Origin: Actinomycetes bacterium
GTDB taxonomy: Bacteria; Actinomycetota; Thermoleophilia; Solirubrobacterales; Solirubrobacteraceae
Direction: 5' to 3'
DNA: 43,124 nucleotides
NCBI GenBank assembly: GCA_021851525.1
Contig: JAJZDA010000008.1
Span: forward strand, 1-43,124
Under the pieces are notes generated by a model, which did no database searches, was not told the origin of the DNA, and saw nothing but the letters and a program-made list of their open reading frames with translations. The translations under genes were made by a program, and so were the position numbers. Positions 1 to 43,124 of this stretch are shown one piece after another (the first letter of the stretch is position 1; every line of letters begins with the position of its first letter).

Positions 1-63
1 CCCGGCGCCGCCGTGCGCCCCGGCGCCGCCGCGCCGCCGCGTACGGAGCCCCGCCGTGCGCCC
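1..63. repeat. GC-rich imperfect repeats at window edge
   Basis: The first bases hold two near-copies of a 17-18 bp unit containing CCGGCGCCGCCG (about 1-17 and 18-35), and GCCGTGCGCCC recurs at about 10-20 and 53-63. No gene is visible; the PAC2 gene ends at 66. This is one of several gene-end tandem repeats in the window. Confidence 0.5.
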
Positions 64-65
64 GC

Positions 66-941
66 TCAGGAGGGCGGCGGATCCTCGCTGCGCTGGCGCA
101 GGAAGCGCTGCAGATCTCGGGCTATCGAGTCACCCGAGGGCAGCTCGAAGCTGTCGGGCGAGTCCTCGGTGGCCGCCGCCTCGAGCTTCTCCACAAACGC
201 CATGATGTCCGGGTCATGCTGGATCGCGGCGTTCACCTGGCGCTCGTAGTCAGCGCTGGCGCGCTCCAGCTCACCGGCGTCCACAGCCACGCCGACGAGT
301 CCCTCGAGCTTGCGGATCAGGGCCAGCGCGGCCTTCGGGTTGGGGGCTGCGGAGATGTAGTGCGGGACCGCCGCCCAGAGGCTGGCGGACGGCGTCCCGG
401 CGCGCATGCAGGCGTCGTGCAGCACGCCGATGATCCCGGTGGGCCCCTCGTAGGAGGATTGCGCCAGACCCAGCCGCGCGACCAGCGCCGGATCCGAGGC
501 GAAGCCGGTTACCGAGACGGGACGTGTGTGCGGTACGTCGGCGAGCAACGCGCCGAGCGTCACCACCAGGTGGACGCCGATCGCCTCCGCCAGCTCGACG
601 ATCAGCCCGGTGAACGTGCGCCAGCGGTAGGACGGTTCCGCGCCGGCCAGCAGCACGAGGTCGCGCGGTGCGCGCGGCACGCGCAGCTCATAGAGCTTGA
701 CCTCCGGCCATTCGATCGCGCGCGTCTGCCCCTCCACCATCCGGATCTGCGGGCGCACGGACTGGAAGTCGTAGAACTCCTCCGGGTCGATGCTCGCGAA
801 CTGGCGTGCGCCCAGCGCATCACCGACGAAGCTGACGGCCGCGGAGGCGGCGTCGCCGGCGTCGTTCCAGCCCTTGAACGCGCAGACCAGCGCGGGCGCC
901 CGCAGGCCGTCGGGTCGGTATTTCCATTGCAGCGGCTGCAT
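66..941 (-). CDS. PAC2 family protein
   Basis: The product resembles the PAC2 (proteasome assembly chaperone 2) superfamily, widespread in Actinobacteria and often near proteasome or ATP-grasp genes; its biochemical role in bacteria is poorly defined. Seen in sequence: an N-terminal CAFKGWNDAGDAAS stretch, then a V-x-L-G-A-L-L-A-D-x-P-H-T-R-P-V segment near residues 130-145 and a Y-E-G-P-T-G-I-I-G motif, both typical of the family. I chose the ATG at 941 because TACGGT lies 7 nt upstream, matching the leaderless pattern seen elsewhere; a GTG at 950 would add three residues. The gene is divergent from the OB/HD gene with almost no gap, so the two share a promoter zone. No proteasome genes are in the window, so partner and role stay open. 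Confidence 0.85.
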   Translation of the reverse strand: MQPLQWKYRPDGLRAPALVCAFKGWNDAGDAASAAVSFVGDALGARQFASIDPEEFYDFQSVRPQIRMVEGQTRAIEWPEVKLYELRVPRAPRDLVLLAGAEPSYRWRTFTGLIVELAEAIGVHLVVTLGALLADVPHTRPVSVTGFASDPALVARLGLAQSSYEGPTGIIGVLHDACMRAGTPSASLWAAVPHYISAAPNPKAALALIRKLEGLVGVAVDAGELERASADYERQVNAAIQHDPDIMAFVEKLEAAATEDSPDSFELPSGDSIARDLQRFLRQRSEDPPPS

Positions 942-958
942 CCGGTTCACCGTACATC

Positions 959-1915
959 ATGAACTTCGTGTCCACCGGCAGCACGATCTCCGAGTTGCGG
1001 GCGGGGGACGAGGTCCGCGGCGTCTTCGCCTGCGCGCGCAAGGACCGCCTCCGCACCCGCACCGGCAGCCCCTATCTCGCGCTCGAGCTGCGCGACCGCA
1101 CCGGCAGCGTGCAGGCTCGCGCGTTTCGCGACGCGGATCAGCTCGCCGGTCTGTTCGAGAAGGGGGATGTCGTTGCGGTGATCGGTCGCGTGGAGCGTTT
1201 CCGCGACGAGCTGACCGTTGAGATCGTCGACATCAGGCGCGCGGAGCAGGCCACGGCCGGCGGGGCCGGCGCAGCCGCGCCGGACGCGCAGCTGCTCGAG
1301 CGCTTCCTGCCGGTCGCGTTCCGCGACATGGAGGAGCTCGACGGCTTTCTGGAGCACCTGGCGCGGGAGGTTTATGACCCGGGGTACCGGGCGCTGCTGG
1401 AGTCGGTGCTGAGCGACGCCCAGCTGCGTGAGGCGTTCCGGCGCACCCCGTGCACGCGCGCCGGGCATCACGCGTACCTCGGTGGTCTGCTGGAGCACAC
1501 CGTCGCGGTGGCGACGCTTGCGCGTGAGCTGTGTGACCTGCACCGCCGCCTGAACAGCGACCTGCTGCTGACCGCCGCGCTGCTGCACGACCTGGGGCGC
1601 ATGCGTGAGTTCACCTACGGCGCTGAGATCGGGCTCACCGAGCAGGGCCGCCTGCTGGGGCATCTGGCGCTCGGCCAGCAGATGCTGCTCGAGCGCTTCG
1701 CGCTGCTGCAGGGCGAAGCCGCCGCCCAACTGGATGAACCACGGCGGCTGGCGCTGCTCCACTGCGTGCAGGCGCATCACGGTGCCTCCGGACTGCCGGG
1801 CGGGCGCTTCGCCTCACCGGAGGCGCTGGCGCTCTACCGTGTGAACGCGCTGGACGCGGGGGTCAAGGGCGCGCTGGAGCACGGCATCGGAACTGCTGAG
1901 GAGGGACGCGGATGA
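959..1915 (+). CDS. OB-fold/HD-domain nucleic-acid hydrolase, YhaM-like
   Basis: Likely a 3'-5' exoribonuclease of the YhaM type: an N-terminal OB-fold nucleic-acid-binding domain (about residues 8-95) followed by a metal-dependent HD phosphohydrolase domain. HD residues visible are H180 (GGLLEH), H210-D211 (ALLHDLG), H273-H274 (QAHHG) and D299 (NALDAGVK). Length (318 aa) is close to the family. A GTG at 968 is an alternative start. Its stop overlaps the start of the carbonic anhydrase gene by ATGA, so the two are translationally coupled, although no functional link is known to me. RNA specificity is inferred from the family. Confidence 0.85.
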   Translation: MNFVSTGSTISELRAGDEVRGVFACARKDRLRTRTGSPYLALELRDRTGSVQARAFRDADQLAGLFEKGDVVAVIGRVERFRDELTVEIVDIRRAEQATAGGAGAAAPDAQLLERFLPVAFRDMEELDGFLEHLAREVYDPGYRALLESVLSDAQLREAFRRTPCTRAGHHAYLGGLLEHTVAVATLARELCDLHRRLNSDLLLTAALLHDLGRMREFTYGAEIGLTEQGRLLGHLALGQQMLLERFALLQGEAAAQLDEPRRLALLHCVQAHHGASGLPGGRFASPEALALYRVNALDAGVKGALEHGIGTAEEGRG

Positions 1916-2415
1916 CGTCGATTGATGAGCTTGTCGGCAACAACGATGGCTACGCCAACGGCTTCGAGCCGCAGCACCTGGACGTGCGGCCCAGCCGCCG
2001 GCTGGCGATTGTCACCTGCATGGACTCACGGCTTGACGTGTTCGCCGCGCTCGGCCTGGGTGACGGTGAGGCGCACATCCTGCGCAATGCCGGCGGCGTG
2101 ATCACCGACGATGTGATCCGCTCGCTGGCGATCTCCCAGCGCAAGCTGGGGACGCGGGAGATCATGCTGATCCATCACACCGACTGTGGGATGCAGAAGC
2201 TCACAGACGACGGCTTCCGTGCCGAGTTGCAGGCCGCCACGGGGGTCGCGCCGGCGTTTGCGATCGAGTCGTTCACCGATCCCGACACGGATGTGCGCCA
2301 GTCGATCCTGCGCGTGCGCCGCTCCGAGTTCATCCCCCATCGTGAGGTGGTGCGCGGCTTCGTGTATGACGTCGACACGCACCGTCTGCACGAGGTCAGT
2401 GTCGATCAGCGGTGA
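1912..2415 (+). CDS. beta-class carbonic anhydrase
   Basis: Interconverts CO2 and bicarbonate, or belongs to the small beta-CA-like group of Actinobacteria. Zinc-site residues are visible: C36 with D38 and R40 (CMDSR) and H89/C92 in HTDCG, the standard Cys-His-Cys pattern with the Asp-Arg dyad. At 167 aa it is shorter than plant or E. coli enzymes but normal for the short actinobacterial clade. The start ATG overlaps the previous stop (ATGA). No signal peptide is seen, so it is cytoplasmic. A hairpin at 2554-2578 may end this transcript. Confidence 0.92.
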   Translation: MTSIDELVGNNDGYANGFEPQHLDVRPSRRLAIVTCMDSRLDVFAALGLGDGEAHILRNAGGVITDDVIRSLAISQRKLGTREIMLIHHTDCGMQKLTDDGFRAELQAATGVAPAFAIESFTDPDTDVRQSILRVRRSEFIPHREVVRGFVYDVDTHRLHEVSVDQR

Positions 2416-2617
2416 GCCGTCGGCGCCGCGGCGCGCACCGCCGCCGCAAGGCGGCGTGTGCAGTGCGGCGTGCGGATAGCGGAATGGTGCGGGTGGCCGG
2501 TGGCGTGCGGCCCACGGCCGGTGGCGTGCGGCCCACGGCCCGCGGCCGTCAGCCCGCCACCGCAAGGCGCGGTGGCGGCTTGCGCCTCGGCTGCCGGTCC
2601 GCGACACTGGCCCTGTG
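2416..2617 (+). repeat. Non-coding gap with 21-bp tandem repeat and hairpins
   Basis: The 202-bp gap contains two adjacent identical 21-bp units (2495-2515 and 2516-2536, beginning GGCCGGTGGCGTG). It also has a short hairpin at 2443-2457 (CGCCGC-AAG-GCGGCG) and a longer one at 2554-2578. I see no gene in it. Confidence 0.7.
2554..2578. terminator. Hairpin, possible terminator of the carbonic anhydrase unit
   Basis: A perfect 10-bp stem (CCGCCACCGC / GCGGTGGCGG) encloses a 5-nt AAGGC loop, about 140 nt after the carbonic anhydrase stop and 40 nt before the GFA gene. There is no U-tract, which is common for high-GC terminators. Termination is inference. Confidence 0.45.
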
Positions 2618-3043
2618 ATGAGCTCCCATCCCGGCTACCCGGTGCAGGGCGGCTGCCTGTGCGGCGCGGTGCGCTTCGAGCTGGCGGAACCTCCTCAGGG
2701 AGCCGGTTACTGCCATTGCGGACGCTGTCAGCGGCGCACCGGGACCGCCGCGTCGCCGTCCGCGTGGGCCGCCGCGAGCGCGCTGCGCTGGCTTTCCGGT
2801 GAGGAGCTGGTTCGGGGCTGGCGTCACCCGGAGGGCGGCGGCGAGAAATGCTTCTGCGTCAACTGCGGGGCGCACCTGATCTCACGCATGCCGGACGGTG
2901 AAACGCTCGCGATCCGCATGTCCGCGTTTGACGTCGCGCCGGACGTGCAGTTCAGCTACCGCCAGTACGTGGCGTTCGCGGCTCCCTGGGAGCCGATCCC
3001 CGACGACGGGCTGCCCCGGCATGAGCACGCTCGCTCGCGCTGA
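2618..3043 (+). CDS. GFA-family zinc-binding protein
   Basis: Belongs to the GFA/CENP-V family, named for glutathione-dependent formaldehyde-activating enzyme (Pfam GFA). Most actinobacterial members have unknown substrates, and glutathione is usually absent in this phylum, so the formaldehyde role should not be assumed. Zinc-ligand motifs are visible: G-G-C-L-C-G-A-V-R-F near residue 12, Y-C-H-C-G-R-C near residue 34, and C-V-N-C-G-A-H-L near residue 80. The ATG at 2618 is preceded directly by an in-frame GTG at 2615, so the start could be either. A weak GACACT hexamer lies 6 nt before the GTG. Confidence 0.88.
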   Translation: MSSHPGYPVQGGCLCGAVRFELAEPPQGAGYCHCGRCQRRTGTAASPSAWAAASALRWLSGEELVRGWRHPEGGGEKCFCVNCGAHLISRMPDGETLAIRMSAFDVAPDVQFSYRQYVAFAAPWEPIPDDGLPRHEHARSR

Positions 3044-3100
3044 GCTGTCATCGGCGGCCACCTGGCCTGTGTGCCCCGATCATGCTCGCGGAAGCTGAGC

Positions 3101-3685
3101 ATGGACGCTGAGCTCGTAGCCCTGCTCGAGGCGCTGCACCGCGAAGGCCGCGAGTTCGACGCGGGCCAGCCGGACCGTCTGTCCCGCCGCCGCAACCTCG
3201 AGCCGGAGACCGCGGCGCTGCTCGCGCTGCTGGTCGAGGCGCTCGCGCCGCAGCACCTGCTGGAGCTCGGCACCTCCAACGGCTACTCGACGATCTGGCT
3301 GGCCGACGCGGCACGCCGGATCGGCGCGAGCCTGGTGTCGGTGGAGATCGAGCGCCAGCGTGTTGAGCAGGCCCGCGCCAACCTCGTGCGCGCCGGGCTC
3401 AGTGACCAGGTGCAGCTGCGCTGCGCCGACGCGGCTGAGGTGCTGGCGCAGTCCCAGGACGCGCAGTGGCAGTTCGTCTTCCTCGACGCCGAGCGTCCCG
3501 CCTACGTCGGTTACTGGCCGCAGTTGATGCGCGTGCTCGCACCTGGCGGTCTGCTGGTGGTGGACAACGTCATCTCCCACGCCGATGAGCTGCAGGGGTT
3601 CCGGGCGTTGGTGAGCGGCCAGGACGGCGTGCGTGAGGCGCTCGCGCCCACCGGCGCGGGCGCCCTGCTGGTCCTGAGGTCCTGA
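3101..3685 (+). CDS. SAM-dependent O-methyltransferase
   Basis: A class I SAM-dependent methyltransferase of the catechol/caffeoyl-CoA O-methyltransferase type (Methyltransf_3/24). The SAM-binding glycine motif is L-L-E-L-G-T-S-N-G-Y-S-T near residue 55; the acidic motif follows in V-S-V-E-I-E, and V-F-L-D-A-E near residue 130 plus V-V-D-N-V near residue 155 match the metal- and substrate-binding loops. At 194 aa it is slightly short for the family. The start at 3101 is chosen because the domain begins there; an upstream in-frame ATG at 3071 would add ten non-conserved residues. The last codons lie in an 8-bp tandem repeat that continues past the stop. Confidence 0.85.
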   Translation: MDAELVALLEALHREGREFDAGQPDRLSRRRNLEPETAALLALLVEALAPQHLLELGTSNGYSTIWLADAARRIGASLVSVEIERQRVEQARANLVRAGLSDQVQLRCADAAEVLAQSQDAQWQFVFLDAERPAYVGYWPQLMRVLAPGGLLVVDNVISHADELQGFRALVSGQDGVREALAPTGAGALLVLRS

Positions 3686-3713
3686 GGTCCTGTCCTGATG
3701 TCCTGATGTCCTG
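3671..3713. repeat. 8-bp tandem repeat across the methyltransferase stop
   Basis: Five to six copies of GTCCTGAG/GTCCTGAT run through the last codons and stop of the methyltransferase gene and on into the spacer. The TGA at 3683-3685 lies inside a repeat unit, so unit gain or loss would alter the C-terminus. Confidence 0.8.
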
Positions 3714-3778
3714 AGGACCGGAGGACCAGAGGTGCTGAGCCCCTGAGGTCCGGTGGCGCCCAGCTGCTCGCCGGGGCG

Positions 3779-3784
3779 TAGAGT
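3779..3784 (+). promoter_or_regulatory. TAGAGT -10-like hexamer, leaderless promoter candidate
   Basis: TAGAGT ends 7 nt before the ATG at 3792 with no Shine-Dalgarno between. A transcript initiating about 7 nt downstream of this hexamer would start at the ATG itself. Confidence 0.5.
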
Positions 3785-3791
3785 CGGGTCG

Positions 3792-4823
3792 ATGCATCCG
3801 CTGGGCTCACCGATCGTCCTGGCGCCGATGGCGGGTGAGATCTCGACCCCGCGGCTGGTGGCTGCCGCAACCGCGGGCGGCGCGCTGGGGTTCCTGCCGG
3901 CCGGATATCGCAGCGTGCCGGAGCTGGCCCATGACCTTGATGAGCTGCGCGCGCTCGGCGTCGAGCGCTTCGGCGTCAACGTCTTCACCCCCGGCGCGGA
4001 CGCCGGGGAGCCGGCGCAGCTGCAAGAGTATGCGCAGCGGATGCTCCCGGAGGCCCAGCGCCTCGGCGTCGCACCGGGGCGGCCGCGCGCCGATGATGAC
4101 GCGTACAGCGCCAAGCTGGAGCTGCTGCACGACCGGCACGGCGGCGTTGTCTCGTTCACCTTCGGCTGCCCCGCCGCCACTGAGGTGGCGCAGCTGCATG
4201 CCGCCGGCGCGGAGATCTGGGTGACCGTGACCACGCCTGAGGAGGCGCTGATCGCCCAGGCCGCAGGCGCGGATGCGCTGGTGGTGCAGGGCCTTGAGGC
4301 GGGCGGCCACCGGGGTTACTTCAATGAGCGCGCTGAGATCCCTGATTACGGGCTGCTCGCGCTGCTGGCGCTGGTGCGCGCGGCGTGTGCGCTGCCGCTG
4401 GTGGCGGCCGGTGGGATCGCGGACGGCGCTGGGGTGGCGGCAGCCCTGTGCGCGGGTGCGGTCGCGGCCCAGCTCGGCACCGCGTTCATGCTCACCCCCG
4501 AGGCCGCGACCGCACCCGCGCACCGTGAGCGGCTGCGCGCCACCGCACCGACGCGACTCACGCGCGCGTTCACGGGACGTCAGGCGCGCGGCGTGGTCAA
4601 TCGCTTCATGCTCGAGCACGAGCAGCATGTGCCCCACGCCTACCCCGCCGTGCACCAGATCACCGCTCCGATCCGGGCGGCGGCGAGAGCCGCCGCCGAC
4701 CCGGAGGCGATCAACCTCTGGGCCGGGCAGGCACACAGCCTGGCGCGGGAGGTCGGCGCCGAGCAGCTCGTGGGAGAGCTGCTCGCGCAGACGCGCGCGG
4801 CGCTTCACGCCGTCAGGGTTTGA
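3792..4823 (+). CDS. Nitronate monooxygenase-like FMN enzyme
   Basis: A TIM-barrel flavoenzyme of the NMO/2-nitropropane dioxygenase family, which oxidises alkyl nitronates such as propionate-3-nitronate using FMN. Seen: an N-terminal P-I-V-L-A-P-M-A-G motif, a central F-G-C-P region, then V-V-Q-G-L-E-A-G-G-H-R-G, whose His is the position of the catalytic base in class I enzymes, and a phosphate-binding A-A-G-G-I-A-D-G near residue 215. Length is 343 aa, normal for the family. The true substrate is uncertain because related enoyl-ACP reductases (FabK) share the fold. Its start is supported by TAGAGT 7 nt upstream. It converges on the alpha/beta hydrolase gene. Confidence 0.85.
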   Translation: MHPLGSPIVLAPMAGEISTPRLVAAATAGGALGFLPAGYRSVPELAHDLDELRALGVERFGVNVFTPGADAGEPAQLQEYAQRMLPEAQRLGVAPGRPRADDDAYSAKLELLHDRHGGVVSFTFGCPAATEVAQLHAAGAEIWVTVTTPEEALIAQAAGADALVVQGLEAGGHRGYFNERAEIPDYGLLALLALVRAACALPLVAAGGIADGAGVAAALCAGAVAAQLGTAFMLTPEAATAPAHRERLRATAPTRLTRAFTGRQARGVVNRFMLEHEQHVPHAYPAVHQITAPIRAAARAAADPEAINLWAGQAHSLAREVGAEQLVGELLAQTRAALHAVRV

Positions 4824-4825
4824 GA

Positions 4826-4910
4826 GCGCCGGCCCGTCCGCCGGGCTCAGCTGACCAGCGCGGCGCCGGCCCGTCCGCCGGGCTCAGCTGACCAGCGCGG
4901 CGCCGGCCCG
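4826..4910. repeat. 37-bp tandem duplication spanning a gene end
   Basis: Two identical 37-bp units (4826-4862 and 4863-4899, starting GCGCCGGCCCGTCCGCC) are followed by 11 bp of a third. The unit contains the reverse-strand stop and last codons of the downstream alpha/beta hydrolase, so that stop is present twice (4847-4849 and 4884-4886). The third partial copy lies inside the coding region, which points to duplication outward from the gene end. Confidence 0.9.
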
Positions 4911-5585
4911 GCTGATCAGCTGTGCGACCTGCTCCGGATGGGTCCTCGTCAGGCCGTGACGCGCGCCGCCGATCTCCACCAGCCGGGCATCACGGATCTG
5001 GTCAGCGAGCAGCCGACCGGCGTTTGGCGGGACGACCGTGTCAGCGGTGCCGATCATGATCGTGGTGGGGGCGGTGATGCGGTCGAGCTTCGCCTCGAGC
5101 GCCGGCAGCTCCTCGAGCATCGCGCGCTGCTCCACCAGCACGGCGCTGACCGCCCGGCGGGTGAGCAGCCGCGGGGAGCGCAGCGCGACACCCGCGCCGA
5201 GGATCATCGCGGTGCTCAGCACCGGCCCCAGCAGTGGCGCCGCCAGCAGCCGGTCGATGCGCTGCAACGCGGCGCGGTTGGCGGCGGGGGAGATCAGCAG
5301 CAGCGAGCTCACGCGCTGCGGATGCTCGGCCGCCAACCAGGCGGCCACGCCTCCGCCGAAGCTGAGGCCCGCGACGTGGGCGCGCGGCACCCCGGCGTTG
5401 TCCATCCAGTCGATCACCGCGCGGGCGCTGTGGGCGATCCCCCCGGGCCGGCTGACACCGTCGTATCCGGGGCGGTCGGGGGCCACGACCGGCAGCTGCG
5501 GCGGCAGCCGGCGCCGCACCCGATTCCAGTCACGCCCGCTGCCGGGCTGACCGTGCAGCAGCACAACTGGGTCGAGCTCTCCCAC
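4884..5585 (-). CDS. Alpha/beta hydrolase
   Basis: A soluble alpha/beta-fold hydrolase of unknown substrate. The oxyanion-hole segment L-L-H-G-Q-P-G-S is near residue 10, the nucleophile elbow is G-L-S-F-G-G with Ser75, the acid is in I-G-T-A-D-T near residue 190, and the catalytic His is in G-A-R-H-G-L. All three catalytic residues are therefore present. I chose the GTG at 5585 (233 aa) because TAGTAT lies 8 nt upstream; an ATG at 5621 would add 12 residues and overlap the divergent otsB start. The last residues lie in a 37-bp tandem duplication. Confidence 0.82.
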   Translation of the reverse strand: MGELDPVVLLHGQPGSGRDWNRVRRRLPPQLPVVAPDRPGYDGVSRPGGIAHSARAVIDWMDNAGVPRAHVAGLSFGGGVAAWLAAEHPQRVSSLLLISPAANRAALQRIDRLLAAPLLGPVLSTAMILGAGVALRSPRLLTRRAVSAVLVEQRAMLEELPALEAKLDRITAPTTIMIGTADTVVPPNAGRLLADQIRDARLVEIGGARHGLTRTHPEQVAQLISRAGAALVS

Positions 5586-5592
5586 GACGCGC

Positions 5593-5599
5593 CATACTA
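5593..5599. promoter_or_regulatory. Shared divergent -10 zone, hydrolase/otsB
   Basis: In a GC-rich background this AT-rich patch supplies TAGTAT on the minus strand, 8 nt before the GTG at 5585, and CATACT on the plus strand, 6 nt before the GTG at 5605. Both starts lack a Shine-Dalgarno, so two overlapping leaderless promoters are likely. Confidence 0.5.
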
Positions 5600-5604
5600 A
5601 TACC

Positions 5605-6408
5605 GTGACGTCAGCGCTCATCCATGACGCGCTAGCGCCGCTTCGATCAGATCCAGCCGGGTCCGCAGTGCTGCTAGATGTCGACGGGACGCTCGCACCG
5701 ATCGTCGATAATGCCGCTGAGGCGGGCGTCCCGGAAGCGACCCGACAGTTGCTGATCGCGATCTCGCGGCGCTACGGACTGCTCGCCTGCGTGAGCGGGC
5801 GGCGCGCGTCGGATGCGCGTGCGATGGTCTCGATCGGCACGATCGCGTACATCGGCTCGCACGGCGCGGAGCTGCTGAAGGCAGGTTGGACGGAGGCGGT
5901 GCTCGACCCGGGGCTGCGCAGCTGGATGCCGCAGATCGCCGCCTTCCGCGAGGAGTACGACACCACCGACCTGCAGCGGCGCCGGATCCGGCTCGAGGAC
6001 AAGGGCGCGATCCTGGCCTTCCACTGGCGCGGAGCTCGCGACGAGGAGGCTGCCCGTGCGGCGATCGATGAGCTCGCCGGTCATGCCACCGCCGCCGGGC
6101 TGGAGGTCCAGTGGGGACGCAAGGTGATGGAGGTGCGCCCACCGGTCGCGATCGACAAGGGCCAGGGGATCGCCACGCTGCTGCACGGCCGGCAGGTCTC
6201 CACCGCGCTCTACGCGGGCGACGACATCACCGACCTGGACGCGTTTCGCAAGCTGCGCCAGCTTCAGGAGAGCGGGCAGGTGCAGCGGGCGCTCTGCATC
6301 GGCGTGCGTTCGGAGGACGGGCCGGTCGAGATCGAGCGCGAGGCTGATCTGGTGATCGACGGGACGGCGGGGATGCAGTCGGTGCTGGCCGCGCTGATCC
6401 CCGACTGA
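5605..6408 (+). CDS. otsB: Trehalose-6-phosphate phosphatase
   Basis: Dephosphorylates trehalose 6-phosphate to trehalose, the last step of the OtsAB pathway. It is a HAD-superfamily enzyme: motif I is D25-V-D27-G-T-L near the N-terminus, a Ser/Thr-rich V-S-G-R motif II follows near residue 54, a Lys (R-K-V-M-E) precedes motif IV, and G-D-D-I-T-D-L-D-A-F near residue 205 supplies the Mg-binding aspartates. Length is 267 aa, as expected. Start is GTG with a -10-like hexamer 6 nt upstream. No otsA is in the window. It is followed after 5 nt by a membrane protein gene and then lgt, so the three look like one operon. Confidence 0.93.
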   Translation: MTSALIHDALAPLRSDPAGSAVLLDVDGTLAPIVDNAAEAGVPEATRQLLIAISRRYGLLACVSGRRASDARAMVSIGTIAYIGSHGAELLKAGWTEAVLDPGLRSWMPQIAAFREEYDTTDLQRRRIRLEDKGAILAFHWRGARDEEAARAAIDELAGHATAAGLEVQWGRKVMEVRPPVAIDKGQGIATLLHGRQVSTALYAGDDITDLDAFRKLRQLQESGQVQRALCIGVRSEDGPVEIEREADLVIDGTAGMQSVLAALIPD

Positions 6409-6413
6409 GCGCC

Positions 6414-6968
6414 ATGCGCTTCCCGGAGTTCCTGCGCACCGCGGTGCTGATGAGCACGGCCTCCGCGACGCTGCTGGGGCTGGAGACGCTGGCCGGCGCC
6501 AACGGCAACGGCGACACCACGCTCACGCTCGCGGGGCTCGGCTGGTGGGTGGTGGCCGCGGTGATCGGCCTCTGGCTGGGGCGAGGCCGCGCGACCTCCC
6601 GCTCAATCGCGAGCCTGCTGGCCAGCGCCCGCACGCAGCGCAGCCTGCCGGAGGTGAACCCGGCACGGACCCTGCTCAACCGGCTCTGGCCGCTGCTGAT
6701 CTGCACGCTGGCGGCCGCCGCTGTCGCTTTCAAGTACCCGCAGGTGGCGGCGATCGCAGCCGGCTTCGCGATCATCTGGGCGTTCGCCTGGCGCCACCAG
6801 TCATCCGCGGTGACGGCGATCGAGGAGCGTGACGGGGCGCGCTTCTACATCGACCGCACCTCACCCTGGCGTCCGATCAAGCTCGTGCGTACCCCCGGCT
6901 TTCGCGCCAACCTCATGGAGTTCGGCGCAGTGTCGCCACCCAGCCGGGTGGCGCGGCGGCGGGCATGA
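6414..6968 (+). CDS. Uncharacterised membrane protein
   Basis: I do not recognise a family. The 184-aa product has an Ala/Leu-rich N-terminus, a hydrophobic segment near residues 40-58 (GLGWWVVAAVIGLWL), a cytoplasm-like basic stretch, two further hydrophobic segments near residues 86-107 and 110-126, and a soluble C-terminal tail of about 50 residues. It sits 5 nt after otsB and 4 nt before lgt, so it is co-transcribed with both. An envelope role is guessed from lgt but nothing in the sequence proves it. Confidence 0.75.
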   Translation: MRFPEFLRTAVLMSTASATLLGLETLAGANGNGDTTLTLAGLGWWVVAAVIGLWLGRGRATSRSIASLLASARTQRSLPEVNPARTLLNRLWPLLICTLAAAAVAFKYPQVAAIAAGFAIIWAFAWRHQSSAVTAIEERDGARFYIDRTSPWRPIKLVRTPGFRANLMEFGAVSPPSRVARRRA

Positions 6969-6972
6969 CAGC

Positions 6973-7842
6973 ATGACCGCGGTGAGCAGTCTCCTCGCAT
7001 ACATCCCGAGCCCGCCGAGCAACGGCTTCAACATCGGCCCGTTGTTCTTCCACGCGTACGGGATCGCATACGTGGTGGCGGTGGCTGTGGGGATCGTGAT
7101 CGTGCGCCGCCGCTGGCGGGCCGTGGGCGGTGACCCGGACCTCGTCTACGACGTGGCCAAGTGGGGCTTCCCGGCCGGGCTGGTGGGCGGCCGTATCTAC
7201 TTCCTGATCACAACCCCCAGCCAGATGCCCCAGCACTGGTGGGGGCCGTTCGCGATCTGGGACGGCGGCATGGGAATCTGGGGCGGGGTTGCGCTGGGCG
7301 TGGGCGTGGCCGTCTGGTACATGCGCAAGCGCCTCAGCTGGCCGCAGATCCTGCTGTTCATCAACGTCGCGACGCCGTCGCTGCTGGTCGGTCAGGCGAT
7401 CGGCAGGGTGGGCAACTACTTCAACCAGGAGCTCTTCGGCAAGCCCTCGACGCTGCCCTGGGCGCTCGAGATCTCACCCGCGCACCGTCCGCCCGGGTAT
7501 CAGCGCTACGCCACCTTCCAGCCGACCTTCCTCTACGAGATCATCTGGGATCTGGCGCTGGCCGGCGTGCTGATCTGGTTTGACAACCGGCGCAAGATCC
7601 GCCCGCCCGGCGTGTTCCCGCTGTACGTCGCCGGGTACTCGGCCTTCCGGATCTTCGAGGAGATGCTGCGCATCGACTACTCGCAGTACATCCTGGGGAT
7701 GCGCCTGAACTTCTGGGTGGCGCTGATCGGCACGATCGCCGGCCTGCTCTGGTTCCTCAGGACGCAGTTCCGTGGCGGACGCGACTCCGCAGCGGCGCAA
7801 GCTCAGGCCACGGCAGCGTATTCAGGACCTGACTCGGAGTGA
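6973..7842 (+). CDS. lgt: Prolipoprotein diacylglyceryl transferase
   Basis: Integral membrane enzyme that transfers diacylglycerol from phosphatidylglycerol to the lipobox cysteine of prelipoproteins. The Lgt signature is clear: G-R-V-G-N-Y-F-N-Q-E-L-F-G near residues 143-155, with a preceding W-D-G-G-M-G-I-W-G-G loop and a late F-R-I-F-E-E motif that matches the conserved Arg/Glu pair. About seven membrane segments can be seen. I chose the ATG at 6973, 4 nt after the preceding gene. The last 86 bp overlap the 3' end of polX on the other strand; the C-terminal 25 residues are polar and not conserved. Confidence 0.95.
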   Translation: MTAVSSLLAYIPSPPSNGFNIGPLFFHAYGIAYVVAVAVGIVIVRRRWRAVGGDPDLVYDVAKWGFPAGLVGGRIYFLITTPSQMPQHWWGPFAIWDGGMGIWGGVALGVGVAVWYMRKRLSWPQILLFINVATPSLLVGQAIGRVGNYFNQELFGKPSTLPWALEISPAHRPPGYQRYATFQPTFLYEIIWDLALAGVLIWFDNRRKIRPPGVFPLYVAGYSAFRIFEEMLRIDYSQYILGMRLNFWVALIGTIAGLLWFLRTQFRGGRDSAAAQAQATAAYSGPDSE

Positions 7843-9508
7843 GCCAGGCGCGGCGCGCGGTCGCCACCCCGTAGCGCGCCACGGCGAAGCCGTCGACGCG
7901 GTGGGCGTCGCTGTTGATCACGATCCCCACGCCGGCTGCCGCGGCCGCCCGCGCGCGTGCCTCGTCGATGTCACGCCGCTGCGGGCTGGCGTTGATCTCG
8001 AGCATCGTGCCGGTCGCCACCGCCGCCTCCAGCACCGCCTCGAAGTCGAGCTCGTAGGCGGGGCGCTGCTCGATCTTGCGCCCGCTGAGATGGCCCACGC
8101 AATCCACGTACGGGTGCTCGATCGCGGCGACGATGCGCCTGGTCATGTCCGCCGCGGACATCCTGAAGGAGGTGTGCACGCTGGCCACCACCCAGTCGAG
8201 CTGGGCCAGCAGCTCATCCGGGTAGTCAAGTGAACCATCGGGCAGGATGTTGACCTCCGATCCGGCCAGCAGCCGCAGGCCATCCAGCTGCCCGTCGAGC
8301 TCGCGCACCCGCTCGATCTGGGCCAGCAGTTGCTGCTCTGAGACGTCGGCGCCGAAGCCCATCGACGCGGAGTGGTCGGTGATCGCCAGGTACTCATAGC
8401 CGGCGTCGGCCGCGGACCGGGCCATCGCCTCCATCGTCGCGGTGCCGTCGGAGGCGAGCGTGTGCGCGTGCAGGTCGCCGCGCAGGTCCGCAACGCTCAC
8501 CAGCGCCGGCAGCGTGCCGGCCAGCGCCGCCTCGATCTCGCCGCGGTTCTCGCGCAGCTCCGGCTCGATGTAGCTCATCCCCAGCAGCCGGTAGACCTCC
8601 GCCTCATCGGCGCAGCGGTGGGTGATGCCGGTGGCGTCGTCCAGGATGCCGTACTCCGAGACATGCAGGCCGCGGCGCACCGCGTGCTCGCGCAGCGCGA
8701 CGTTGTGCTGCTTGGAGCCGGTGAGGTGCTGCAGCACGTTGCCGAACTGGTCGGGCTCGACGATCCGCAAGTCCACGTCCACGCCGCTGTGGGTGCGCAG
8801 CCGCACAGCGTTCTCGCCGGGGTTGGAGGACGCCTCCACCTGTGGCAGCACGGCCGCCGCCCGGGCCAGCGCCGGTGGGTCGCTGGCGGTGGCGATGATG
8901 TCCAGATCCTTGACGCTCTCCGTCATGCGCCTGGCCGACCCGGCCAGCTCCGCACGCTCGGTGAACGGCAGTGCCCGGATCTCACGCAGCAGCTCCTCAC
9001 CGATCCCCAGCGCCCGGTCGAGCAGCAGACGGCGCTGCGGGCCGGCCGCGGCGTGCGCCTCGAGCGCCTGCAGCAGTTGCGCCTCGGCGCGCTCTCCGAA
9101 GCCCTTGAGCTCACGGATCCGCCCGCCCTGCGCGGCGTCGCGCAGGGCCGCCAGCGAGTCGACCTGCAGCTCCTCGAAGAGCCGCCGCGCGCGCTTGGGC
9201 CCCAGCCCGGGGAGTCGTGTCATCTCCACGAGCCCCGCCGGGAAGCGGGCGCGCAGCTTCGCGAGCGCCGGGATCTCACCGGTTTCAATCAGCGCCTGGA
9301 TCTTCTCCTGGAGGGTCGCGCCGATTCCGGGGAGCTCGGTGGCGCGCCCCTCACGCGCGAGTGCCGCCAGCGAGGCCGACGCCTCACGTGCCGTGCGCGC
9401 GGCGTTGCGGTAGGCGACCACACGGTGGATCACCGCCCCGTCGAGCTCGTAGAGGTCCGCGAGCTCATCGAACGCGGCGGCGATCTCAGTGTTCGTCGGG
9501 TCCGGCAA
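7757..9508 (-). CDS. polX: DNA polymerase/3'-5' exonuclease PolX
   Basis: Family X DNA repair polymerase fused to a PHP metal-dependent nuclease domain, used in base-excision-type gap repair. Helix-hairpin-helix motifs L-P-G-I-G and L-P-G-L-G-P lie near residues 59 and 99. The polymerase catalytic motif G-S-A-R-R-x3-S-V-K-D-L-D (190-203) gives D201 and D203, and D246 is the third Asp. PHP residues are H347-A-H349, D378-H379, E418, H445, H473 and D534-A-H536. Length 583 aa matches the family. The only sensible start is a TTG at 9508, inside the last 23 bp of the FAD oxidoreductase gene; upstream in-frame codons read as a shadow of that gene. The 3' end overlaps lgt by 86 bp. Confidence 0.92.
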   Translation of the reverse strand: MPDPTNTEIAAAFDELADLYELDGAVIHRVVAYRNAARTAREASASLAALAREGRATELPGIGATLQEKIQALIETGEIPALAKLRARFPAGLVEMTRLPGLGPKRARRLFEELQVDSLAALRDAAQGGRIRELKGFGERAEAQLLQALEAHAAAGPQRRLLLDRALGIGEELLREIRALPFTERAELAGSARRMTESVKDLDIIATASDPPALARAAAVLPQVEASSNPGENAVRLRTHSGVDVDLRIVEPDQFGNVLQHLTGSKQHNVALREHAVRRGLHVSEYGILDDATGITHRCADEAEVYRLLGMSYIEPELRENRGEIEAALAGTLPALVSVADLRGDLHAHTLASDGTATMEAMARSAADAGYEYLAITDHSASMGFGADVSEQQLLAQIERVRELDGQLDGLRLLAGSEVNILPDGSLDYPDELLAQLDWVVASVHTSFRMSAADMTRRIVAAIEHPYVDCVGHLSGRKIEQRPAYELDFEAVLEAAVATGTMLEINASPQRRDIDEARARAAAAAGVGIVINSDAHRVDGFAVARYGVATARRAWLTPSQVLNTLPWPELAPLRSRVRHGTAS

Positions 9509-10970
9509 CCCGCTCGCTGCCTCGGTCGGCGGAGCTGGTCGGGTCGAGCCCGGCCAGCAGCTTGGTGATCGGTCCCGGGCGCATGTGCAGGTCCTCCGCC
9601 CGCTCCTTGCGGGCGATCGCCGCGCGCACCGCGCGGCCACCGAGGTAGCGCAGCGGCTCCGGCGGCAGCGGCGCGCTGGGCACGGTGCGCAGCGCCCGGG
9701 GCAGGTCGCCGTCGCCGAGCCCGGTCGCCATCTCTGCCAGCACCTCTCCAGCGAGCCTCGAGGGCCCGACGCCGTCGCCGGAGAAGCCGGCGCAGACCAG
9801 CACGCTGGGCGCGTCGCGCAGGCGCACAAAGAACGGCATTCCGCTCAGCGAGTAGTCGATCGGTCCGCTCCAGCTGTCGGCGATCGCCACGTCCCACAGC
9901 GACGGGTAGGTGCGCACCAGCTGGCTGCGGATCGCCGCTGCGCGGCGTCCCGGGTGGTCGAAGTTGCGGCCGATGGCGTTGGCGTATGCGAGCGTCCCGC
10001 CGCCCTTGCCGAACACCATCCGTCCATCGAGCGTGGGGCGGTAGTAGTTGACCAGGCGCCTGCTGTCGGAGACGCAGACACCACGGTTCATGCCGATCGC
10101 CGCCAGGCGCTCGGGCACCGGCACGGTCGCGATCACGTCACTGGCGACGACCACCAGGCCCGCGCCGATCTCAGGGATCTGCGCCGCCCAGGCGTTGGCC
10201 GCCAGGACCACCTGGTCGGCGTTGACGGAGCCGCGCGCCAGCACCACGCTGGTGTGCTGCCCGTGCTCGATCGAGGCCACCTGGCTGTGCTCGTGGATGC
10301 GCACGCCGGCGTTGTGAGCGGCCCGCGCCAGCGCCCGCGCCAGCCGCGCCGGCTGCACCGCCGCGGAGATCGGCTCAAACAGACCGTCGAGGTGCTGCGC
10401 GGAGCCGGCCAGCTCCGCGATCTGAGCGCGGCTGCGGGGCTCATACGGAGCGACGCCGAAGCGCTCCAGCAGCTTGACGGTCTGCTCCCAGTCGCCGACC
10501 TGCTGGGCGTTGGTGGCGGCCCACACCCAACCCTGCATCTGGAAGGCGTCGGCGATCTGGTGGCGCTCGCAGAACTCGCCGATCTGCTGCACAGCGCGCT
10601 GGGCCCGCTGGCCCAGCTTGACCGCCTCCTCAGGACCGCACAGCTCCACCAGGTGCTGGAAGTGCGCCCACCAGGTCAGCGCAAAGCCGCCGTTGCGCCC
10701 GCTGGCGCCGGCACCGCAGATGTCGGCCTCCAGCAGCGTGACGTCGGTCTCGGGCGCGATCCGCTTGATCTCGAGTGCGGTCCACAGGCCGGTGAAGCCG
10801 CCGCCGATGATGCACACGTCGGTCTTGGTTGCGCCCTCGAACTGCGGGTAGTCGTAGGAGTCGCCGCCGTCCAGCGCCTCGCGCAACCACAGTGAGCGCC
10901 CGCCGCTGGTCTGTACGCGTCGGCGTGAAAGCCGGATGATGCCGGTTGCTCCGCGGCTGATGCTTGCCAT
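9486..10970 (-). CDS. FAD-dependent oxidoreductase (DAO/PuuB-like)
   Basis: Flavoprotein of the D-amino-acid oxidase (DAO) superfamily, closest in style to gamma-glutamylputrescine oxidases and related amine oxidases. The Rossmann dinucleotide motif is V-C-I-I-G-G-G-F-T-G (52-61), followed by E81 at the second strand and the A-S-G-R-N-G-G motif at about 89-95 that is typical of the PuuB/OrdL group; a C-terminal F-S-G-D-G-V-G motif closes the FAD site. The product is 494 aa. I chose the ATG at 10970; an upstream in-frame ATG at 11048 lies inside the 52-bp palindrome. polX follows on the same strand with an overlapping start. Substrate is unknown. Confidence 0.85.
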   Translation of the reverse strand: MASISRGATGIIRLSRRRVQTSGGRSLWLREALDGGDSYDYPQFEGATKTDVCIIGGGFTGLWTALEIKRIAPETDVTLLEADICGAGASGRNGGFALTWWAHFQHLVELCGPEEAVKLGQRAQRAVQQIGEFCERHQIADAFQMQGWVWAATNAQQVGDWEQTVKLLERFGVAPYEPRSRAQIAELAGSAQHLDGLFEPISAAVQPARLARALARAAHNAGVRIHEHSQVASIEHGQHTSVVLARGSVNADQVVLAANAWAAQIPEIGAGLVVVASDVIATVPVPERLAAIGMNRGVCVSDSRRLVNYYRPTLDGRMVFGKGGGTLAYANAIGRNFDHPGRRAAAIRSQLVRTYPSLWDVAIADSWSGPIDYSLSGMPFFVRLRDAPSVLVCAGFSGDGVGPSRLAGEVLAEMATGLGDGDLPRALRTVPSAPLPPEPLRYLGGRAVRAAIARKERAEDLHMRPGPITKLLAGLDPTSSADRGSERVAGPDEH

Positions 10971-11028
10971 CGACGCACAGCATGACGCCTGCGGCTTTGC
11001 GCTGCAGGCGCAAGCAAGCGCTGGCCTT

Positions 11029-11080
11029 CCGCCGTTGAGGAGTGCCACGGCCGGCCGGCCGTGGCACTCCTCAACGGCGG
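11029..11080. repeat. Perfect 52-bp palindrome
   Basis: The left 26 bp (beginning CCGCCGTTGAGGAGTGCC) are the exact reverse complement of the right 26 bp, with no spacer. Its centre is CCGG/CCGG at 11054/11055. The symmetry stops at 11028/11081. It lies between divergent genes, so it is badly placed as a terminator of either. Confidence 0.95.
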
Positions 11081-11205
11081 GTCGGCGCTCGGCGCCCCGG
11101 CGCCCCGCGGGCCTGGCCGGCTGCCCCCGGCCGCTGGCTGACGGCCGGGCCTGCCACTAGGCTGGCGACAGGGCGCAGCCCCGCGACCCACGCGCAGGGT
11201 GGCGC

Positions 11206-11240
11206 TATACTTTTTGAAGCAAGCGAGTATTGAAGAGGAG
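11206..11240 (+). promoter_or_regulatory. trxA promoter and Shine-Dalgarno
   Basis: TATACT at 11206-11211 is a good -10 box, with no clear -35. GAAGAGGAG at 11232-11240 is a Shine-Dalgarno 5 nt before the ATG. Unlike many genes here, trxA has an mRNA leader of about 25-30 nt. Confidence 0.65.
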
Positions 11241-11245
11241 CCCGA

Positions 11246-11575
11246 ATGGCCGGCATCGTTTCCGAAGTCACCGACAACAACTTCCAGGCGGAGGTGCTCG
11301 AGTCCGACGTTCCGGTGCTCGTGGACTTCTGGGCACCGTGGTGCGGTCCGTGCCGTCAGGTCGCCCCGGTAGTCGAGGAGATCGCCAACGAGAGATCCGG
11401 TCAGCTGAAGGTCTCGAAGCTCAACACCGACGAGAACCAGCAGACGGCGATCAAGTACAACGTGCTGTCGATCCCGACCCTGATCGTCTTCAAGGGCGGC
11501 CAGGAGGTCAAGCGCGTCGTCGGCGCCTACCCCAAGCGCCGGCTCGAGGCTGAGATCGAGCCCGCCATCGCCTGA
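11246..11575 (+). CDS. trxA: Thioredoxin
   Basis: Cytoplasmic thiol-disulfide reductant for ribonucleotide reductase, peroxiredoxins and other partners. The active site W-C-G-P-C is at residues 32-36 within F-W-A-P-W-C-G-P-C, and the cis-proline is in S-I-P-T-L near residue 73. Length of 109 aa is typical and there is no signal peptide. It stands as a single gene with its own -10 box, Shine-Dalgarno and a strong downstream stem-loop. No trxB is in the window. Confidence 0.97.
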
Positions 11576-11617
11576 GCGAGAGAGTCGCCCGCGGCCGGTT
11601 GCGGGCGCGTGGCTCGA

Positions 11618-11659
11618 GCGTGGGGGTCGGGCCGGTGTCCACCGGCCCGACCCCCACGC
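11618..11659. terminator. Bidirectional terminator, trxA/pxpC
   Basis: A perfect 19-bp stem (GCGTGGGGGTCGGGCCGGT and its complement) with a GTCC loop lies between convergent trxA and pxpC. No U-tract follows. Its position and strength make it the likely terminator for both. Confidence 0.8.
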
Positions 11660-11672
11660 CGTTGGCGCCCGC

Positions 11673-12647
11673 TCAGATCTCGAGCACCCGGAAGCGCACC
11701 GCATCGCCGGGGCGCAGCTGGGCCGCCGCCGGCAGGCTGGCGCGCAGCAGCGTCGCGATCACCGGATACCCGCCGGTGGTCGGATGGTCGGCCAGCAGCA
11801 CTATCGGATCGCCGTCGGCGGGAACCTGGATCGATCCTGGGACGAGCCCCTCGGAGGGCAGCTCGCGGTGATCGCGGCGCTCGAGCACCGCGCCCTGCAG
11901 CCTCACGCCGATGCGGTTGGACTGTGGGCTGACCCGGAACGCCTGCTCACGCAGACGCGCCAGCGCCCGCTCGGTGAACCAGCCGTCGCGCGGCCCCAGG
12001 GCCACATCCAGTGTCGTGGTGAGGCCGCGCCCGGGGCCTTCAGGGGGATGCCCGCTGAGCGCCACCTGGTGCGGGGGCGCCAACGCGGCTTGCGTCGTGG
12101 CCGGAGCGGGCGGATGCTCGGTGCCAGGATGGGGCGCCGCGGCACGCGTCTCAGCCCCGGCGCCTCCCCGCCCCAGCACCAGCACCTCACCGGCGCGCAG
12201 CGGCGCGGGTCCAAGCCCGCTGAGCAGGTCGCTGGCGGCGCTGCCGAGCGTGAGCGGCACGCGCAGTCCACCGGCAAACGCGATGTAGATCCGCGCTCCG
12301 CGCCGCGCGGTGCCGAAACTGACCAGCTCCCCGGCGGCGATGCTCACGGCCCGCTCCATCGGCAGCTCGCGCGCGCCCGCGCCGGGCGCCGCTGCCTGCC
12401 CGCGCGCCCTGACCTGCGCCCCGGTGATGGCGATCACGGTCTGCTGCGCGAAGCGCAGCCGCGGTCCGACCAGCGTCGCCTCCAGCGCGGCGGCGCCGTC
12501 GGCGTTGCCCACCAGCCGGTTGGCGCGTCGCAGCGCCGGCCGGTCGGCGGCCCCGCTGCGGGGCACGCCGATGTGCGCGAGGCCCGCTCTGCCGAGATCC
12601 TGGAAGGTCGTCAGCGGTCCGGGCTCAATGACCTCGATCGTGCTCAT
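11673..12647 (-). CDS. pxpC: 5-oxoprolinase subunit C (biotin-dependent carboxyltransferase-like)
   Basis: Third subunit of the ATP-dependent 5-oxoprolinase PxpABC, which hydrolyses 5-oxo-L-proline to glutamate; formerly annotated KipA or allophanate hydrolase subunit 2. Seen: N-terminal V-I-E-P-G-P-L-T-T-F-Q-D-L-G-R, followed by G-V-P-x-S-G-A-A-D, and near the C-terminus I-V-L-L-A-D-H-P-T-T-G-G-Y-P, all family hallmarks. Product is 324 aa from the ATG at 12647; a GTG at 12659 is possible. It follows pxpB after 22 nt. A stretch near residues 180-215 is rich in Ala, Pro and Gly and looks like an inserted linker. Confidence 0.92.
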   Translation of the reverse strand: MSTIEVIEPGPLTTFQDLGRAGLAHIGVPRSGAADRPALRRANRLVGNADGAAALEATLVGPRLRFAQQTVIAITGAQVRARGQAAAPGAGARELPMERAVSIAAGELVSFGTARRGARIYIAFAGGLRVPLTLGSAASDLLSGLGPAPLRAGEVLVLGRGGAGAETRAAAPHPGTEHPPAPATTQAALAPPHQVALSGHPPEGPGRGLTTTLDVALGPRDGWFTERALARLREQAFRVSPQSNRIGVRLQGAVLERRDHRELPSEGLVPGSIQVPADGDPIVLLADHPTTGGYPVIATLLRASLPAAAQLRPGDAVRFRVLEI

Positions 12648-12669
12648 CGTGCTGATCACCGCCCCACGC

Positions 12670-13335
12670 TCACAGCGCCACGAAGCGCACGGGGGTGCCG
12701 GGCCCCAGCAGGGCCGGCGGCTCACGCGCCGGATCGAACAGCTCGAGCCGCGTGCGCCCCAGCAGGTTCCAGCCGCCGGGGGCCGCACGCGGGTAGATGC
12801 CGCAGTACCCGGCGGCCACCGCCACCGTGCCGGCCGGCACCATCGTGCGCGGCGTTCTCAGGCGCGGCAGCGCCAGCCGCGGATCGCCGCCGATCAGGTA
12901 CGGGAAGCCGGGCATGAAGCCGATGAACGCGACCGTGTAACTGGTCGCGCAGTGCAGCTCCACCACCTGCTCCGCCGTCATCCCCAGCGTGCGTGCGACC
13001 GCGTGCAGGTCATCTCCGTCGTAGCTGACGGGAACCGTCACCGGCTCCGGCGGCGGTCCTCCGATGCCCGCCTCGGCCGCCGTCGCCGTACCTGCCTGCG
13101 CGTGATCAGCGCAGTCGGCCCCGGCGCCGGCGCTGCGCGCGGCAAACGCGCGCACGGCCGCGGCGTCGCCCGGGGAGCGCTTCCACACCAGCAGCACGGT
13201 GCGGTCACCCGGGACCACCTCCATCAGGTGCTCGGCGAGCTGCGCCTGAACGCGCCGCGCAAGCAGCTGGGCGGCGGCGTTGTCGTGGAGCTCCACCAGC
13301 ACCCCGCTGTCGCCCACCGGCAGGACTTCTGTCAC
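12670..13335 (-). CDS. pxpB: 5-oxoprolinase subunit B
   Basis: PxpB (KipI-like) partner of PxpC. It contains the family motifs G-D-S-G-V-L-V-E near the start, an H-C-A-T-S-Y-T-V-A-F-I-G-F-M-P-G-F-P-Y-L block near residues 125-145, and R-T-P-R-T-M-V-P-A-G-T-V-A-V-A. The GTG start at 13335 overlaps the pxpA stop (GTGA), so translation is coupled. A segment near residues 60-100 is Ala-rich and probably a loop insertion. Length 221 aa is usual. Confidence 0.92.
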   Translation of the reverse strand: MTEVLPVGDSGVLVELHDNAAAQLLARRVQAQLAEHLMEVVPGDRTVLLVWKRSPGDAAAVRAFAARSAGAGADCADHAQAGTATAAEAGIGGPPPEPVTVPVSYDGDDLHAVARTLGMTAEQVVELHCATSYTVAFIGFMPGFPYLIGGDPRLALPRLRTPRTMVPAGTVAVAAGYCGIYPRAAPGGWNLLGRTRLELFDPAREPPALLGPGTPVRFVAL

Positions 13336-14093
13336 GTGAACGGCCGGATCTCGGCACCGGCGCCTATCAGGTGGTCGCGCAACCGCCGTGCCAGCTCGGC
13401 CGCCCCGGGGGTGTCGCTGTGCACGCACAGCGAGCGCACGCGCAGCGGCACCTCGCCGCCATCCAGCGCCGGCGCGCGCTGGGCGAAGGTGATCTCCCGC
13501 GCCTGTGCGAGGGCCGCCTCGACGCTCAGCAGCGCTCCCGCCCGGGTGCGCGGCGCGAGCGCGCCGCCGGCCAGGTAGGCACGGTCCGCGAAGCCCTCCG
13601 CCACGCCGCTGAGCCCGGCCGCGTCGGCGGCGCGCAGCAGCTCTGAGTCCGGCATGCCGAGCAGCGCCAGGCTGCGGTCGACGCTGGCCACGGCCTCGAC
13701 GATCGTCCTGGCGACGCTCGCATCGCCGCAGGCACGGTGGTAGAGCGCGCCGTGCGGCTTGACGTAGCGCACCTCACCACCGGCCACGCGTGCGGCCACG
13801 CGCAGTGCGCCGATCTGCGCGACCACGTGCTCCTGCAGCCGCGCTGCCGGGACCTCCAGCTCGCGCCGCCCGAAGCCCTCCGGGTCCAGATAGGAGACGT
13901 GTGCGCCGATGCGCTTGTGGAGCGCCACCGCCAGCGCGCAGACGGCCTGCATCGTGGCGCCGTCGCCGGCGTGGTAGCCGCAGGCGACGTTGGCGCTGGA
14001 GACGTAGCGCAGCAGCTCCGCGTCGGCGGCCAGACCGGCGTCCCCCGGCCGCTCGCCGAGGTCCGCGTTGAGGTCGATCAGGATCGCAGGCAC
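13332..14093 (-). CDS. pxpA: 5-oxoprolinase subunit A (LamB/YcsF family)
   Basis: PxpA subunit of 5-oxoprolinase. The N-terminal I-D-L-N-A-D-L-G-E and the following S-S-A-N-V-A-C-G-Y-H-A-G-D motif are diagnostic of the LamB/YcsF family, and V-K-P-H-G-A-L-Y-H near residue 117 is also conserved. The GTG at 14093 is chosen because the family begins a few residues before I-D-L-N; codons upstream would run into the divergent DUF402 gene. The gene order A-B-C with a 4-nt overlap and a short gap defines one operon. This pathway recycles pyroglutamate formed by spontaneous cyclisation of glutamine and peptides. Confidence 0.94.
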   Translation of the reverse strand: MPAILIDLNADLGERPGDAGLAADAELLRYVSSANVACGYHAGDGATMQAVCALAVALHKRIGAHVSYLDPEGFGRRELEVPAARLQEHVVAQIGALRVAARVAGGEVRYVKPHGALYHRACGDASVARTIVEAVASVDRSLALLGMPDSELLRAADAAGLSGVAEGFADRAYLAGGALAPRTRAGALLSVEAALAQAREITFAQRAPALDGGEVPLRVRSLCVHSDTPGAAELARRLRDHLIGAGAEIRPFT

Positions 14094-14101
14094 CGGTGCA
14101 C

Positions 14102-14107
14102 TAAGTT
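14102..14107 (+). promoter_or_regulatory. TAAGTT -10-like hexamer before the DUF402 gene
   Basis: TAAGTT lies 8 nt before the GTG at 14116 and there is no Shine-Dalgarno. The same AT-rich patch may also serve pxpA on the other strand. Confidence 0.4.
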
Positions 14108-14115
14108 TCGTATAC

Positions 14116-14841
14116 GTGAGCGTCGAGCACTGGCTTCCCGGCACCGAGATCACCTGGCGCTACGAGCATCATGACGGCCGCCACTGGGAGTACGGCGTGC
14201 GCGTGATCCGTGACGACGCGGCGGCGCTCGTCGTCTGGCAGCCGATGGGCGCTCCGATGCGCGACACGATCCGGGTCGACGGGCGCTCGTTGCGCGCCCA
14301 CAAGCCGACCATGTTCAGCGCCCCCACCCGGGTGGTGGACACGGTCTGGAAGCGCACCAGCATCCTGCGGATCGCGATGCCCGGCCGCGCCTGGTCTGTG
14401 TGGGTCTATTTCGACGGCGCCAGCGGTGCCTTTCAGGGGTGGTACGGCAACGTCGAGCTCCCCTACTGGCGTGAGGCGGATGCCGTCATCAGCCGTGACG
14501 AGGTGCTGGACGTGGTGATCGCGCCCGACCGCACGACGCGGCGCAAGGACGAGGATGAGCTCGAGCTCGCGGTCCAGCACGGCCTCTACAGCGAGGCGCA
14601 GGCACGGCAGATCATCGCCACCGCGCAGGAGATAGAGGCGGCGGTCAGCGCCTGGGAGTCGCCGTTCTGTGACGGCTGGGAGCGCTTCAGACCGGATCCC
14701 GGCTGGCCGATCCCGCGTCTGCGCGCAGGCGGCGCGCAGACACCTTCCGCGCCCTCCGCGCCCTCCGCGCCCTCGGCGCCTTCCGCGCCCTCCGCACCCT
14801 CGGCACCTTCCGCGCCCTCCGCACCTTCCGCGCCCTCCTGA
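14116..14841 (+). CDS. DUF402 protein with Pro-Ser-Ala repeat tail
   Basis: Belongs to the DUF402 (FomD-like) family; some members are nucleoside diphosphate/phosphonate-nucleotide hydrolases but this one is uncharacterised. The domain spans about residues 15-190, with W-K-R-T-S near 76, W-S-V-W-V-Y-F-D near 95-102 and W-Y-G-N-V-E-L-P-Y near 112-120. The last about 32 residues are a Pro-Ser-Ala tandem repeat with no homologous function that I can name. The GTG at 14116 is chosen from the domain start and from TAAGTT upstream. Length 241 aa is longer than usual only because of the tail. Confidence 0.82.
   Translation: MSVEHWLPGTEITWRYEHHDGRHWEYGVRVIRDDAAALVVWQPMGAPMRDTIRVDGRSLRAHKPTMFSAPTRVVDTVWKRTSILRIAMPGRAWSVWVYFDGASGAFQGWYGNVELPYWREADAVISRDEVLDVVIAPDRTTRRKDEDELELAVQHGLYSEAQARQIIATAQEIEAAVSAWESPFCDGWERFRPDPGWPIPRLRAGGAQTPSAPSAPSAPSAPSAPSAPSAPSAPSAPSAPS
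14743..14841 (+). repeat. 9-bp in-frame minisatellite
   Basis: Eleven 9-bp units (CCTTCCGCG, CCCTCCGCG and variants) run to the stop codon, and the last unit supplies the TGA. They encode a Pro-Ser-Ala repeat at the C-terminus of the DUF402 protein. Confidence 0.95.
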
Positions 14842-14856
14842 GCGCCCGCCCTGGCC

Positions 14857-17800
14857 CTACGCCCGCGTGACCGCGATCCGCAGCGGCAGCTCGTCGATCA
14901 TCGTGCTGTGCGTCACCGCTGCGTCCGCCAGCGGCTCGTAGGAGACGCCCAGCGCGAGTGTCTCGCCGGCCAGGTAGGCCTCGTGCGCACGCGCCGCGTC
15001 GAGCAGCTGAGGGGCGCCGTCAAGCACCAGCCGGATCCTGTCGGAGATGTCGAACTCCGCCTCACGCCGTGCGGCCTGCACCGCGTGCACAACCTCGCGC
15101 GCCCAGCCCTCGGCGCGCAGGGAGTCGTCGATCTCCAGCTCCAGCGCCACCGCGTGCTGGCCCTCACGCTCCAGCAGGTAGCCCTCCAGCGGCTTCATCG
15201 AGATCAGCAGGTCATCGGCTGTGAGCTCGTGCTCCACGCCGGCGACGTTGACGCCGACCGTGCGGCCCTCGCGCAGCGCGTGCGCGACGCTGCGCGCGTC
15301 CAGCCCGGCGATGGCGCTGGCCGCCATCGGCATGTCCTTGCCAAGGCGCGGGCCGAGCGTGCGGTAGTTGGCCTTGACCTCCACCTCGGCCAGCTCGTCC
15401 GCCTCTGAGACGAAGCGCAGCTCACGCACGTTGAGCTCGTCGCGCACGATCTCAGCCAGTTGCTCAATCGCCTCGCGTTCACCGCCGGTGGCCACCACGA
15501 TCGCCGCTCGCAGCGGCTGACGCAGCTTGATCTTGGAGTGCGCTCGCGCGGCCAGCCCCAGCCCGACGGTCTGGCGGGCAACCGCCATCGCCTGCTCCAG
15601 CGGGAACTCACGCGCACCCGCGCCGGGGAAGTCACAGAGATGCACGCTCGGCTCGCTGCCGTCGAGGTTGTCGTAGATCTCGTCGGCCACGAACGGCGTG
15701 AACGGCGCCAGCAGCTTGGCGAGCGTCACCAGGACGTGGTGCAGGGTCGCGAACGCCGCCGGATCACCGTCCCAGAAGCGCCGCCGCGAACGGCGCACGT
15801 ACCAGTTGGAGACGTCATCCACGAAACCCGCGATGGCGCGCGCCGGCAGCGTCGCGTCGAACGCGTCAAGTGACTCACTGACCACCGCGACTGTCGCCTC
15901 CAGCCGCGAGCGCACCCAGCGGTCAAGCTCCGTCAGCTGGATCTCCTGGCCGGCAGCCGCGAGGCTCTGGGCCTCGATCCCGTTGGCGTTGGCGTAGAGC
16001 ACGTAGAAGCTGTAGGTGTTCCACAGCGGCAGCATGAACTGGCGCACCGCCTCACCCAGCGCCTCCAGTGAGAAGCGGTACCCGTCCCACGGGTACTTGG
16101 ACGCGAACAGGTACCAGCGGAAGGCGTCAGCCCCGAACTGGTCGATCACGTCCCACGGCGCGATCACGTTGCCGCGGGACTTGCTCATCTTCTGCCCGTT
16201 CTCATCGAGGATCAGCCCCAGGCAGATCACGTTGCGATAGGAGCTCTGGCCAAACAGCAGCGTGGAGACCGCCAGCATCGAGTAGAACCAGCCGCGCGTC
16301 TGGTCAAGCGCCTCGCAGATGTAGTCGGCCGGGAAGTGCTCCTCGAACTCCCGCGTGCCGTGCTGCGGTGAGCCGTACTGGGCGAACGGCATTGAGCCGG
16401 AGTCAAACCAGACGTCGATCACCTCCGGCACGCGCTGCATCTCCACGCCACAGCCCTCGACCGTGCAGCTGAAGGTGACGTCGTCTACGAACGGGCGGTG
16501 CGGGTCCTCGAGCCTCACGCCGGCGCGCTGCTCGAGCTCCGCCAGTGAGCCGATCACGTGCTGGTGCCCGGCCGCGCAGCGCCAGACCGGCAGCGGCGTG
16601 CCCCAGTAGCGCTCACGGGAGAGCGCCCAGTCGACGTTGCCCTCCAGCCATTTGCCGAAGCGCCCGTGCTTGACGTGCGGCGGCTGCCAGTTGACGGTCT
16701 CGTTGGACGCCAGCAGCCGGTCCTTGATCTGGCTGGTGCCGATGTACCAGGACGGCTTGGCGTAGTAGAGCAGCGCGGTGTCGCAGCGCCAGCAGTGCGG
16801 GTAGGAGTGCTCGTAGGGGACCGCCTTCAGCAGCTTGCCGCGGGAGCGCAGATCCTCCACCAGATCCGCGTCGCACTCCTTGACCTTGCGGCCCTGATAG
16901 GGGCCGATGCGCTCGTCGTAGGTGCCGTCGAGGCGCACCGGGTTGATCGGCGCCAGGCCGTTCTCCTCACCCAGACGGAAGTCATCCTCGCCAAATGCGA
17001 TGGCCGTGTGCACCAGGCCTGTGCCGTCCTCGGCGGTGACGAAGTCGGCGCCCAGCACGGTGTGGCCGCGCTCTCCGTAGGCGGAGGCCGGGATGAAATC
17101 GAACGGCGGCTCGTAGGCAAGGCCGACCAGCTCACTTCCGGGGAACACCTCGTCGATCTGCACCTGCTCCCCGAAGACCCGTTGCGCCAGCGCCTGCGCG
17201 ACGATGTGGCCGTCGGCGGTGCGCACGTAGCTCAGCTGCGGGTCGACCGCCACCGCCGCGTTTGAGACCAGCGTCCACGGTGTCGTGGTCCACACCACCA
17301 GCTTGCCGCGCTCGCTGGGCAGGATCACGTACGCGGAGGTGTCGACCACGTCCTTGTAGGCACCGGGCTGACCCAGCTCATGGCTGGAGAGCGCCGTGCC
17401 GCAGCGCGGGCAGTAGGGCACCACCTTGAGCTTCTCGAACAGCAGCCCCTGCTCATGGATCGTCTTCAGCGCCCACCAGACCGACTCCACGTAGCTTGCG
17501 TCGAGCGTGCGGTAGGCGTTGTCGGTATCCACCCAGAAGCCGATCCGCTCGGTCAGCCGTGTCCAGTCGTCGATGTGGCTGAGCACCATCTCGCGGCAGC
17601 GTGCGTTGAACTCGGCAATCCCGTACTCCTCGATCTGCTGCTTGTTGCTGAGCCCGAGCTCCCGCTCGACCGCCAGCTCCACCGGCAGGCCGTGGCAATC
17701 CCAGCCGCCCTTGCGCTCCACCAGGTAGCCGCTCATCGCCCGGTAGCGCGTGAAGATGTCCTTGAACGAGCGCGAGAGCACGTGGTGTGAGCCGGGCGCG

Positions 17801-17976
17801 CCGTTGGCGGTCGGCGGCCCCTCGAAGAAGCCCCAGCGTGGACGGCCGCGGCGGCGCTCAATCGACTGCGCGAAGATGTCGCGCTCGCGCCAGCGCGCAA
17901 GCACCTGCTCCTCCAGCGCCGGGAACGAGGCCCGCGGATCGACCGGGCGGTGGGCTGGGCTGTCGGTTGTCGCCAT
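14857..17976 (-). CDS. ileS: Isoleucyl-tRNA synthetase (type 2)
   Basis: Charges tRNA-Ile with isoleucine. The HIGH-box position reads G-S-H-H at residues 62-65 in the context P-P-T-A-N-G-A-P-G, as in other actinobacterial enzymes, and K-M-S-K-S is intact in E-N-G-Q-K-M-S-K-S-R-G-N. The editing domain and a C-terminal anticodon-binding region are present; total length is 1039 aa. These features place it in the eukaryote-like type 2 group, members of which are commonly mupirocin-insensitive (family knowledge, untested here). I chose the ATG at 17976, with TAGAAT 10 nt upstream. The gap is too short and lacks the conserved elements for me to call a T-box. Confidence 0.96.
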   Translation of the reverse strand: MATTDSPAHRPVDPRASFPALEEQVLARWRERDIFAQSIERRRGRPRWGFFEGPPTANGAPGSHHVLSRSFKDIFTRYRAMSGYLVERKGGWDCHGLPVELAVERELGLSNKQQIEEYGIAEFNARCREMVLSHIDDWTRLTERIGFWVDTDNAYRTLDASYVESVWWALKTIHEQGLLFEKLKVVPYCPRCGTALSSHELGQPGAYKDVVDTSAYVILPSERGKLVVWTTTPWTLVSNAAVAVDPQLSYVRTADGHIVAQALAQRVFGEQVQIDEVFPGSELVGLAYEPPFDFIPASAYGERGHTVLGADFVTAEDGTGLVHTAIAFGEDDFRLGEENGLAPINPVRLDGTYDERIGPYQGRKVKECDADLVEDLRSRGKLLKAVPYEHSYPHCWRCDTALLYYAKPSWYIGTSQIKDRLLASNETVNWQPPHVKHGRFGKWLEGNVDWALSRERYWGTPLPVWRCAAGHQHVIGSLAELEQRAGVRLEDPHRPFVDDVTFSCTVEGCGVEMQRVPEVIDVWFDSGSMPFAQYGSPQHGTREFEEHFPADYICEALDQTRGWFYSMLAVSTLLFGQSSYRNVICLGLILDENGQKMSKSRGNVIAPWDVIDQFGADAFRWYLFASKYPWDGYRFSLEALGEAVRQFMLPLWNTYSFYVLYANANGIEAQSLAAAGQEIQLTELDRWVRSRLEATVAVVSESLDAFDATLPARAIAGFVDDVSNWYVRRSRRRFWDGDPAAFATLHHVLVTLAKLLAPFTPFVADEIYDNLDGSEPSVHLCDFPGAGAREFPLEQAMAVARQTVGLGLAARAHSKIKLRQPLRAAIVVATGGEREAIEQLAEIVRDELNVRELRFVSEADELAEVEVKANYRTLGPRLGKDMPMAASAIAGLDARSVAHALREGRTVGVNVAGVEHELTADDLLISMKPLEGYLLEREGQHAVALELEIDDSLRAEGWAREVVHAVQAARREAEFDISDRIRLVLDGAPQLLDAARAHEAYLAGETLALGVSYEPLADAAVTHSTMIDELPLRIAVTRA

Positions 17977-17986
17977 CGGGCGTTCG

Positions 17987-17992
17987 ATTCTA
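17987..17992 (-). promoter_or_regulatory. ileS -10 box TAGAAT
   Basis: On the minus strand TAGAAT lies 10 nt before the ileS ATG, which predicts a very short leader. The reverse complement superficially looks like a tRNA T-loop but does not fold as one. Confidence 0.5.
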
Positions 17993-18005
17993 GGTGGCCG
18001 CGCCC

Positions 18006-18035
18006 GCTGCCGGTGGCCAGCGGGCCACCGGCAGC
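18006..18035. repeat. Inverted repeat in the ileS/hydrolase gap
   Basis: A perfect 12-bp stem (GCTGCCGGTGGC / GCCACCGGCAGC) with a 6-nt loop lies between the divergent ileS and hydrolase genes. If TAGAAT is the ileS promoter, the hairpin is upstream of the transcript and would act as DNA, for example as a protein-binding dyad. Confidence 0.7.
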
Positions 18036-18108
18036 GCTGCACCGCCTGCTTGTCCGTCATGGACCAAAGCGCCGGGCGTGCGGGCCAGTGCGGCAGCTGG
18101 CGCGGAGC

Positions 18109-18114
18109 GATACT
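18109..18114 (+). promoter_or_regulatory. GATACT -10-like hexamer
   Basis: GATACT lies 7 nt before the ATG at 18122, with no Shine-Dalgarno. It differs from TANNNT only at the first base. Confidence 0.35.
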
Positions 18115-18121
18115 GAGACGC

Positions 18122-18961
18122 ATGCGGTTGCGTCTCTACCACCACCAGGACGGCGCCCGCGTCGCCTACCGGGAGAGCGGCGCCGGCCCCGCGATCGTGC
18201 TGCTGCATTCGCTGGGGCTCACGCACCGCGAGTTTGAGCCGGTGGTGGAGGCGCTCAGCGCGCGCTTTCGCGTGATCCTGCCCGACCTGCCGCTGCACGG
18301 CGACTCCGAGGACCGGCCGCGTCACCCGTACACGCCGCAGTGGATGGTGGAGGTGCTGAGCGGCTTCTGCGCTGAGGTCGGAGGGCCGCGCGCCGCGTTG
18401 GTCGGTCATGACCTGGGCGCTGAGCTGGCGCTGGGTGCGGTGCTTGCGGGGACGCTTGCGCCCCGGCGTCTGGTGCTGCTGCCCAACCGCATGCACGGCC
18501 GCGATCAGCGGCCCGGGTTGCGCCTGGCGTGGGCCGGGGTCACCGGCCTGGGGACGGTTCCGGGGGTGGATCTGGCGCTCTCTCACGCGGTGCGCCTGGC
18601 CGCCAGGCCGCGCGTCGCCGACCGTCTCAGCCATCAGCGCAACCCGGCGGCACGTGACCTGATGCGCCACGCCTTCGGCGACCTGGCCGGCGACTCCAGC
18701 CGCATGCGGGCGTGGGCCAAGTTCGCACGCCATTGGCCGCGCGGCGCCCAGCGTGAGCTGCTGGGGCGCTACCCGTCGCTGCAGTTGCCGGTGTTGCTGC
18801 TGTGGGCTGAGGAGGATCCGCTCGCACCGCTGCAGGTGGCGCGTGAGGCGCTTGATCTGATCCCCGGCGCGCAGCTGCGCACGATCGCTGACGCCGGCTT
18901 CCTGGTCGCCTACGACGACCCCGTGGCGCTGGCGCGAGAATTGATCTGGTTCTGTGACTGA
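18122..18961 (+). CDS. Alpha/beta hydrolase lacking the catalytic histidine
   Basis: The 279-aa product has the alpha/beta-hydrolase layout: oxyanion loop L-L-H-S-L-G near 27-32, nucleophile elbow G-H-D97-L-G-A as in epoxide hydrolases and haloalkane dehalogenases, and an acid D232 in W-A-E-E-D-P. The position that should carry the catalytic His, in the usual A-G-H-x pattern before the E/D-P, reads A-G-F260. The otherwise normal flanks (I-A-D-A-G-F ... Y-D-D-P) make misalignment unlikely. It may be a non-catalytic or altered member. It is a single gene, divergent from ileS, followed by the long repeat region before fumC. Confidence 0.8.
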   Translation: MRLRLYHHQDGARVAYRESGAGPAIVLLHSLGLTHREFEPVVEALSARFRVILPDLPLHGDSEDRPRHPYTPQWMVEVLSGFCAEVGGPRAALVGHDLGAELALGAVLAGTLAPRRLVLLPNRMHGRDQRPGLRLAWAGVTGLGTVPGVDLALSHAVRLAARPRVADRLSHQRNPAARDLMRHAFGDLAGDSSRMRAWAKFARHWPRGAQRELLGRYPSLQLPVLLLWAEEDPLAPLQVAREALDLIPGAQLRTIADAGFLVAYDDPVALARELIWFCD

Positions 18962-19675
18962 GCGCCGCTCTGACCGCGTACCACCACCGAGCCTCACCGC
19001 CGAGCGAGCACCACCGAGCTGACCCCATCCTGATCGACCATCACCGCCGAGCACCACCGCGGAGGGCCACGCCGAGCGAGCACGCACGCCGAGCACCACC
19101 GAGCGCCGCCGAGCGAGCACCACGACCGAGCACCACGACCGAGCACCCACACCGAGCGCCGCCGAGCGAGCACCACGACCGAGCACCACGACCGAGCACC
19201 CACACCGAGCACCACCGAACACCCACACCGAGCGCCGCCGAGCGCCACCCTGGGGGAGAAACCGAGCGTGGGGATGGCTTTCTCCCCCAGCGATCCGCGG
19301 GACGCCGGCCTGATCTGTGTGGTTGGGAGCGCCGCAGCGCACCGGATTCCTGGTGGACACGCTCGGGAGTTGTCTCCCAGAGTGGACCCGAGATTGAAAA
19401 TGGGACACCGGAACTGAGCCCCCGAGACGCGGAAGCCTCGACAACTCGACACCTCGAGACCCCGGCAACTCGACACCTCGACAACTCGAGACCCCGACAT
19501 CCCGACACCGCGAGATCCCGACACCGCGAGACCCCGACACCGCGAGACCCCGACACCGCGAGACCCCGACACCCTGAGACCCCGAGACCTCGATACGCCG
19601 AGACCGCGAAACCCTGAAAACCTGAAACCCTGAAACCCTGAAACCCCAAACTGAAACCCGAGCAGGAAGGTTGAG
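18962..19675. repeat. 714-bp non-coding repeat region upstream of fumC
   Basis: There is no convincing gene here. A first block (about 18970-19245) is built from CCGAGCACCACC-type units and contains an exact 53-bp tandem duplication (19098-19150 and 19151-19203). A unique island (about 19246-19430) carries a hairpin. A second block (about 19430-19660) has CGAGACCCCGACACCG units with a 16-bp period (four copies, 19511-19574) and then CCCTGAAA-type 8-bp units (about 19610-19645). Long minus-strand open frames across it are low-complexity translations of the repeats. Confidence 0.9.
19250..19290. repeat. 12-bp-stem inverted repeat in the fumC upstream island
   Basis: CTGGGGGAGAAA (19250-19261) pairs perfectly with TTTCTCCCCCAG (19279-19290) across a 17-nt loop. 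A smaller dyad GGGAG-TTGT-CTCCC follows at 19365-19378. Function is unknown. Confidence 0.75.
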
Positions 19676-21016
19676 ATGAGCGTGAGCGCAAACCAGCAGC
19701 TGTGGGGCGGCGAAACGACCAAGGCCGTCGCCAACTTCCCCATCTCCGGCGAGCCGATCCCGGCAGCGGTGATCCACTGGCTGGGGCGGATCAAGGGCGC
19801 TGCCGCGCGGGTCAACGCGGAGCTCGGCCTGCTCGACGCAGGCCTGGCGCAGCGGATCGCTGCCGCCGCCGACCGTGTCGCCGCCGGGGAGTTCGATGAT
19901 CAGTTCCCGATCGATGTCTTCCAGACCGGCTCCGGAACCTCCTCGAACATGAACGCCAACGAGGTTATTGCGGCGCTTGCCACGCAGGCCGACGCGGAGC
20001 ACCCGGCGCATCGCAATGATCACGTCAACATGGGACAGTCGTCCAACGACGTGTTTCCCTCGGCGGTGCACCTCGCGGCGCTCTCGGAGGCGACCACTGA
20101 GCTGCTGCCCGCGCTGGAAGCGCTCGAGGCGTCGTTTGCCGCCAAGGCGCTGGAGTTCCATGACGTCGTCAAGTCCGGGCGCACGCACCTGATGGACGCC
20201 GTGCCGGTGACCCTCGGACAGGAGTTCTCCGGTTACGCGGCCCAGGTCCGCCTGGCCGCCCGACGCGTGCGCGCGGCGCTGCCCCAGGTTGCGCAGATCC
20301 CGCTGGGGGGCACCGCCACCGGCACCGGGCTCAACACCCACCCGGAGTTCGCCGCCCGCGTGCGGGCACGGTTGAGCGCGGACAGCGGCCTGAGCATCTC
20401 CGCCCCCGAGGATCCCTTTGAGGCGCAGGGCAACCGTGACGCGCTGGTGGAGCTGTCCGGGGCGCTGAAGGTGATCGCCGTCTCATTCACGAAGATCGCC
20501 AATGACCTGGCGCTGATGGGCTCCGGTCCGCGCGCCGGGATCGGTGAGATCTTCCTGCCGGAGCTGCAGAAGGGCTCCTCGATCATGCCCGGCAAGGTCA
20601 ACCCGGTGATCCCGGAGGTGACCCTGCAGGTCGCCGCCCAGGTGATTGGCAACGACGGCGCGATCACGATCGCCGGCAGCCAGGGCAACTTCGAGCTCAA
20701 CGTGCGCGTGCCGCTGATCGCGCGCAACCTGCTGGAGTCGATCGCGCTGCTGGCGGCCACCGCCCGCGTGCTCAAGCAGAAGTGTGTCGACGGGATCGAG
20801 GCGAACCTGCCGGGTTGCGAGCGCAGCGCCGAGTCGACGCTCGCCGCGGCCACCGCGCTGAACCCCCATATCGGCTATGACAAGGCCGCGGAGATCGTCA
20901 AGGAGGCCGCGCACTCAGGACGCATGCTGCGCGAGGTCGCCTACGAGTACGGGGTTGACGAGCAGACCTACAACGCAGCGATGGATCTGCGCAGGATGGC
21001 GCAGGGCAACCTCTAG
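19676..21016 (+). CDS. fumC: Class II fumarate hydratase
   Basis: Iron-independent fumarase of the TCA cycle, fumarate to malate. Family motifs are F-Q-T-G-S-G-T-S-S-N-M-N near residue 82, S-G-R-T-H-L-M-D-A near 165, and the signature loop G-S-S-I-M-P-G-K-V-N-P near 300. Length is 446 aa, about 15 residues shorter at the N-terminus than E. coli FumC, starting just before the WGxxT motif (W-G-G-E-T-T-K). Start ATG is preceded by AGGAAGG at 19664-19670. The gene is preceded by 714 bp of repeats and followed by a stem-loop, so it is monocistronic. Confidence 0.96.
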   Translation: MSVSANQQLWGGETTKAVANFPISGEPIPAAVIHWLGRIKGAAARVNAELGLLDAGLAQRIAAAADRVAAGEFDDQFPIDVFQTGSGTSSNMNANEVIAALATQADAEHPAHRNDHVNMGQSSNDVFPSAVHLAALSEATTELLPALEALEASFAAKALEFHDVVKSGRTHLMDAVPVTLGQEFSGYAAQVRLAARRVRAALPQVAQIPLGGTATGTGLNTHPEFAARVRARLSADSGLSISAPEDPFEAQGNRDALVELSGALKVIAVSFTKIANDLALMGSGPRAGIGEIFLPELQKGSSIMPGKVNPVIPEVTLQVAAQVIGNDGAITIAGSQGNFELNVRVPLIARNLLESIALLAATARVLKQKCVDGIEANLPGCERSAESTLAAATALNPHIGYDKAAEIVKEAAHSGRMLREVAYEYGVDEQTYNAAMDLRRMAQGNL

Positions 21017-21075
21017 ACACTGAGTGCCACGCGGGACACCAGCCTCCCGCGGCTGCGCGCGCGGCACACGCGGCC

Positions 21076-21112
21076 GAGGAGCGCTCGTCCAGGACCTGAA
21101 CGAGCGCTCCTC
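21076..21112 (+). terminator. fumC terminator
   Basis: A perfect 13-bp stem (GAGGAGCGCTCGT / ACGAGCGCTCCTC) with an 11-nt loop lies 60 nt after the fumC stop, followed by GCGTTCTC. Placement supports termination. Confidence 0.75.
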
Positions 21113-21161
21113 GCGTTCTCAGCCTTGACCCGCGCGTGACCGCGGCGTCCCGGGCTGCGGG

Positions 21162-21197
21162 GGGTCGTGCGCCGGCGGTCCTGGCCGGGCACGACCC
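21162..21197. repeat. Inverted repeat downstream of fumC
   Basis: GGGTCGTGC (21162-21170) pairs with GCACGACCC (21189-21197) over an 18-nt loop. It is in the 419-bp gap between fumC and the nitrilase gene, which otherwise holds the fumC terminator and the 17-bp minisatellite. Confidence 0.55.
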
Positions 21198-21311
21198 GGA
21201 GTCAGAGGACGGCCGCCTGCGCCGGTTGTGCGGTCCGGCGGCCAGCCGTGGCCTTCGTGCGCAGCGTCCCGCCCGGCAGCTCATGCGGTGCTCGCGCCGG
21301 CGGCGACCGTT

Positions 21312-21430
21312 CCCGAGGCCCGACCGATCCCGAGGCCCGACCGATCCCGAGGCCCCACCGATCCCGAGGCCCCACCGATCGCGAGGCCCGACCGATCCCG
21401 AGGCCACACCGATCCCGAGGCCCTACAGTT
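21312..21430. repeat. 17-bp minisatellite, seven copies
   Basis: Seven units of CCCGAGGCCCGACCGAT and close variants abut the nitrilase gene. The last unit is degenerate and contains TACAGT, the likely -10 box of that gene, so copy number would set the spacing of any upstream promoter element. Confidence 0.95.
21424..21429 (+). promoter_or_regulatory. TACAGT -10-like hexamer
   Basis: TACAGT lies 6 nt before the ATG at 21436, without a Shine-Dalgarno, at the end of the 17-bp repeat array. Confidence 0.5.
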
Positions 21431-21435
21431 CACGC

Positions 21436-22272
21436 ATGCGGATCGCGTGTCAACAGTTCGCCCCGGAGATCGCGGCCTTCGACGTGAACCGCGCCGCCTC
21501 GTCGCAGCGGATCCGGGCGGCTGTCGGGCAGGGTGCCGAGCTGGTGGTGCTGCCGGAGCTCACAACCTCCGGCTACGTGTTCAGCTCGCGTGAGGAGGCG
21601 GCGTCGGTGGCCATCCCGGTCGATCATCCACTGTTCGCCGAGTGGGCTGCCGAGATAGCCGAGGCTCCGGGCGGGCGCGGCCTGGTGATCGGCGGCTTCT
21701 GTGAGCTCGGCGCGAGCGGCGCCCTCTACAACAGCGCGGCGGTGGTCAGTGGCGAGGGACTCGTGGCGGTTTATCGCAAGACGCACCTGTGGGATCGCGA
21801 GAAGCTGTTCTTTGAGCCGGGGTCCGACCCGCCGCCGGTCATCGAGACGGTCGCGGGCCGGATTGGGGTCGCGATCTGTTATGACCTCGAGTTCCCGGAG
21901 CTGACGCGGAGCCTGGCGCTGCGCGGTGCTGAGCTGGTCGCGGTGCCGACAAACTGGCCGCTCGTGCCGCGCCCGGGCAACGAGCACCCGCCTGAGGTGG
22001 TGATCGCGATGGCCGCGGCCCGAACCAACCGCATGTTCATCGCCTGCTGCGACCGCAGCGGAACCGAGCGCGGTCAGCGCTGGACGCAGGGCACGGCGAT
22101 CATCGATTGCGACGGCTGGGTGATCGCACGAGCGGACGCCGGTGCTGCGGTTGCGGATGTCGAGCTGTCGCGGGCACGCGAGAAGCGGCTCACCGCGCTG
22201 GCCGACGCGCTGGGTGACCGTCGTCCCGAGCTCTACGGTGATCTCGTGCGAGAGATCCCGTGGGGCGGTTAG
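21436..22272 (+). CDS. Nitrilase-superfamily amidohydrolase
   Basis: Carbon-nitrogen hydrolase of about 278 aa acting on an amide or N-carbamoyl compound. The Glu-Lys-Cys triad is visible in L-P-E-L-T-T-S-G-Y (Glu near 42), Y-R-K-T-H-L (Lys near 115) and I-C-Y-D-L-E-F-P-E (Cys near 148). The overall form resembles the omega-amidase and N-carbamoylputrescine amidase branches, but the substrate cannot be assigned. It stands alone, converging on the LacI gene with a 20-bp gap, so it is probably not part of the neighbouring catabolic operon. Confidence 0.87.
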   Translation: MRIACQQFAPEIAAFDVNRAASSQRIRAAVGQGAELVVLPELTTSGYVFSSREEAASVAIPVDHPLFAEWAAEIAEAPGGRGLVIGGFCELGASGALYNSAAVVSGEGLVAVYRKTHLWDREKLFFEPGSDPPPVIETVAGRIGVAICYDLEFPELTRSLALRGAELVAVPTNWPLVPRPGNEHPPEVVIAMAAARTNRMFIACCDRSGTERGQRWTQGTAIIDCDGWVIARADAGAAVADVELSRAREKRLTALADALGDRRPELYGDLVREIPWGG

Positions 22273-22292
22273 CCGCCGCGCACTGAGGCCGG

Positions 22293-23408
22293 TCAGGCGC
22301 CCGTCGCCGGGGGAGCGAGGCTGCGACGCACGACCAGACGGGGCTCGAACACCATCTGTCGCGCCGCGTCGCTGTCGACGCGACCCTCGATTCGCTCGAT
22401 CAGCAACTCGACGGCAGCGCGAGCCATGGCCTCCATCGGCTGATGCACGGTGGTCAGGCCGAACACCTCCCACGCGGCCATCGGCAGGTCATCGAAGCCC
22501 ACCAGCGAGACGTCCCCGGGCACGCTCAGGCCGAGCGCCGCGGTCGCGTTGAAGGCACCGATGGCGACGATGTCGTTGGAGCACAGCACAACGGTGGGGC
22601 GCGGCCTCTGCGCCATCAGCTCGACCATCGCCTGATGGCCGGCCTCAAACGTGAAGTTGCCGTGACGGACGACCGCGTCCGGCAGCTCGAGTCCTGCGGC
22701 GGTGACGGCCGCGCGCACGCCTCGCTCGCGATCACGGCCCGTGCTCGTGTCCGGCGGGCCGAAGATCGCGCCGATCCGGACGTGACCGAGGCGCACGGCC
22801 TCTCCGGTGGCCAGTGAAGCGCCCAGCGAGTTGTCGACGACCGCGCTGTCAGCCGCCACTCCCTCAACAAAGCGGGTGAGGAAGACGAACGGCATCGAGC
22901 GGCGGGCCAGGACGCGCGGGAGCGTGCCATCCAGCCGGCTGGTGGTCAGCACCACTCCGTCGGTTGAGCGGTTGAGCAGACGATCCAGCAGCGGACTGAT
23001 CTCCTCCGCTCGGGCCTCGGCCTCGGCCGATCCCAGATCACCGTCGCCACCGAGCGGCTCGACAGTCTCGGTCAAGAGGACGGTCCGATAGTTCTGGACC
23101 GACGCCTCGTCGTGCAGGGGTGCGATCAGGTGTGGATAGAACGCGTTGCCAAGGTCCGTGACGACGATCGCGATCGTCCGCGTGCTGCGTGTCACCAGGC
23201 TGCGGCCAACCTCGCTCGGGACGTAGTGCAGCGCCGACGCGGCGCTCAGCACGCGCTCGCGGGTGGAAGCGGCAACGCGCCTGTCGTTGCGCAGGACGCG
23301 GGAGACCGTCGACTGCGAGACGCCGGCCGCCCTGGCGACGTCGTGGCTGGTCACGCTCTCCGGACGGCTGGCGCCGTCCACGTGGGCTGGTCGCTCCGGC
23401 GAGTTCAC
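22293..23408 (-). CDS. LacI-family transcriptional regulator
   Basis: A 371-aa repressor with an N-terminal helix-turn-helix (about 19-41: S-H-D-V-A-R-A-A-G-V-S-Q-S-T-V-S-R-V-L), a hinge helix near 60-72 and a periplasmic-binding-protein-like effector domain ending with V-S-L-V-G-F-D-D-L-P. It is divergent from the cupin/ABC/dehydrogenase operon, so it very likely controls that operon and itself; the effector would be the imported compound or a derivative. Start is the GTG at 23408. A 15-codon upstream frame ends on GTGA at this start. A minus-strand TATGCT (23498-23493) is a plausible -10 box. Confidence 0.92.
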   Translation of the reverse strand: MNSPERPAHVDGASRPESVTSHDVARAAGVSQSTVSRVLRNDRRVAASTRERVLSAASALHYVPSEVGRSLVTRSTRTIAIVVTDLGNAFYPHLIAPLHDEASVQNYRTVLLTETVEPLGGDGDLGSAEAEARAEEISPLLDRLLNRSTDGVVLTTSRLDGTLPRVLARRSMPFVFLTRFVEGVAADSAVVDNSLGASLATGEAVRLGHVRIGAIFGPPDTSTGRDRERGVRAAVTAAGLELPDAVVRHGNFTFEAGHQAMVELMAQRPRPTVVLCSNDIVAIGAFNATAALGLSVPGDVSLVGFDDLPMAAWEVFGLTTVHQPMEAMARAAVELLIERIEGRVDSDAARQMVFEPRLVVRRSLAPPATGA

Positions 23409-23452
23409 GCTGATGAGGCTGAGCGGTGGTCTGAACGTTCCAAGGCGGACAT
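23405..23452 (-). other. Possible 15-codon leader ORF overlapping the lacI-type start
   Basis: An ATG at 23452 opens a 15-codon frame whose TGA overlaps the regulator's GTG start (GTGA). A GGAG sequence lies just upstream of the ATG, whereas the regulator's own start has no Shine-Dalgarno. This could be a translational-coupling leader; it may also be chance. Confidence 0.3.
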
Positions 23453-23507
23453 CGGTCTCCGTGGTCTTGTCCCAACTGCTGTGCGAATCATGAGCATAAA
23501 TGTCATG

Positions 23508-23533
23508 GCGTGCACTTGACTACGTATGCACGC
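23508..23533. promoter_or_regulatory. Candidate operator dyad of the LacI-type regulator
   Basis: GCGTGCA and TGCACGC form a perfect 7-bp inverted repeat separated by 12 bp. The dyad covers the -35 box and part of the spacer of the cupin promoter and lies just upstream of the regulator's own -10, a position that would allow repression of both directions. The 11-bp half-site region TACGTATGCAC recurs at 24306-24316. Confidence 0.55.
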
Positions 23534-23544
23534 TCCGTAATAAT
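23516..23544 (+). promoter_or_regulatory. Sigma70-type promoter of the catabolic operon
   Basis: TTGACT (23516-23521) and AATAAT (23539-23544) are separated by 17 bp, near consensus for a housekeeping sigma factor. Initiation would be near 23551, giving a leader of about 70 nt with AGGAAGGTGG at 23608-23617 before the cupin ATG. Confidence 0.75.
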
Positions 23545-23622
23545 CCGCATCAGCCTGAGCGACGGACTCTGTGACGGAGAGAGGTGCCAGGCCTTCACGA
23601 CCAATCAGGAAGGTGGGAACGC

Positions 23623-24237
23623 ATGGCGGAGTCGCCGAACGGGGACCCCATGGCCGGGCGCATCTCGCGCTTTGCCGATCTCAAACGCAACGGAACCCCG
23701 GTGATGTTCATCGACAGCGTGCTGCCCGGTCACTACCGGATGAACTACGCCGTGATCGGTGACACGGCCTCCGAGAACCCCGATTTCAAGCCGATGATGA
23801 CCGCGCCCCACAAGTTTCAGGTGGGCATGTTCGAGGCTCCTCCCGGGAATGGGCCGGGCTGGCACACCCATGACTACGTGGAGATGTTCGTCCCGCTGAC
23901 CGGCACCTGGCGCTTCTGTTACGGGCTCAATCCCGATGATCCCGACGATCTGCTCGGCGAGGTCGTGCTGGAGCAGTGGGACGCCATCTCGTTCCCTCCA
24001 CACCTCTGGCGCCGCTTCGAAAACGCGTCGACCGAGAACGCCTGGGCGTTTGCGGTGCTGGATCCGCACGACCACTTCGACGGCCCTGACCCGCACTGGC
24101 CCGACTGGATGGTGCGTCTCGCAGAGGAGCACGGGTTGCGGGCGGACGAGCGCGGCCGGATGATCAAGCCGGCCAACTTTGCCGAGATTGAACGCGAGAT
24201 CACGGCGAAGATCTACGGCCACCCGGCGGAGCTCTGA
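23623..24237 (+). CDS. Cupin-domain protein
   Basis: The 204-aa product carries one cupin domain. Motif 1 is G-P-G-W-H-T-H-D-Y-V-E-M-F near residues 83-95 with the metal-binding HxH and Glu, and motif 2 is S-F-P-P-H-L-W-R-R-F-E-N near 125-137. Cupins in catabolic operons may be isomerases, dioxygenases or sugar-binding proteins, and the exact role cannot be set. It is first in the operon behind the TTGACT promoter and has its own strong Shine-Dalgarno. A 128-bp gap separates it from the ABC ATPase gene. Confidence 0.85.
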   Translation: MAESPNGDPMAGRISRFADLKRNGTPVMFIDSVLPGHYRMNYAVIGDTASENPDFKPMMTAPHKFQVGMFEAPPGNGPGWHTHDYVEMFVPLTGTWRFCYGLNPDDPDDLLGEVVLEQWDAISFPPHLWRRFENASTENAWAFAVLDPHDHFDGPDPHWPDWMVRLAEEHGLRADERGRMIKPANFAEIEREITAKIYGHPAEL

Positions 24238-24305
24238 GGTAGCCCTCTGATGACGGACTCTCGCGCAGGGCATCGAGGCTGGGATCGGCGAGCAACCTCC
24301 GTGGT

Positions 24306-24316
24306 TACGTATGCAC
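24306..24316. promoter_or_regulatory. Second copy of the TACGTATGCAC motif
   Basis: The same 11 bp found in the operator region occurs in the gap before the ABC ATPase gene, flanked by CCGTG and CACGG in inverted orientation. It may be an auxiliary operator for the same regulator. No good promoter is seen beside it. Confidence 0.4.
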
Positions 24317-24365
24317 ACGGCGATGGACCGCTTTCAAGGGTTCTCGCGGGTCCGGGAGAGCAGTC

Positions 24366-25133
24366 GTGAGCGCCGTTCTGGAGGCTCGCGACATCACCAA
24401 GCGCTACGGCCACGTGCAGGCGCTGAGCGGCGCCTGCTTCGAGGCTCACAAGGGCGAGGTCACGGCTCTGATCGGTGACAACGGCGCCGGCAAGTCGACG
24501 CTCGTCAAGGTCCTGTCCGGTGTGATCGCTCCCGACGGCGGGGAGATCCTGCTGGACGGCGAGCCGACCCGCCTGGACTCACCCCAGCACGCCAAGCGCC
24601 TGGGCGTTGAGACCGTCTTTCAGGATCTGGCGCTGGCCCCCGACCTGGGACCGGCTGACAACGTCTTTGTCGGGCGAGAGCTGTTCAAGCCGGGCTGGCG
24701 CGGCCGGCTGCGGATCCTCGACAAGGCGGAGATGCGCCGCCAGGCGCTCGACGCGTTCGTCTCCATGGGGACCGACGTGAAGGACATGCACGCGCCGGTC
24801 GCGGCCCTGTCCGGCGGACAGCGGCAGAGCGTCGCCATCTGCCGCTCGGTCATGTGGGCGGACCGGGTGCTGTTCCTGGACGAGCCGACCGCAGCCCTCG
24901 GCGTGCGTCAGACGCGCAACGTCCTGAAGCTCGTTCGGCGCGTGGCCGAGCGCGGCGTCGCGGTGATCCTGATCAGCCACAACATGACAGAGGTGCTGGA
25001 GGTGGCCGACCGCATAGAGGTGCTGCGCCTGGGGCAGCGGGTCGCCCAGTACCGCGGCAAGGACACCAGCGTTGAGGAGCTCGTCGGTGCGATGACCGGC
25101 GCGCTGGACTTCCATGAGGAGGTGCGACCATGA
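24366..25133 (+). CDS. Ribose-type ABC transporter ATPase
   Basis: ATPase of a CUT2/ribose-family importer. Walker A is G-D-N-G-A-G-K-S-T near residues 37-45, the ABC signature is L-S-G-G-Q-R-Q near 146, Walker B is V-L-F-L-D-E-P-T near 170 and the switch His is in I-S-H-N. At 255 aa it has a single nucleotide-binding domain, whereas RbsA/XylG-type proteins of about 500 aa have two, so it presumably works as a homodimer. Start is GTG with GGGAGAG upstream. It overlaps the permease start by ATGA. Confidence 0.95.
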   Translation: MSAVLEARDITKRYGHVQALSGACFEAHKGEVTALIGDNGAGKSTLVKVLSGVIAPDGGEILLDGEPTRLDSPQHAKRLGVETVFQDLALAPDLGPADNVFVGRELFKPGWRGRLRILDKAEMRRQALDAFVSMGTDVKDMHAPVAALSGGQRQSVAICRSVMWADRVLFLDEPTAALGVRQTRNVLKLVRRVAERGVAVILISHNMTEVLEVADRIEVLRLGQRVAQYRGKDTSVEELVGAMTGALDFHEEVRP

Positions 25134-26191
25134 GCGCCTCCGGCGGCGCGACCCCGACCGCGCAGCGATCCGATCAGCCGGAAGCGGAGCAGGATGCGCG
25201 CGCGCAGGCCCGTGTGGAGCGCAGGCAGGCGCTCGCGCGCACGCTGAACACCTCTCCCGTCTACATGTTCGGCGTCCTGCTGTGCATCTTCGTGGCCTTC
25301 ACGGTGGTCAACGCGACGGCCTTCACGTCCGTCGCCAACGTGCAGAACATCACGCTGAGCGCGGCCCCGTATCTCGTCATGGCGGTGGCTACCACCTACC
25401 TGATGATCGCCTCCGGGCTCGATCTCTCGATCGGATCCGTGCTCGTCTTCGCCAACGTGATTGAGGCCAAGGTGATGGGTGCGGTCGGTGGTGACGGGAC
25501 CGCGCCCGTGCTGATCGGGCTGGTCGCCGGCATCGGCGTCGGTGCGGGCTGGGGCCTGTTCAACGGGATCTGCGTCACCAAGCTGCGCGTGCCGGCCCTG
25601 ATCACCACCCTCGGCACCCTGGGCGCGGTGCTGGGTGCCGCCGACCTGATCACCGCCGGGAACGACATCCGCACGGTGCCGATGTCACTTGTGAACTTCG
25701 GCGCCGACTCGTTCCTCGGCGTCAGTTACATCGTCTGGGTGGCGATCGTGGTCACCGTGGTGTTCGGACTGATCCTGCACCTGACCCGCTTCGGGCGTCA
25801 CACATACATCGTCGGCTCGAACATCGAGGCGGCGCGTCGCGCGGGAATCAACGTCGACCGCCACCTGCTCAAGCTCTACGCGCTCTCCGGCGCCTCGGCC
25901 GGACTCGCCGGCTTCCTGGCGCTGGCCCAGTTTGCTTCGACCACCATCTCCGGGCACAGCACCGACGTGATCACCGTGATCACAGGGGTCGTGCTCGGCG
26001 GCACGAGCCTCTTCGGCGGCTACGGCTGGATGGTCGGCACGGTGATCGGAATCCTCATTCCGATCACCCTCAACAACGGCCTGATCATCGCCAACGTTCA
26101 GCCGTTCTGGCAGCAGGTTGCGACCGGATTCATCCTGATCGCGGCTGTCTACCTTGACCAACTTAAGCGCCGCTCGCGTGAGCGGGCTTGA
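25130..26191 (+). CDS. Ribose-type ABC transporter permease
   Basis: Integral membrane permease of the BPD_transp_2 (RbsC/XylH) family, 353 aa with about nine or ten hydrophobic segments starting near residue 44 after a charged cytoplasmic N-terminus. The S-G-L-D-L-S-I-G-S-V motif near 97 and the T-L-G-T-L-G segment near 165 are family hallmarks. Translation is coupled to the ATPase gene (ATGA). It should form a homodimer with two ATPase subunits. Confidence 0.95.
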   Translation: MSASGGATPTAQRSDQPEAEQDARAQARVERRQALARTLNTSPVYMFGVLLCIFVAFTVVNATAFTSVANVQNITLSAAPYLVMAVATTYLMIASGLDLSIGSVLVFANVIEAKVMGAVGGDGTAPVLIGLVAGIGVGAGWGLFNGICVTKLRVPALITTLGTLGAVLGAADLITAGNDIRTVPMSLVNFGADSFLGVSYIVWVAIVVTVVFGLILHLTRFGRHTYIVGSNIEAARRAGINVDRHLLKLYALSGASAGLAGFLALAQFASTTISGHSTDVITVITGVVLGGTSLFGGYGWMVGTVIGILIPITLNNGLIIANVQPFWQQVATGFILIAAVYLDQLKRRSRERA

Positions 26192-26211
26192 CAACGAAGG
26201 AGGAGGAGCAG

Positions 26212-27213
26212 GTGTCTTACATACGTCGCCCAGGATTGGGCGCGCTCGCGATGGCAGCGATCGGTGTCACCGTGGCCGCTTCGTCGGCCTCGGCCGCGAA
26301 GGTGCCCAGCGCGAAGGCCGCAAAGAACATCAGTGTCGTCTACATCCCCGGCCTCACCGGCAACCCGTTCTATTCGACGGTCGCCTGTGGTGCCGCGGTC
26401 GAGGCGAAGAAGCTCCACGTGGGCTTCTCGGTGCAGGGCGCACCGACCTTCGCGGTCAACGCGCAGACGCCGGTGGTGCAGGCGGTGACAGCCCGTCATC
26501 CGAGCGCAATCATGATCTCCAACGATGATCCCAAGGCGATGATCCCGCCGCTGCTGCGGGCTCAGCAGGCAGGCATCAAGATCATCAACATCGACGGCGA
26601 CCTCGCTGAGAAGAGCGTCGGCGTGACGAACATCCAGTCAGACAACCTCATCGGTGGCGCGATGGCCGGCCAGGAGATGCAGAAGCTGACCAAGGGGCAC
26701 GCGGGCTCGGTCCTGATCGAGGACAACGCCCCGGGATACCCGATCAGTGAACAGCGTCGCCAGGGCCTGATCAACTACCTCAGGAAGCACGACCCGAAGG
26801 TGAAGATCCTTCCGATCGTCTACACCAACAACGAGGTGGCCACCGCCGCCTCAGACGTCCGCGCCGCGGCCGCGGCGCACCCGGACCTGATTGGCGTGTA
26901 CACCGTCGAGACCAACAACACGCAGGGCGCGTTGACCGGTCTGGAGGAGGCTCACCTGACCGGCAAGGTCAAGCTGATCGGCTACGACACCTCGGCCCCG
27001 ATCGTCGCGGGCATCCGTTCGGGCAAGGTCTCGGCGGACATCGTCCAGTACCCCTACGGTGAGGGCATGCTCGGCCTCAGGGACGCCGTCCTGGCGGTTC
27101 AGGGACACAAGATCCCGCGTGAGCAGTCGCAGCCGTTCGTGGTCGCCACCAAGGCGAACATCAACACGGCGAAGGTGCAGCAGTTCATCTACAAGACCTC
27201 GTGCAGCGCGTGA
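26212..27213 (+). CDS. Exported sugar-type substrate-binding protein
   Basis: Peripla_BP_4-type binding protein that delivers ligand to the permease. Residues 1-28 form a signal peptide with R5-R6, a hydrophobic core and an A-S-A cleavage site; there is no lipobox Cys, unusual for a binding protein in a monoderm. Domain 1 begins I-S-V-V-Y-I-P-G-L-T-G-N-P-F-Y. I chose the GTG at 26212 because AAGGAGGAGGAG lies directly upstream; a TTG at 26188 would place that sequence inside the gene. Mature length is about 305 aa. Immediately after the stop is a stable hairpin. Ligand family is sugar-like but not identifiable. Confidence 0.92.
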   Translation: MSYIRRPGLGALAMAAIGVTVAASSASAAKVPSAKAAKNISVVYIPGLTGNPFYSTVACGAAVEAKKLHVGFSVQGAPTFAVNAQTPVVQAVTARHPSAIMISNDDPKAMIPPLLRAQQAGIKIINIDGDLAEKSVGVTNIQSDNLIGGAMAGQEMQKLTKGHAGSVLIEDNAPGYPISEQRRQGLINYLRKHDPKVKILPIVYTNNEVATAASDVRAAAAAHPDLIGVYTVETNNTQGALTGLEEAHLTGKVKLIGYDTSAPIVAGIRSGKVSADIVQYPYGEGMLGLRDAVLAVQGHKIPREQSQPFVVATKANINTAKVQQFIYKTSCSA

Positions 27214-27250
27214 GCGCATCACCGTCTGAACGGGGAAGCACGGAGACCAC

Positions 27251-27274
27251 GGGGAGCGCGGCAACGCGCTCCCC
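27251..27274 (+). terminator. 10-bp stem with GCAA tetraloop after the binding-protein gene
   Basis: GGGGAGCGCG and CGCGCTCCCC pair perfectly around a GNRA-type GCAA loop, 37 nt after the binding-protein stop. Such hairpins between binding-protein genes and downstream operon genes usually act as partial terminators or 3' stabilisers that raise binding-protein mRNA relative to the rest. Confidence 0.6.
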
Positions 27275-27413
27275 GCAGGTCGCCACCGCTGCCGAGCCCG
27301 CCGGGACCGCTGCGCGCCTGCGCTTCACCCCGGCCCCCGACTTCTCCATCTCCGTCCGTGCCCGGCGCTCACGCAACCTGCGAACGGCCGAGCAGGGCGA
27401 GCGCGTCCAGCCG

Positions 27414-28418
27414 ATGCGCGGTTACGAGGACACGTACGTCGACATCGTCGACTGGATCATCAGGATCACCGACAGGATCTGGGAGGACCAGGACGTCGGC
27501 TACATCTACGACACCTACCGGACCGGCTGTCGCCTCTACACGGATTCCGGGCCGGTCTATCACGTCGAGCCGATCGTCGAGGCAACGGTCCAGGCGATCA
27601 ACGCCTTCCCCGATGCACGCCACATCGCCGACGACGTGATCTGGGCTGGCAACGAGGACCAGGGCTTCGCCACATCGCATCGCGCCATCAACGTCGGCCA
27701 TCACCTCGGACCGTGGCGATGGGGTGAGCCCAGCGGCCGCAAGATCCAGATGTGGGTGATCGCCAACTGCGTCTCCGAGGAGAATGAGATCTTCGAGGAG
27801 TGGGTGCTCTACAACCAGGTGGCACGCCTGCGCCAGTGCGGCGTTGACGTGCTCGAGGCCGCGCGCCGCTACGGCAACGAGGGCTCGAGCCTGCCGCTCG
27901 CACAGCGTGAGATCACGGAGGTGGAGAGACTTGCCGGCGGCCGGATCCCGGTCCCGGCAGCCGAGCCCTCCGCCACCGGCGACGACATCGACGCGCTGGT
28001 GCGGGCCTTCTACCACAACCTCTACAACCGTCGTGACCTGAGCGCGATAGACCGCCTCTACGCGCCCAACGTGCGCTGGCACGGTGCCAGTGATCGCGAG
28101 GGCTACGGCCGCGCCGACGTGCGCGCCATGGCGCGTGGGCTGCTGGCGACCTTCCCGGACCTCGGCCTCCACGTCGACGAGGTGTACTGGATGGGCAACC
28201 CAGCTGAGGGGTTCGCCGTATCGGTGCGCTGGACTGCCCTTGGCACGCACCGTGGCCACGGGCTCTACGGTCAGCCGACCGGCCGCCGCGTGCACATCTG
28301 GGGCATGTCTCAGCTGTACATCGTCCAGGGGCGGATCGTCGAGGAGTGGGCGCTCTTCAATGAGTTCGACGTGCTTGCTCAGCTGCTCTCAGACGCGCCC
28401 GTACCGATCCTGCCTTGA
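27414..28418 (+). CDS. Tandem SnoaL/NTF2-like protein
   Basis: Two SnoaL-like (NTF2-fold, ester cyclase-like) domains in one chain. Domain 1 (about 1-145 from this start) and domain 2 (about 190-334) each end with a similar block: G-E-P-S-G-R-K-I-Q-M-W then E-E-W-V-L-Y-N, and G-Q-P-T-G-R-R-V-H-I-W then E-E-W-A-L-F-N. The fold serves isomerases, cyclases and dehydratases, so an enzymatic step in the pathway is possible. I chose ATG 27414 because the domain starts there; the in-frame GTG at 27210 (overlapping the previous stop as GTGA) would add 68 low-complexity residues and make the GCAA hairpin coding. The start is the least certain part. Confidence 0.75.
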   Translation: MRGYEDTYVDIVDWIIRITDRIWEDQDVGYIYDTYRTGCRLYTDSGPVYHVEPIVEATVQAINAFPDARHIADDVIWAGNEDQGFATSHRAINVGHHLGPWRWGEPSGRKIQMWVIANCVSEENEIFEEWVLYNQVARLRQCGVDVLEAARRYGNEGSSLPLAQREITEVERLAGGRIPVPAAEPSATGDDIDALVRAFYHNLYNRRDLSAIDRLYAPNVRWHGASDREGYGRADVRAMARGLLATFPDLGLHVDEVYWMGNPAEGFAVSVRWTALGTHRGHGLYGQPTGRRVHIWGMSQLYIVQGRIVEEWALFNEFDVLAQLLSDAPVPILP

Positions 28419-28429
28419 GGAGTTTTCAG

Positions 28430-29791
28430 ATGACAAGTAGATCCCAAACCTCGGCGATCCTGCCGGCCGGCGTGCCGGCGGACCTCGACCTCGTGCTGGT
28501 CAAGGCACCGGCTCAGGTCCCGGCAGCGGCGCACGACGAGTCGGTGGCGCAGCGGGTGTCAGAGATGCTGTTGCGCATCGACCGTGAGGGCATGGACGCG
28601 GTCCGGGCTTACTCGCGTGAGCTGGACGGCTGGGATCCGCCGTCATTCAGGGTCAGCGACGCCGATGTCGCAGCTGCACGCGAGGAGTGCAGCGAGCAGT
28701 TGCGCGCGGCCATCGCCTTCGCGCAGGACCAGATCCGGAACTTCTCGCGGCTGCAGCGCGCGACGCTGACCGACTTTGAGACGGAGACCCTTCCCGGCGT
28801 CTTCCTCGGGCAGCGCCAGGTGCCTGTCGCCCGGGTCGGTGCCTACATCCCCGCTGGTCGGGTGCCGATGCTCGCGACGCCGTTCATGACGGTGATCGTC
28901 GCCAAGGAGGCGGGTGTGGAGCAGGTGGTGGCCTGCTCGCCGCCGCGTCAGGGCAGGGGCATCCACGCCCCCGTGCTGCATTCGATCGCGACCTCCGGTG
29001 CCGACGCGATCTTCGCGCTGGGCGGCGTACAGGCGCTGGCGGCCATGGCCTTCGGCCTGCTCGAGGACGTCCCCGCGTCGGACATGATCGTCGGTCCCGG
29101 CAACGCCTTCGTGGCCGAGGCCAAGCGTCAGCTCTACGGCCGCGTCGGGATCGACCTGCTCGCCGGCCCGTCGGAGGTCACCGTGCTGGCCGACGAGAGC
29201 GCGGATCCGGAGCTGGTAGCCGCCGACCTGCTCGGGCAGGCGGAGCACGGCCCCACCTCGCCCGCGGTGCTGGTCTCCACCAGCAGGCAGTTCGCGGAAG
29301 CTGTAGTGGTTGAGATCGGCCGTCAGCTCGAGCGTCTCGCGTCGCTCGGCGGGGCCGATGAGATCCCGCGCCGCGCCTGGGAGGATCATGGTGCCGCGAT
29401 CGTCGTGGGCAGCCCCGAGGACGCCGTCCGGGTGGTGGACGGCCTCGCGCCCGAGCACCTCGAGATCCAGACCGACCGTGATCCGTGGTACTTCGAGCGG
29501 CTGCGCAACTACGGCTCGATCTTCATCGGTCAGCGCGCGACCGTGGCCTTCTCGGACAAGGCGATCGGCACCAACCACACGCTGCCGACGGGCTTGGCGG
29601 CGCGCTACACCGGCGGCCTCTCGGTGGCCAAGTTCCTCAAGACGCTGACCTTTCAGCGGATCGACACGGACGCCGGCGTCCGCGCGATCGCGCCGGTCGT
29701 GGCGGAGATCTCAAGGGCCGACCTGATGCCGGCACACGAGGCTACGGCGAACCTCCGGCTGCAGCGCTGGGCGGGCGAGTCCTTGTCGTGA
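28430..29791 (+). CDS. Histidinol-dehydrogenase-like enzyme 1 (HpsN-type)
   Basis: NAD-dependent, zinc-containing alcohol dehydrogenase of the HisD superfamily that probably oxidises an alcohol to an acid in two steps. Zinc and catalytic positions known from HisD are conserved: Q270 and H273 (G-Q-A-E-H-G), E342-H343 (P-E-H-L-E), D376 and H436. The S-D-K-A-I-G-T-N-H-T-L-P-T segment and A-R-Y-T-G-G-L-S-V-A-K-F-L-K-T resemble sulfopropanediol dehydrogenase HpsN rather than biosynthetic HisD, which has D-Y-x-S-G-x-N-H. Length 453 aa. Context is catabolic, with no his genes adjacent. GAGGAG precedes the ATG; the next gene overlaps by GTGA. The substrate is unknown. Confidence 0.85.
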   Translation: MTSRSQTSAILPAGVPADLDLVLVKAPAQVPAAAHDESVAQRVSEMLLRIDREGMDAVRAYSRELDGWDPPSFRVSDADVAAAREECSEQLRAAIAFAQDQIRNFSRLQRATLTDFETETLPGVFLGQRQVPVARVGAYIPAGRVPMLATPFMTVIVAKEAGVEQVVACSPPRQGRGIHAPVLHSIATSGADAIFALGGVQALAAMAFGLLEDVPASDMIVGPGNAFVAEAKRQLYGRVGIDLLAGPSEVTVLADESADPELVAADLLGQAEHGPTSPAVLVSTSRQFAEAVVVEIGRQLERLASLGGADEIPRRAWEDHGAAIVVGSPEDAVRVVDGLAPEHLEIQTDRDPWYFERLRNYGSIFIGQRATVAFSDKAIGTNHTLPTGLAARYTGGLSVAKFLKTLTFQRIDTDAGVRAIAPVVAEISRADLMPAHEATANLRLQRWAGESLS

Positions 29792-31263
29792 GCCGGATCG
29801 CCGGAGGTCTGGCCGGTCGGCTGCGCGGCGGGGAGCAGCTGCGGCTGCTGTTCGTCAAGATGCCGTGTCAGGCCGAGGTCGAGCTGGCGGGGGAGCTCGG
29901 CTTCGACGCCGTGATCATCGACACGGAGCATGGCACGGCGGTCGGTCTGGAGGACCATCTGCGCGCAGCTGACGCCGCTGGTATCGCCGCGCTGGTGCGT
30001 GTTCCAAACGCCGAGCCGGCGCCGATCCTGCGGGCGCTCGATGCCGGGGCGGCCGGGATCGTGGTCGCGCATGTGACCGACGCCGCCACGGCCCGGGCGG
30101 CGGTCGCCGCTGCCCACTATCCGCCACGCGGGGATCGTGGGCTGGCGCTGAGCACCCGGGCCGGCCGTTACGGCACCAGCGCGCTGGGGCTGCATCTGGA
30201 GCGCGCTGCGCAGGAGACCGTCGTGATCATCCAGATAGAGGACGCGGACGCGGTGCAGCGGGCCCGGTCGATCCTCGCCGTGGACGCCCTTGACGGGGTT
30301 CTGATCGGAGAGACGGATCTGTCGATCTCGCTCGGGCATCCGGGCGACCCGCAGCATCCCAGCGTCGTTGCCGCCGGCGCCCGCATCGTGGCTGGCGCAC
30401 GTGAGCATGGTGTTCCCATCGCCACCGTGGTCGCCTCCCCCGCCGCCGCTCAGGCCGCCGCGCGCAACGGCATCCAGGTGGCGGTCTTCGTCTCCACGCT
30501 CTTGATCCGCGATGCCTTCCGGGCGGCGCTCGGCGAGCGTTCAGAGGGCAACCTTTACGGCGGCGGCGGCCGCGTGCCGCTGCTGCTGCTGCCGGGAATG
30601 CTCGCCACCGAGGCGCTCTGGGATGAGCTGGCGCCCGCCTTGCGTGAGCTCGTGCCGCTGCGCTTCGGGCGCATCGACCTCGACGCCTCGGTTGAGGAGA
30701 TCGCCGAGTCGGTGCTGGCCTCCGCGCCCGAGCGGTTCGCGCTCGCCGGTCATTCCCTGGGGGCGATCGTCGCGCTGGCGATCATCGCGCGCGCGCCTGA
30801 GCGCGTCGACCGCCTGGCGCTGCTGAACGCCAGTGCGCGGGCGCCCAGCGCGCAGCAGCTGGCCGCCTGGGCGGAGCTCGAGCGGGGCGCACGCGAAGGT
30901 GATTTTCTCGAGCTCACGGAACGGTTCGCGCGGGACAGCGTGCCCGCCTCGCCCGCTGGCGATGCGGGCACGCTGGCCGGCCAGGTCGCTGCCATGGCGC
31001 GGGCGTGCGGCCCGCGCGCGCTCCTGCGCCATCTGGCCGCGCAGCGCTCCCGCGTCGACCAGCGACCCGGTCTGACGGCAATCACCTGCCCGACGCTGAT
31101 CGTCTCCGGTGAGAACGACACGATCTGCGCCACCGATCGCCAGGACGAGCTGGTGGCAGCAATCGCGGGGTCGCGCCACCAGCGCCTGGAGCGTGTCGGC
31201 CACTACTCGCCGCTCGAGGCGCCTGAGCAGCTGATCGCGGCCTTCGCCGCGTGGCTCGGCTGA
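29788..31263 (+). CDS. HpcH/HpaI aldolase fused to alpha/beta hydrolase
   Basis: One 491-aa frame without internal stop holds two enzymes. Residues about 1-250 are a class II pyruvate aldolase of the HpcH/HpaI family: H48 (I-I-D-T-E-H-G), R71, D85, Q149, E151 and D177 align with the catalytic and metal residues described for HpcH. The metal loop reads I-G-E-T-D-L-S instead of the usual G-P-x-D-L. Residues about 262-491 are an alpha/beta hydrolase of lactonase-like form with S323 (G-H-S-L-G), D444 (G-E-N-D) and H472 (V-G-H-Y). The linker is G-N-L-Y-G-G-G-G-R. Start is GTG overlapping the previous stop. A 2-keto-3-deoxy acid cleavage plus lactone or ester hydrolysis is inferred. Confidence 0.85.
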   Translation: MSRIAGGLAGRLRGGEQLRLLFVKMPCQAEVELAGELGFDAVIIDTEHGTAVGLEDHLRAADAAGIAALVRVPNAEPAPILRALDAGAAGIVVAHVTDAATARAAVAAAHYPPRGDRGLALSTRAGRYGTSALGLHLERAAQETVVIIQIEDADAVQRARSILAVDALDGVLIGETDLSISLGHPGDPQHPSVVAAGARIVAGAREHGVPIATVVASPAAAQAAARNGIQVAVFVSTLLIRDAFRAALGERSEGNLYGGGGRVPLLLLPGMLATEALWDELAPALRELVPLRFGRIDLDASVEEIAESVLASAPERFALAGHSLGAIVALAIIARAPERVDRLALLNASARAPSAQQLAAWAELERGAREGDFLELTERFARDSVPASPAGDAGTLAGQVAAMARACGPRALLRHLAAQRSRVDQRPGLTAITCPTLIVSGENDTICATDRQDELVAAIAGSRHQRLERVGHYSPLEAPEQLIAAFAAWLG

Positions 31264-31303
31264 ACCCTTCCCAGCAGGATCAGAACTCAGAAAGGAACAA
31301 CGC

Positions 31304-32584
31304 ATGGCGACCCGCTACCTCAAGCATCCCAACCCACCCACCACCGAGGCGACCGAGGAGCTGAGGACCCGCGTCTCGGAGATCCTCAGGGACATCGAGT
31401 CCGGCGGACTCGATGCCGTCAGACGCTACTCCCGGGAGCTCGACAACTGGAGCCCCGATGACTTCGTGGTCTCCGATGCGGAGTTCGAGCGTGCCTCCGC
31501 GGGGCTGGACGACGGGATCAAGCAGCACATCGCGTTTGCGCAGAACCAGATCCGCACCTTTGCGACGGCGCAACGGGGCACCGTGCGGGAGCTTGAGGTG
31601 GAGGTCGGCGAGGGGGTGCTGCTGGGTCACCGGTTGATCCCGGTCAACGCCGTCGGTGCGTATGTGCCGGGTGGCCGCTACCCGATGCTGGCCTCCTCGT
31701 TCATGACGGTCCTCGTCGCCAAGGTCGCCGGGGTCAAGCAGGTTGTGGCCACCGCGCCGCCGCAGCGCGAGCGGGGGATCCACCCGACGATGCTGTACGC
31801 GATGCGGACCTCCGGAGCCGATGCCGTGCTGTGCCTGGGCGGGGTGCAGGCTTTGGCGGCCATGGCGTTCGGGTTGATCGACGGACTCGCTCCGGTCGAC
31901 ATGCTGGTCGGCGCCGGGAACGCCTTCGTCGCGGAGGCCAAGCGCCAGCTGTTCGGGCGCGTGGGAATTGACCTGCTCGCCGGACCCACCGAGGTGCTGG
32001 TGATCGCGGATGCCTGCGCCGACCCGCGCCTGGTCGCAACTGACCTGCTTGGGCAGGCGGAGCACGGGCCCAACTCCCCGGCCGGCTGCATCGCGATCGG
32101 CGAGGACGTGGCCCGCGCGGTGGCGGCGGCGGTGGAGGATCTGCTGGAAACGTTCCCGACGGCTGATGTTGCCGGACAGGCGTGGCGCAACCACGGCTGG
32201 ATCGCGATCGCCGAGGACGACGAGGAGGCGGTCGCGATCGCCGACGCCGCCGCCGACGAGCACCTCGAGGTGCAGGTGTCCGAGGACAAGCTCGACTGGT
32301 ATCTGCAGCGTCTCACCAACTACGGCTCGCTGTTCCTTGGGGACCAGGCGACGGTGGCATACGGGGACAAGGCGGTTGGTACCAACCACGTCCTGCCTAC
32401 CTCACGGGCGGCGCGGTACACCGGTGGCCTGTGGGTCGGGAAGTTCCTGAAGACCTGCACCTATCAGCGTCTGACGCCGCAGGGCACGCGACTCGTCGCG
32501 CCCGCAGTGGCGGCGATCAGCCATGAGGAGCACTTCGAGGGTCACGCGATGACCGCCGAGGTCCGACTGGCGAGCCTCGCGTAG
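31304..32584 (+). CDS. Histidinol-dehydrogenase-like enzyme 2 (HpsN-type)
   Basis: Second HisD-superfamily paralogue in the operon, 426 aa and shorter at the N-terminus than the first. The conserved set is complete: Q251/H254 (G-Q-A-E-H-G), E319-H320 (D-E-H-L-E-V-Q), D355 (G-D-K-A-V-G-T-N-H) and H414. A-R-Y-T-G-G-L-W-V-G-K-F-L-K-T is a strong match to HpsN-like dehydrogenases. It is clearly homologous to the first paralogue but divergent enough that the two probably handle different intermediates. AAAGGA lies before the ATG. Its stop is 6 nt before the SDR start. Confidence 0.87.
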   Translation: MATRYLKHPNPPTTEATEELRTRVSEILRDIESGGLDAVRRYSRELDNWSPDDFVVSDAEFERASAGLDDGIKQHIAFAQNQIRTFATAQRGTVRELEVEVGEGVLLGHRLIPVNAVGAYVPGGRYPMLASSFMTVLVAKVAGVKQVVATAPPQRERGIHPTMLYAMRTSGADAVLCLGGVQALAAMAFGLIDGLAPVDMLVGAGNAFVAEAKRQLFGRVGIDLLAGPTEVLVIADACADPRLVATDLLGQAEHGPNSPAGCIAIGEDVARAVAAAVEDLLETFPTADVAGQAWRNHGWIAIAEDDEEAVAIADAAADEHLEVQVSEDKLDWYLQRLTNYGSLFLGDQATVAYGDKAVGTNHVLPTSRAARYTGGLWVGKFLKTCTYQRLTPQGTRLVAPAVAAISHEEHFEGHAMTAEVRLASLA

Positions 32585-32590
32585 CTGCAG

Positions 32591-33346
32591 ATGAGCGATC
32601 CCTGGCGGCTGGATGGGCGTGTGGCGCTGGTGATCGGCGCCGGCCGCGGCCTGGGTCGCGGCTGCGCGATCGAGCTCGCCCGTGCGGGCGCCAGGGTGGT
32701 CCTGGTCGCCCGCACCGAGGCGGAGCTCCAGGACGCCGCTGCAGAGGCCGGCGGTGAGGCGGTTGCGATCACCGCCGACGTCACCGAGCCGAGCGAGGTG
32801 CGCCGCGTGGTGGACGCCGCCGGGGAGCTGGGGGACCTGCGCGTGCTGGTCGCCGCGGCCGGCACCAACCGGCCCGGCCCCGCGCGGGATTACCCCGTTG
32901 CCGACTGGGACCTGCTCTTCAACCTCAACGTGCGCGCCACGTTCCTCGCCTGCCAGGCCTTCGGCGGTTCGCTGCTCACGCGCGGGGCGTCAGGCTCGAT
33001 CGTGACGATGTCCTCTCAGATGGGCTCGGTCGGCTACCCGGGTCGCGTCGCCTACTGCGCGAGCAAGCACGCGGTCGACGGCATGACCCGGGCGCTCGCG
33101 GTGGAGTGGGCGAGGGCGGCGATCCGGGTCAACGCGGTGGCGCCGACGTTCGTCGAGACACCCCTGACCCGCGAGTGGCTCGAGGATCCGCAGTTCCGAG
33201 CTGAGGTCGTGGAGCGGCGACTGCCGACGGGCGCGCTGGCCCAGGTTGAGGACGTGGCCCGCGCCGTTCGCTACCTCGCGTGTGACGCGTCCAGCAGCGT
33301 CACCGGACATGTCCTCAGGGTTGACGGTGGCTGGACCGCCTGGTGA
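32591..33346 (+). CDS. Short-chain dehydrogenase/reductase
   Basis: Classical SDR of 251 aa. The cofactor motif G-A-G-R-G-L-G is at residues 17-23, D-V-T near 63 fits nucleotide binding, A-A-A-G near 90 corresponds to NNAG, S142 (S-S-Q-M-G) and Y-C-A-S-K form the catalytic Ser-Tyr-Lys set, and the C-terminal V-D-G-G-W is typical. An Arg after the first strand would suggest NADP, but this cannot be settled by eye. Last gene of the co-directional block. Probably oxidises or reduces a sugar, polyol or keto intermediate of the pathway. Confidence 0.9.
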   Translation: MSDPWRLDGRVALVIGAGRGLGRGCAIELARAGARVVLVARTEAELQDAAAEAGGEAVAITADVTEPSEVRRVVDAAGELGDLRVLVAAAGTNRPGPARDYPVADWDLLFNLNVRATFLACQAFGGSLLTRGASGSIVTMSSQMGSVGYPGRVAYCASKHAVDGMTRALAVEWARAAIRVNAVAPTFVETPLTREWLEDPQFRAEVVERRLPTGALAQVEDVARAVRYLACDASSSVTGHVLRVDGGWTAW

Positions 33347-33561
33347 GCGCGAACTGCCCGCGACGGCGCTGCCCGCGACGGCGTGCGACGGTCTCCACGG
33401 CTGAGTTCAGCCGCAACCCTGGGGATCGGTCCCGAGACTGACCGGCCCCAGCGCCGGCTGCTTCTGGGCGCGGTGAACCGCTGGGCAGCCGCCGGTGGTG
33501 GCGTGCGCCCCGCCGCGGGCGCCCCTCGCTGCCACGCGGATGCACCGGCCACGGTGCGCAA

Positions 33562-33579
33562 CCGCCGTTGCAACGGCGG
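33562..33579. repeat. 18-bp perfect palindrome
   Basis: CCGCCGTTG is followed directly by its reverse complement. The same 9 bp form the outer arms of the 52-bp palindrome at 11029-11080. Confidence 0.8.
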
Positions 33580-33621
33580 GCGATAGCGCAGGGAATCTTG
33601 CAGGGTCAGCGAAACCGATCA

Positions 33622-33646
33622 GCGAGCGGAACTTGAGTCCGCTCGC
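33622..33646 (+). promoter_or_regulatory. Leader hairpin before the SpoIID gene
   Basis: GCGAGCGGA and TCCGCTCGC form a perfect 9-bp stem with a 7-nt ACTTGAG loop, ending 16 nt before the ATG at 33663. It could lie in the mRNA leader and affect translation. No Shine-Dalgarno is apparent. Confidence 0.5.
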
Positions 33647-33662
33647 GACGTTTCAAGCTTCG

Positions 33663-35246
33663 ATGACTCTGAACGGCACATCACGGACGGTGTCCGCCAC
33701 GACGCGGTTGATCGGCGCGGCGCTGGCCGCCTGCCTGCTGCTGGCGCGACCAGCGACCAGCGCGGCGGCGCCACCCGCCAGCGCCACCCACTTCTACATC
33801 ACCGGCGCCGGCTTCGGCCACGGGATCGGCATGAGCCAGTACGGCGCCGCCGGCTACGCGCTGCACGGCTACACCTACCAGCAGATCCTCCAGCACTACT
33901 TCTCCTCGACCACGATCGGCGCCGTGAACCCCAACCGCAGCGTCACCGTGCTGCTGCGCGAGGGCGCCGCCAGCTTCCGCGGCGCCACCTTCGTGCGCGG
34001 TGTGCGGATCCGGCTCAACCCGCGTGTCAACTACGGGGTGCTGTCGAACGGCACGACCATCAGCGTGATCTCGCGCGGACGCACGATCGTCACGGTTCGC
34101 CCGCCGCTGGTGGTGCGCGCCGCCAGGGGCCTGCTGACGCTGCTGGGGGCGGGACGCTACCGCGGCGTGTTCATGTTCAGGCCCGGTGGTGGGGGTGTGC
34201 TGACAATCAACGCCGTGAGCCTCGAGAACTACGTGCGCGGCGTCGTCGCCGCCGAGATGCCTGCCACCTGGCCCGCGCCGGCGCTCGAGGCGCAGGCCGT
34301 GGCCGCCCGCAGCTACGCGGTCACCGCCGGTGCGGTGGCGGCCGACTTTGACGTCTACGGTGACACCCGCTCACAGATGTACGCGGGGGTTGCGGCGGAG
34401 ACCGCTGCCACCAACGCGGCCGTCGCCGCGACCCGCGGCCAGGTGGTGGAGTACAACGGCCAGCCGGTGGTCACCTACTACTTCGCCAGCTCCGGCGGCT
34501 ACACGGAGAGCGTGCAGAACGTGTGGGCCGGCGTCACGCCTGAGGCGTGGCTGGTGGGGGTGCCTGACCCATACGACGACTCCTTCAACAACCCCTACGC
34601 CCACTGGCTTGACCGCTTCACGGTTGGCGTCGCGGCACACCGGCTCCGCGGTCTGTATCAGGGCACCTTTGAGGGCGTCAACGTCGTCCAGACCGGCGTC
34701 TCGCCACGCGTGGTGCAGGCGCAGGTGGTCGGCACCGGCGGCTTCAGCACAATCTCCGGCACGCGCCTGCAGCAGCTCTTCGGCACGCTCAGCACGGACA
34801 TGCAGTTCGCGACGCTGACTGAGCAGGGGGAGCAGTCGCCCACGGAGGTGCAGGCCAGCACCGCGCCGCCACCGAGCACGCCGCCCGCCGCCACCACCAC
34901 CACCACCACGACCACCACCCCGACCGCTCCTCCCACCACCACGCCGAGCACGACCACAACGGCCACCACCACCACGCCGACGACCACCACGCCGGCAACT
35001 ACCGGCGGGCTGGGGTTGGCCAATGCTGCCAACGTCAGCTCGAGCTACTACTCGGTGCAGGGCACCGTCTATCCGGCGCAGCCGGGCGCGACTGTGGTGG
35101 CGCAGCTCAACCAGGCGGGTGTCTGGACCTCGGTCTCACAGGCGCAGGTGACAGCCTCCGGCTCGTTCGTGATCCCGGTGGCCACGCCGGGCACGTATCG
35201 CGTGCTGCTGGGCTCGATCAACGGCCCGAACATCACGGTTCCCTGA
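33663..35246 (+). CDS. Exported SpoIID/LytB-domain cell-wall protein
   Basis: A 527-aa secreted protein likely acting on peptidoglycan; SpoIID of Bacillus is a lytic transglycosylase. Residues about 1-42 form a signal peptide with an A-x-A site. The G-F-G-H-G-I-G-M-S-Q-Y-G-A segment comes near residue 53, before the core domain, an order I have seen in actinobacterial members. The core holds L-E-N-Y-V-R-G-V-V-A-A-E-M-P and A-Q-A-V-A-A-R-S-Y-A near 190-220, including the expected catalytic Glu, then Y-Y-F-A-S-S-G-G. A Thr/Pro-rich linker (about 405-447) leads to a C-terminal beta-type domain of about 75 aa. Start ATG is chosen just before the signal sequence. Confidence 0.87.
   Translation: MTLNGTSRTVSATTRLIGAALAACLLLARPATSAAAPPASATHFYITGAGFGHGIGMSQYGAAGYALHGYTYQQILQHYFSSTTIGAVNPNRSVTVLLREGAASFRGATFVRGVRIRLNPRVNYGVLSNGTTISVISRGRTIVTVRPPLVVRAARGLLTLLGAGRYRGVFMFRPGGGGVLTINAVSLENYVRGVVAAEMPATWPAPALEAQAVAARSYAVTAGAVAADFDVYGDTRSQMYAGVAAETAATNAAVAATRGQVVEYNGQPVVTYYFASSGGYTESVQNVWAGVTPEAWLVGVPDPYDDSFNNPYAHWLDRFTVGVAAHRLRGLYQGTFEGVNVVQTGVSPRVVQAQVVGTGGFSTISGTRLQQLFGTLSTDMQFATLTEQGEQSPTEVQASTAPPPSTPPAATTTTTTTTTPTAPPTTTPSTTTTATTTTPTTTTPATTGGLGLANAANVSSSYYSVQGTVYPAQPGATVVAQLNQAGVWTSVSQAQVTASGSFVIPVATPGTYRVLLGSINGPNITVP
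34884..35003 (+). repeat. Thr/Pro-rich linker-coding repeat
   Basis: ACC/ACG/ACA triplets dominate this stretch and encode a poly-Thr linker with Pro interruptions in the SpoIID protein, typical of extracellular spacers that may be glycosylated. Confidence 0.85.
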
Positions 35247-35260
35247 GCGCACCCGGGCTT

Positions 35261-35340
35261 CGTCCCGCCGTCCGCTGTCCCGCCCAACCGTCCGCTGTCC
35301 CGCCCCGCCGTCCGCTGTCCCGCCCAGCCGTCCGCTGACC
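35261..35340. repeat. 20-bp minisatellite, four copies
   Basis: Four 20-bp units of the form CGCCC-N2-CCGTCCGCTGTCC fill most of the gap between the SpoIID and exonuclease genes. Units differ at a few positions. Confidence 0.92.
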
Positions 35341-35369
35341 CTCAGCCGCCCGCCGCGCGGGCGGTCCTC

Positions 35370-35375
35370 TAGGCT
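35370..35375 (+). promoter_or_regulatory. TAGGCT -10-like hexamer
   Basis: TAGGCT lies 6 nt before the GTG at 35382, which has no Shine-Dalgarno. It is one of the clearest leaderless-type starts in the window. Confidence 0.5.
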
Positions 35376-35381
35376 GCGGGC

Positions 35382-36257
35382 GTGTCCGGTCCGCTGCTGG
35401 TTGCCGACGTTCCCTTCCTGCTGTACCGCGGGTTCTTCGCGCTGCCCAGCTCAATCCGCGGCGCGCAGGGCAATCCGGTCAACGCGCTGCTCGGAAGCGT
35501 CAACAACCTCCTGCGCGTCGTGCAGGAGGTGGCGCCGCGGGCCACCGTCGCCTGTCTGGGCGCTGAGGATGCGCCCTACCGGGTGGCGCTCTACGGCGGC
35601 TATCACGCCGCCAGGCCGCCGATGCCGCCGGAGCTGCGCTGGCAGTTCGAGCGGGCGCCGGGGCTGCTCGCGGCGCTCGGCTGGCAGGTCGAGCAGTCCG
35701 CGGAGCTGGAGGCGGATGACCTGCTGGGTTCGCTGGCGGCGGTGGAGAGCGCAGCGGGTGGGCGGACGCTGATCCTGACCGGTGACCGGGACATGTACCA
35801 GTGCGTCAGCGCGAGCGTCAGCGTGCTCTACCTCAAGCAGGGCGCCTCCGGCTTTGAGAGCGTCGACGTCGCGGAGGTGCAGCGCCGCTACGGCGTCGCC
35901 CCGGAGCTGGTGCCCGACTTCATCGCGCTGCGCGGAGACCCCTCCGACGGCCTTCCGGGCGCGCCCGGCATCGGCGAGAAGACCGCCGCGCAGTTGCTCG
36001 CTCGGCATGGCTCGCTGGAGGCGGTGATTGCCGCCGGCGCGTCAGAGCGGCCGCGGGTCGCGGCCGCTCTCGCTGAGCACGCGCACGCGCTGCGCGCCTA
36101 CCGTGAGATCGCGCTGCTGCGAACGGTGGATCTCACCCGCCCCGCGGACAACGCGATCGACCACGCCGCGGGCGCCGCGGCAGCCGCCGCGCTGGGCATG
36201 GGCCAGCTCTCCGAGCGGCTGCGGGCCGCTGGCGCCGCGGCGCCGCTCAGGGGGTGA
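35382..36257 (+). CDS. Stand-alone 5'-3' exonuclease (FEN-like)
   Basis: Homologue of the 5'-3' exonuclease domain of DNA polymerase I, without a polymerase part; such proteins remove flaps or RNA primers. Acidic metal-site motifs are seen in A-D-V-P-F-L-L-Y-R near the N-terminus, E-L-E-A-D-D near 108-113 and L-T-G-D-R-D-M near 131-137. The helix-3-turn-helix motif G-D-P-S-D-G-L-P-G-A-P-G-I-G-E-K-T lies near 185-201. Length 291 aa. Start is GTG. Its 3' end overlaps ychF by 11 bp on the opposite strand. Confidence 0.9.
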   Translation: MSGPLLVADVPFLLYRGFFALPSSIRGAQGNPVNALLGSVNNLLRVVQEVAPRATVACLGAEDAPYRVALYGGYHAARPPMPPELRWQFERAPGLLAALGWQVEQSAELEADDLLGSLAAVESAAGGRTLILTGDRDMYQCVSASVSVLYLKQGASGFESVDVAEVQRRYGVAPELVPDFIALRGDPSDGLPGAPGIGEKTAAQLLARHGSLEAVIAAGASERPRVAAALAEHAHALRAYREIALLRTVDLTRPADNAIDHAAGAAAAAALGMGQLSERLRAAGAAAPLRG

Positions 36258-37326
36258 ACTTGACGGTGATCACGTCACCGTCCTGGATCACGTAGTCACG
36301 ACCCTCGAGGCGCAGCGCGGCGTTCTCCCGCGCGCCGGCGTAACCGCCGAAGCGCACCAGCGCGTCCCAGGAGACGACCTCCGCGCGGACGAAGCCCCTC
36401 TGGATGTCGGAGTGGATCTGCCCGGCCGCGTGCCACGCGGACAGGCCGCGGCGCAGGTGCCACGTCTGCGCGGGCTTGGCCTCCCCGGCGGTGAAGAAGG
36501 CCACCAGGTCAAGCAGCTGGAAGGCGCCGCGCACCACCGTCTGCAGGCCGGACTCCGCCAGCCCGAGATCCGCGCGCATCTCCGCGGCCTCCTCCTCTGA
36601 GAGCGCGCCCAGCTCAGCCTCCAGGCGCGCCGAGACGGCCACCGCGCGCGCTCCCTGCGCCGCCGCGTACTCGGCGATCTGGGCCGGCACCTCACTGTCG
36701 CCCTCATCGACGTTGGCCACGAACAGCACCGGCTTGGAGGTCAGCGAGCCCAGCAGCGTCTGCGCGTCCGGCGCCTCCTCCGGCACCGGCACGGTGCGCA
36801 CCGGCATCCCGGCCTGCAGCGCGGCGACCACCTGCGTCAGCCAGGCGGCCTCGGCGACCGCGTGCTTGTCCCCGGTCTTGGCGGTCTTCGCCACGCGCTC
36901 CAGCCGCCGCTCGGCCTGCTCGAGGTCGGCGTAGATCAGCTCCGTCTCGATCGTCGCGATGTCACGCATCGGGTCCACGCTGCCCTCGGAGTGCACGATC
37001 CCGCTGTCCGTGTGGGCGCGCACGACGTGCAGCAGCGCGTCGGTCTCACGGATGTTGGCCAGGAACTGGTTGCCCAGCCCCTCACCCCTGTGGGCGCCGG
37101 CCACCAGGCCGGCGATGTCGTGGAAGGCGATCGTGTCCCACACGATCTTGGAGGCGCGCACCGTCTGCGCGACCTGCTCCATGCGCTGATCCTTGACCGG
37201 CACCACGGCGATGTTCGGCTCGATCGTGGTGAACGGGTAGTTGGCAGCCTCCGCGGCCACCCCGGTCAGCGCGCTGAACAGCGATGACTTGCCGGCGTTC
37301 GGCATCCCGACGATCCCGACCTTCAT
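36247..37326 (-). CDS. ychF: Redox-regulated ATPase YchF
   Basis: Obg-family P-loop NTPase that prefers ATP and is linked to ribosomes and oxidative stress. G1 is G-M-P-N-A-G-K-S-S near residues 7-15, G3 is D-I-A-G-L-V near 70 with the following [10 protein letters not shown], and the N-V-D-E motif near 202 replaces N-K-x-D, consistent with relaxed nucleotide specificity. A TGS-type C-terminal domain ends [12 protein letters not shown]. Product is 359 aa. The ATG at 37326 overlaps the upstream PAP2 gene stop (ATGA), so I prefer it over the GTG at 37335. Confidence 0.96.
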
Positions 37327-37835
37327 CGCGGCCACACCTTCGCCACGGCGCTGCCCAGCAGCGCGCCGGTGGCCACGTCACTGGGGTAGTGCACGCCCAG
37401 GTAGGGGCGGCTCACCGCAAAGCTCGCCGCGGCCGCGTAGAACAGCGGCGCGGCGGCCGGCAGCGCCCGCGCGTAGGTGCCGGCGGCGGCGAAGGAGGTG
37501 GTCGAGTGGGCGCTCGGGAAGGAGAGGTTGGAGACCACTGCGGAGAGCGCCGGCAGCCCCTCCAGCTGCGGGCGCGCCCGGCGCACGCTGCGCTTGATCA
37601 CGAAGTTCAGCCCGTAGGCGAAGGCGGTTGCCTGCAGACCGTGCCGCCACGCCCGGCGGCGCTCCGGGCGGCGTGAGAGCGCCAGCCCGCACGCGCCCAG
37701 CGCGAACCAGCAGGCGGCGTGCTCACCGGTGCGCGAGAACCCCGCGACCGCGCGCTCCAGGCGCGGGTCACCGTGCCCGCGGGTGCGCATCGCCAGCAGC
37801 AGGCGCCGGTCAAGCGCCATGAGCGTCTCTGACAC
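37323..37835 (-). CDS. PAP2-family membrane phosphatase
   Basis: Integral membrane phosphatase of the PAP2 superfamily, 170 aa. The three active-site motifs are visible: K-R-S-V-R-R-A-R-P near residue 80, P-S-A-H-S near 108, and S-R-x5-H-Y-P-S-D near 142-152. Substrate may be phosphatidate, diacylglycerol pyrophosphate or undecaprenyl pyrophosphate. Several short hydrophobic segments support membrane location. Start GTG 37835; an ATG at 37820 is possible. Coupled to ychF. Confidence 0.9.
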   Translation of the reverse strand: MSETLMALDRRLLLAMRTRGHGDPRLERAVAGFSRTGEHAACWFALGACGLALSRRPERRRAWRHGLQATAFAYGLNFVIKRSVRRARPQLEGLPALSAVVSNLSFPSAHSTTSFAAAGTYARALPAAAPLFYAAAASFAVSRPYLGVHYPSDVATGALLGSAVAKVWPR

Positions 37836-37843
37836 GGAGGGTC

Positions 37844-38062
37844 TCAGAACCCGATGCGGTGTTCGTCGCTGTCGACCAGCAGGTAGTCCACGCGCTTGAC
37901 GTCCAGCACGATCGTGCCGTCCTCGGCGGCCAGCTCATGCCAGCCCTCGCCGCGGGTCAGGGCATCGCGCAGCCGCTGCAGCTCTGCGCCCGCCACGCGC
38001 GCCGCGAGCACCTGCCCGCCGTGAAAGCCGATGCTGATCTTCTGGGGCCTGTCACTGCTCAT
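37844..38062 (-). CDS. Small uncharacterised protein
   Basis: A 72-aa product I cannot assign. It starts with S-S-D-R-P-Q-K-I-S-I-G-F-H-G-G and ends with a beta-rich block, I-V-L-D-V-K-R-V-D-Y-L-L-V-D then H-R-I-G-F, suggesting a small compact beta fold. It lies between epimerase and PAP2 genes on the same strand with an 8-bp gap to the latter, so it is probably co-transcribed with the PAP2/ychF pair. Coding status is supported by position and composition rather than by homology. Confidence 0.65.
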   Translation of the reverse strand: MSSDRPQKISIGFHGGQVLAARVAGAELQRLRDALTRGEGWHELAAEDGTIVLDVKRVDYLLVDSDEHRIGF

Positions 38063-38112
38063 CTGACACTCCGCTTCGCTGTTTTGCTCGGGTCGGTTGG
38101 TCTGCGTGGCGC

Positions 38113-38520
38113 TCAGTGGGGCGCCGGCTCAACGATCTCTGTCAACACCCCGCCGCAGGCGGAGGGGTGCAGAAAGGCTACGCGGGAGCCGCGAATCCCG
38201 GTGCGCGGGGTCGCGTCGATCAGCCGCACGCCGGCGGCGCTCAGCGACGCCAGCGCGGCGTCGATGTCCGCCACGCGGTAGGCCACGTGGTGCAGCCCGG
38301 GCCCGCGCTGCTCCAGAAAGCGCGCCACGCCGCCGCGCTCATCGAGCGGCGCGATCAGCTCGACGTGGGACTCACCGAGGTCAAACAGCGCCGCCTCCAC
38401 GCCCTGTGATTCGACGGTCTCACGGTGCACGAGCTGGAGGCCCAGCACGTCGCGGTAGAACGGGATCGCCTGCTCCAGGCTGGCCACCGCCACGCCGGTG
38501 TGATCGATCGCGCTGAGCAT
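38113..38520 (-). CDS. mce: Methylmalonyl-CoA epimerase
   Basis: Interconverts (S)- and (R)-methylmalonyl-CoA in propionate metabolism. It is a VOC-superfamily protein: I-D-H-T-G-V-A-V near residue 5 gives the first metal His, H-V-E-L near 52 a further ligand, H-H-V-A-Y near 75-79 another, and the C-terminal L-T-E-I-V-E the Glu. Length is 135 aa. ATG 38520 is preferred because AAGGTGGA lies 7-8 nt upstream; the GTG at 38532 would place that site in the gene. It follows the nicotinate phosphoribosyltransferase gene closely. The mutase genes are not in the window. Confidence 0.92.
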   Translation of the reverse strand: MLSAIDHTGVAVASLEQAIPFYRDVLGLQLVHRETVESQGVEAALFDLGESHVELIAPLDERGGVARFLEQRGPGLHHVAYRVADIDAALASLSAAGVRLIDATPRTGIRGSRVAFLHPSACGGVLTEIVEPAPH

Positions 38521-38537
38521 CGCTCGGTCCACCTTGC

Positions 38538-39632
38538 TCAGTCCACCAACTGCAGGCGCGGGTTGGGGATGAGGTGGCGCCCGACCTTCGCGCAGGGCTG
38601 CCCGTCGACCATCACCACGTCGGCCGTGAAGTCGTTCTGACCGCGGATCAGCGAGGAGCCCACGCCGTAGGCGTCGACCGGGACGCCGGCCGCCTCGAAC
38701 CGTTCGATCCGCCGCACGTCAAACCCGCCGCTGACGACGATCTTGACGTCGGGGTGGCCGGCTTCATCAAGCGCGCTGCGCACGTTGTGCACCAGCCGCG
38801 GGTTCACGCCGCGCGGGTCAAAGCCGCCCATCTGGTCCAGCAGCGAGCGGTCCACCAGCTGCTCGGAGGTGTCCAGGCGCACCCCCCAGAGGTCCTCGCC
38901 GAGCGCCTGCGCCACCTCCACGGAGGTGCGCGCGCAGTCATTCTCGAAGTCCACCAGCACCGTGATGTTCATCTCGTGACGGTAGCGCTGCGCGAACTTC
39001 CTGGCGGCGGTGACGGTGTCGCCTCCGTAGGCGGCGATCAGGCTGTGGGGCACCGTGCCGACGCCGCGCCCGCCCCACCACGAGGCCTGCGCGTCGGTTG
39101 AGACGCCGATTGCGCCGGCGACGTGGGCCGCCCAGCCGTCGCCGGTCTGCACGTGCCAGTGGTCGTGGCGCGCCGGGAAGTACAGGATCGGCTTGCCGCG
39201 CGCCGCGTGCACCACCGCGGCGACGTTGCGCATGATCAGTGAGCGCCGCGCCAGCGAGCCGAGGTAGACGGTCTCCAGGTGCGCGAACAGGCTGTAATCC
39301 CCGGTGATTGTCATGACCGTCTCAAACGGTGAGATCGCGTCACCCTCACGCAGGGCCCGCACCTCCAGCTGATCCCATCCGGAGACCCACTCGCCACGCT
39401 CGTCCAGGCGCCCGGCGGCGAGCTTCAGGATCGCTATCGCCTCGTCTATGCCGCCCAGCAGCGACTGCTGCTTCTGGAAGACCTGCATGACCACGTGCGG
39501 GTGGTGGCGCTCGGCCTCCAGCAGCTGCTTGGTGTAGACGAAGTACGCATCCGAGTAGTACCCCTCGCGCAGCCGCGCCACCGGCAGCCTGAAGGTCTCC
39601 GGCGCCAGGCGCTCACCGTTAGCTGCGGACAT
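38538..39632 (-). CDS. pncB: Nicotinate phosphoribosyltransferase
   Basis: Converts nicotinate and PRPP to nicotinate mononucleotide in NAD salvage. Seen: a Y-Y-S-D-A-Y-F near 25-31, a central A-R-H-D-H-W near 158, G-T-V-P-H-S-L near 190-196 (the G-T-x2-H-S type catalytic region), V-D-F-E-N-D near 222 and V-S-G-G-F-D near 298 with G-V-G-S-S-L near 322. Length 364 aa is at the short end for PncB and resembles the actinobacterial/archaeal branch. Start ATG has TAGACT 8 nt upstream. It is divergent from the MFS gene. Confidence 0.87.
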   Translation of the reverse strand: MSAANGERLAPETFRLPVARLREGYYSDAYFVYTKQLLEAERHHPHVVMQVFQKQQSLLGGIDEAIAILKLAAGRLDERGEWVSGWDQLEVRALREGDAISPFETVMTITGDYSLFAHLETVYLGSLARRSLIMRNVAAVVHAARGKPILYFPARHDHWHVQTGDGWAAHVAGAIGVSTDAQASWWGGRGVGTVPHSLIAAYGGDTVTAARKFAQRYRHEMNITVLVDFENDCARTSVEVAQALGEDLWGVRLDTSEQLVDRSLLDQMGGFDPRGVNPRLVHNVRSALDEAGHPDVKIVVSGGFDVRRIERFEAAGVPVDAYGVGSSLIRGQNDFTADVVMVDGQPCAKVGRHLIPNPRLQLVD

Positions 39633-39640
39633 AGGGCGGC

Positions 39641-39646
39641 AGTCTA
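39641..39646 (-). promoter_or_regulatory. TAGACT -10-like hexamer, minus strand
   Basis: On the minus strand TAGACT lies 8 nt before the ATG at 39632. A plus-strand TATAGT at 39667-39672, 11 nt before the MFS start, serves the divergent gene. Confidence 0.5.
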
Positions 39647-39683
39647 GGCAACGCCCCTGCAGCGCCTATAGTCGGATCTCCTG

Positions 39684-40940
39684 ATGACGCGCAGCGCAGC
39701 TCTGCGGGCTCTGCGTCACCGAGACTTCCGCCTCCTGTTCTTCGGTCAGACGGCCAGTGCGATCGGCAGCCAGGTGGTGGTGGTCGCGCTGGCGCTGTAC
39801 ATCTCACGCAGCACCGGATCGGCCACGGACCTCGGTGTCGTGCTGGCCGCCAACACGATTCCCTTCGTCGCACTGCTGCTGTTCGGCGGCGTGTGGGCCG
39901 ACCGGCTGCCGCGCCACCGCGTGATGATCGCCGCCGACATGATCCGCGGGCTGCTGCACCTGCTGCTGGCTGTGCTGATCTTCGACGGCGCCGCGCGGAT
40001 CTGGGAGATCGCGGTGATCGAGGCGCTGTTCGGCGCCGCCACCGCCTTCTTTCAGCCCGCCTACACCGGCGTGCTGCCGCAGACCGTGCCAGAGCATGAG
40101 ATCCAGGCCGCGCGGGCGCTCACCCAGGCGAGCTTCAACCTCTCGATGCTGCTCGGGCCGGCGCTGGCCACGGCGCTGGTGCTGGGCGTGGGGGCGGGGT
40201 ACGCGTTCCTCTTCGACGCCGCCAGCTTCGCGCTGGGCACGGCGCTGCTGGTGCCGATGCGGCTGCGCGAGCGCGGCGGCGGGCAGCCCACGCAGCCGCG
40301 CTCGAGCGTGCTCGGCGAGCTGCGCGAGGGTTGGCATGAGGTCGCCTCGCGCCCCTGGGTCTGGGCGACGATCCTGGCGTTCACCGGTGTGCTGATGTGC
40401 TGCTACGCGCCGCTGCTGACGCTCGGCCCGCTGCTCGCGCACGAGCTCTACCACTCGCTCTCACTGTTCGGCATCCTCGTGGCTGTCGACGGGCTCGGCT
40501 CGGTGATCGCGGCGATCGTGGGCGCCGCGTGGAAGCCCAGGCGCCAGCTGTGGATGGGGCTCGCGCTCACCGTGCTGTGGCCGCTGGCCAACGTCCTCTT
40601 CGCGCTGCACGCACCGGTCTGGCTGCTGTTGGCGGCGAACTTCGGCGCCGGTTTCAGCACCGGCCTGATGATGGTCGCCTGGGAGAGCTCGCTGGCACAC
40701 CACATCCCTCCGGGTGCGCTCTCACGCGTCAGCGCCTACGACTACATGGGCTCGCTGGCGCTGACCCCGGTGGGCTACGTGCTGGCCGGCCCGCTGGCCG
40801 GCCAGCTGGGACGCCGTGCCGTGGTGCTCTGGGGCAGCGTGATAGCGATGGCGCTGGTGGTGCTCTCGCTGCTGCCGCGCTCAACCTGGGAGCTTGCGCC
40901 GGGGCCGCCGCCGGTGGCCACGGATGGCGAGGGCGGCTGA
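39684..40940 (+). CDS. MFS exporter (EntS-like)
   Basis: Major facilitator superfamily protein of the MFS_3/EntS type, 418 aa with about 12 hydrophobic segments. The N-terminus L-R-H-R-D-F-R-L-L-F-F-G-Q is typical, and the loop 2-3 motif is G-G-V-W-A-D-R-L-P-R-H-R-V. Members export small molecules or siderophores, but the substrate cannot be named. Monocistronic, divergent from the nicotinate phosphoribosyltransferase gene, with TATAGT upstream. Confidence 0.9.
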   Translation: MTRSAALRALRHRDFRLLFFGQTASAIGSQVVVVALALYISRSTGSATDLGVVLAANTIPFVALLLFGGVWADRLPRHRVMIAADMIRGLLHLLLAVLIFDGAARIWEIAVIEALFGAATAFFQPAYTGVLPQTVPEHEIQAARALTQASFNLSMLLGPALATALVLGVGAGYAFLFDAASFALGTALLVPMRLRERGGGQPTQPRSSVLGELREGWHEVASRPWVWATILAFTGVLMCCYAPLLTLGPLLAHELYHSLSLFGILVAVDGLGSVIAAIVGAAWKPRRQLWMGLALTVLWPLANVLFALHAPVWLLLAANFGAGFSTGLMMVAWESSLAHHIPPGALSRVSAYDYMGSLALTPVGYVLAGPLAGQLGRRAVVLWGSVIAMALVVLSLLPRSTWELAPGPPPVATDGEGG

Positions 40941-40997
40941 CGGCGGCGGCCTCCGGCGTCCGTTGTGCGCCGGCGCCCGGGCGCGCCCGGCCACCGC

Positions 40998-42302
40998 TCA
41001 GCCGAGCAGCTCGGCAGCCAGATCCGCGTAGAACTCCGCCGCGTAACCCAGGTCGCGCACGTCGATGCGCTCATCGGCGTTGTGCACCAGCGGCGCGGTC
41101 TGCGGGAGCGTCTGGTGGCGGTGGGGGAAGAACCCGTAGGCCACCACGTCGGGGAAGGCGGCACGGAAGTAACTGGAGTCCGAGTACCCGGCCAGCAGCG
41201 TCGGCACCGTCCGCGCGCCCGGATCGTGGCGCCCGATCCAGCCGCTGATCGCGTCCATCAGCGTTGAGCTGGCGGGGGAGGCGTAACCGTAGACCTGCTC
41301 GGTGAACTCGAGCTCTAGGCCGGCGGCGGCGTCACCCAGCAGCTCGCGCATGCGCGCCAGCGCCACGTCCGCGCCGAGCCCCGGCGGCACGCGCGTGTCG
41401 ACCTTCAGGTACGCCTGGGCCGGGATCACGTTGATCTTCTCCGACGCCTGAATCACGGTCGGGGTCATCGTCACGCCCAGCAGCGGTTCCACCAGCAGCC
41501 GCAGCAGCGGGTTGGCCTCGCTCAGCCGCGCGAGCGCACCGGCCGGGTCGCTGGGATCCTCGCCGAGCGCCGCGATCATCGCCAGCGGCACCTCGGTCGG
41601 GTCGTAGCCGGCCATGCCCGGCGCGAGCGCCGCCAGCGCCGGCGCGAGCTTCAGCAGCGCGTTGTCACCCAGGCGCGGCATTGAGGCGTGCCCCGCCACC
41701 CCGTGCGCGGTCAGCTTCAGCCGGAAGATCCCCTTCTCCCCGCAGCAGACCCCGTAATGGCGCACGCCGGCGTGCTCAAACGGTGCGCCGGCGCCCTCGT
41801 TGAGCAGCAGGTCACAGCGCACGCGGTCTGGCCGCTGCTCGGTCAGCCAGCGCGCCCCGACGTCCCCGCCGGTCTCCTCGTCGGCCACGAACACCAGCTT
41901 CAGTGCGCCGCGCGCCGGCCGCCAGCCGCCGCGCGCCAGCGAGACCGCGGCCACCGCCTCAGCCGCCACCTGGCTCTTCATGTCAAGGGCGCCGCGCCCC
42001 CACAGGAAGCCGTCGGCCAGCTCCCCGCCCCACGGGTCGTGGCTCCAGTCCGGCGCGTTGGCCAGCACCGTGTCCACGTGCCCGAGGTACACCATCGTCG
42101 GGCCCTCGCCCTCGCCGGCGAGCGTCGCCACGAGGTTCGGGCGCGCGTCATCCACGCCCAGCAGCTCAGTCTGGAAGCCGGCCTCACGCACGTACTGCTC
42201 GAGGTACTCAATCGCCGCTCGCTCGTTGCCCGGCGGGTTGACGGTGTTGAAGCGGATCAGGCGCTGGAGGACGGCCGTGGTCTCGGCCTGCAGATCGGGC
42301 AT
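40998..42302 (-). CDS. M20-family metallopeptidase
   Basis: Two-zinc aminoacylase/peptidase of the ArgE/DapE/carboxypeptidase family, 434 aa. Ligands are H75 (L-G-H-V-D-T), D107 (R-G-A-L-D-M-K), the catalytic Glu pair E142-E143 (D-E-E-T-G-G) and a late His in H-R-H-Q-T-L-P-Q. A dimerisation domain lies between. Substrate is not defined. Start ATG is right next to the hisN promoter, with TATACG on the minus strand about 10 nt upstream. Confidence 0.92.
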   Translation of the reverse strand: MPDLQAETTAVLQRLIRFNTVNPPGNERAAIEYLEQYVREAGFQTELLGVDDARPNLVATLAGEGEGPTMVYLGHVDTVLANAPDWSHDPWGGELADGFLWGRGALDMKSQVAAEAVAAVSLARGGWRPARGALKLVFVADEETGGDVGARWLTEQRPDRVRCDLLLNEGAGAPFEHAGVRHYGVCCGEKGIFRLKLTAHGVAGHASMPRLGDNALLKLAPALAALAPGMAGYDPTEVPLAMIAALGEDPSDPAGALARLSEANPLLRLLVEPLLGVTMTPTVIQASEKINVIPAQAYLKVDTRVPPGLGADVALARMRELLGDAAAGLELEFTEQVYGYASPASSTLMDAISGWIGRHDPGARTVPTLLAGYSDSSYFRAAFPDVVAYGFFPHRHQTLPQTAPLVHNADERIDVRDLGYAAEFYADLAAELLG

Positions 42303-42313
42303 GGCGTGGAGCG

Positions 42314-42319
42314 TATATC
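42314..42319. promoter_or_regulatory. AT-rich divergent -10 zone, peptidase/hisN
   Basis: The patch GTATATCG gives TATATC on the plus strand, 10 nt before the hisN ATG, and TATACG on the minus strand before the peptidase ATG. Only 27 bp separate the two starts. Confidence 0.4.
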
Positions 42320-42329
42320 GTCGCCGCCC

Positions 42330-43097
42330 ATGTACGAGCAGGATCTGGCGCTGGCGCTCGAGCTGGCGGACATCGCCGATGAGATCACCATGGCGCGCTA
42401 CCGCGCCGCTGACCTGCGGGTGGAGACCAAGCCGGACATGACCCCGGTCTCCGAGTCAGACCGGCGCGCGGAGACGGCCATCCGTGAGCGCCTTGCCCGG
42501 GAGCGCCCTGCGGACGCGATCGTGGGGGAGGAGTTCGGCGGCGCCCCGGGCCCCGGGCGCGCCTGGGTGATCGACCCCATCGACGGCACCAAGAGCTACG
42601 TGCGAGGCATGGACACGTGGTCAACGCTGATCGCGCTGATCGATGACGGCGTGGTGGTGGTGGGCGTGGTGGCGATGCCCTCGCTGGGCAAGCGCTGGTG
42701 GGCTACTCAGGGTGGGGGAGCCTTCGCCGACGGGCGCCGGATCCGCGTCTCGGCGGTGGCTGAGCTGGCCGACGCGCAGCTGGTCTGGAGCGGCATCCAG
42801 GAGTGGGACGCGGTCGGCGCCGCCGATGCGCTGCTGGCGCTGGCGCGCGGCTGCGCGCGCACCCGGGGCGTGGGCGACGCCTGGCAGTACATGCTCGTGG
42901 CGGAGGGCGCGGCGGAGATTGCCGTGGACCCGCAGGTGTCGCTCTGGGACCTGGCGGCGGTCTCAATCGTGGTGCAGGAGGCCGGTGGGCGTTTCACCGA
43001 CCTGCAGGGCCGGCCCGGTCCCGGCGGTGGCAGCGGCCTGGCCAGCAACGGGCTGCTGCACGAGCAGGCCCGCCTGCTGCTGGCAGCGGCGCCCTGA
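42330..43097 (+). CDS. hisN: Histidinol-phosphatase, IMPase type
   Basis: Actinobacterial histidine biosynthesis enzyme of the inositol monophosphatase family. Metal motifs are G-E-E-F-G with E67/E68, the W-V-I-D82-P-I-D85-G-T-K block and a late W-D-L-A-A. The W-V-I-D-P-I-D-G-T-K-S-Y-V-R-G pattern and K-R-W-W-A closely fit HisN rather than SuhB. Length 255 aa is typical. Other IMPase substrates remain possible. The start ATG has TATATC upstream. Confidence 0.85.
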   Translation: MYEQDLALALELADIADEITMARYRAADLRVETKPDMTPVSESDRRAETAIRERLARERPADAIVGEEFGGAPGPGRAWVIDPIDGTKSYVRGMDTWSTLIALIDDGVVVVGVVAMPSLGKRWWATQGGGAFADGRRIRVSAVAELADAQLVWSGIQEWDAVGAADALLALARGCARTRGVGDAWQYMLVAEGAAEIAVDPQVSLWDLAAVSIVVQEAGGRFTDLQGRPGPGGGSGLASNGLLHEQARLLLAAAP

Positions 43098-43115
43098 GCG
43101 GCGCTCGCCAGCAGC
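43076..43115 (+). terminator. Stem-loop spanning the hisN stop
   Basis: GCTGCTGGC (43076-43084) pairs with GCCAGCAGC (43107-43115), and inner AGCG/CGCT can extend the stem past a bulge. The window ends 9 bp later, so any tract after it is unseen. Confidence 0.4.
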
Positions 43116-43124
43116 GGGCCGGGC

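What the first reader, a model, noticed from the sequence alone, without database searches (positions are those of the whole stretch)
11029..11080. Perfect 52-bp palindrome without spacer between divergent genes
Zero-spacer perfect palindromes of this length are usually unstable in bacteria, and there is no mismatch across 26 bp per arm. It lies where it cannot terminate either neighbouring gene. It may extrude as a cruciform, bind a dimeric regulator, be the leader hairpin of the FAD oxidoreductase mRNA, or be a recent inverted duplication.
Basis: seen in the sequence. Interest (0 to 1): 0.55.

Follow-up and report, generated by a model that had tools for sequence, protein, structure and literature searches.

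The report
Replication-slip palindrome between two genes
A perfect 52-base mirror-like DNA sequence really does sit between two oppositely oriented genes of an uncultured actinobacterium, but it is probably an ordinary copying accident of a kind found at several other places in the same genome, and no function is shown for it.

Summary
In detail: 11029-11080 is a perfect, spacer-free 52-bp palindrome, present once in the 3.44-Mb draft genome (order Solirubrobacterales, inferred) and far beyond chance. It lies between divergent FAD-oxidoreductase (9486-10970, -) and thioredoxin (11246-11575, +) genes, upstream of both inferred promoters, so in neither mRNA.

The gene pair is conserved in seven other species of the genus, none of which has a palindrome. 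Their promoter-to-promoter gap is 39-64 bp, against 218 bp here, so the palindrome is in lineage-specific DNA.

In 839 kb of this genome, long perfect hairpins are common: 49 with arms of at least 13 bp. Most intergenic ones lie just after stop codons, as terminators would. They also occur inside genes, about 15 times more often than synonymous shuffling gives. In a cyclase gene one 21-nt arm aligns as a 7-codon insertion absent from eight orthologues, an inverted copy of its neighbour. Another gene has perfect but different hairpins at the same site in two species.

Best explanation: an inverted copy made by replication template switching, tolerated in non-coding DNA. The origin is inferred by analogy. 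Function is probably absent; a bidirectional transcription block is the main functional rival. Low interest.

The parts
11029..11080 (.). perfect spacer-free palindrome, 26-bp arms; as RNA a 24-bp stem with a 4-nt loop
11017..11089 (.). imperfect outer extension of the inverted repeat (AGCGCTGGCC 11017-11026 against 11080-11089, 8/10, two G-U pairs in the + strand RNA); weak
   Evidence: z -9.25 on +, -7.95 on -; chance about 2%
10988..11205 (.). 218-bp spacer between the two inferred promoter elements; 39-64 bp in seven relatives, so about 155-180 bp is lineage-specific
10979..10984 (-). inferred -10-like element CATGCT of the FAD oxidoreductase gene, inside the motif CGTCATSCTG conserved in 8 genomes, 6-9 nt before the start codon
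   Evidence: function inferred
9486..10970 (-). FAD-dependent oxidoreductase (DAO family, nearest NCBIfam model TIGR03329 but below its cut-off)
11206..11211 (+). inferred -10 element TATACT of the thioredoxin gene, conserved in the genus
11246..11575 (+). thioredoxin gene
   Evidence: TIGR01068 above cut-off
11618..11659 (.). 20-bp-arm, 2-nt-loop hairpin after the thioredoxin stop codon, between convergent genes; probable bidirectional terminator, without T-run

Best explanation
The palindrome is most likely a local inverted copy made by template switching during DNA replication. The nascent strand stalls at a short imperfect inverted repeat, folds back, copies itself for about 26 nt and returns to its template, leaving a perfect hairpin. 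It happened in lineage-specific spacer DNA upstream of both divergent promoters, where no coding sequence or transcript is disturbed, and it has been tolerated. Shown: perfection, uniqueness, absence in relatives, position outside the conserved promoter motifs, and an excess of perfect hairpins inside genes of the same genome, some of which align as inverted copies. Inferred: that this palindrome arose by the same process, and that it has no essential function.
For: Seven genus members keep the FAD gene/thioredoxin pair (61-75% protein identity) without a palindrome, with a promoter gap of 39-64 bp against 218 bp. In 839 kb of this genome 49 perfect hairpins have arms of at least 13 bp; a geometric tail predicts about 0.4-0.6 with arms of at least 26, so the longest one is not out of line. 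Inside genes there are 17 with arms of at least 13 bp, against a mean of about 1 (range 0-3) in ten synonymous-codon shuffles. Case 1: in a cyclase gene the second 21-nt arm aligns as a 7-codon insertion absent from eight orthologues. Case 2: in tilS the 15-bp-arm hairpin is absent from 21 orthologue sequences; one arm lies in the conserved LRxLP stretch and the other is its mirror in non-conserved codons. Case 3: a membrane-protein gene has perfect 18/3 and 17/3 hairpins at the same codons in G000 and G026 that differ at five positions, all compensated, while five other orthologues have none. The mechanism is known in E. coli (PMC7202029) and is reported to create perfect hairpins in one event (PMC8794818).
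Against: The spacer itself cannot be aligned with relatives, so the ancestral arm is not identified and the argument is by analogy. The lineage-specific DNA is about 155-180 bp, much more than one 26-nt arm, so other events took part. Most intergenic hairpins of this kind follow stop codons (23 of 31 within 100 bp), where selection for termination is the simpler reading, so a functional hairpin cannot be excluded.
Confidence: 0.62

Rival explanations
1. It is a bidirectional, T-run-free hairpin terminator or insulator that blocks antisense or stray transcription from either side, so that the two divergent promoters do not read into each other.
For: Perfect hairpins of the same build are strongly concentrated at gene 3' ends in this genome (32-42 per 100 kb against 2.7 in genes, arms of at least 13); the thioredoxin gene itself ends in one. 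A palindrome gives the same RNA hairpin on both strands.
Against: Neither neighbour can be terminated there; no promoter is known that reads into it; divergent spacers hold fewer such hairpins (13 per 100 kb, and this is the only one there with arms of at least 15); no T-run; absent from seven relatives with the same pair.
Confidence: 0.2
2. It is an operator for a dimeric or tetrameric regulator controlling both divergent genes.
For: It lies between two divergent promoters, about 60-110 bp from the FAD gene start; symmetric sites between divergent genes are a classic layout (general knowledge).
Against: 52 perfect bases are far more than a protein reads; the core has no other site within 2 mismatches in the genome; not conserved in relatives although both promoters are.
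Confidence: 0.08
3. It is an assembly or amplification artefact (fold-back chimera).
For: The genome is a draft of 267 contigs, probably from a metagenome; palindromes trouble short-read assembly.
Against: The gene order across the palindrome is conserved in seven independent genomes; sequence continues on both sides for more than 11 kb; a fold-back would normally mirror longer flanks; similar hairpins occur across many contigs and keep reading frames open.
Confidence: 0.04
4. It is a leader hairpin of the FAD oxidoreductase mRNA.
For: It is 58 bp upstream of the ATG and folds strongly.
Against: A conserved motif CGTCATSCTG 6-9 nt before the start codon in all eight genomes suggests a leaderless or nearly leaderless mRNA starting after the palindrome.
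Confidence: 0.05

Closest known systems
Palindromes made by quasipalindrome-associated template switching (E. coli thyA hotspot and lacZ reporters, PMC7202029; RNA-gene stems, PMC8794818)
   Same: Perfect short-spaced inverted repeat, absent in relatives, in a genome where hairpins inside genes look like inverted copies.
   Different: The ancestral sequence of this very site is not known, so the switch points cannot be drawn.
Inverted repeats of bacterial intrinsic terminators (E. coli map of inverted repeats, PMC6060812)
   Same: Long GC-rich hairpin like those after stop codons in this genome.
   Different: Lies between divergent genes, upstream of both promoters, no T-run, no transcript known to end there.
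Coding palindromes of Nematomorpha mitochondrial genes (PMC6649704; abstract only)
   Same: Perfect inverted repeats also sit inside coding sequence, as in this genome.
   Different: Those reach 284 bp and are mitochondrial; here coding ones reach 21-bp arms and the palindrome in question is non-coding.

Membership tests
Template-switch (quasipalindrome) product | Perfect, closely spaced inverted repeat | tested here: met
Template-switch (quasipalindrome) product | Derived state: symmetry absent in relatives at the same locus | tested here: met
   seven genomes
Template-switch (quasipalindrome) product | One arm matches the ancestral sequence and the other is its inverted copy | tested here: inconclusive
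   spacer not alignable with relatives; seen at coding sites of the same genome
Template-switch (quasipalindrome) product | Process active in the genome | tested here: met
   17 coding hairpins with arms of at least 13 against about 1 expected; insertion and compensated cases; inferred from patterns
Intrinsic terminator | GC-rich stem-loop | tested here: met
Intrinsic terminator | T-run after the stem | tested here: not met
Intrinsic terminator | Located downstream of a gene it ends | tested here: not met
   divergent neighbours
Intrinsic terminator | Transcripts end at it | not testable with these tools
   no RNA data
Regulator operator | Site recurs or is conserved in front of regulated genes | tested here: not met
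Mobile repeat (REP, MITE) | Multiple copies in the genome | tested here: not met
   no match in plasmids or phages

The most novel reading that the evidence does not exclude
This lineage may build and homogenise perfect hairpins by template switching at an unusually high rate, in genes as well as between them, so that paired 'compensatory' changes arise without any selection on RNA structure. The 52-bp palindrome would be the longest product in the sampled quarter of the genome. One gene already shows five compensated differences between two species at a coding site.
Probability: 0.3. Interest if true: 0.45.

Novelty: new member of a known kind. Interest (0 to 1): 0.22.

Why it matters
It shows that a striking perfect palindrome need not be a regulatory site. 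If the process is as active as the coding examples suggest, this genus offers a natural test of how replication template switching makes perfect stems, and it warns that covariation alone may overstate evidence for functional RNA structure.

Tried and rejected
Copies elsewhere: none in the own genome, viral contigs (exact arm), plasmids or phages. Rfam: no match in the window. A first protein scan of named genomes found nothing; the alignment scan gave named relatives, Solirubrobacterales MAGs. A CIRCE-like operator was considered and dropped: the half-site order is reversed (GAGTGC before GCACTC; from memory of the consensus). A 9-bp direct repeat AAGCAAGCG around 11013 and 11217 was considered as a target-site duplication and dropped, because the conserved thioredoxin -10 box lies between the copies. 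Loss of SbcCD as the reason for tolerance is not supported: only a weak sub-threshold SbcD match in the own genome, but the nearest relative G026, with a full match, has a coding hairpin too. The coding hairpin in the SMC-like gene could not be tested: its only relative in the genus covers residues 1-357, not the site. One early script used a shifted reading frame for the FAD protein; identities quoted are.

Full report
Observation. The window is contig C255 of a 3.44-Mb, 267-contig draft genome. The 26-bp arms at 11029-11054 and 11055-11080 are perfectly complementary with no spacer. The chance expectation for the whole genome is about 5e-7. The arm is single copy and no other place matches an 18-nt core within 2 mismatches. 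As RNA it would be a 24-bp stem with a 4-nt loop, so 'no spacer' only means that the 4-nt loop happens to be self-complementary.

Setting. On the minus strand is an FAD-dependent oxidoreductase of the DAO family, ATG at 10970. On the plus strand is a thioredoxin, ATG at 11246. The named genomes nearest by the oxidoreductase are Solirubrobacterales MAGs. Seven other species of the genus keep this divergent pair, with oxidoreductase identity of 61-75%.

Promoters. All eight genomes share CGTCATSCTG just before the oxidoreductase start and a TATACT-like box before thioredoxin. These look like -10 elements; this is inference, and the consensus scan, which needs a -35 hexamer too, found no promoter. 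The gap between the motifs is 218 bp here and 39-64 bp in the others. No relative has even an 8-bp perfect hairpin (loop up to 12) in the 330-nt stretch before thioredoxin. The palindrome is therefore in lineage-specific DNA upstream of both promoters and, if the promoters are right, in neither mRNA.

Genome context. I surveyed 839 kb of the same genome. Perfect hairpins with arms of at least 13 bp and loops of at most 8 number 49. Per 100 kb they are 42 in convergent, 32 in tandem and 13 in divergent spacers, and 2.7 in genes. Of the 31 intergenic ones, 23 lie within 100 bp downstream of a stop codon. That is the distribution expected of terminators, as reported for E. coli (PMC6060812). Gene calls are my own codon-usage calls, not curated. 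The palindrome is the longest, and the only one with arms of at least 15 bp in a divergent spacer. A geometric fit expects about 0.4-0.6 of that length in the sample, so its length is the tail of a distribution, not an exception. Another phylum has a comparable one, 26-bp arms and a 2-nt loop in an Iodobacter MAG, L219.

Hairpins inside genes. These help to separate selection for termination from a mutational cause. There are 17 with arms of at least 13 bp, against 0-3 in ten synonymous shuffles. In a cyclase gene the 21-bp-arm hairpin coincides with a 7-codon insertion missing in eight orthologues; the second arm is the mirror of the first. In tilS one arm of a 15-bp-arm hairpin lies in the conserved LRxLP stretch and the other is its mirror in non-conserved codons, with no such hairpin in 21 orthologue sequences. 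In a membrane-protein gene both G000 and its relative G026 have perfect hairpins at the same codons. Their arms differ at five positions, all compensated, and five other orthologues have none. In hutF the hairpin is absent from orthologues, although G004 has a different one in the same variable stretch. These patterns fit template switching, which is established in E. coli (PMC7202029) and reported to make and mend perfect stems in one event (PMC8794818).

Conclusion. By analogy, the 52-bp palindrome most likely arose by the same process in spacer DNA. I could not align the spacer, so the ancestral arm is not shown. The extra 155-180 bp also needs further events. A bidirectional transcription block remains possible (0.2); an operator (0.08), a leader hairpin (0.05) and an artefact (0.04) are unlikely.

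Stability. The E. coli study I read deals with 246-460 bp palindromes and quotes an in vitro lower limit of 20-36 bp for SbcCD hairpin cleavage (PMC4245961). That limit is below 52 bp, so sensitivity cannot be excluded. In the own genome only a weak, sub-threshold SbcD match was found, but I draw no conclusion from it.

Noticed in passing
L087:618-656 (G000:C55) and L299 (G026:C33): A membrane-protein gene has perfect hairpins (18/3 and 17/3) at the same codons in two species with five differences in the arms, all compensated; five other orthologues have none. Looks like covariation without RNA selection.
   Followed up: partly
L091:19087-19132 (G000:C59): Cyclase gene with a 7-codon insertion, absent from eight orthologues, that makes a perfect 21-bp-arm hairpin; reading frame kept.
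   Followed up: yes
L009:2368-2419 (G024) and L019:757-808 (G006); L254:3776-3825 (G024) and L259:189-234 (G006): Pairs of long perfect hairpins that share a core but differ in symmetric ways; the first pair lies about 420-500 nt downstream of thioredoxin in both species. Probable conserved terminators.
   Followed up: no
window 11618-11659: 20-bp-arm hairpin with a 2-nt loop and no T-run between the convergent thioredoxin and carboxyltransferase-domain genes.
   Followed up: partly
window 9486-11246 and loci L006, L011, L014, L017, L018: In other genus members a gene that by its sequence looks like the PolX/PHP-type gene (window 7757-9829) appears directly divergent from thioredoxin; the FAD gene sits between the two only in some species.
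   Followed up: no
G000:C58 (L090:4702-7365 and C58:8222-8503): SMC/Rad50-like ATPase near a weak, partial SbcD match; an above-cut-off SbcD model match was found in only 2 of 28 genomes of the genus.
   Followed up: partly
window 14700-14841: The predicted protein at 14068-14841 ends in a run of about a dozen Ala-Pro-Ser repeats (APSAPSAPS...).
   Followed up: no
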